NCBI GenBank assembly: GCA_024276275.1
Contig: JAJRXM010000043.1
Location: 1 to 34,046, forward strand
Origin: Candidatus Zixiibacteriota bacterium
Lineage (GTDB): Bacteria > Zixibacteria > MSB-5A5 > GN15 > FEB-12
Direction: 5' to 3'
Length of the DNA stretch: 34,046 nt
Below are positions 1-34,046 of the stretch, piece by piece (the stretch's first letter is position 1; every line of letters starts with the position of its first letter). The notes beneath the pieces are model-generated. The model was not told where the DNA came from and ran no database searches. It saw only the letters and a program-made list of their open reading frames with translations. The position numbers and the translations under genes were made by a program.

Positions 1-1
1 T

Positions 2-346
2 ATCGACTTAGCAGACAATTCATTTTATGAAGGGCTTTTATTTCATCGAGTGATTCCGAATTTTGTAGCTCAAGGAGGCGACCCCGAAGGTACCGGATGG
101 GGCGGACCGGATTATCTGATACGATGCGAGTATTCATCTGAAAAATATATTCGTGGTACGGTCGGGATAGCAACATCGGGCAAAGATACCGGAGGTTCTC
201 AATTCTTTTTCACACTCTCACCACAACCACATCTTGAAGCCCGTTATACTGTTTTTGGTCAGGTGCTTAGCGGGATGGATGTTGTTGATCAGTTAGTTGT
301 CGGTGACAGAATTCTTGAGGTAACAATAGAGGATGGGTCTTTCTAA
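2..346 (+). CDS. Peptidyl-prolyl cis-trans isomerase, cyclophilin type (5' end missing)
   Basis: This is the C-terminal part of a cyclophilin, which catalyses cis-trans isomerisation of prolyl peptide bonds during protein folding. The frame is open from base 2, so the gene begins outside the window; the GTG at 50 is an internal Val, not a start. Visible hallmarks are FYEGLLFHRVIPNFVAQGGD, the GSQFFFTL strand and VFGQVLSGMDVVDQL near the end. The Arg of FHR, the Phe of NFVAQ and the Gln of AQGGD belong to the conserved active site of the family. Its stop codon TAA shares one base with the ATG of the next gene, so the two are probably co-transcribed and translationally coupled. Whether the protein is exported cannot be judged without the N-terminus. 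Confidence 0.93.
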   Translation: MDLADNSFYEGLLFHRVIPNFVAQGGDPEGTGWGGPDYLIRCEYSSEKYIRGTVGIATSGKDTGGSQFFFTLSPQPHLEARYTVFGQVLSGMDVVDQLVVGDRILEVTIEDGSF

Positions 347-1122
347 TGAAAAAATATTATATCTTATTTTCTTTTATGCTTTTAACGGCAAGTTTTGTAT
401 CAGCTCAAAGTAATACCGATGCAGAAACTTTAATAAAAGAAATTCTTGAAGTTGAAAAACAGCAACGAGAGATTGTAAAAAATGTAACTCTTGATGCCGA
501 GTATATCGAAAAAGAAGAAAAAGACGGGAAGTTTATTGAAAAACTCCGTTTTGATAAAAAAATCTATATAAAATATGAAGCAGACACAGCATTTCTTGCT
601 GAAGAATATATAGCATTCTACAAAGAATCTGAAAAGCAATCTGATAAAAAATTAGAGTCTGCCTCGAAAGAAAAAATAGAAAAAAAACAAAAGAGAAAAA
701 CAAAAGATATTTCATACTCGATGTTGAAGCCATTTTATCCGAGCAATAAAAATCTTTATACTATAGAATATCTTGGTGTCGGTACTGATAAAATTGAAAA
801 CTACACTGTTCATGTTTTTAAAGTAAGAGCCAAAGAAGAAAATGCTGATTTGATAAACGGTGATTATTATTTTGATTCCGAGTCGTTTCAATTGGTGCGT
901 GTAGATTTTTCTCCGGCAAAACTAACAAAAAAAACAATGTTCAAAATGAAAGAACTGAAGATGACTATCATTTATAAAGCATACGAGAATAATCTTTGGT
1001 TTCCAAAACAGTTTGAAATTTCCGGTAAAGGAAAAGCAATGTTCTTTATCGGTATAAAATTTGCGGGAACAGAATATTATCGCAACCCGCTTATAAATCA
1101 AAATATAGATAACAAGTTTTAG
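346..1122 (+). CDS. Exported protein of unknown function, possibly LolA/outer-membrane-lipoprotein-sorting-like
   Basis: A 258-residue protein with a clear Sec signal peptide (Lys-rich start, hydrophobic core, AQ cleavage region near residue 21). The mature part is Lys/Glu-rich, with a charged probable coiled region around residues 85-125, followed by alternating strand-like segments such as YYFDSESFQLVRVDF and NLWFPKQFEISGKG. This pattern, in which a substrate-like strand is followed by a statement of how a residual is fitted, resembles the LolA-like barrel fold of periplasmic lipoprotein-sorting proteins. That is only a resemblance and no catalytic motif is seen. It overlaps the cyclophilin stop by one base, which places it in the same transcription unit and fits a shared envelope role. 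Confidence 0.7.
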   Translation: MKKYYILFSFMLLTASFVSAQSNTDAETLIKEILEVEKQQREIVKNVTLDAEYIEKEEKDGKFIEKLRFDKKIYIKYEADTAFLAEEYIAFYKESEKQSDKKLESASKEKIEKKQKRKTKDISYSMLKPFYPSNKNLYTIEYLGVGTDKIENYTVHVFKVRAKEENADLINGDYYFDSESFQLVRVDFSPAKLTKKTMFKMKELKMTIIYKAYENNLWFPKQFEISGKGKAMFFIGIKFAGTEYYRNPLINQNIDNKF

Positions 1123-1132
1123 TTCGTAGTGC

Positions 1133-1912
1133 ATGCTGATATTTTCAACCGACAAACATCGCCTTAAACGACACTTTGAAAAAGATAAAGTGCTCTTTTC
1201 ATATCATCTTGGGGACCTTGATGATTTCTATTTTCCGCAATGTCAATGGGCTGTCGATTATCCAGACCGTGCAAAAATAGAGGAAGCTATTTTAGTTTAC
1301 ACCGGATGTGAAGTTCCGTCGGTTTTAGCATTTGGACTTACTGACCGTTTTGAAGAGCTCTTGAATCAGATGCTTCCGCTTCTTCCGCAAAAATTCTATT
1401 GTCATTTTCAAGAAAAAGATAGAAAGATGTTTCTCGAAAGTTATTCCGAGACAAAACTTGGAACACATATTAAAATGAAACTTGAAAACTTTCAAAAGGT
1501 CGACTCTGATAACAGCTTAGATATAAAACAACTTGATATGTCACATCTTGAAATTCTCAAACAACTTTATCAAGAGGCATACCAGAATAATTATTTTATA
1601 GAACGAATGCTTCAAACAGGTAAGTATTACGGTTGTTTTGATAAAGATAAAATTATTGCGGTTAGCGGAGTACATGTTGATTCCGATGAATATAAAATTG
1701 CGGTTCTGGGTAATATTACAACCGCAGTTGATTACAGAGGAAAAGGTATCGCTACAAAAGTAACATCACGGCTTCTTGATGATTTAACGGTAAACGATAA
1801 AACTGTTTGTCTGAATGTAAAAGCTGACAATGAACCTGCGATAGCATCGTATAGAAAACTTGGCTTTGTCAAAGTACATGAATACGAAGAAGCACTAATG
1901 AGATTAAAATAA
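1133..1912 (+). CDS. GNAT family N-acetyltransferase
   Basis: A 259-residue protein whose C-terminal half carries the GNAT acetyl-CoA-binding signature. The segment VDYRGKGIATKVTSRLL (about residues 200-216) is motif A with its RGKGIA pyrophosphate loop, and NVKADNEPAIASYRKLGF (about 229-246) is motif B, as in FR47-like acetyltransferases. The N-terminal half is less conserved and may form a second, degenerate GNAT-like lobe. The acceptor substrate is not evident. The ATG lies 10 bases after the previous stop without a clear Shine-Dalgarno sequence, consistent with being read as part of the same operon. A membrane protein gene follows after 19 bases. Confidence 0.88.
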   Translation: MLIFSTDKHRLKRHFEKDKVLFSYHLGDLDDFYFPQCQWAVDYPDRAKIEEAILVYTGCEVPSVLAFGLTDRFEELLNQMLPLLPQKFYCHFQEKDRKMFLESYSETKLGTHIKMKLENFQKVDSDNSLDIKQLDMSHLEILKQLYQEAYQNNYFIERMLQTGKYYGCFDKDKIIAVSGVHVDSDEYKIAVLGNITTAVDYRGKGIATKVTSRLLDDLTVNDKTVCLNVKADNEPAIASYRKLGFVKVHEYEEALMRLK

Positions 1913-1931
1913 AAATTATCCGGAGGAAGAT

Positions 1932-2417
1932 ATGAAAAAGTATTTCGAGTTAGGTGTGAGACTTTTGGCTTTGTATTCTTTATTGATGCTTCATAAGGAA
2001 ATAGTTCCTTCAATTTATTATTATTTTACGGATATGATAGAGGCTGGTAGATTCTATTTCAATTTTATCTTTGCAAATTACATTATTTTATTCATTGTTG
2101 GAATAATCGTTTTGATAAAACCTCAGCTTATTTCTAATCGACTTAAATATGAAAATATAGATAGTGCTATATCAAGAGAATTGGACAAAAATTATCTGTT
2201 AAGGGTTGGAATTTTATTAGTAGGATTATATTATATTGGTACGTCCATAAGTAATATAGTTTATTTTGTCGTTAATGTATTAATTCTAAAACTTGGTGAT
2301 GTTGACAAGTATTATGGAAATTCTATTACAAGTGTAATAGTAATTATTTTATCGCTATTATTAATGTACAAATCAAAACCTATCTCAAACTTTTTATTGA
2401 AAGATAATAAACAATAG
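1932..2417 (+). CDS. Small integral membrane protein of unknown function
   Basis: A 161-residue protein with about four predicted membrane segments (near residues 5-30, 42-62, 90-118 and 132-148). No family is recognised. A good ribosome-binding site (GGAGGA) lies 6-7 bases before the ATG, which makes the start convincing. It ends 7 bases before the 3' end of the convergently transcribed YiiX-like gene, so the two transcripts must terminate in each other's coding region or share a terminator; no strong hairpin is visible in the gap. Confidence 0.7.
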   Translation: MKKYFELGVRLLALYSLLMLHKEIVPSIYYYFTDMIEAGRFYFNFIFANYIILFIVGIIVLIKPQLISNRLKYENIDSAISRELDKNYLLRVGILLVGLYYIGTSISNIVYFVVNVLILKLGDVDKYYGNSITSVIVIILSLLLMYKSKPISNFLLKDNKQ

Positions 2418-2424
2418 TATAACG

Positions 2425-3042
2425 TTAAGGTTGATTTGTAACATCAGTTAAAAATTCAGAATCAAAAATATCTTTGGGAGAAACAACTTTTTCATTCAAC
2501 GGTGGAGCATTGGTATATCGGTTTCGCATGAGTATTTTAACAGTTGGATGAGTTAGATCAAAATCTTTCAATTTTTTAAGTTCGCATAACTTAATATCGG
2601 CACCCCTTTTATACAACTTCCAAACAAGCTCAGAGCAGTAAAGCTCCTTGTCTGACCAATTAAAAAGAATATCATAATCATGGTTAAGAAAATTATCTCC
2701 GATTGACTTCATTTTCTTTATTTGTTTTCGCGATAATATATTTTTATTAAGTCGCTTAATCACATAGTGATTGTTTTTTCCTTTTTTAATCCAGTCGGAC
2801 AGTTTGGTGTATCGCACAGGTTGGACAGCTTCTAAAACAAACGGTTTTTTATCTTTGAAAAATATTATACCGATATGAGTATATTTAGAATGTGTCGCAA
2901 GTTTTATAGCATTACTTTGGGTTGATTGTGATATTTGAAAAATTATATCTCCATCCTTGATGTTTTTAAATTCATCAGCAAATGACAATGAAGATAGAAC
3001 AATGATAAATATAGTTACAAATGTAAAGTAGTAACGTTTCAT
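2425..3042 (-). CDS. YiiX/YebB-like NlpC/P60-type cysteine hydrolase, exported
   Basis: A 205-residue protein with an N-terminal signal peptide (residues 1-22). It matches the YiiX-like branch of permuted NlpC/P60 (papain-like amidase) proteins: an N-terminal KDGDIIFQ strand, a His in KYTHIGI (H56), an acidic residue in VLEAV (E71) and a Cys in LYCSELV (C136). In permuted members the His precedes the Cys, as here. Such proteins hydrolyse or bind amides, esters or lipids in the envelope; the real substrate is unknown. It is convergent with the membrane protein gene and follows a zinc-ribbon gene on the same strand after about 70 bases. Confidence 0.87.
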   Translation of the reverse strand: MKRYYFTFVTIFIIVLSSLSFADEFKNIKDGDIIFQISQSTQSNAIKLATHSKYTHIGIIFFKDKKPFVLEAVQPVRYTKLSDWIKKGKNNHYVIKRLNKNILSRKQIKKMKSIGDNFLNHDYDILFNWSDKELYCSELVWKLYKRGADIKLCELKKLKDFDLTHPTVKILMRNRYTNAPPLNEKVVSPKDIFDSEFLTDVTNQP

Positions 3043-3112
3043 ATATGATTATACAATATTCTATATCTTTTGGTGCAAAAAAATCTATGTAAAATATATG
3101 TACCTGCAAGTA

Positions 3113-3325
3113 CTAATTAGTAAAGAAATCAAAGATGTTACCGAGCATGCTGGAGTCTGCTTTATAAAAATCAGTATATTTACATCTGGCACAAGTCACC
3201 GATGTAAACTTTGCTCCCTGTACATCAAATATCTTACTCCAAAATCCACCCGCTGCCCGCATCTCACCGATTTCGTATGTATTGGATCCGCATTTATGAC
3301 ATTTATAGTTTAATCCTTGCTGCAT
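3113..3325 (-). CDS. Small zinc-ribbon protein (DUF2082-like)
   Basis: A 70-residue protein with two CxxC knuckles, YKCHKCG near residues 8-14 and VTCARCKYTDFY near 44-55, separated by about 35 residues. This spacing and the GEMRAAGGFWSKIFDVQ linker fit the short nucleic-acid-binding zinc-ribbon family often annotated as DUF2082/COG3478. The molecular role is unknown. It reads towards the YiiX-like gene, with about 70 bases between them. An overlapping plus-strand frame in the same place has no protein-like features and is taken as a shadow. Confidence 0.85.
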   Translation of the reverse strand: MQQGLNYKCHKCGSNTYEIGEMRAAGGFWSKIFDVQGAKFTSVTCARCKYTDFYKADSSMLGNIFDFFTN

Positions 3326-3517
3326 AGAATTCTCATTTTATTATATTACCTGAAGTAAGTCGATTTTATTCAATTATTGTAAAGTGTGGTTATGTAATTA
3401 GATACGGTTATTCAGGCAAAAAGTTCAGATTACTAGTTGTCATACTGCCCGCCTAGGGGGGACGAAGTCTAGTCTATAAATAATGAGAGTGGAAGAAAAT
3501 TATTGTTATTAATCCGC
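3326..3517. other. Intergenic stretch with a degraded hairpin repeat
   Basis: AT-rich stretch of 192 bases without a gene. Around 3440-3475 there is a short G/C-rich imperfect hairpin (CCCGCC, loop TAGG, then a G run) followed by a motif ending in GTCTAGTCTATAAAT. It resembles the dispersed hairpin repeats at 6107 and 8562 but is too degraded to align confidently. Confidence 0.35.
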
Positions 3518-3883
3518 CTACTGACGGCTTTTGAAATCTTCCAGAGCGGCACGGATAGCATCGGGGGCGATTGTTGAACAGGCGATTTTTTCTTCGGGAA
3601 GTCCGTTGAGAATCTCGACAATATCCATTTTGGATAATTGTTCGGCTTCCTCGATTGTTTTACCGATAAGGATTTCCGAGGCAACCGATGATGTCGCGAT
3701 GGCAGCGGCACATCCGAAAGTTTTGTATTTGAGGTCTATGATTTTACCGGCTTCAATTTTGATATACATCATCATAACATCGCCGCAGTTGGGGTTGCCG
3801 ACTTTGCCGACACCATCGGCGTTTTCGATTTCACCGGTGTTGCGGGGGTTCTGAAAATGTTCCATGACTGTTTCGTTATACAT
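3518..3883 (-). CDS. Iron-sulfur cluster assembly scaffold, IscU/NifU N-terminal type
   Basis: A 121-residue single-domain scaffold on which [Fe-S] clusters are built before transfer to apoproteins. It starts with the family signature MYNETVMEHFQNPRN and has the three cluster-ligand cysteines: C33 in NPNCGD (with D35), C58 in KTFGCAAA, and C102 in KIACSTIAPDAI. The residue before the third Cys is Ala101, where most IscU/NifU proteins have His. No cysteine desulfurase gene is adjacent, so the sulfur donor lies outside the window. The upstream neighbour is the HEPN gene, 50-odd bases away, probably unrelated in function. Confidence 0.94.
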   Translation of the reverse strand: MYNETVMEHFQNPRNTGEIENADGVGKVGNPNCGDVMMMYIKIEAGKIIDLKYKTFGCAAAIATSSVASEILIGKTIEEAEQLSKMDIVEILNGLPEEKIACSTIAPDAIRAALEDFKSRQ

Positions 3884-3936
3884 GGCGGTAATGTACGGAT
3901 TTTCGGCAATTTGGCAAGTGGGAAATTTATGGAGGG

Positions 3937-4380
3937 TTATTCTATATGTTCAGGATGGTTATCTTTGAGCCATGATAATAATGATTTCTTTAGTTCTTCT
4001 GCTATTTTTATTGCTTCTTCAACATCTTGTTCACTTATAGTACCAACAGCATCATATTCTGCGTTATTTCTTTTTTTTCTTATCTCATGAATGACGATTC
4101 TTGTTTCGTTATTTATATCTAATGTAAACTTTAAAGAATCAATTGTTTTTTCGTGATGCCCTCTGTCTACAGGAAGCCTATATCCAGAAACTTTAAGAGC
4201 AATCGAAGCTATTGTCATAATATTGTTGTATGTAAATTGTAATCTCCAGTCTGGAGAAATCTCTTTAATTTTCAACTGAATATCATTTACTTTGATCTTT
4301 TTAAGGAGCTCACTAATTTCAGCTTTGCTTGTTAGATGTTTTTTAAGCCACCGATTATTTAACCAATCTTCTAAAGACAT
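3937..4380 (-). CDS. HEPN-domain protein, putative toxin of a HEPN/nucleotidyltransferase pair
   Basis: An all-alpha, charged protein of 147 residues that pairs with the nucleotidyltransferase encoded just upstream. HEPN proteins of such pairs are usually RNases. The expected motif region is HEIRKKRNNAEYDAVG; R104 and N105 of the Arg-Asn pair are present, but the usual His four to six residues after Arg is missing, with Tyr109 in the neighbourhood instead. A TTG at 4392 extends the frame, but the ATG at 4380 has a GGAG Shine-Dalgarno sequence six bases upstream and is preferred. It then overlaps the nucleotidyltransferase by 26 bases, which implies translational coupling. The function as toxin is inferred from gene order and family. 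Confidence 0.8.
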   Translation of the reverse strand: MSLEDWLNNRWLKKHLTSKAEISELLKKIKVNDIQLKIKEISPDWRLQFTYNNIMTIASIALKVSGYRLPVDRGHHEKTIDSLKFTLDINNETRIVIHEIRKKRNNAEYDAVGTISEQDVEEAIKIAEELKKSLLSWLKDNHPEHIE

Positions 4381-4969
4381 CAAGTTCTCCAAATAATGAT
4401 ATTAAGTTTGTTTTCAATACTGAAGTCAAAAAATGATTTTCTTCTAATTTGTTATTTAATAATATTAAAACAGGATATATAGAAAAATTTATTTCTCTTT
4501 GAAAAATATCTTCAAGTGGTTTTAACAAAACAGCAAACTCTCTAAATGGCACGTCAGTTACAAACAATAAATCAATATCGCTATCGCCGGTATCTGTCTT
4601 CTGAGCAACAGAACCATAAATAAATGCAATTTCAATTTTATCTTTTAGAGGTTCCAGTGCTTTTTTAATAACATCTGCAACTCCAAATGTTTTTACTATA
4701 ATATTTCGTAAATCTTCGTAAACAAAGCAATTTTGATTTACTTGATAGTATCTACGATTTCCAGAAAATTCAGTTGTTAGAATTTCAGCATCTACTAAAT
4801 TTTTCAGCTCTTTTTGAACAGCACCAGGGTAAGACTCTAAAATCCTTATTACTTCCCTGTAATAATATGATTTGCTTGGGTTTAGAAAAAAAAGAGAGAG
4901 CAATTGTCTCTTTATTTTTGGGAAGAGAGCTTCGCCTAAACTTTTCTGTATTTTATCTACCGGACTCAT
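4355..4969 (-). CDS. Winged-HTH / minimal nucleotidyltransferase fusion, putative antitoxin
   Basis: About 204 residues in two domains. The N-terminal 80 form a winged helix (LLSLFFLNPSKSYYYREV, then KELKNLVDAEIL and a RRYYQV wing). The C-terminal domain is a minimal nucleotidyltransferase: FIYGSVAQ followed by SDIDLLFV gives an exact GS-x10-D-x-D motif (G119, S120, D131, D133). In the MntA/HepT type of pair such enzymes neutralise the HEPN partner by adding nucleotides to it. The frame can be extended to a TTG at 5008, but that would place the operator repeat inside the gene and upstream of the predicted transcription start; the ATG at 4969 is preferred. The HTH domain probably autoregulates the operon through the repeats at 4973-5056. 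Confidence 0.85.
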   Translation of the reverse strand: MSPVDKIQKSLGEALFPKIKRQLLSLFFLNPSKSYYYREVIRILESYPGAVQKELKNLVDAEILTTEFSGNRRYYQVNQNCFVYEDLRNIIVKTFGVADVIKKALEPLKDKIEIAFIYGSVAQKTDTGDSDIDLLFVTDVPFREFAVLLKPLEDIFQREINFSIYPVLILLNNKLEENHFLTSVLKTNLISLFGELDVFRRLVK

Positions 4970-4972
4970 AAG

Positions 4973-5056
4973 TAGTTCAAATGAACTATAAAAGAGTTCA
5001 TTAGTCAAGTAAAAACTGAACTAAATAATAGTCCAAACGAACTATAAAAGGGTTCA
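4973..5056 (-). promoter_or_regulatory. Operator/promoter of the HEPN/nucleotidyltransferase operon: two tandem 28-bp repeats
   Basis: Two direct copies of a 28-bp unit lie at 4973-5000 and 5029-5056, identical at 25 of 28 positions and spaced 56 bp start to start. Each contains an inner dyad; in the proximal copy AGTTCA-AA-TGAACT (4974-4987) is a perfect palindrome, and further GTTCA half-sites flank it, with one (TGAACTA, 5017-5023) between the copies. On the minus strand TTTACT (5008-5013) and TATAGT (4985-4990) are separated by 17 bp, giving a plausible promoter whose -10 sits inside the proximal repeat. Binding there would block transcription. The leader would be very short (about 9 bases). 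Confidence 0.7.
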
Positions 5057-5060
5057 GTTA

Positions 5061-5963
5061 TTACACCAATCTCGCTCGTTTGGATAAAAAGGCGTAGAGT
5101 GCTTTATCAAAAGACATTGAGGTGTCTATCGGGATATAGTCAATATTGCTGGCTCGGCAGGTGGTAGCGATAGTTTCTGAAAACTGTTTCACTTGTGCGG
5201 CAAAATCTTTTTTGATTTGATACGGCAAAGTTGTAATCTCCTCGCCTGTTTCCATATCTTTAAAAATTGCCTCTTTTGAAAAGGCAAAATCACGTTCACG
5301 AGGGTCTAAAATATGAAATACAATTACTTCATGATTGTTATATCTAAAATGTTTCAGCCCTGATAAAATTTTCTCCGGTTCATCAAGTAAATCCGACATT
5401 AAAATAATCAAGCCGCGTCGTTTAATACGTTCCGCCATTTCATGCAGAGCTGATGAAATATCTGTTGATTCTGATGGAACCTGTTTTGCTATTTCATTGA
5501 GCAGAACATGCAGGTGTCCTTTTTTAGAACGGGGAGGAATATACTGACGAATCTTTTCATCAAAAGTCACCATCCCGACCGCATCCCGTTGTTTTAACAA
5601 CATATACGACAAGGCACCTGACAGCATACCGGCGTAGTCGAGTTTATGCACTCTTTTTTCATCTGATCTATATGCCATCGATTTTGAACAGTCCAAAAGA
5701 AGATACGCTTTGAGATTGGTTTCCTCTTCATACTGTTTGATATAATAACGGTCGGACTTGGCATATACTTTCCAGTCGATATCCGAGATATTATCACCGG
5801 GCATATATTGACGGTGTTCGGCAAATTCAACCGAGAAACCGTGATAGGGTGATTTATGCATTCCCGCGATAAATCCCTCGACAACAAGACGTGCCTTGAG
5901 GTCCATACCTTTAAGTTTGGAAACAACTTCCGGTTCTAAGTATTTTCTATAATCATCTGACAT
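5061..5963 (-). CDS. DUF58 domain protein (MoxR-associated, VWA-like)
   Basis: A 300-residue cytoplasmic protein of the DUF58 family, which accompanies MoxR AAA+ ATPases and is thought to act in envelope-protein assembly or activation. The family signature is clear: a GFSVEFAEHRQYMPGDNISD segment (about 42-61), then DIDWKVYAKSDRYYIKQYEEE, then a von Willebrand A-like core with LLLDCSKSMAY (a DxSxS metal site near residues 90-94) and LIILMSDLLDE. No membrane segment is present, unlike longer DUF58 members. Its usual neighbour, the MoxR gene, is found 2.7 kb upstream on the same strand rather than next to it; an asparaginase, a broken gene, a membrane protein and repeats lie between. Confidence 0.93.
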   Translation of the reverse strand: MSDDYRKYLEPEVVSKLKGMDLKARLVVEGFIAGMHKSPYHGFSVEFAEHRQYMPGDNISDIDWKVYAKSDRYYIKQYEEETNLKAYLLLDCSKSMAYRSDEKRVHKLDYAGMLSGALSYMLLKQRDAVGMVTFDEKIRQYIPPRSKKGHLHVLLNEIAKQVPSESTDISSALHEMAERIKRRGLIILMSDLLDEPEKILSGLKHFRYNNHEVIVFHILDPRERDFAFSKEAIFKDMETGEEITTLPYQIKKDFAAQVKQFSETIATTCRASNIDYIPIDTSMSFDKALYAFLSKRARLV

Positions 5964-5997
5964 ATTCTATTCTTCTTTTTGCTATACCGTATGTTTG

Positions 5998-6042
5998 AGA
6001 TTGCCACGTCTCGTTCTCTATCGTTCACTCGACTCGCAATGA
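5998..6042 (-). repeat. 45-bp dispersed repeat, copy 1
   Basis: Identical at 44 of 45 positions to the reverse complement of 27005-27049. Its termini are AGATTGCCAC and GCAATGA. A more diverged relative with the same termini is at 27076-27121. The sequence is non-coding and lies between DUF58 and the asparaginase gene. Confidence 0.85.
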
Positions 6043-6070
6043 CAGCTGTTTTATTTTTCTACTGTTTACC

Positions 6071-6213
6071 CTTCGACAAGCTCAGGGTGACAATTTATAA
6101 GATTGTCATTCCTGCGTAGGCAGGAACCTAGTCTTGTCAGGTCTCTGGGAGACCTGACCTACTATTTCTCTGATTATATAATAATATAACACGTCATACA
6201 GAGCTTGTCGAAG
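6071..6213. repeat. Repeat island bounded by a 13-bp perfect inverted repeat
   Basis: CTTCGACAAGCTC at 6071-6083 is matched in inverted orientation by GAGCTTGTCGAAG at 6201-6213; similarity extends a further nine bases inwards (a G..TGAC motif). The two-hairpin element at 6107-6167 lies between them. The 143-bp unit could be a small non-autonomous element or two facing copies of a short dispersed repeat. No coding sequence is present. Confidence 0.65.
6107..6167 (+). repeat. Two-hairpin dispersed element, copy A
   Basis: Hairpin 1 has a perfect 7-bp stem, TTCCTGC (6109-6115) with GCAGGAA (6120-6126), and loop GTAG. Hairpin 2 has a perfect 10-bp stem, GTCAGGTCTC (6136-6145) with GAGACCTGAC (6149-6158), and loop TGG. 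The element ends in CTACTATTT. Copy B at 8562-8623 has the same plan and the same 23-nt length of hairpin 2, but a different stem sequence. Confidence 0.75.
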
Positions 6214-6232
6214 TATGCTCCTATAAAATAAT

Positions 6233-7183
6233 CTACTCTTCTACAAATATCTTCACTAAAGGTTCTTGTTTACCGTTTGAAAAAGATGCCCGATACATCC
6301 CGGGCGTGTTCATCGGCATCGTAATATTGCCGTTTTTATCTATCGCTATCAAGCCACCGGAGCCGTCTATTGCCGATAGTTTTTTAATTGCTTCATTAGA
6401 TGCATCTTTTAAGCTCATATTTTTATAACTCATTAAATCGGAAACATCCTTGGCGGTAACAAGCCGCATAAAATATTCGCCGTGTCCGGTCGTTGAAACG
6501 GCACAGGTTCTGTTGTCGGCATACGTTCCGGCACCTATCATAGGAGTATCGCCGATACGGTTATATCTTTTGTTGGTCATTCCGCCCGATGAGGTTGCAG
6601 CCGCAAGGTTACCGTTTTTGTCCAAAGCAACGGCTCCGACAGTTCCGTGTTTGCTGTTGTCTCCATCGTGGTCTAAGATAGCTCTTGTAGTTTCGGTTTC
6701 AGTCTCTTTTTCTTTGACAACCTGCAATTGGAACCATCGACGTTTGGTATGAAAATACTTTGGATCAACAATTTCAAGATTATGTAACTTGGCAAATTGT
6801 TCGGCACCATCTGATGCAAGCAGTACATGTTCTGATTTTTCCATTACTGTACGGGCAAATATAATCGGGTTTTTTACATGGCGTAGCAAAGTGCCTGCTC
6901 CACACTCAAGAGTTTTCCCGCACATGATAGAGCAATCCATTTCGTTGGTTTCATCGTGGGTGAATACAGCACCTTTACCTGCATTGAACAGTTCAGAATC
7001 TTCCATAACAACTATAGCAGACTGAACAGCATCGAGAGAAGAACCGCCAACTTTTAGAATGTCGTACCCTGAAACAATAGACTGCCTTAATACGGCACGG
7101 TATTCTTTTTCAAGTTTAGGTGTCAGTTTTTTTCTTACAATAGTCCCCGCCCCGCCGTGTATTGCTATGCCGAAGTTGTTCAT
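6233..7183 (-). CDS. iaaA: Isoaspartyl peptidase / L-asparaginase, Ntn-hydrolase family
   Basis: A 316-residue plant-type asparaginase that cleaves isoaspartyl dipeptides and asparagine after autocatalytic splitting into two subunits. The N-terminus FGIAIHGGAGT is the family start. The autoprocessing site is HGTVGAVAL, with Thr181 as the future N-terminal nucleophile; GIGDTPMIGAGTYAD-like and STTGHGEYFMR segments follow and line the substrate pocket. Length agrees with E. coli IaaA (about 320). The usual MDASIMDG stretch reads MDCSIMCG here, a small deviation. The ATG overlaps the TGA stop of the interrupted gene upstream (ATGA), which shows that the two were once translationally coupled. The symbol is by homology. 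Confidence 0.93.
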   Translation of the reverse strand: MNNFGIAIHGGAGTIVRKKLTPKLEKEYRAVLRQSIVSGYDILKVGGSSLDAVQSAIVVMEDSELFNAGKGAVFTHDETNEMDCSIMCGKTLECGAGTLLRHVKNPIIFARTVMEKSEHVLLASDGAEQFAKLHNLEIVDPKYFHTKRRWFQLQVVKEKETETETTRAILDHDGDNSKHGTVGAVALDKNGNLAAATSSGGMTNKRYNRIGDTPMIGAGTYADNRTCAVSTTGHGEYFMRLVTAKDVSDLMSYKNMSLKDASNEAIKKLSAIDGSGGLIAIDKNGNITMPMNTPGMYRASFSNGKQEPLVKIFVEE

Positions 7184-8034
7184 TTGTTATATATTTCCCA
7201 TTTATCATTCTTATAAAGAAAAAATTTATCAGAAATATAATATGATAAAATATTTTTATATTTTTCAATTTTCTTTTTTATATTCTGTATACCAATATCA
7301 TTCTTACTATCTGTGATTAGTACAATATCTCTTGATAAAACTACAGCAAGAATTTCTCCTTCAAAAGGAAAATTTTGCTATGTCCATATATAATCTAATA
7401 ATAAAAGGCTGGCTTCAAAATTTCCACCAGCTAATAATATCCAGTAATCTCCTTGTGGACTTATTTGAATATCTAAGTTTAAGCTAAGGAGATTTGAAAT
7501 AGCGATAGCATATAATGAATCTTAGCTAATATTTAAAGAACTAAATTGTTTTTCTGACAAAGAAGCGTAGGACAGAGAATCATCTATAATATAAACGACA
7601 TATAATTCTTCATTAATCTTTTTTGTTATAAAACTTGCATTTTTATTAGCTAAATCACCTAGAAAAGATTTACTCTTAATTACGGGTAGAATATTATCAC
7701 TTATATTAGTCTTTGGTTTATTAACATTGCTTATAACAGATGAATAACGCGATAAAATTTCATTTATTTCTTGTGGAGCTGATTTATATTCATTATAAGC
7801 ATTTAATAGATTTGAATGTATGATACCTCCATCTATCATTTTTATATCTAAACTAAGTGTATCAATAATAGTAAAAGTTTTAATAATAGTATTTGTTTTA
7901 TTCATTTCTATAAATGAGTTTAAAAATTCTTCTTTTGATAACAACGTTTGACTTATTCCAGTATTAGAGAAAAAAATAATTATTGAGAGAAATAAAATTA
8001 ACGATGTAAGCCTTTTGATAATTAAAGTGAACAA
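7180..8034 (-). pseudogene. Exported DUF1444 (YtpQ)-like protein, interrupted by two in-frame stops
   Basis: An open frame of 170 codons starts at 8034 with a signal peptide (residues 1-29) and ends at a TAA (7522-7524). Translation continues in the same frame with protein-like sequence: DSLYAIAISNLLSLNL, GDYWILLAGGNFEASLLLLD, then a TAG near 7380, then FEGEILAVVLSRDIVLIT and a final TGA at 7180-7182. The EASLLL and SRD blocks resemble the C-terminal part of DUF1444 (YtpQ) proteins, and the first stop falls in the region that joins the two halves of that family. Full length would be 284 codons. The terminal TGA overlaps the ATG of the asparaginase gene, so the original reading frame clearly extended this far. 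This is either a decaying gene or an assembly error. Confidence 0.78.
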
Positions 8035-8037
8035 TAA

Positions 8038-8565
8038 TTATTCCGTTCTGCCTTCAGGTAGCTTAAATAAATCTACAATTATTAACAAACTCATGTACGG
8101 GATGATAACCAATAGAGTTACACCACTCAATGATAACAAATCATCAAAAATCGAATAGAACCCTTGACCTGTTAATCCGACAGAATGAGTAAAGACTGCA
8201 ATCCCAAATATCCAGTAAACATATTTTTTTATTTTTTCTTTGGCAGAGGTGAACAAAAAGATAAACCCTAACACAAAATATAAAAGAGTCTGGCCGTTGA
8301 TATGGGTATGTGCCAAACCGACATTATGTCGCAGTTGAGACTCGCCTTGATGTTCTTCATATGACTTTTCTACTTGTTCAGATTTATCCTGCAAATAAAG
8401 CGGTTTGTCATCTTCTTCCATAATTCCTTGATCGACATAAAAGATTAGCATCGACCAAAGGACCACACAGAGCATTAAAGATGTAGTTATACCTACGAAA
8501 AGTTTACCAAAAGAGGGAAGGTTTTGAAGTTTAATATCTAACATAAGATGTTTGTATAATATCAT
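8038..8565 (-). CDS. Small membrane protein with conserved-looking intramembrane histidines, function unknown
   Basis: A 175-residue protein with about four membrane segments (near 23-45, 93-107, 116-133 and 147-168). The loop LRHNVGLAHTHINGQTLLYFVLG contains three His just before and within the second segment, and VFTHSVGLTG places another in the third, a pattern that could bind haem or metal, but no named family is recognised. The ATG at 8565 is made from the edge of the dispersed repeat at 8562-8623, so the ATG at 8544 (eight residues on) may be the real start. It ends 3 bases before the start of the DUF1444-like gene, suggesting one operon. Confidence 0.68.
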   Translation of the reverse strand: MILYKHLMLDIKLQNLPSFGKLFVGITTSLMLCVVLWSMLIFYVDQGIMEEDDKPLYLQDKSEQVEKSYEEHQGESQLRHNVGLAHTHINGQTLLYFVLGFIFLFTSAKEKIKKYVYWIFGIAVFTHSVGLTGQGFYSIFDDLLSLSGVTLLVIIPYMSLLIIVDLFKLPEGRTE

Positions 8566-8623
8566 TTCTGCGAAGGCAGGAATACGGTAAAGTCGAAACT
8601 ACAGGAGTTTCGACCTACTATTT
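8562..8623 (+). repeat. Two-hairpin dispersed element, copy B
   Basis: Hairpin 1: TTTCTGC (8565-8571), loop GAAG, GCAGGAA (8576-8582), with one G-T wobble. Hairpin 2: GTCGAAACT (8592-8600), loop ACAGG, AGTTTCGAC (8606-8614), a perfect 9-bp stem. The tail CTACTATTT is shared with copy A. It lies between the MoxR gene and the membrane protein gene. Confidence 0.75.
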
Positions 8624-8629
8624 ATATTT

Positions 8630-9643
8630 TTACTCCTGCTTAGGCAGTTTTACCGAGTCTAAAATCTTTGTGATGATTTCCATAATATCGATACCGTCAG
8701 CCTCGGCATTAAATGATGTTACAATACGATGCCTAAGCACAGGATAGGCCGCAAAGCGAACATCTTCCGGTCCCGGAGTCGGACGACCCTCAAGCACAGC
8801 TTTTGTTTTTGCAGCTAAAATCAAATATTGCGATGCTCTCGGTCCCGCACCCCAATTGACCCAGTTTTTGATATAGTCAAAGGCGTTTTCTTCTTTCGGG
8901 CGGGTCGCACGGACAATATTTACGGCATATTCAATCAGATGGTCTGAAACTGGAACCCTGCGAATTAGTTTTTGGAAATTGATAATATCATCTGATGATA
9001 GAATTTTATTTATTTGAAAACCTGAATCAGCTGTAGTTGCTTTTACAATTTGATGTTCTTCTTTTGCCGAGGGATAGTCGACCATGATATTAAACATGAA
9101 CCTGTCAAGTTGAGCTTCTGGAAGGGGATAAGTACCCTCTTGTTCTATCGGGTTTTGAGTCGCCAGCACAAAAAACGGTTCGTCGAGCTTGAATGTTTCA
9201 CCCGCTGCGGTAACCTCATGCTCCTGCATTGCCTGAAGTAAAGCAGCCTGAGTTTTTGGAGGTGTACGGTTTATTTCATCAGCCAAAACAATATTGGCAA
9301 ATATAGGACCTTTTACAAAGCGAAACTCTCGTTTGCCTGTCGTGTGGTCCTCCTCGATTATTTCTGTACCGGTAATATCGGAGGGCATTAAATCGGGAGT
9401 AAACTGAATACGATTAAAATTTAAATTGAGGACCTGTGCCAAAGTTGAAATCAACAATGTTTTTGCAAGCCCCGGAACACCGACCAACAAACAATGCCCT
9501 GATGAAAACAAAGAGATAAGCAGTTGTTCGACAACTTTATCCTGTCCGATAATTACTTTGGATACTTCGGTTCTAATTTGTTTATATGCTGATTGTAAAT
9601 TTTCCACCGCTTGTAAATCGTTTTGGTTGCCGTCAGCCGTCAT
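8630..9643 (-). CDS. MoxR family AAA+ ATPase
   Basis: A 337-residue AAA+ ATPase of the MoxR class, which works as a chaperone-like hexamer with VWA-domain partners such as DUF58 proteins. Walker A is GVPGLAKT (residues 55-62), Walker B is IVLADEINR with D122-E123, the AAA_3 hallmark NRTPPKTQAALLQAMQE follows, and sensor 1 is ATQNPIEQEGTYPLPEAQLDRF. The C-terminal lid carries the WGAGPRASQ motif. A GAGGAA ribosome-binding site lies six bases before the ATG. Its natural partner, the DUF58 gene, is downstream but separated by several inserted genes. The candidate origin region lies immediately upstream. Confidence 0.96.
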   Translation of the reverse strand: MTADGNQNDLQAVENLQSAYKQIRTEVSKVIIGQDKVVEQLLISLFSSGHCLLVGVPGLAKTLLISTLAQVLNLNFNRIQFTPDLMPSDITGTEIIEEDHTTGKREFRFVKGPIFANIVLADEINRTPPKTQAALLQAMQEHEVTAAGETFKLDEPFFVLATQNPIEQEGTYPLPEAQLDRFMFNIMVDYPSAKEEHQIVKATTADSGFQINKILSSDDIINFQKLIRRVPVSDHLIEYAVNIVRATRPKEENAFDYIKNWVNWGAGPRASQYLILAAKTKAVLEGRPTPGPEDVRFAAYPVLRHRIVTSFNAEADGIDIMEIITKILDSVKLPKQE

Positions 9644-9659
9644 GTAAATTTCCTCTTTT

Positions 9660-9985
9660 ACTATAAAAAATCATAAATTAAAACGGTATTATTTTTTAAC
9701 ATAAAAATAATAAATAATTATGAACCGTTTATACACATATCAGATTTTATACAAAAAGTATAAATAATAAGTTGAAAAAATGTCAGAAATTGATCCACTG
9801 CTTAAACGAAACAGCCTAAACACAAATCTAACACCAACTTAATCTGACATGTCATGCCTATATCTTTGTGGATAAACAGAAAGTGTAATCTTTTTAACAA
9901 CAAGTTAACATTAGAGGGAGCAACGAGTTATAGGGTTATCCACAAAATATAACTGTTTTCCACATTACCCCCAAGTTGTCAACAA
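9660..9985. other. Candidate chromosomal replication origin (oriC)
   Basis: A 340-base gene-free stretch between moxR and the bactofilin gene. Four nonamers fit the DnaA-box consensus TTWTNCACA: 9729-9737 (TTATACACA, plus), 9867-9875 (TTATCCACA on the minus strand), 9936-9944 (TTATCCACA, plus) and 9956-9964 (TTTTCCACA, plus). The portion 9661-9780 is strongly AT-rich and could be the unwinding element. parA, parB, parS sites, rsmG, mnmG, mnmE, rnpA and rpmH, typical origin-proximal genes, lie within 10 kb. Against it: the gene run to the right is transcribed towards this region, so it would be head-on to the rightward fork. No other open frame is visible here. Confidence 0.55.
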
Positions 9986-10405
9986 CTAATAGGACGAGTC
10001 CTCTTCAGAGCTAACTACCGATTGATTATCATCAGGGGCTAAAAACCCAAGATTCGGTTTGGTGTCTTTCATATTGCAGGCACCGCAAAAAACAGCTCCC
10101 TGTTCAATTACCAATGATTTGGTGCGAAGATCACCTTCCATCTCACATTTGGCCTGCAGCTCGATTTTTTCAGATGTAACTACATTGCCAATCATTTTTA
10201 CGGCAATAATAGCAGTATCTGCTTCGATTTCTGCTTCCACTATTCCTGTGGAACCGACTGTTACGCAGTCAGTACAGATTATTTTACCTTTGACCGTGCC
10301 GTCTACACGGAGTGCCCCCTTGATTTCTAGAGTGCCGTTAATGACGGTGTCTTGACCGATAATTGTGTTCATAAGTCCGTCCGTTTCATTATTTTTTTTC
10401 ATCAT
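9986..10405 (-). CDS. Bactofilin (polymer-forming cytoskeletal protein)
   Basis: A 139-residue bactofilin, a protein that self-assembles into nucleotide-free filaments through a right-handed beta-helix and organises local cell-wall synthesis. The central part, about residues 15-110, shows the family's repeating hydrophobic ladder (DTVINGTLEIKGALRVDG, then TVKGKIICTD, then EGDLRTKSLVIEQG). Short polar tails flank it. It begins with two ATG codons and starts one base after the stop of the M23 peptidase gene, an arrangement repeatedly seen for bactofilins and the LytM peptidases they localise. The gene is the last of the parA-parB-M23-bactofilin run. Confidence 0.95.
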   Translation of the reverse strand: MMKKNNETDGLMNTIIGQDTVINGTLEIKGALRVDGTVKGKIICTDCVTVGSTGIVEAEIEADTAIIAVKMIGNVVTSEKIELQAKCEMEGDLRTKSLVIEQGAVFCGACNMKDTKPNLGFLAPDDNQSVVSSEEDSSY

Positions 10406-10406
10406 T

Positions 10407-11171
10407 TTAGTAACCTAACGGATCTATAGGTTTATTATTTATTCTCAATTCATAATGCACATGCGGTGCGGTAGATTTCCCGGTATTACCCGACAATGCT
10501 ACACGCCCACCTGCTAATATATTGTCTCCAACCTCAACTAACAACTCTTTATTATGTCCATAGACAGTTGTTGTAGAATCATTATGTTCGACAACTACCA
10601 TATATCCATAAGTCGAATCAAAGTCGGCATATAAAACAATACCTTTTGCCGTTGCCAAAACCGGAAGACCTTCAGCACAGGCTATATCTACACCCGGGTG
10701 AAAATGAGCTCCTTCTTCCGCAATAAAATCCTGCGAAATAAAACCGGTTATCGGAAGTCCCGAGGGCATCGAAAAATCAGTTGTGTTACTTCTTGGAACT
10801 AAAGCATTTCTTGATTTATCAAATGATGCAAACAATGTTGAATCATCCGGTAATTCCGGAAATGAAATATCTATTCCTGCAAGTTTTGTCAAACGGGTAA
10901 CAATGTCGCGTGCTTCAATCAAATTCTTTTCCAATAACTGTACTTTATACTGATATTTCACTAATCGTTCATTTTCTTTTTCAAATGCATCCGCCTCGGC
11001 AGCTCTGGTAACAATCTTTCCATAAAAAAGAAAAAAAACAATTATTGACACTTGTAGCAATATAAAAAAAGTAACTACAAACTTAAAAAACCATTGACGA
11101 ATCCGAATACCTTTTCGGTTTTCGGTACCGTCGGGAATAAGCATTAAAGTATAGTATTTTGGTTCAGCCAT
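10407..11171 (-). CDS. M23 family (LytM-type) metallopeptidase, membrane-anchored
   Basis: A 254-residue peptidoglycan endopeptidase. A short basic cytoplasmic tail precedes one membrane segment (about residues 29-50), then a coiled coil (about 60-95) and the periplasmic LytM domain (about 140-254). Zinc ligands are all present: H158 and D162 in HFHPGVD, and H239 in HVHYE with H237 as catalytic partner, plus H206 in VYGHNKEL. It should therefore be an active peptidase rather than a regulator. The bactofilin gene follows after one base; parB precedes it by four. Bactofilin-bound LytM enzymes shape curvature, stalks or poles in other bacteria, so a local wall-remodelling role is inferred. Confidence 0.94.
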   Translation of the reverse strand: MAEPKYYTLMLIPDGTENRKGIRIRQWFFKFVVTFFILLQVSIIVFFLFYGKIVTRAAEADAFEKENERLVKYQYKVQLLEKNLIEARDIVTRLTKLAGIDISFPELPDDSTLFASFDKSRNALVPRSNTTDFSMPSGLPITGFISQDFIAEEGAHFHPGVDIACAEGLPVLATAKGIVLYADFDSTYGYMVVVEHNDSTTTVYGHNKELLVEVGDNILAGGRVALSGNTGKSTAPHVHYELRINNKPIDPLGY

Positions 11172-11175
11172 TTAC

Positions 11176-12024
11176 TTATTGTTCAATTTTTTTAAATAAT
11201 TCCAACATTCGTTCTAAATCTTCATCGGTATAATACTCAATCTCTATTTTTCCACGTTTTAACCCGGGAGTTATTTTTACCGATGTACCCAATAACCGTT
11301 TCATATAATTTTCAACTTCAATCAAAGCAGGGATTTTTCTTTTTGGTATCAGTCTTCTTTTCTTCTGTTTTTTAGTAACCGATTCTACCTGACGTACAGA
11401 GAGAGAGTTATTAACAATTTGGTCGGCTACTGTAAGCATTTCGGTTTCTGTTGACAACGAAAGGATTGCACGGGCGTGTCCCTCGGTCAATTTACTTTCT
11501 CTTAGCATCTGTTTTACCTGTACCGGAAGCCCCATCAGTCTCATAGTATTTGCAACAGCGGTTCTGCTTTTTCCGACCCGGTCAGCAAGTTCGTTTTGTG
11601 TCAGTTGACATTGTTCAAGCAGATGTTTATATGCTTCGGCAGTTTCAATCGGATTTAAATTTTCACGTCGAATATTTTCAATTAATGCCAGCTCAAGCAT
11701 CCGTGTGTCGGATACATCGTTCATTAACATAACAGGTACTTCGGTAAACCCGGCAAGCTTTGATGCTCGGTAGCGTCGTTCACCTGCGATAATTATATAT
11801 CCGTTACCGTTTTGTTTTACAACCAAAGGCTGCATCAGTCCGTTCTCTTTTAATGATCGGGCAAGCTGCTGCAATGCCTCTTCATCAAATTGTTGTCTCG
11901 GTTGTTGCGGGTTAGGAGCGATTTGACTAAGAGGAACCTTGCGGTATTTATTCTCTTCTGTTTTTGTATCGGTGTCATTTGGTATTAAAGCACCGAGACC
12001 TTTTCCTAGGACAAGTTTACTCAT
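11176..12024 (-). CDS. parB: Chromosome-partitioning protein ParB
   Basis: A 282-residue ParB/Spo0J. The N-terminus has the KGLGALIP motif that stimulates ParA, the CTP-binding ParB domain contains GERRYRA (81-87) and ENIRRENLNPIE (116-127), and a helix-turn-helix (LTQNELADRVGKSRTAVAN, 141-159) should recognise parS. The C-terminal 45 residues form the dimerisation domain. It overlaps the parA stop by four bases (coupled translation). Two parS sites are found nearby at 13343 and 15880. ParB loads as a CTP-dependent clamp at parS and organises the origin domain. Confidence 0.97.
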   Translation of the reverse strand: MSKLVLGKGLGALIPNDTDTKTEENKYRKVPLSQIAPNPQQPRQQFDEEALQQLARSLKENGLMQPLVVKQNGNGYIIIAGERRYRASKLAGFTEVPVMLMNDVSDTRMLELALIENIRRENLNPIETAEAYKHLLEQCQLTQNELADRVGKSRTAVANTMRLMGLPVQVKQMLRESKLTEGHARAILSLSTETEMLTVADQIVNNSLSVRQVESVTKKQKKRRLIPKRKIPALIEVENYMKRLLGTSVKITPGLKRGKIEIEYYTDEDLERMLELFKKIEQ

Positions 12025-12776
12025 TGTGCCAGAACCTCCTTTGTCAATGACATATAGTTTTCAGCACCTGTTGAAAGAATATCATATAGAATAATCGGCT
12101 TACCGAATGAAGGTGCTTCTGATAGACGAACATTTCTGGATATCACCGTGTCATATACTTTTTCATTAAAATACTTCCGTACTTCATCAGAGACCTGTCT
12201 TGATAAATTCAAACGACCGTCGTACATAGTCAAAAGGACACCCTCGATTTTTAACGACGGGTTCAAATTATTTTTGACAAGCTCTATAGTGTTGACCAGT
12301 TGAGACAGACCTTCCAAGGCATAGTACTCGCATTGTATCGGGATGATTATAGAATTTGATGCAGTCAATGTGTTGATAGTTAAAATGCCGAGCGATGGCG
12401 GGCAGTCTATAATTATATATTCATAATCGTTGTCAACATGGGTCAATGCACTCTTTAAACGGGATTCACGTGAAATCATATTGACCAGTTCTATTTCGGC
12501 ACCGACTAATGAAATAGATGACGGTACAATATTTAAATAACCCAGCTCTGTTGACTGAATAACTTCGTGAATTGATTTATTTCCAAGCAGAACATCGTAG
12601 ACAGAAAGCTCTATGTCTTTTTCCAGCCCGATACCGCTGGTCGAGTTTGCCTGTGGGTCCATGTCGATTAAACAGGTTTTATGTTCGGCGGCGGCTAAAC
12701 AGGATGAAAGATTAACGGCGGTGGTTGTTTTACCTACTCCGCCTTTTTGATTCATAATTGCGATAATTTTTGCCAC
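12021..12776 (-). CDS. parA: Chromosome-partitioning ATPase ParA (Soj)
   Basis: A 251-residue ParA/Soj ATPase without the N-terminal HTH of plasmid types, as is typical of chromosomal ParA. The deviant Walker A is KGGVGKTT (11-18), with the signature Lys; Walker A' is CLIDMDPQANST, and Walker B is YIIIDCPPSLG. ParA dimers bind the nucleoid and segregate ParB-parS complexes. It is the first gene of the parA-parB-M23-bactofilin run; the 92-base gap to rsmG upstream is AT-rich and could hold a promoter. Confidence 0.97.
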   Translation of the reverse strand: MAKIIAIMNQKGGVGKTTTAVNLSSCLAAAEHKTCLIDMDPQANSTSGIGLEKDIELSVYDVLLGNKSIHEVIQSTELGYLNIVPSSISLVGAEIELVNMISRESRLKSALTHVDNDYEYIIIDCPPSLGILTINTLTASNSIIIPIQCEYYALEGLSQLVNTIELVKNNLNPSLKIEGVLLTMYDGRLNLSRQVSDEVRKYFNEKVYDTVISRNVRLSEAPSFGKPIILYDILSTGAENYMSLTKEVLAQ

Positions 12777-12868
12777 AAAATACTCCTTAATTCATATATA
12801 CAAATATCTTACCTTAGTGTAAAAATGCACAGAGTAAAACGCAACTAAAAATTAGTATAAATCTATAT

Positions 12869-13468
12869 TTATTTTGTGATTAGAGAAAAGTATTTATCAA
12901 CAGAACCCGGACTGACTGAATAAGAATAAGTTACAACCGACAAAGAGTTATCAACAATTGTAAATTCCGGCTTATGATAGTATATAAAAATTGATGATTT
13001 ATGCATGTTTTTTAAAATTTTTGTCAAAAGTCGATTATTCAGTTTAACTAATCGCATACTGACTAAATCAAACGGTTTTTCAAATTTACATTCTTCAAGC
13101 TGTTTGTATAGAACCGTAATGTTTTTTAGTTCTAAGGCATCATTCATTCTAATCAACGAATCTGCTTTTTTACCTATTCTTTCGATAAGCACACTCTCTT
13201 TTACGTTCTGCGTGAGAATGATTGGCAACGACGGCAGTCCTCCTCCGGATCCTATATCCATATAATGCGAAAAGTTATTTTGCTCTATATATTCAAAAGG
13301 AAGTAACGATTCTGCGGCAAGCTGCGGAAGCATGCTGTTGATTGTTTCACGTGAAACAAGGTTGAGCTTTTCGTTTTCAATGCGAAGAATATCGAAGTAT
13401 GATGCCAGCCTGTTATCTGAATCATGCTTCTTGAGTATTAAATCAATGTCTAAATGAATCTTTTCCAA
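12869..13468 (-). CDS. rsmG: 16S rRNA (guanine527-N7)-methyltransferase RsmG
   Basis: A 199-residue RsmG (GidB), which methylates N7 of G527 in 16S rRNA using S-adenosylmethionine. The SAM-binding loop is MDIGSGGGLPSLPI (70-83), and NEKLNLVSRETI (32-43) is the usual N-terminal motif. The VSRET part is spelled by a perfect parS palindrome, as in many bacteria. It follows mnmG by five bases, the classical gidA-gidB order. The C-terminal part is somewhat shorter and more diverged than in E. coli. Confidence 0.93.
   Translation of the reverse strand: MEKIHLDIDLILKKHDSDNRLASYFDILRIENEKLNLVSRETINSMLPQLAAESLLPFEYIEQNNFSHYMDIGSGGGLPSLPIILTQNVKESVLIERIGKKADSLIRMNDALELKNITVLYKQLEECKFEKPFDLVSMRLVKLNNRLLTKILKNMHKSSIFIYYHKPEFTIVDNSLSVVTYSYSVSPGSVDKYFSLITK
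13343..13358. promoter_or_regulatory. parS site 1 (perfect)
   Basis: TGTTTCACGTGAAACA, an exact match to the 16-bp consensus palindrome of bacterial parS, extended by one further matching base pair on each side. It lies inside rsmG, where it encodes VSRET, within 2 kb of parB. Confidence 0.95.
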
Positions 13469-13473
13469 AAGAA

Positions 13474-15342
13474 CTACCGTGCCGCTTCTTTATGACGTTT
13501 TAGAAAAACCGAAAGAACCGATATATCTCCGGGGGTGATGCCCTCAATACGTCCTGCTTGTCCTAACGACAAAGGCTGATAGCGGTTGAACTTTTCTTTT
13601 GCCTCGTTTTTCAGACCTTTGATATCGATATATGAGAAATCATCCGGGATAGATTCATTTTCCATTTTCTTAAACTTATTAATCTCTCTTTGCTGTTTGG
13701 CTATATATCCTGCATATTTAATTTCAATCGCTGCTCTTTCTAATACTTCATGTGAACTTGAAAAGCTCTCCTCAAACTGATCCAGTAGAGGCAGCATATC
13801 TTGAATTGTTACACCCGGTTGTTTGAGAAAATCTTCTAAGCTAATACTGTCTTTTCGTTTAAACCGTTTGCCTACTTCTCCTAACTGAGAGGTCGCTATT
13901 CGAGCTTTAGAAAACTTACCAATCTCTGCCTGTGTTTCCTGTTGAAGTGTCTCAAAAGTTGCTATTTGTTTATTTTCAATCAATGCATATTTCTTGGCAT
14001 ACTGATACAGCCTGTCACGGGCGTTGTCTTCCCGAAGTGCTAAGCGGTATTCTGCTCTTGAGGTAAACAACCGATACGGTTCAGTTGTCGAGCGGGTAGT
14101 CAGGTCATCTACCATAACTCCCAGATATGCTTCTGATCTATCTAATATGAACGGCTTTTCCTTTTCTATAAACAAGACAGCATTTATTCCTGCAAGCAGT
14201 CCTTGCCCTGCAGCTTCTTCATAGCCCGAGGTTCCGTTTATTTGGCCCGCAAAGAAAAGTCCATTATATCTTTTAGTTTCAAGTGTCGGTTTTATCTGAT
14301 ATGCTGGGCAGTAATCGTATTCAATAGCATATCCCGGTACAGATATACGGGCGTTTTCTAACCCGGTTATTGTCCTAATCGCATCGTGCTGAACATCTTC
14401 GGGGAGTGCTGTGGAAAAACCGTTAGGGTATATATCGTTGGTACCGTTACCCTCAGGCTCTAAAAATAGTTGATGGGTCTCTTTATCTGCAAAGCGGAAA
14501 AATTTATCTTCAATCGAAGGGCAGTATCTTGGACCGCTTGAATTGATTTGTCCTGAAAATATCGGTGAAAGATGTGAATTTTGAGAAACTATTTCTTTGG
14601 TAGCTTTGGTTGTATAGGTCAGGTAGCATTTTGCCTGCTCAAATGATTTTCGGGTTGTGTTGTGAGAAAAATATGGAATCGGTAAATCTCCCGGTTGTTC
14701 TTCGCATTTCTCCCAGTCTATTGTATCGCCGTCAAGTCTTGGAGGTGTTCCTGTTTTTAATCTGCCTAATTCAAAGCAAAGTTCATGAAAAGATTCAGAA
14801 AGTTTATAAGCTGCCTTTTCACCTAATCGTCCTGACTTAATCTGTTTATCACCGATATGTATCAATCCACCCAAAAAGGTTCCTGTACATACTATAACTG
14901 CTTGAGACAAAAGAGTTTCACCCGATTCTGTGATTACTCCGCAAATCTCTCGATTATCGTACAAAATTTTTCCTGCGAGACCTTCTATGAGCTTAATATT
15001 GGTTTGTGATTTTAAGTAATTTACGACATATTCATTATATTTCTCTCGGTCTGCCTGTACTCTGGTAGACCAAACTGCCGGTCCTCTAGAAAGATTTAAC
15101 CGCCTAAACTGTATCCCGGTTGCATCGATAGCCTCGGCCATCAATCCTCCTAAGGCATCTATCTCTTTGACTAAATGTGATTTACCAATTCCGCCGATAG
15201 CAGGGTTACAAGACATTAAGGCAAGTTTATCAAGCTCCATACTTATCAGGGCTACTTTTTTCCCCATGCGGGAAACTGCCAGGGTAGCTTCGACTCCGGC
15301 ATGACCGCCGCCGATTACTATTACATCAAATTCTCTGTTCAT
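13474..15342 (-). CDS. mnmG: tRNA uridine-5-carboxymethylaminomethyl modification enzyme MnmG
   Basis: A 622-residue MnmG (GidA), the FAD-dependent partner of MnmE in making cmnm5U34 of certain tRNAs. The N-terminal Rossmann motif is VIGGGHAGVEA (9-19); LMSCNPAIGGIGKSHLVKE, the GLARGPAVW-like LSRGPAVWSTRVQADR, and GQINGTSGYEEAAGQG are family blocks, and the C-terminal helical domain binds MnmE and tRNA. Length is normal (E. coli 629). It overlaps the DinB-like gene upstream by one base and precedes rsmG by five, so the run is one operon. Confidence 0.97.
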   Translation of the reverse strand: MNREFDVIVIGGGHAGVEATLAVSRMGKKVALISMELDKLALMSCNPAIGGIGKSHLVKEIDALGGLMAEAIDATGIQFRRLNLSRGPAVWSTRVQADREKYNEYVVNYLKSQTNIKLIEGLAGKILYDNREICGVITESGETLLSQAVIVCTGTFLGGLIHIGDKQIKSGRLGEKAAYKLSESFHELCFELGRLKTGTPPRLDGDTIDWEKCEEQPGDLPIPYFSHNTTRKSFEQAKCYLTYTTKATKEIVSQNSHLSPIFSGQINSSGPRYCPSIEDKFFRFADKETHQLFLEPEGNGTNDIYPNGFSTALPEDVQHDAIRTITGLENARISVPGYAIEYDYCPAYQIKPTLETKRYNGLFFAGQINGTSGYEEAAGQGLLAGINAVLFIEKEKPFILDRSEAYLGVMVDDLTTRSTTEPYRLFTSRAEYRLALREDNARDRLYQYAKKYALIENKQIATFETLQQETQAEIGKFSKARIATSQLGEVGKRFKRKDSISLEDFLKQPGVTIQDMLPLLDQFEESFSSSHEVLERAAIEIKYAGYIAKQQREINKFKKMENESIPDDFSYIDIKGLKNEAKEKFNRYQPLSLGQAGRIEGITPGDISVLSVFLKRHKEAAR

Positions 15343-15863
15343 TATGAAAGGTATTTATCCTGTATAATATGGAGATGATGAGTCGCATGTCCTATTATCA
15401 AAAATGCTAAGGCAGAGACCGAAAAATTGTTTTCAGAAGTTTTCCCGACAATTGAAAACTGCTCAAGAGAAAATGACTTGAATAATGATATGGTCGCCAG
15501 TCGTACAGTTTTAAGCTCATCCAGTAAATCGGTTGCAGTTCGACTGTTGGCATTACTTGTGTCTACATAATTATTTTCATTAAATCCGGGTAGTACAGCA
15601 CTATCCCCTCGGGCATAAGCCAATGCTCTATAAGCAAATACACGCTCTGTATCAATAATATGTATCAATACCTCTTTGGTCGTCCATTTGTTTTCGGCAT
15701 AACGATAGCGATATTTATCATTTGGAATTGCTACGTATAAATCAATAATTTCTTTTAAATTCTGAATCAAATGATCAGTCAGATTGATATCATCGGGAAG
15801 GTAATTCAGATATTTAATTGTGTATTCGGGATATTCACCCGATTTTGGTTTTGAAATTATCAT
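15342..15863 (-). CDS. DinB-superfamily metal-binding protein
   Basis: A 173-residue four-helix-bundle protein of the DinB/YfiT-like family. The signature is KWTTKEVLIHIIDTERVFAYR (60-80), with H68, and a C-terminal GHATHHLHII block (158-167) with several His; together these form the expected three-His metal site. Some family members are thiol transferases using bacillithiol or mycothiol, but the substrate here is unknown. It is inserted between mnmE and mnmG and overlaps mnmG by one base; this is not the usual gene in that place. A second parS-like site lies just upstream. Confidence 0.9.
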   Translation of the reverse strand: MIISKPKSGEYPEYTIKYLNYLPDDINLTDHLIQNLKEIIDLYVAIPNDKYRYRYAENKWTTKEVLIHIIDTERVFAYRALAYARGDSAVLPGFNENNYVDTSNANSRTATDLLDELKTVRLATISLFKSFSLEQFSIVGKTSENNFSVSALAFLIIGHATHHLHIIQDKYLS

Positions 15864-15879
15864 AATTTAGTCGTTCGTT

Positions 15880-15895
15880 GGTTTCACGTGAAACG
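15880..15895. promoter_or_regulatory. parS site 2 (14 of 16)
   Basis: The 14-bp core GTTTCACGTGAAAC is a perfect palindrome; only the two outermost bases differ from the parS consensus (G and G for T and A... on the two ends). It lies in the 35-base gap between mnmE and the DinB-like gene, 2.5 kb from site 1. Confidence 0.85.
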
Positions 15896-15898
15896 TTA

Positions 15899-17293
15899 CT
15901 ATTTTCCTATACAGAATTTTGAAAATATCTTACCTAAGATATCTTCATTATAAACTTTTCCTGTTATTTCGTCAATTTCATTTATTGCAAGACGTAGCTC
16001 AAATGCGGTAAGTTCAGGTGTTTCATTTGTTTGCATCAACTTTAAAGCTTCTTTTAGTTTATTTAATGCTCCGTTTAGTTTCTGTTTATGGCGGGCAGAA
16101 GTTACAATTAACCCCGATGTTAAGTCCGGCATAGTTATCTCTATACGTTTTAGAATCTCTTTTTTTAAGTCGGAAACAGACTTTTTTGTTTTACACGAAA
16201 TAGCAATATAATCAATGTCAATATTAATATCAACCTGTTCAGATTTGTCTAATTTATTGCCTACCAATATGTTATTGGATTTACCGTACTTGTCGATATC
16301 TTTATACAAATAACTTTTCCAGTTTTTTTGGCTGAGATCAAACATCCAGAGAACTAAATCAGCTTTGTTTATAATGCTTTGAGCCGATTTTTGACCTTCC
16401 TTTTCTATCATGCCTGCTGTTTTCCGTAAACCGGCGGTATCAATAATATTGACTTTATAACCACCGAGTTCGATAGATTCAGAAAGATAGTCGCGGGTAG
16501 TTCCCGCTGTCGGGGTTACCAAAGCACGGTTTTGTTTTAAAAGAAGATTAAACAGCGATGATTTTCCGGCATTCGGCCGTCCTGCGATAGCAATTGTATA
16601 TCCTTCTCGGATTATTTTCCCGCCCTTATAGCTGTCTCGAAGTTCTTTGACTTGGGCGATTATTTCCTCTAAGTCTGAAAGAAGCTTCAGCTTCTCTTTT
16701 GGGTCAATTTCATCTTCGGGATAATCAATCGATGCTTCCACCTCGGCAATAATATCAATCAATGATTCGCGGAGCATGCTGACATGCTCCGAATATGCTC
16801 CCGCAAGATGCTCCCGTGCGGAATTATAAGAACTGGTAGTATTGGCAGCGATAATTTCTGCGATAGATTCTGCTTTTGCCAGATCGATATTACCTGATAA
16901 AAATGCAAGTTTGCTGAATTCGCCGGGCTCTGCCATGCGGGCACCGCTTGCAATAATAGCTTCTTGGATACGCATTACAACCTGACGACCGCCGTGACAG
17001 AAAATCTCTATCTGTTCCACTCCGGTATATGATTTCCCGTGCGGCATATATACCGCCATGACTTCATCGATAAACGTATTATCTATATCTACAAATTTTC
17101 CGAATCGTAATAAAAAAGGTTCGGGCTTTTTTTTTCTATCTTTTTTTATCGGTTGAAAATGTCGTTTTAAAAAAGACAAGCTGTGCTTGCCGGCTATACG
17201 GAGAGCAGCTATTCCGCCTTCTCCGGGAGGAGTTATAACAGCGACAATTGTATCATCATCGCTGTTATTATAATTTTTCGTATGCTCATTCAA
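15899..17293 (-). CDS. mnmE: tRNA modification GTPase MnmE
   Basis: A 464-residue MnmE (TrmE), the GTPase partner of MnmG in wobble-uridine modification. N-terminal folate-binding domain DTIVAVITPPGEGGIAALR (14-32) with a 10-residue extension before it; G1 is GRPNAGKSS (238-246), G2 TAGTTRD (262-268), G3 DTAG (285-288), G4 NKLD. The protein ends in FCIGK, the C-terminal CxGK motif required for activity. It lies four bases downstream of yidC. All functional residues appear intact. Confidence 0.97.
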   Translation of the reverse strand: MNEHTKNYNNSDDDTIVAVITPPGEGGIAALRIAGKHSLSFLKRHFQPIKKDRKKKPEPFLLRFGKFVDIDNTFIDEVMAVYMPHGKSYTGVEQIEIFCHGGRQVVMRIQEAIIASGARMAEPGEFSKLAFLSGNIDLAKAESIAEIIAANTTSSYNSAREHLAGAYSEHVSMLRESLIDIIAEVEASIDYPEDEIDPKEKLKLLSDLEEIIAQVKELRDSYKGGKIIREGYTIAIAGRPNAGKSSLFNLLLKQNRALVTPTAGTTRDYLSESIELGGYKVNIIDTAGLRKTAGMIEKEGQKSAQSIINKADLVLWMFDLSQKNWKSYLYKDIDKYGKSNNILVGNKLDKSEQVDINIDIDYIAISCKTKKSVSDLKKEILKRIEITMPDLTSGLIVTSARHKQKLNGALNKLKEALKLMQTNETPELTAFELRLAINEIDEITGKVYNEDILGKIFSKFCIGK

Positions 17294-17297
17294 AATA

Positions 17298-18968
17298 TTA
17301 CGCTGTTTTAATGTTTGTGTTTTTTAACTCTTTGCGTTTAAAGAGGAAATAATCTACAAGAGACATCAATGAGAAGATAGCCCAATATAAGACTAAACCG
17401 GATGCAAACGAATGGAAAGCCCATCCCATAAACACTGGCATGAGATATATAAGTGCTTTATTTTGTTGGGTCCCTGCTCCCATAGTCAGTTTTTGAGATA
17501 GGAATTGAGCTCCTACCATCACAAGTACTAAAATCATATATGGGTCGGTGTATGATGTTGCTCCGCGTGAGAGATCATCAAAAATCCAGAAAAAAGGTGC
17601 ATCACGCAAAAGAATAGTAGAACGGAAGACCGCGAACATAGCAAAGAACAAAGGCATCTGCGGAAGCATCGGCAGGCAACCCGAAATCGGATTGACACCA
17701 TGCTCTTTATATAGCTTCATAGTTTCTTTTTGCATTAGCTGAGGATCTTTACCGTGCTTCTTTTTTATTTCTTCAAGTTGCGGTTGTACCTCTTTCATAG
17801 CATTCATTGACTTAAACGATTTCATAGAAAGTGGAAGGGTAAGAATTTTCACTAAAAAGGCAAAAAGAATAATCACTAAACCATAGTTGGGAACGTATTC
17901 GTACATTTCCGGAAGCAGCCACATAATTGGAACGGCAAATATTTTTATAAGCCATCCAATAAACGGCGTGGTTCCGATATCCATGATATCTTCGAGATGT
18001 ACGTCATAGTCGGCCATCATATGATAATCAAGAGGGCCGACAAATATTGTAAAACTGTCGACCAATGAAACAACATTGGCAAACGGCATCTCTATACCGA
18101 CAGTTACTAACCGCTCGTCAATAATCTCATCTTTTGTCGCAACAGAATTAATGATACCGTTTGCGATTGCAGCATCAGCATTTCTATTTTTTGGTATAAG
18201 AACTGCCGAGAAGTATTTTGAGCGAACTCCTGCCCATTTGGTAGTACCGTCTAATGTTTGTTTTAATTTATTATCTTCAAAGTCATCAAGTTTTTCAAGA
18301 GAACCGCCTTGATATGTTATGGCGTTCATGACGTCGTAGTCAGTTTTCGGTTGAGGCTCTGTTACTCCGAGAGGAGTATTCCAAATCAGGGAGTATTTTC
18401 CGGTAAGACCCATCTTCGACGGTTCTATAAGTTCTATATCTAAATCATAATGATAGGTGTCAGGATAAAAACGATAATGTTTTTTTATGGCGGAACCGTC
18501 AGCTTTTACAAACTGATATGTCATGGAAAACTCACCGGAATTTGCGTAGAATGTTCCCGGTTGATGTGAAGATTCAAAAGTAGTTTGTGCGGTATTGTAT
18601 GTACCGCCTGCAAATGAAGCAGAAGGTGTGGCAAATTGAGCATCAGGAATCATCTCAATCATCTCACCGTTGCGGTATGTGTAGTCCTTCAAAAGTAATG
18701 ATACAGGTCCGCCGCCGAAAGTGCTTAGTTTTACAATATATTTGTTTGTTTCAACAATTATAGTATCATTGACAACTGTTTGTCGGGTTCTATCTGTAGT
18801 TGCTGAATCTGTTTGTGTGGTTAATGCGGGAGAAACAGAAGCAGGTTCCATAGAGTTATTATATTGAGAATCAACAGTAAATGGAGTTTGATTTGCTGTT
18901 ACTGTTGTGTCGGTAATTGTTTCTTTGACCGGTGGTTGGTATGGAGTGTAAAGCCCCATTGATTCCAT
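17298..18968 (-). CDS. yidC: Membrane protein insertase YidC (N-terminal anchor out of frame)
   Basis: The in-frame part has 556 residues. After a Thr-rich linker there is the large periplasmic beta-domain (about 70-320), then the conserved 60-kDa insertase core: GWLIKIFAVPIMWLLPEMYEY, YGLVIILFAFLVKILTLPLS, the cytoplasmic QPQLEEIKKKHGKDP hairpin, GVNPISGCLPMLPQMPLFFAMF and two final segments. YidC inserts membrane proteins with or without SecYEG. Gram-negative YidC starts with a membrane anchor, which this frame lacks; a perfect one is found just upstream in another frame (18953-19033). A 1-nt shift is therefore inferred. The ATG at 18968 is only the first Met of the downstream frame and lacks a proper ribosome-binding site. 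Confidence 0.93.
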   Translation of the reverse strand: MESMGLYTPYQPPVKETITDTTVTANQTPFTVDSQYNNSMEPASVSPALTTQTDSATTDRTRQTVVNDTIIVETNKYIVKLSTFGGGPVSLLLKDYTYRNGEMIEMIPDAQFATPSASFAGGTYNTAQTTFESSHQPGTFYANSGEFSMTYQFVKADGSAIKKHYRFYPDTYHYDLDIELIEPSKMGLTGKYSLIWNTPLGVTEPQPKTDYDVMNAITYQGGSLEKLDDFEDNKLKQTLDGTTKWAGVRSKYFSAVLIPKNRNADAAIANGIINSVATKDEIIDERLVTVGIEMPFANVVSLVDSFTIFVGPLDYHMMADYDVHLEDIMDIGTTPFIGWLIKIFAVPIMWLLPEMYEYVPNYGLVIILFAFLVKILTLPLSMKSFKSMNAMKEVQPQLEEIKKKHGKDPQLMQKETMKLYKEHGVNPISGCLPMLPQMPLFFAMFAVFRSTILLRDAPFFWIFDDLSRGATSYTDPYMILVLVMVGAQFLSQKLTMGAGTQQNKALIYLMPVFMGWAFHSFASGLVLYWAIFSLMSLVDYFLFKRKELKNTNIKTA

Positions 18969-19033
18969 GATATCAAAATAAAAAATATCAGCAATCCTAA
19001 TGCGACAACAAGCCCTATAGTTTTTTTATCCAA
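18953..19033 (-). other. yidC: Out-of-frame N-terminal membrane anchor of yidC
   Basis: Read from a TTG at 19031-19033 this gives Asp-Lys-Lys-Thr followed by GLVVALGLLIFFILIS and WNQWG, exactly the kind of anchor with which YidC begins; AAGGGA lies about eight bases upstream as ribosome-binding site. The frame passes the run of four C (plus strand 18954-18957), after which the downstream frame continues plausibly with LYTPYQPP. One extra base in that run would restore a protein of about 578 residues. Confidence 0.8.
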
Positions 19034-19122
19034 TGAAATATCCCTTATCTCAAATTATTATTATCTTTTTTCGTTCTACTTTTTTTACAAATCATAAATA
19101 TAATACTCTTTATACCAATTAT

Positions 19123-19392
19123 TTATTCAACTGGGTCATAACCGCCGTCATGCCACGGGTGGCATCGGAGCAGGCGTTTAGCTGCCATCATGCTCCCTCG
19201 AAATGCTCCGTATTTCCGCAAGGCATCTTCGGCATAATGTGAACAGGTCGGATAGAATCTGCAATTATTCCCAAAAATAGGTGATAACGTTATGCGGTAT
19301 ATATATATAGCAAATATAAGGGGGTATGCGACGTAAGTTGATATTTTACGCCAAACTGTTAATTCTTTCGAATAATCCAGAGATTTCAGCAT
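19123..19392 (-). CDS. yidD: Membrane protein insertion efficiency factor YidD
   Basis: A protein of about 89 residues of the YidD (DUF37) family. The block [25 protein letters not shown], containing the conserved Cys and Pro residues, and [16 protein letters not shown] at the C-terminus are diagnostic. It has a hydrophobic amphipathic N-terminus. The frame extends upstream to a TTG at 19425, but the ATG at 19392 gives the usual length and is preferred. It overlaps the 3' end of rnpA by 47 bases, and a 90-base gap separates it from yidC. YidD assists YidC-dependent insertion. Confidence 0.92.
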
Positions 19393-19693
19393 TAATTTGC
19401 TCAAATGAAGCTCGTTTACCGGCAACTTTTGGAAGAATTGCTATATGGTAATCAGATTGTAAAGACTGATTATTTAAGCGAATTGCCTCTTTGTATAATC
19501 GTTTTATCCGGTTTCTTTCAACTGCGTTGCCAAGTTTTCTGCCTACCAAGACAGCGTATTTAAACTCATCGGCAACTCTGTAAAAGAGTAAAAAACAATC
19601 CCCGGACAACTTATGACCACTTTTCAGAAGATCGTTAATAGCGACCTTGCTCTTGAGGCTTTTCTTCCCGGGGAGTTTATTTCTTACGAGCAA
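19346..19693 (-). CDS. rnpA: Ribonuclease P protein component
   Basis: A 115-residue RnpA that binds the RNase P RNA and helps remove 5' leaders from pre-tRNAs. The family motif [23 protein letters not shown] (about 51-73) carries the conserved RNRIKR helix. The N-terminus [22 protein letters not shown] is a normal RnpA start, and no ATG precedes it, so the TTG at 19693 is taken; this overlaps rpmH by 17 bases. Such an overlap of rpmH and rnpA is known in some lineages and suggests coupled translation. Confidence 0.93.
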
Positions 19694-19829
19694 CTTTAAC
19701 GGTTAATCTTTTTCTACCTTTAGCACGACGACGGGCGAGGACTCTTCGTCCGCCTTTTGTCGACATACGTGCTCTAAAACCGTGGTCATTTAACTTCTTA
19801 CGGTTTGATGGTTGAAACGTTCTTTTCAT
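19677..19829 (-). CDS. rpmH: 50S ribosomal protein L34
   Basis: A 50-residue L34 found by reading the minus strand from the ATG at 19829: it begins [12 protein letters not shown], continues with [20 protein letters not shown] and ends RKK before TAA at 19677. It is highly basic, as expected, and slightly longer than the 44-46 residues typical of the family because of a C-terminal basic tail. AAGGAAG serves as ribosome-binding site. It overlaps rnpA by 17 bases. dnaA, often divergent from rpmH, is absent: the divergent gene is a methyltransferase. Confidence 0.96.
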
Positions 19830-19854
19830 ATCATTCTTCCTTTAAATTAGCCCG

Positions 19855-19884
19855 ATAATATACACAAATTTGAATAATAGGCAA
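19855..19884 (-). promoter_or_regulatory. Promoter of the rpmH operon
   Basis: On the minus strand TTGCCT (19879-19884) and TATTAT (19855-19860) are separated by 18 bp, a good sigma70-type promoter about 25 bases before the rpmH ATG. It would drive rpmH, rnpA and yidD. Confidence 0.6.
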
Positions 19885-19960
19885 GAAATTAATAGACGAA
19901 GAATTTAATTATTTAGAACCGATTTCTTTATTTAACAGAAATATATGTTATATTCAATTT

Positions 19961-20605
19961 ATGGCAGATTATGATAACAGTTATAGCTCTCACAATGCTG
20001 TTTTTGGGGAAAAACCGGAGAAAATACTGGTCGATTTTTATAAACAAATCGATAATTCTGACCCGATATTAGATATCGGAGCCGGCCAAGGCAGGCACAG
20101 TTTGTTTTTAGCTCAAAATGGATATGCAGTCGAAGCTTTGGAACCATCAAAAATCGGGATAGAACAAATTCAAAATATTGCTGAAAAAAACTCGTTTCCG
20201 ATATTTCTTTCTCAATGTGATCTTTCTGATTTTGAACCGAGAGTAGATTATTATTCTGCCGTTCTCATTTTTGGACTTTTGCAAATTTTGACAAGAGATG
20301 AAATCGATTCTTTGATAAAATCTTTATATGACTGGACTGCCGAGGAGTCGCTTATTTTTATCACATCCTTTTCAACTGAGGAACCGACGTTTGAATCGCA
20401 TAAAAAGAATGACAAAGAAGTCGGCAAGAATTCATTTGTAGATTCAAAAGGGATGTTGCGGACGTATTTGGAACCGAACGAAATTTTGGAAATGTTTCCG
20501 AACTATAAAGTTCTACATCATAAAGAGTATCTGGGTGAAGAACATCATCATGGCGACGGTATCATGCAGCAGCATGCGGTAATCGAAGCAGTTTTTAAGG
20601 TGTAG
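19961..20605 (+). CDS. Class I SAM-dependent methyltransferase
   Basis: A 214-residue methyltransferase. Motif I is ILDIGAGQGRHSLFLA (about 38-53), followed by an acidic EALEPS strand end that binds the ribose of SAM and by a QCDLSDF motif. The spacing resembles TehB-like small-molecule methyltransferases. The C-terminus is His-rich (KEYLGEEHHHGDG and QQHAV), which may bind a metal. The substrate cannot be predicted. It is divergent from rpmH and precedes the DUF6884 gene by five bases, so it may share a transcript with the next two genes. Confidence 0.85.
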   Translation: MADYDNSYSSHNAVFGEKPEKILVDFYKQIDNSDPILDIGAGQGRHSLFLAQNGYAVEALEPSKIGIEQIQNIAEKNSFPIFLSQCDLSDFEPRVDYYSAVLIFGLLQILTRDEIDSLIKSLYDWTAEESLIFITSFSTEEPTFESHKKNDKEVGKNSFVDSKGMLRTYLEPNEILEMFPNYKVLHHKEYLGEEHHHGDGIMQQHAVIEAVFKV

Positions 20606-20610
20606 GATCT

Positions 20611-21027
20611 ATGAAAAAAATTGTTTTAATATCCTGCGTAAGTAAAAAATTATCTGTTAAGTCGACGGTAAAAGATTTGTATATCAGCCCGCTCTTTAAA
20701 TATAATTATAAATATGCTAAAACTTTTAATCCTGATGATATTTATGTTCTATCGGCAAAGTTTGGATTATTAAATACTGAACAAGAAATTGAGCCGTACG
20801 AGCTTACATTAAATAATATGAAGACACATGAAATAAAAGCCTGGAGCGAAAAAGTATTAGGTCAGTTAAACGATGTTTCTGATTTAAGCATTGATGAATA
20901 TACATTTTTAGCGGGAGAAAAGTATAGAAAATTTCTTTTACCTCAAATTAATCACTATAAAGTCCCATTAAAAGGAATGCCGATAGGAAAGCAACTACAG
21001 TATATGAAAAAATTGTTGAATGTGTGA
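20611..21027 (+). CDS. DUF6884-like protein
   Basis: A 138-residue protein that starts with IVLISCVSKKLS and continues with DLYISPLFKYNYKYA, IYVLSAKFGLLN and IEPYELTLNNM. The CSKK, DLY.SPLF, LSAKFGLL and PYE.TL blocks are the hallmarks of the DUF6884 family, whose biochemical role is not established (a relation to YaaA-like proteins has been suggested by fold). No membrane segment or signal peptide is present. Its TGA overlaps the start of the GIY-YIG-like gene by eight bases, so the two are made together. Confidence 0.82.
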   Translation: MKKIVLISCVSKKLSVKSTVKDLYISPLFKYNYKYAKTFNPDDIYVLSAKFGLLNTEQEIEPYELTLNNMKTHEIKAWSEKVLGQLNDVSDLSIDEYTFLAGEKYRKFLLPQINHYKVPLKGMPIGKQLQYMKKLLNV

Positions 21028-21652
21028 TAATTGTAAACAGATACATCATCTTTTTCATTTTCAACCTATTCATAATTTTCTAATTGATAAAGAAAAGATA
21101 CCTCAAAACGGAATATATATTCTATTTGAAAAAGGTGAGATTGGACATGATGTAAATCGTATTGTAAGAGTTGGAACACATACCGGTAATAATCAATTGT
21201 ATTCAAGACTTAAACAACATTTTATAAAAGAAAATAAAGATAGAAGTATATTTCGTAAAAATATTGGTAGAGCTTTTCTAAACAAAGAAAATAATTCGCT
21301 CTTATCAAATTGGGAAATTGATTTAACAACAAGAGAGAACAAGTTAAAATATATTGAAAAATATAAAGTAGAAACGATAAAGCTCGAGAAAAGAATAACA
21401 AATTATATTCAGAAAAATTTTACATTTGTTGTTATACCTATAGAAGAAAAAGAAAAACGTCTTGATATAGAATCAAAGATAATATCTACCGTTTCACTTT
21501 GTGAAGAATGCAAGCCTTCTGACGAATGGTTTGGAAATTTTTCTCCCAAAGAAAAAATTCGTAAAAGTGGACTATGGTTGGTAAATGGTCTTTGGAAAAA
21601 ACCAATAAGCTCTGAAGAAATAGAACAATTGAAAGAAAGAGTTAATATATAA
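21020..21652 (+). CDS. GIY-YIG-like nuclease-fold protein with two CxxC pairs
   Basis: A 210-residue protein. The segment NGIYILFEKGE (30-40) followed by RIVRVGTHTGNNQLYSRLKQHF (47-68) matches the core of the GIY-YIG fold, with GIY at 31-33, VG at 51-52 in place of YIG, and a following Arg (R63) on the helix. A conserved Glu could be E152 or a neighbour in the RLDIESKIIS helix, which is the usual position of the metal-binding acidic residue. MCDNC at the start and LCEEC near residue 158 form two CxxC pairs that may bind zinc. It overlaps the DUF6884 gene by eight bases; a bidirectional terminator follows. Nuclease activity is not proven. Confidence 0.72.
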   Translation: MCDNCKQIHHLFHFQPIHNFLIDKEKIPQNGIYILFEKGEIGHDVNRIVRVGTHTGNNQLYSRLKQHFIKENKDRSIFRKNIGRAFLNKENNSLLSNWEIDLTTRENKLKYIEKYKVETIKLEKRITNYIQKNFTFVVIPIEEKEKRLDIESKIISTVSLCEECKPSDEWFGNFSPKEKIRKSGLWLVNGLWKKPISSEEIEQLKERVNI

Positions 21653-21653
21653 A

Positions 21654-21679
21654 AAAGCAGGAACATAAGTTCCTGCTTT
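21654..21679. terminator. Bidirectional intrinsic terminator
   Basis: AAAGCAGGAAC (21654-21664), loop ATAA, GTTCCTGCTTT (21669-21679): an 11-bp perfect stem with A and T runs on both sides, between the convergent GIY-YIG-like gene and the Cys/His-rich gene. Confidence 0.85.
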
Positions 21680-21704
21680 AAGTTTTTGGAATTATACTCA
21701 ATCT

Positions 21705-22217
21705 CTAATGGTTATGTCCGTCGTGGGATTCCTTAGTGCCGGGTATCATCTTTTTCATTTCTTCCGCATTTTTATCAGCCCAAGCATGTAATTCTTTTAC
21801 AACTTCAGGATTGTCAGATGTGAAAAGAGTTATACCGCCGTTTTCGGTGTCAACTTTTTCATGTTTCAGCCCTTTAGGAAATAAAGACCCTAAAGCCATG
21901 CAGCTTCCACACATCTCAATTTTTTCACCAGACATTAATTTTTTACTCATTGCTTCCATGTTTTTTTCAGCTCTTTTATGAGCTTCCATGAATTCAGGAG
22001 TAACAGTACAGACAGACATAACTCCATTGGAAATATTGTGTTGTTCCCATTTCATGTTTTGCATTAAGCCTTTTTCAGCGGACAAGTTTTTACACATTCC
22101 GCAATTTTCCATGTCAAACCATTTGGCTTCCCCGGTATTACCGGTCTCATCTGCCTGTACCATACCGATACCGATCAGCAAAGCAAGAGCAAGAGTTATC
22201 ATGATTAACTTTTTCAT
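21705..22217 (-). CDS. Exported Cys/His-rich protein of unknown function
   Basis: A 170-residue protein with a signal peptide (residues 1-22, cleaved after VQA). The mature part has two CxxC pairs, ENCGMCKNL near residues 38-45 and EMCGSCMAL near 101-109, plus one more Cys in SVCTVT, several Met residues, and a tail SHDGHNH. These could bind metal or undergo redox cycling in the periplasm. No named family is recognised; CGMC and CGSC pairs are reminiscent of thioredoxin-like or copper-handling proteins but the fold is not evident. AGGAGA precedes the ATG. It is a single gene ending at a bidirectional terminator. Confidence 0.8.
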   Translation of the reverse strand: MKKLIMITLALALLIGIGMVQADETGNTGEAKWFDMENCGMCKNLSAEKGLMQNMKWEQHNISNGVMSVCTVTPEFMEAHKRAEKNMEAMSKKLMSGEKIEMCGSCMALGSLFPKGLKHEKVDTENGGITLFTSDNPEVVKELHAWADKNAEEMKKMIPGTKESHDGHNH

Positions 22218-22421
22218 TTTGTAAATCTCCTGTGTTATGAATTTAGATACTTATAAAATATAATATGCATCTGTTGTAGTTCGCAATCACTTTTTAGACA
22301 AATAAGAACTATAATTCTACAAAGAGTGTGATAAGGTATTTTACAGTATTAACTTATGTAGCTGTTTATATCTTAGTTTTTTTATCTGCTTGACAAACCC
22401 ATCACTATTTTGCTCTTTCGC

Positions 22422-22958
22422 ATGATGACTAAAGGCATACAATATATATTAACAGCAACACTTTTTTTTACTCTTATGAATATAGGGGTAAAATATCTGC
22501 ATAATATCCCTGCCTATGAAATTGTATTTTTTCGTGCATTGGTTTCACTTGTTGTTTGTTACGTCATGATTAAAAAGCAAAAAATATATCCATGGGGGAA
22601 TGATAAAAAAAATCTATTGCTGCGTGGTATTTTTGGAACCTCCGGTTTGCTAATGTATTTTTATACAATACAACAGATGCCGCTAGCCTCGGCAGTTACT
22701 ATACAATACCTTTCACCGATTTTTACAATTATTATAGCAGGCTTTATGCTCAAAGAACAGCCAAGACCTATTCAATGGTTGTTTTTCCTGCTATCATTTT
22801 CGGGAGTTATAATGATTAAAGGTTTTGACCCGAGAATTCTACCGGTTGATGTTGTCATCGGAGTATCTGCTGCAGTTTGTTCCGGGTTTGCTTATAATTT
22901 TATTCGGAAACTCAAAAAGAGTGATCATCCGTTAGTCGTAGTTTTGTATTTTCCGTGA
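22422..22958 (+). pseudogene. EamA/DMT family transporter, 5' part (in-frame TGA)
   Basis: N-terminal portion of a ten-helix drug/metabolite transporter. The first EamA repeat is complete: ILTATLFFTLMNIGVKYL, EIVFFRALVSLVVCYVMI, MPLASAVTIQYLSPIFTIIIAG and the start of the second repeat (VVIGVSAAVCSGFAYNFIRKL). The frame is ended by TGA at 22956-22958, right after VVVLYFP, a point where homologues continue without a break. A TTG at 22410 extends the frame slightly; the ATG pair at 22422-22427 is preferred. Reading continues in the same frame in the next entry. The substrate is unknown. Confidence 0.85.
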
Positions 22959-23261
22959 GTAACGGTTCCGGTTGTCGGGATTTACACTATGTTTAACTGG
23001 GTCAGACCTGAGCTTTTGGATTGGTTAATATTATTAGTTGTTGGAATAGCAACGACGATTGCACAAATATATATGACCAAAGCATACCAACTTGAAAGAG
23101 CCTCTAATGTCAGCAATTTTAATTATCTTGGTTCTGTTTATGCACTTCTTGTAGGATATTTTTTGTTTGGAGAATCAATAGGAATACTCGGATTATCGGG
23201 TATGGCTGTTATTTTTATAGGAGTGCTTTTATCGGCACGGTTTAAAACAAAAACGATATAA
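22959..23261 (+). pseudogene. EamA/DMT family transporter, 3' part (same frame, after TGA)
   Basis: The frame immediately after the TGA reads VTVPVVGIYTMFNWVRPELL and then the last membrane helices of the second EamA repeat: LILLVVGIATTIAQIYMTKAYQLERAS, NYLGSVYALLVGYFLFGE and GLSGMAVIFIGVLLSARF. With the first part it forms one gene of about 280 codons, the normal length. No frame change is needed; one substitution (for example TTA to TGA) explains the break. An ATG at 22989 could give a short product but has no ribosome-binding site. A terminator overlaps the TAA stop. Confidence 0.85.
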
Positions 23262-23291
23262 AAAACCGACAACGATTTGTTGTCGGTTTTT
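23261..23291. terminator. Bidirectional intrinsic terminator
   Basis: AAAAACCGACAAC (23261-23273), loop GATTT, GTTGTCGGTTTTT (23279-23291), a 13-bp perfect stem including the A/T flanks. It separates the EamA gene from the convergent M1-like gene. Confidence 0.88.
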
Positions 23292-23310
23292 ATCTTTTAC
23301 TGCTTTAAAA

Positions 23311-25551
23311 CTATTTCTTTTTTACGTTATCATCTGAAAGAACAGAAAAAAGTTCATTAAAAATAAACTTTGATGGTTCTTTTGCAAAAGGTCCGAACGA
23401 AAGAGAAGTATACTTTCCATTTATTTGTTCACGATACAGTTTAGGGGTTCCGTCTGCATCGGTGATATTTATCAGTATAGGCGTAGTAAAATTCGTATCA
23501 ACCTTGCTTGTTTCAATTTCGACACTTACATAGTACTCCGAACCGTCTTTATAAATATCATAGATAACATCAAATTTTGGGATAGTAAAATTAAACAACC
23601 ATTGCTCAAAAAACCAGTTGAGATCTTTTCCGTAATATTTTTCAGCAAGTTCGATAACATCGGCGTTTTTAAATATCTTTCCGTTAGTCCTTAAACATAA
23701 ACGATGGAAAAACTTTCTGAATGCTTGATCACTACCTGATTCTATGTCAAGCATAACTGTACGAAGCATATGAAACAGCCAAATACCTTTGTTAGTATTT
23801 ATTGTCAAGCCGGACCTATCAACCGAATAGAGAGGTCTGGTACGGCTTCTTTGATCTATTTTATAAAGGGAATCTTTATGCAGCAGTAAATTAGAATAAT
23901 ATCCCGATGAATTTTGGTCCTCTACAAAAAGTAGCGAAAGATATTCCGAGGCTGCCAGTTCGAGCCATTTTTCTTTTTCCGAATACGGCTTCATTTGGCG
24001 TCCAAACCATTGCATTGCCATAGCATGACCGGTAAACTTATCGAACCCACCCAAAGGTTGTGTGTATCCCGGGTCATAACAGAGTATTTGCGGCATTTCA
24101 ACTAACCCGGGCATAGATATAAACCCTTCAGGAAAAACATTTATATAAAATGTTCCGACGGGAGCTCCGACTTTTGAGGACATAAAATTAAATGCGTCCA
24201 TCATCGAATTTTCGTAAAGCTTATCGGGCACAAAACATTCTACATCTTTTCTAATTGCTTTCGATTTAAGAAAATTGATAGGTATACCTAAATCTGAAAC
24301 TTTTGTAAGAGTATCAAAGTTTGTTGCAAGTCCTTGAAAATAGAATTCTGAATAAAGAAGCTGTGGATCGACAGAAAAAGTATCTTTTCCTTTGCCGGCA
24401 TAGGCAACATCAAGCATGCCCGGCATAAGGTAATTAAACCCCTTTTGAATTGTGAATTTTAATGTGTGTTCGGAGGGTTGTCTGTTTTCAACAAACGGTA
24501 AAACATAATCAAAATTCTTCCCATGGTACCAATATGTCAACGTAAGAGTATCATTTTTATGAAAGTATTCCGGTAAGATAATACCGATAAATTTAAAATT
24601 TTTACGACGGCTATATTCTACCGGTTCTCCGTTTAAGTAAATAGAATCTACTTTTAGGTTGTAATGTAAAAATGTTGTTAAAAATTTGAGAGAGTCAGAA
24701 TTTATAACCAGCGTAAAATCAGTTTTTGCGGTTTTCAATTTTTTCCCGTCCAACCCGGTCATTTCCAGTTCTATATCATTTTTTAACGGTGTTGTCGGAT
24801 ACGATAAATTTGATAGATCTTCGTCGCTTATTTCATCTGTTAAACCTGCGTTTAAATATACCGCATCGGAAATTTCTGTGTCATTGATTTGAAATTCATA
24901 TCCGATTATCACCGGTTGGGCTCTGTTGGGATCATAAGTGTAGTTGTATCGGTTAAAGTCAATCCAGAAATAGCCGTCTTTGTTTCGTTCAAAAAGAGAA
25001 CGGACTATTTGAAAATAATTATCATACTTATGAAATATATTTGGTTTAAAAAAGAATTCCACTTGTTCTTCTTTTGTTTGTTGAAAATCTTTCCACTTGA
25101 GAGTCTTAACTTCTGCTGTGAATTTTTCTTTCAGCTGCAAATCAAAATCATCTGCCATGCGAATAAAACAGTACTCAAACGACTCATCAACAACAGAGTC
25201 TTTACTTATACTTAACAAAGTCATTCTTTCGGCATGTGAGGGTACTTTTATTGTCGCATGTCCCTCTCCGATAAAAATTGCTGTTGTCGGGCGTTCGTCG
25301 ATATATCGAAGGAGATACATCTTTCCGCTTTTAAAATGGAATGTCGCCAAATCTTTTTTATATGTAAAATCTGTCACATCGAACTCTTCAACTGAATGTC
25401 TGAGTAAATCAAGATCAATTTGTTTATATGCCGATTTAAATTTTTTGTAGAAATCGGACTTTGCTTCAGCTTGAGTTATGCTAAACATTATTATGAGAGT
25501 AAAAACAGCTATGACTATTTTTGATAGCTTTAAACTCTTTGATAGTACCAT
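23311..25551 (-). CDS. Exported M1-peptidase-like protein with a degenerate zinc site
   Basis: A 746-residue secreted protein with a signal peptide (about residues 1-30), a long N-terminal beta-rich region, and a C-terminal gluzincin-like domain (about 430-660). The place where M1 peptidases carry HExxH-x18-E reads GHAMAMQWFG, with H509 retained but the Glu replaced by Ala510, the second His by Met513, and the third ligand position (residue 532) by Leu. Surrounding features survive (QWFG, the WLELAASEYL helix, GKDLNWFFEQWLFN near the end). It should therefore bind no zinc through this site and probably has a structural or binding role. AGGAAGG precedes the ATG. It is followed by a convergent terminator. 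Confidence 0.85.
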   Translation of the reverse strand: MVLSKSLKLSKIVIAVFTLIIMFSITQAEAKSDFYKKFKSAYKQIDLDLLRHSVEEFDVTDFTYKKDLATFHFKSGKMYLLRYIDERPTTAIFIGEGHATIKVPSHAERMTLLSISKDSVVDESFEYCFIRMADDFDLQLKEKFTAEVKTLKWKDFQQTKEEQVEFFFKPNIFHKYDNYFQIVRSLFERNKDGYFWIDFNRYNYTYDPNRAQPVIIGYEFQINDTEISDAVYLNAGLTDEISDEDLSNLSYPTTPLKNDIELEMTGLDGKKLKTAKTDFTLVINSDSLKFLTTFLHYNLKVDSIYLNGEPVEYSRRKNFKFIGIILPEYFHKNDTLTLTYWYHGKNFDYVLPFVENRQPSEHTLKFTIQKGFNYLMPGMLDVAYAGKGKDTFSVDPQLLYSEFYFQGLATNFDTLTKVSDLGIPINFLKSKAIRKDVECFVPDKLYENSMMDAFNFMSSKVGAPVGTFYINVFPEGFISMPGLVEMPQILCYDPGYTQPLGGFDKFTGHAMAMQWFGRQMKPYSEKEKWLELAASEYLSLLFVEDQNSSGYYSNLLLHKDSLYKIDQRSRTRPLYSVDRSGLTINTNKGIWLFHMLRTVMLDIESGSDQAFRKFFHRLCLRTNGKIFKNADVIELAEKYYGKDLNWFFEQWLFNFTIPKFDVIYDIYKDGSEYYVSVEIETSKVDTNFTTPILINITDADGTPKLYREQINGKYTSLSFGPFAKEPSKFIFNELFSVLSDDNVKKK

Positions 25552-25621
25552 TTTTAAACCTTCCTGCGTTTTCTTTTCCTTTTCTTATATTATTAAGACG
25601 AAAAAAAATACGTTTTGTTAA

Positions 25622-26167
25622 TTATAATTTCTTATCAGTTATACTCGTTAATATATCTTTAAATTCAGAAAACTTTTTCTCGATTGAGTCATAAGCCTTG
25701 ATACAATAGTAATTCGGATGTTTCGACCAAGCTTGTTGCAAATTATTTTCAATTTGGATTGCTTCCTCAAGTGATTCTTGTCTGATTTTGTCGGTTTTAT
25801 AATATTTTTCACCTAAATTAGCAGAACTTTCCAACAAAAGTACTGCGGTATACCGTCCATACTCATTTTCAATAGTAGAGCTGACATGTTGTGCTGTTTG
25901 AGGATGAAACGCAAAAGTATCAACAGTTCCCCTATCGGTTATAAACGAGGATGAGCTGTTTTTTTCTTCACGTTCAATTTGGCGGTTATAAATATCAATA
26001 TGAAACTTATCCCAATTTGTTCGATAAGAGGAGTCTTCAATTAAAAGTTGTCTGGCGAGTTCGTCAAAAAAAACAAAATCACCAAAAGAGCGGTCGTTTT
26101 TAATCCGTTCAAAAAAAATTGTTTTCCCTGATGCGGGAGCTCCTGTTATGACAATTCGGTGTGGCAT
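25622..26167 (-). CDS. Small P-loop ATPase/kinase (AAA_28 / NadR-like)
   Basis: A 181-residue P-loop protein. Walker A is GAPASGKT (9-16) directly after the first strand, FVFFDELARQLL (32-43) resembles the AAA_28 consensus with an acidic pair, and SSFITDRGTVDTFAF (about 74-88) provides a DRG motif typical of small nucleotide or substrate kinases of this group (NadR, thymidylate-kinase-like). The substrate is unknown. It is preceded by the HAD phosphatase gene (60-base gap) on the same strand. Confidence 0.85.
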   Translation of the reverse strand: MPHRIVITGAPASGKTIFFERIKNDRSFGDFVFFDELARQLLIEDSSYRTNWDKFHIDIYNRQIEREEKNSSSSFITDRGTVDTFAFHPQTAQHVSSTIENEYGRYTAVLLLESSANLGEKYYKTDKIRQESLEEAIQIENNLQQAWSKHPNYYCIKAYDSIEKKFSEFKDILTSITDKKL

Positions 26168-26227
26168 GTTATAAGTAAATAAAATAGTTTTATCTTTGTC
26201 AATCAGTCTAAATAAATTAGTGATTTT

Positions 26228-26869
26228 CTAAAGCGATTTAATCATCGTAATATCTATCTTTTGCAAATTTGTCACTATTCTATCAGCGAGTGAAAAATCA
26301 TTGTCAGCTGTATAGTTATTCGGTACTGCGATTGATTTCATCCCTGCCGCATGAGCCGCCTTGATTCCCTTTTCGGCATCCTCAATTACTACACATTCGG
26401 ATGGGTTTATCTTAAGCTCATTTGCCAAGTACAAAAATATATCCGGCGACGGTTTTGGTATTTCTACAGATTCTTTATGGGCAACCATTTCAAAAAAATG
26501 TTTCATCCCCAATTTTTCAATTACAAATAAGACGTTTTTACTATACGAACTTGAAGCTAATAAAAGCTGATAGGAACCGCTCATCCGCTCTAGAAAATTA
26601 GTCGCAAAGGGCATTTCTCCTAAATCAGTTTGCAGCATACCCCAAAAAATTTTCAACTTATGATTTCGAACTTCATCAGGGTCTAAATCGAGCTTCTCTT
26701 TGAAAGCATATTCAGCGATACCTTGTCCGTCTCGTATCCATAAATCAATATATGTCTTGTCAGTAAGGGTATGCCCAAAATGAGCCAATGTTTGTTGGTA
26801 TGCTTTGAGGTGCAACGTTTCGGTATCAGATAGTAACCCGTCCATGTCGCATATAATTGTTTTAATCAT
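26228..26869 (-). CDS. HAD-superfamily phosphatase / phosphoglucomutase-like
   Basis: A 213-residue HAD subfamily IA hydrolase. Motif I is CDMDGLLSDTE with nucleophile D8 and acid/base D10; motif II is the LLASSSYSK stretch, motif III Lys in HKESVEIPKPSPD, and motif IV VVIEDAEKGIKAAHAAGM. A C1-type helical cap follows motif I, as in beta-phosphoglucomutases and sugar-phosphate phosphatases. The natural substrate cannot be fixed from sequence. It overlaps no gene and may be co-transcribed with the small ATPase. Confidence 0.92.
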   Translation of the reverse strand: MIKTIICDMDGLLSDTETLHLKAYQQTLAHFGHTLTDKTYIDLWIRDGQGIAEYAFKEKLDLDPDEVRNHKLKIFWGMLQTDLGEMPFATNFLERMSGSYQLLLASSSYSKNVLFVIEKLGMKHFFEMVAHKESVEIPKPSPDIFLYLANELKINPSECVVIEDAEKGIKAAHAAGMKSIAVPNNYTADNDFSLADRIVTNLQKIDITMIKSL

Positions 26870-27004
26870 AATTCAAATAATACTAATAAAATAATCAGAT
26901 GACAAGTATCTTAAAACATGTATATTCTTATATTGCGTCGTTGGTTTGCCTTGGCGGATTGACGATAACGCTGTTAATAAGGTTTGTTGAAAAATTTTAT
27001 CGAG

Positions 27005-27049
27005 TCATTGCGAGTCGAGTGAACGATAGAGAACAAGACGTGGCAATCT
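27005..27049 (+). repeat. 45-bp dispersed repeat, copy 2
   Basis: Reverse complement of 5998-6042 with a single mismatch in 45 positions. Termini TCATTGCGAG and GGCAATCT. Confidence 0.85.
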
Positions 27050-27075
27050 ATAGCTTAATGCTTTACTAAAAGATG

Positions 27076-27121
27076 AGATTGCCACACTTCGTCCGCTTTA
27101 AGCGGACTCCGTTCGCAATGA
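27076..27121 (-). repeat. Diverged copy of the dispersed repeat, facing copy 2
   Basis: Same termini (AGATTGCCAC and GCAATGA) and nearly the same length (46 bp) as copies 1 and 2 but with a different centre, which here forms a strong hairpin, GTCCGCTT-T-AAGCGGAC (27091-27107). It is inverted with respect to copy 2, 26 bases away. Confidence 0.7.
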
Positions 27122-27164
27122 TAGGAAATTTCTCTTTTTCAACTCAACAATATCGGAGATATCA

Positions 27165-27995
27165 ATGTCAGAAATACAGCAATTCCATACAGAGCTAAAC
27201 GAAGCAGTCGATTTTATTAAATCAAAAGTTGATTTCACACCGTCAATCGGAATTATTTTAGGTACCGGACTTGGGTCATTGGTCGACGGTATCGAAATGG
27301 TCGGGTCGGTAGATTACGACGATATTCCTCATTTCCCTCTGTCGACTGTTGAGTCGCATCACGGACGTTTGCTGTTTGGTAATTTACGAGGGAAAAAAGT
27401 TGTCTGTATGCAGGGACGGTTTCATTTTTACGAAGGTTACAGTTTTAAACAAATCGTTTTTCCGGTGCGGGTAATGAAAGCACTCGGGATGGAAACGATT
27501 ATTGTTTCTAACGCAGCAGGTGGTATGAATCCGAATTTTGTTGCGGGCGATGTTATGCTTATCAACGACCATATTAATTTTTTCCCGGGTAATCCTTTAA
27601 TTGGTGAAAATGATAATAAGTTGGGACCTCGTTTTCCTGATATGTATGAAGTGTATAACAGAAACTATTTACAGCTTGCCAAAGATATAGCCCTTACACA
27701 AAACTTACGTCTTCAAGAGGGTGTCTATCTTGCTGTCACGGGACCTTGTCTGGAAACAGCAGCAGAGTATCGAATGTTTCGCAGGATGGGTGCCGATGCG
27801 GTCGGAATGTCGACAATTCCGGAAGTAATTGCGGCACATCATCAGGGTAACAAAGTTTTGGCGTTCTCAATTATTACCGATATGGGACTGCCTGATAATA
27901 TGCATCCGTGTTCTATCGACGATGTGATAAGAATCGCAGGCGAAGCCGACCCGAAACTGCGTGACTTAATAGCGGGTTGTGTCGAGAAGATGTAG
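27165..27995 (+). CDS. punA: Purine-nucleoside phosphorylase (trimeric, PNP I type)
   Basis: A 276-residue enzyme that splits purine nucleosides with phosphate to the free base and ribose-1-phosphate in purine salvage. Family blocks are GIILGTGLGSLVDGIE (32-47), FPLSTVESHHGRL (62-74) with the phosphate-contacting His, MQGRFHFYEGYSF (85-97), IVSNAAGGMNP and the substrate-binding VGMSTIPEVIAAHH. The length fits the trimeric PNP/MTAP family (about 270-290). GGAG lies eight bases before the ATG. The 3' end of a second copy is found at 29778-29849. The symbol is by homology; pnp is also used. Confidence 0.95.
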   Translation: MSEIQQFHTELNEAVDFIKSKVDFTPSIGIILGTGLGSLVDGIEMVGSVDYDDIPHFPLSTVESHHGRLLFGNLRGKKVVCMQGRFHFYEGYSFKQIVFPVRVMKALGMETIIVSNAAGGMNPNFVAGDVMLINDHINFFPGNPLIGENDNKLGPRFPDMYEVYNRNYLQLAKDIALTQNLRLQEGVYLAVTGPCLETAAEYRMFRRMGADAVGMSTIPEVIAAHHQGNKVLAFSIITDMGLPDNMHPCSIDDVIRIAGEADPKLRDLIAGCVEKM

Positions 27996-28016
27996 CAGGC
28001 TGATTAGGCAATGTCG

Positions 28017-28041
28017 TTCCTATGAAGATGGGAATTCGGTT
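28017..28041 (+). terminator. Probable terminator of the phosphorylase gene
   Basis: TTCCTAT, loop GAAG, ATGGGAA (28017-28034; one wobble pair) followed by TTCGG and a run of seven T. The stem-loop has the same loop as hairpin 1 of the element at 8562, so a dispersed repeat may have been adopted as terminator. Confidence 0.5.
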
Positions 28042-28125
28042 TTTTTGAACTTTATATTAGACATTTTACATCATTATAATTATGTTCATTGATAATAAGT
28101 TTCGTATTACATAATTGGGAGAATT

Positions 28126-29781
28126 TTGATACAACTTGAGAACATAGAATTTATACATGTCGGTTTAGCTGTCTTAATTTTATTAGTTTTATATATAGTT
28201 TATAAGATACTAGTTAAGCACAGCAGTCAAAAACAATTAGAGCAAATCAGAGATAATTGGGGAAAACCTTGCTCAAATAATATTGTTACGGAATTAACAC
28301 AACTTTACTACTCCTTTAAAGAAAAACCGACAGAAGATAACAGTTATCATATAGATGATGCCACTTGGCATGATTTAAACCTTAATGAAATATTTTCAGT
28401 TTTGAACAGAACCGTATCTGATGTCGGTTCTCAATATTTGTATAGTTTACTTCGTAAGCCGGCTATGAATCAAGAAGAGCTTCAGAAAAGAGAAAAACAA
28501 ATTGGTTTTTTTTATGAAAATCAAAACTTAAGAGAACAAACACAACTTTATCTTAAATCTCTATCTTCAACCAACGCTGCATTTATACCTCATTTGCTTT
28601 GGGAAGAATTGCCTAAAAAACCAATAATTAGATTTATGACATTTTTTTTACATTATCTGTCAATAGTTGTTTTAATTCTGACAATTTTTCAGTTTATACA
28701 TTTTAGTACTGTTTTAGGTATGTTTGCTGTAAATGTACTGGTTCGGTATTATCTGAAAAAACAAATTGATAGATATATATATTCATTTCAATATTTAGGA
28801 AAACTTCTCTATATCTCTAAAAAAATATCAAAACTGGAATTTTCCGAGTTAAAAAACTTTCAGGATAATCTGAAAGAAAATCTCAAAGAAACAAAAACTA
28901 TTTTAAGGAAAATATTTATTTTCCAATTCAAAGATGAGATGGGTCTTACAGATTATATAAACAGTTATTTTTTATTCGACATAAAAAGTTATTATTCGTT
29001 AGTGGGTAAAATTGAAAAATATAAAAAGAACTTAAGAGAAATATATGAAACGGTAGGTTTTATTGATTCTATGATTTCTGTCGCATCGTTTAGAACAGAA
29101 TATACTGCACATTGCCAACCCACATTTAATACGAACAATAAGATTGTTGAGAATATTTATAATCCATTAATAAAAGAACTTGTTTTAAATTCTTTTTCCT
29201 TTGAAAAAAATAGTACAATCGTAACCGGTTCAAATATGTCGGGCAAAACAACATTCTTAAAAACAATCGGTGTCAACGCAGTACTCTCTCAGACAATTCA
29301 CACAAGTTTGGCAGATAAATCTCAAATGCCTTTTATCAAAACAATCTCTTCGTTGAATATTGTAGATAATATTTTGGAAGGTAAAAGTTATTACTTATCT
29401 GAAATTGAATCGATTTTAAGAATAATTAATGCATCAGAGTCAAACGTTCTGCACTTATTTTTGTTAGATGAAATATTTAGAGGAACAAACTCAACCGAAA
29501 GACAGGCAATATCAATAGAAGTGTATAAGTATTTGGCAAATAATAAAGATTTAGTTTTGGCAGCAACCCATGACCTACAGACTTGTGATCACTTAAAAGA
29601 TTTTTATAATAATGTTCACTTTAGAGAACAGGTATTCGATGGAAATCTTGTTTTTGATTATAAAATCCATGAGGGAATTTCTACTGGCAGAAATGCTATT
29701 AATTTATTAAAACAAGTCGGCTACCCTGATGTAATAATTGAAAAAGCTGAAAGTCATGTAAAATTGCACCAGAATAGTTAG
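28126..29781 (+). CDS. Membrane-anchored MutS-like ATPase
   Basis: A 551-residue protein. An N-terminal membrane segment (about 10-27) and a hydrophobic pair near 165-205 precede a helical region resembling the MutS lever/clamp domain, followed by a complete MutS ATPase domain: Walker A GSNMSGKTTF (368-377), YYLSEIESILRII, and Walker B with the signature loop LLDEIFRGTNSTER (447-460), then AATHDLQ. The mismatch-binding domain I is absent. Such proteins form a MutS-related family common in the FCB group whose role is unknown, and mismatch repair should not be assumed. The TTG start at 28126 has a GGGAG ribosome-binding site. The TAG stop abuts the remnant of a second phosphorylase gene. Confidence 0.86.
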   Translation: MIQLENIEFIHVGLAVLILLVLYIVYKILVKHSSQKQLEQIRDNWGKPCSNNIVTELTQLYYSFKEKPTEDNSYHIDDATWHDLNLNEIFSVLNRTVSDVGSQYLYSLLRKPAMNQEELQKREKQIGFFYENQNLREQTQLYLKSLSSTNAAFIPHLLWEELPKKPIIRFMTFFLHYLSIVVLILTIFQFIHFSTVLGMFAVNVLVRYYLKKQIDRYIYSFQYLGKLLYISKKISKLEFSELKNFQDNLKENLKETKTILRKIFIFQFKDEMGLTDYINSYFLFDIKSYYSLVGKIEKYKKNLREIYETVGFIDSMISVASFRTEYTAHCQPTFNTNNKIVENIYNPLIKELVLNSFSFEKNSTIVTGSNMSGKTTFLKTIGVNAVLSQTIHTSLADKSQMPFIKTISSLNIVDNILEGKSYYLSEIESILRIINASESNVLHLFLLDEIFRGTNSTERQAISIEVYKYLANNKDLVLAATHDLQTCDHLKDFYNNVHFREQVFDGNLVFDYKIHEGISTGRNAINLLKQVGYPDVIIEKAESHVKLHQNS

Positions 29782-29849
29782 TCCGTGTTATCGGAGAAGC
29801 CGAACCGAAACTGCGTGACTTAATAGCAGGATGCGTCGAGCAGATGTAA
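29778..29849 (+). pseudogene. 3' remnant of a second purine-nucleoside phosphorylase gene
   Basis: In the frame 29778-29849 the sequence encodes IGEAEPKLRDLIAGCVEQM and TAA, matching the last residues of the phosphorylase (AGEADPKLRDLIAGCVEKM, then TAG). From GAA-GCC onward 46 of 51 bases agree, with an uninterrupted 23-base identity. Of five changes three are synonymous, so the copy evolved as a coding sequence before losing its 5' part. The match begins at the stop codon of the MutS-like gene. Confidence 0.88.
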
Positions 29850-29957
29850 ACCACTCCTGCACAGTCCTGTATCTCAGCAAAAAGACTTGTATTAAAGATA
29901 ATATATGCCTATATTATCTACTTAAACCCAATTCAATAAATAAATTTAGGAGTTTTG

Positions 29958-32639
29958 ATGTCTTTAGAAGCAGGTAAAACACTCGGTCCATATGAAATTA
30001 TTGAACAAGCCGGTGCCGGTGGTATGGGTGAGGTTTACAAAGCCAAAGATACTCGTCTTGACCGTATTGTTGCTATAAAAGTTCTTCCTGCAACTTTTGC
30101 CTTAAACGAAGATATCAAACAACGCTTTGAACGCGAAGCAAAAACTATTTCATCGTTAAACCATCCCAATATCTGTACCCTTTACGATGTCGGAAAACAA
30201 GATGGCTTAGACTATCTCGTCATGGAATTTATCGAGGGCGAAACGTTATCGGAAAAAATAAAAAAAGGTCCGATTCCGATGAAAGAGTTTCTGGAAATCT
30301 CTATTCAGATTGCCGATGCTCTGGACAAAGCTCATCGCCAAGGACTTATTCATCGTGATTTAAAACCCGGCAATATCATGCTGACCAAATCAGGTGCCAA
30401 ACTATTAGATTTTGGTCTTGCCAAAATGCATCTTGATAACTCAGCTCCGGGAGTTCAATCTATCACACAAACTACACCGCTCACAGGTGTCGGTACACTA
30501 CTCGGCACGATGCAGTACATGGCTCCTGAACAACTTGAGGGTAAAGAAGCTGATAGACGTTCCGATATATTTTCATTCGGTGCGGTGATGTATGAAATGG
30601 CGACCGGTACTAAAGCATTTGGGGGTGGTTCACAGGCGACGCTAATTGCTTCTATATTAAAAGATGAACCAAAATCTGTTTCGGAAATCTCCCCTCAACT
30701 CCCTCCTTTACTTGAGCAGGCAATCTCACAATGTATCGACAAAGACCCTGAACAACGATGGCAATCGGTCGGTGATTTAAAACGTTCCCTGCAATGGATA
30801 GCCGATGGCAAAGTAGGTTCTCATAGCCATGGATTAATTCCTCAGAACCGTTCGACTCGTGAAACAATAATCATGGTCGGGATGATATGTTTCTTCTTAG
30901 TTTCTGCTACTCTTCGATATTTGTACTTTACATCAGACAATGCAACGAAGCAGACAGTGCGAGCAGTTATAGTTCCTCCAGCCAATGCCGAAGTGCAGTC
31001 ATTTGGTGGTGGACATATTTCTATTTCGCCAGACGGAACAAAACTAGTTTTTCTTGCCGAAGATACTGCAACAGGTGATAATCTTTTGTGGGTACGACAA
31101 TTAAATTCTCTGTTGGCAGTTCCACTACAGGGTACAAAAAATGCTGAATATCCGTTTTGGTCACCAGATAATAGGTATATCGGATTTTTTGCTGACAGTA
31201 AAATGAAAAAAATTCCTGCTATAGGTGGACCTGTTCTTACTTTGTGTAACACAGAAGGTAATCCTCGTGGAGGAAGTTGGAACAGAGATAATATTATTCT
31301 TTATACACCAAGTATTGATGATCCGATTTATAAAGTATCGGCAGCAGGTGGAGAACCTGTAGCTGTAACTGAGATGGACACAACTTTAAATGAAAACTCA
31401 CAACGGTTCCCTGAGTTTCTTCCCGATGGTAATCATTTTATATTTTTCTCAAGAGTAAGTGGTGGTAATGGAGGCGAAAGAGATGCAGTCTGTTTAAGTG
31501 CTCTTAATGATCCAACTGTCCATCGTCTTTTTTTAGCGAAGTCAAATGCGATCTATGTAGATGATTACATTTATTATATGCGTGATAATTTTTTGAGGGT
31601 ACAACCATTTGATGAAAACTCATTTGAATTGACTGGTGATCCATTTCCAATAGCAGAAGAAGTTATTTTTGTAGATAGATTTAATAAAGGTTCATTTACT
31701 GTTTCAAAAAATTCAGAACTATATTATGAAAAGGGAATTGCGACAGATGGTTCTTTACTGTTAATTAGAAATAGAAATTCTATTGAAGTTGATACAGTAT
31801 TAAGTGGTGAGTTATATTATTCGGCAGAATTTACTCCAGATGAACAGACTATTGCGATTACGTATGTAGAAGATGCTAATTCAGATGCAGATGTTTGGTT
31901 ATATGATTTTAATCGAACTAATAAAACTCGATTTACTTTTGAAAAATCTGCAGATTTTTTACCTATTTACACTCCTGATGGTACTCATATTGTCTATGCA
32001 TCCAACAAATTAGATACAGCAAATGGTTTTCAGGATTTATTTATTAAGGATGCTAATGGAATCAAACCAGAATCTTTGCTTATAGCAGATGATAAAAAAG
32101 TTATTTTCCCATGTTCATTTACACCTGATGGTAGAACACTGATTTATTCTATCTTTAGTAAATCAGCTAATACATTATGGGCGCTTGATATGGAAACTGG
32201 TGAGACAGAATCTATATTTGATTCTACAGAAGAGGTTTCTTGGGGAATGATATCGCCAGATGGTCGATGGTTAGCCTATCAGCTCAAAAAAGATAATAAA
32301 GATGCTGTATATATAACAACATTTCCAAAACCATTGGGTAAATGGCAAGTATCCAAAGGTGTAGGTTATTTTACAAGATGGAACCAGAATGGTAAAGAAT
32401 TATTTTATATGAATGACAATAATGAACTTTGTGCTGTAGATATAAATGGTGAGTCAGATTTTCTGAAAAGTGGAAAAATAAAACCAATGTTTCAAATGAA
32501 TCCACTTGTTCCGGGTACAGCTTATGTTCCGTTTAATGATGGTGAACGATTTATTACATTAGAAAATTTTGGTGCTGTGAGCGAAAATAAAATTATCTTT
32601 GTACAGAACTATAAACAAGAATTTATAAACAAACAATAA
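29958..32639 (+). CDS. Receptor-like Ser/Thr protein kinase with TolB-type beta-propeller
   Basis: A protein of 893 residues. The kinase domain (about 10-280) is complete: glycine loop GAGGMGEVY, Lys41 in AIKVLP, HRDLKPGN with catalytic D134, DFG at 151-153, and APE at 189-191. One membrane helix (about 303-324) follows, and the remaining 570 residues form a periplasmic WD40/TolB-like beta-propeller with repeated SPDGTKLVF, SPDNRYIGFF, TPDGTHIVYAS and SPDGRWLAYQ blades. It is thus a transmembrane sensor kinase of the PknB type. The ATG at 29958 has an AGGAG site; a TTG three bases earlier is less likely. A close paralogue follows after 10 bases. The ligand is unknown. Confidence 0.93.
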   Translation: MSLEAGKTLGPYEIIEQAGAGGMGEVYKAKDTRLDRIVAIKVLPATFALNEDIKQRFEREAKTISSLNHPNICTLYDVGKQDGLDYLVMEFIEGETLSEKIKKGPIPMKEFLEISIQIADALDKAHRQGLIHRDLKPGNIMLTKSGAKLLDFGLAKMHLDNSAPGVQSITQTTPLTGVGTLLGTMQYMAPEQLEGKEADRRSDIFSFGAVMYEMATGTKAFGGGSQATLIASILKDEPKSVSEISPQLPPLLEQAISQCIDKDPEQRWQSVGDLKRSLQWIADGKVGSHSHGLIPQNRSTRETIIMVGMICFFLVSATLRYLYFTSDNATKQTVRAVIVPPANAEVQSFGGGHISISPDGTKLVFLAEDTATGDNLLWVRQLNSLLAVPLQGTKNAEYPFWSPDNRYIGFFADSKMKKIPAIGGPVLTLCNTEGNPRGGSWNRDNIILYTPSIDDPIYKVSAAGGEPVAVTEMDTTLNENSQRFPEFLPDGNHFIFFSRVSGGNGGERDAVCLSALNDPTVHRLFLAKSNAIYVDDYIYYMRDNFLRVQPFDENSFELTGDPFPIAEEVIFVDRFNKGSFTVSKNSELYYEKGIATDGSLLLIRNRNSIEVDTVLSGELYYSAEFTPDEQTIAITYVEDANSDADVWLYDFNRTNKTRFTFEKSADFLPIYTPDGTHIVYASNKLDTANGFQDLFIKDANGIKPESLLIADDKKVIFPCSFTPDGRTLIYSIFSKSANTLWALDMETGETESIFDSTEEVSWGMISPDGRWLAYQLKKDNKDAVYITTFPKPLGKWQVSKGVGYFTRWNQNGKELFYMNDNNELCAVDINGESDFLKSGKIKPMFQMNPLVPGTAYVPFNDGERFITLENFGAVSENKIIFVQNYKQEFINKQ

Positions 32640-32649
32640 AGAGTAATAT

Positions 32650-34046
32650 ATGAGTCTTGGAGCAGGTAAAACACTCGGACCGTACGAAATAATAGAACAA
32701 GCCGGCGCCGGTGGTATGGGTGAAGTTTACAAAGCCAAAGATACTCGTCTTGATCGTATTGTCGCTATAAAAGTTCTTCCTGCAACTTTTGCCTTAAACG
32801 ATGATATCAAACAACGCTTTGAACGAGAAGCAAAAACTATCTCATCGCTCAACCATCCCAATATCTGCACTCTTTACGATGTCGGCAAAAATGACGGTTT
32901 CGATTATCTTGTTATGGAATTTCTCGAAGGGGAAACTTTGGGTGAAAGATTAACAAAAGGACCTATCCCTTATGATGAAATGCTTCAGATTGCGATTCAA
33001 ATTGCCTCTGCTTTAGAAACAGCTCACGGACAAGGGATGATTCATCGTGACTTAAAACCCGGCAATGTCATGCTAACTAAGGACGGTGCCAAACTATTAG
33101 ATTTTGGGTTAGCAAAATACTCTGTAGATTCATCAACACCCGAGGCTCTGACCGCAGCGGTAACTCAAGAAACACCTCTTACCGGAGTCGGTACAATTCT
33201 TGGAACAATGCAGTATATGGCACCGGAACAGTTAGAAGGAAAAGAAGCTGACAGTCGTTCTGATATATTTGCTTTTGGTGCATTGCTCTATGAAATGACA
33301 ACCGGTAAACGAGCTTTTGAAGGAACTTCGCAAGCAACACTTATTGCCGCTATTATTGAAAGAGAACCTGTTTCAATTTCTGTAGTTATTCCGACTACAC
33401 CACCTCTGTTTGAACGAGTTGTAAAAAAATGTCTTTCCAAAGACCCTCAAAAAAGATGGCAATCAGTTGTAGATTTACTCGATGAACTTAGGTGGATTTC
33501 ACAAGCAGGTTCACAAGTAGGTCTGCCGCTTCATCTTTCTAAAAGACGGAAAGTCAAATTTACTATTGCTCGGGTTGTAGGTGCGGTGGCTATTATGATA
33601 TCTTTAGTTCTTAGCTATTTACTTTTTATGCAACCGAAGGAGGAAGTTTTTACCAATCGGTTTATCATGTCTCCTTCAAATGAGATTGATGAAATTCGTT
33701 CTATAAGTTGGTCGCGAATTTCTCCAAATGGACGGTTGATTGCATTCCGTGCTACCGACAGTCTTGGAGTAAATATGCTATGGATTCGCCCACTTAACTC
33801 ATTAGAACCATATCCACTCAGAGGAACTGAAAATATCCGTCGTCAATTTCGGTCGCCGGACTCTAAATATCTTGCTTTTTTTAAAACAAACCAATTGTAT
33901 AAAATTCCGGTTGCTGGCGGTCCTGCACAACTAATATGTGAAGCTTTAGGTTTTGACGGCAACTGGGGGACAGCAGGATATATATTGTTTGATGGTAATA
34001 CCGGTGATACTTTAAAATTTGTTTCTGCTTCAGGTGGTACTCCCCA
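32650..34046 (+). CDS. Second receptor-like Ser/Thr protein kinase (3' end beyond window)
   Basis: Open from the ATG at 32650 to the end of the window (465 codons). It begins MSLGAGKTLGPYEII and has all kinase motifs: GAGGMGEVY, AIKVLP, IHRDLKPGN, DFGLAK, APEQLEG. A membrane helix near residues 305-326 and the first blades of a propeller (ISPNGRLIAFR, SPDSKYLAFF) follow. The first 130 codons are nearly identical at DNA level to those of the preceding kinase, whereas the parts after the membrane helix differ strongly. The pair is tandem and probably co-transcribed. Confidence 0.93.
   Translation, partial: MSLGAGKTLGPYEIIEQAGAGGMGEVYKAKDTRLDRIVAIKVLPATFALNDDIKQRFEREAKTISSLNHPNICTLYDVGKNDGFDYLVMEFLEGETLGERLTKGPIPYDEMLQIAIQIASALETAHGQGMIHRDLKPGNVMLTKDGAKLLDFGLAKYSVDSSTPEALTAAVTQETPLTGVGTILGTMQYMAPEQLEGKEADSRSDIFAFGALLYEMTTGKRAFEGTSQATLIAAIIEREPVSISVVIPTTPPLFERVVKKCLSKDPQKRWQSVVDLLDELRWISQAGSQVGLPLHLSKRRKVKFTIARVVGAVAIMISLVLSYLLFMQPKEEVFTNRFIMSPSNEIDEIRSISWSRISPNGRLIAFRATDSLGVNMLWIRPLNSLEPYPLRGTENIRRQFRSPDSKYLAFFKTNQLYKIPVAGGPAQLICEALGFDGNWGTAGYILFDGNTGDTLKFVSASGGTP

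Follow-up and report, generated by a model that had tools for sequence, protein, structure and literature searches.

The window analysed here is a stretch of 34,046 bp that makes up one entire contig (C7) of a 3.39 Mb genome assembled in 100 contigs. The label Zixibacteriota used for its phylum rests on relatives only: the named relatives of its ParB protein come from Candidatus Zixiibacteriota, a 'Calditrichaeota' bin and candidate division GN15, along with two distant matches. The region of interest is a gap of 342 bp (9644-9985, 73% AT) between a MoxR-type AAA ATPase gene (moxR, 8630-9643, minus strand; PF07726, E 1.8e-64) and a bactofilin gene (9986-10405, minus strand; PF04519, E 2.2e-24). 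On the same strand follow an M23 peptidase gene (10407-11171; PF01551), parB (11176-12024; TIGR00180, PF02195 and PF17762) and the adjoining parA (12021-12776), whose matches to ParA/MinD-type ATPases lie below the curated cut-offs. A perfect parS, TGTTTCACGTGAAACA, is present at 13343-13358, and a second parS-like site with 2 mismatches at 15880-15895. The rpmH gene (19677-19829, minus strand) was identified by its translation. The gene neighbours (MoxR, bactofilin, M23 peptidase, ParB, ParA, RsmG, MnmG, MnmE, YidC, YidD, RnpA and rpmH) were all confirmed after an earlier sequence-only reading of the window. The conserved parS at 13343-13358 sits within the rsmG coding sequence. Elsewhere in the window, a transporter gene (22410-23261, DMT type by eye) is apparently broken up, perhaps through a frameshift, with one ORF at 22410-22958 and another at 22989-23261, and positions 29955-34046 hold two serine/threonine-kinase-like genes in tandem, with beta-propeller-like tails by eye, the second of which is cut by the contig end. 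No Rfam matches were found in the window, and a described RNA family was rejected on that basis.

The window contains seven matches to the DnaA-box pattern TTWTNCACA. Four of them are clustered in the gap within 236 bp (9729-9964). Two of the four, box 1 (9867-9875, minus strand) and box 2 (9936-9944, plus strand), are perfect copies of TTATCCACA; box 3 (9956-9964, plus strand) reads TTTTCCACA, and the outlying box (9729-9737, plus strand) reads TTATACACA. Four boxes within any 236 bp were reached in 0 of 1000 dinucleotide-preserving shuffles of the window, one of which gave three boxes, and in 0 of 20,000 when only the AT-rich gap was shuffled. The four-box cluster pointed out by the sequence-only reading is therefore real and beyond chance. 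A chance origin is ruled out by these shuffles together with the reversed-pattern control given below. The AT-rich block that had been noticed beside the boxes holds for the window gap but is not a conserved feature, the AT content being 44-49% in several relatives.

Comparison of 24 loci, namely the window, three genus relatives and twenty loci from families f1-f4 of the order, shows which of the boxes are conserved. In these loci box 1 is inverted, box 2 follows about 68-70 bp on and box 3 lies 20 bp further, while single boxes vary. The conserved boxes are the three at 9867, 9936 and 9956, which together form one element (9867-9964, plus strand) captured both by a strict pattern and by a sequence model, R1; the box at 9729 is a genus-level feature, seen in 3 of the 4 genus loci. 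Model R1 was built from 22 of the 24 loci (alignment A1). Two loci, L030 and L036, were left out for a missing anchor, and their genomes (G010 and G018) both match R1. In alignment A1, box 1 contributes invariant TGTG-A-AA columns, and two further motifs are kept in the spacer between boxes 1 and 2: a TTA(A) near its centre (9905-9908; column A43 nearly invariant) and a CAANNNNTTA-like motif left of box 2 (9921-9930; consensus ACAA..A.TTA). IHF and/or Fis sites are features of datA and DARS2 of Escherichia coli; by eye, the motif left of box 2 is only a partial match to the IHF consensus.

The strict triplet pattern has exactly one match in the genome of the window and exactly one match each in 24 of 132 genomes of the phylum; the reversed pattern, used as a control, has 0 matches in all of them. 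With a cut-off of E ≤ 0.01, model R1 matches 103 of the 132 genomes, its 22 training genomes included. In 94 of the 103 the best match is 35-351 bp past the bactofilin domain match, right next to that gene and with its relative orientation unchanged. The nine exceptions are G101, G102, G099, G068, G069, G105, G088, G047 and G024, the last four being weak matches. In the same search of 132 genomes the element was not detected in families f8, f15 and f16 or in most of f19. That a DnaA-box element lies near the par genes is genuine, and the element is strongly conserved and mostly present in a single copy. One genome (G057) has two strong triplet copies: its single contig (C1) carries parB, bactofilin gene and triplet in duplicate, at about 714 kb and about 1620 kb, and its dnaA was not found. 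In family f7 the R1 matches (G068, C24:13886-13984; G069, C78:6922-7005) fall 1.7-1.8 kb before the dnaA domain match instead of beside the bactofilin gene; either the element relocated to dnaA in this family, or the dnaA boxes there have the same geometry.

The triplet is independent of moxR and of the bactofilin gene, and it mostly lies near a parS. In the window the perfect parS is 3.5 kb away, and in 21 of the 24 loci a parS with at most 2 mismatches is found 3.4-3.7 kb from the element, so that DnaA boxes lie at the parS region in a centromere-associated arrangement of the Caulobacter type. Among the remaining three loci, the distance is 6.6 kb in L035 and was not computed in L036, and L043 has no parS. 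In the three f12 genomes the bactofilin gene is absent and the triplet still stands beside parB, at 66 bp (G099), about 1.07 kb (G101) and about 0.94 kb (G102). Conversely, in family f18 (G123 and G124) the element shares a contig with the bactofilin gene, and parB is on a different contig. Among 20 further genomes, seven (G131, G062, G109, G067, G122, G119 and G099) have moxR within 1.3 kb in the arrangement of the window, it is 6.9 kb away in G101 and 482 kb away in G106, and it is missing from an ample contig flank around the element in G123, G124 and G096. The other genomes carry moxR on a different contig or gave no close match to it.

These data bear on the possibility that the boxes form a DnaA-controlled promoter or a read-through control region for the moxR-DUF58 genes. 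DnaA acts as a transcription factor elsewhere, and in each of the 24 loci read, as in the window itself, moxR lies downstream of the gap. However, the distance between box 1 and moxR ranges from about 117 to 1377 bp, whereas the bactofilin-side end stays close, and the element is kept where moxR is 482 kb off or absent from its flanks, as well as in f18, where it remains by the bactofilin gene apart from parB. Because the triplet persists where moxR or the bactofilin gene is lost, it is not simply a moxR promoter; a pure moxR promoter is ruled out by the variable distances and the moxR losses. Control of the moxR-DUF58 genes in the wider sense appears quite improbable.

The sequence-only reading had proposed the gap as oriC, partly on the grounds that the usual site at rpmH-dnaA shows no box cluster. 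The gap upstream of rpmH indeed contains no DnaA boxes, and dnaA is not beside rpmH in the window. The sole dnaA of the genome is on another contig (C71), so that the window gave no means of judging the usual site. On C71, 8 boxes are found in 3489 bases, a number reached in 0 of 200 shuffles. A second and denser box cluster next to dnaA, which the same reading had named as an observation that would speak against its proposal, is therefore present. Two relatives within the genus (G002 and G003) have dnaA on the contig of the element, 27-29 kb from it. For most relatives the distance between dnaA and the element is tens of kb, in one direction or the other, and it reaches up to 1.6 Mb in G030. 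On C71 an ORF (L001, 2879-3373) that precedes dnaA by about 0.5 kb resembles, by eye, a REP-associated (IS200-like) transposase; dnaA may be flanked by mobile DNA, which may bear on its varying position.

The dnaA-dnaN gap was compared in 14 of 15 dnaA loci, leaving out L023, which has a partial DnaA-like match. In all 14, the same place holds a tandem pair of box-like 9-mers, then a short spacer, a YTA-repeat whose quality varies and an AT-rich stretch (consensus TTATCnACATTTCAACAGnnCTTATTATTATTATTTTnTATATATATA). As laid out in the cited passages on the basal unwinding system, tandem boxes, a short spacer, DnaA-trios and AT-rich DNA follow each other in this order (PMC8287927). Strict DnaA-trios beside a box were found in 5 of the 14 dnaA-dnaN gaps versus 3 of 560 shuffles, in 0 of the 24 element gaps and in 0 of the 14 regions upstream of dnaA. 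Most predicted bacterial origins, though not all, have such trios. The least stable 40 bp lie in the dnaA-dnaN gap and not in the element gap in all 11 genomes that have both; in the element gap these 40 bp vary in place, and there is no positionally fixed AT-rich block. No parS was found in the 14 dnaA loci. When a model of the dnaA-dnaN module (R2) was compared with 23 genomes outside its training set, at least 12 of them had a match beside dnaA, some with weak E-values (G087, G043, G037, G075, G076, G061, G062, G119, G122, G093, G070 and G096, from families f1, f2, f5, f8, f9, f10 and f17). Among the matches listed, down to E 0.27, none was seen next to dnaA in the other 11. In most of the 14 loci the region upstream of dnaA has a conserved CTTGACG and a TGTTA-then-box arrangement, which probably represent a promoter and autoregulatory boxes.

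The proposal that the element is oriC is not supported by this comparison, since the unwinding module is found at 14 of 14 dnaA loci and trios at 0 of 24 element gaps. Its defenders could still argue that the triplet is the origin with dnaA elsewhere, as in E. coli, the boxes flanking dnaA being autoregulatory and the dnaA-dnaN motif being a dnaN promoter or a relic. First, the element is a DnaA-box cluster beyond chance, and no other cluster of at least three TTWTNCACA matches occurs across 279 kb of G032 or in the stretches sampled from G039, weaker dnaA-linked clusters existing as well. Second, one strict match per genome and a wide spread in the phylum would suit an origin. Third, the R1 match of family f7 is placed shortly before dnaA. 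Against this, DnaA-trios and a fixed AT-rich block are absent at the element, the canonical module sits at dnaA-dnaN, and the element goes undetected in three families (f8, f15 and f16). The remaining argument comes from GC skew, which cuts both ways.

A clear skew was available from three relatives, G032, G009 and G039. In these genomes the cumulative G-C minimum lies on the rpmH side of the element, at 28.8 kb, 18.5 kb and 32.9 kb, respectively, and dnaA lies at +57.8 kb, -16.7 kb and +215.7 kb from the element. The distance between the minimum and dnaA is thus 29 kb, 35 kb and 183 kb, so that the element is nearer to the minimum than dnaA in G009 and G039 and equally near in G032, which is in favor of an origin at the triplet. 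Another minimum, nearly as deep, is present in G039 near +180 kb. The switch expected at an origin is accordingly near the element (18-33 kb), in partial agreement with the original proposal, but it is not at the element in any of the three. The skew is flat in G018, no usable switch was found in G022, G031 and G019, and in the single-contig genome G030 the coarse skew is scrambled, with several sign changes. Among the matches listed, no gene is common to all skew switches. Neither the element nor dnaA is at the skew switch, and skew does not settle the origin.

Skew does help with another point. The sequence-only reading had remarked that the run of neighbouring genes is oriented towards the proposed origin and that this needs explaining. 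In the 10 kb right of the element the skew at four-fold sites is -0.10, -0.15 and -0.20 (G032, G009 and G039), and it is negative also left of the element. Because the skew in the rpmH-parB run has the sign of a left replichore in the three clear-skew relatives, its orientation is no longer odd: forks seem to run leftwards through it. The same skew counts against an origin at the triplet. Positions of dif-like sites in single-contig genomes were also considered. The distances of the element and dnaA to dif are contradictory between genomes of one genus. In addition, the bactofilin gene of G075 is in two parts 1.4 Mb apart, one next to parB at 391.7 kb and the other next to the element at 1827 kb, which points to rearrangement or misassembly. 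For these reasons dif positions were dropped as evidence either way.

Taken together, the lack of DnaA-trios and of a fixed AT-rich block, the skew minimum 18-33 kb off and the canonical module at dnaA-dnaN suggest that the element is probably not oriC. An origin at the triplet with dnaA elsewhere, as in E. coli, therefore seems somewhat unlikely. A related possibility is that the origin of Zixibacteriota is this triplet of rigidly spaced boxes, set apart from dnaA and lacking both trios and a fixed AT-rich block, and that the trio-bearing dnaA-dnaN module is a second or vestigial origin, mobile on the chromosome; we consider this unlikely. On balance we lean towards the reading that oriC lies at dnaA-dnaN and that the element in the window is a conserved DnaA site outside oriC, close to the origin and located at the centromere. 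The chief doubt about the reading we favor is the skew, as the block of the element is as near to the minimum as dnaA, or nearer. In addition, the distance and variable position of dnaA relative to the element, up to 1.6 Mb in G030, are odd for an origin. The 11 of 23 further genomes in which no R2 match was seen next to dnaA, among matches down to E 0.27, and the perfect trios in only 5 of 14 dnaA-dnaN gaps also speak against this reading.

If oriC is indeed at dnaA-dnaN, replication would start there, the tandem boxes, DnaA-trios and AT-rich block serving as the unwinding module. The three boxes of the element, one inverted and two in tandem, have spacings of about 70 bp and 20 bp, close to whole numbers of helical turns. 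They would offer DnaA a docking place where the parAB-M23-bactofilin run ends, at a distance of 3.5 kb from parS. Such a docking place would most likely act by keeping DnaA near the origin and centromere. Being copied early in each round, it could sequester or process DnaA once initiation has occurred, and it might also pass DnaA to the ParABS proteins. The arrangement seen in the sequences is compatible with titration following early duplication, with control of the nucleotide state of DnaA and with coupling to ParABS.

Examples of DnaA sites outside oriC that control initiation come mainly from a few model bacteria. One rigid DnaA-box triplet kept beside parS across an uncultured phylum would be a rare case of an old, segregation-linked and origin-proximal DnaA site, and the triplet and the dnaA-dnaN module together provide a testable origin map for the phylum. 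The element is not described in the titles and abstract openings of open-licence literature on oriC or DnaA in Zixibacteria, on boxes at bactofilin or moxR genes and on non-oriC boxes near parS.

Several known systems share features with the element. In Escherichia coli, according to the passages cited, DARS1 and DARS2 share a three-box core and the spacing of datA is constrained (PMC4585315). Like them, the element is a non-coding DnaA-box group of fixed layout outside oriC, where 'outside oriC' rests on the assignment of oriC to dnaA-dnaN. A DARS- or datA-like role, with the element resetting or hydrolysing the DnaA-bound nucleotide, would be a specific form of the reading favored above and does not exclude it. 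The three boxes at fixed spacing and the conserved spacer motifs are consistent with such a site; the cited passages cover E. coli only, the comparison is one of box layout alone, and the element here is linked to parABS. E. coli is not known to have parABS. We thus regard a DARS- or datA-like function as doubtful in this specific form. E. coli also has DnaA boxes enriched near its origin, which the passage cited describes as suited to titration (PMC12371093); that is a density trend, in contrast to the discrete element here. In Bacillus subtilis, deletion of six oriC-proximal DnaA-box clusters leads to early initiation (Okumura et al. 2012, as summarized in PMC5295017). These clusters are outside oriC as well, but the present element is mostly one copy with a fixed internal geometry and a fixed neighbour. 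The oriC of B. subtilis offers a second parallel, as the dnaA-dnaN gap of the phylum has the same order of parts as the basal unwinding system described there (PMC8287927), unlike the window element, which is without trios. Finally, the centromere of Caulobacter, where parS and Cori are about 8 kb apart, has DnaA boxes in its parS region, and a link between initiation and partitioning was proposed for them (Mera et al. 2014, as summarized in PMC6399470). In both cases DnaA sites are present at the parS region close to the origin, the difference being that the element described here, known from its sequence, is a triplet of fixed spacing downstream of parAB and bactofilin across much of a phylum.
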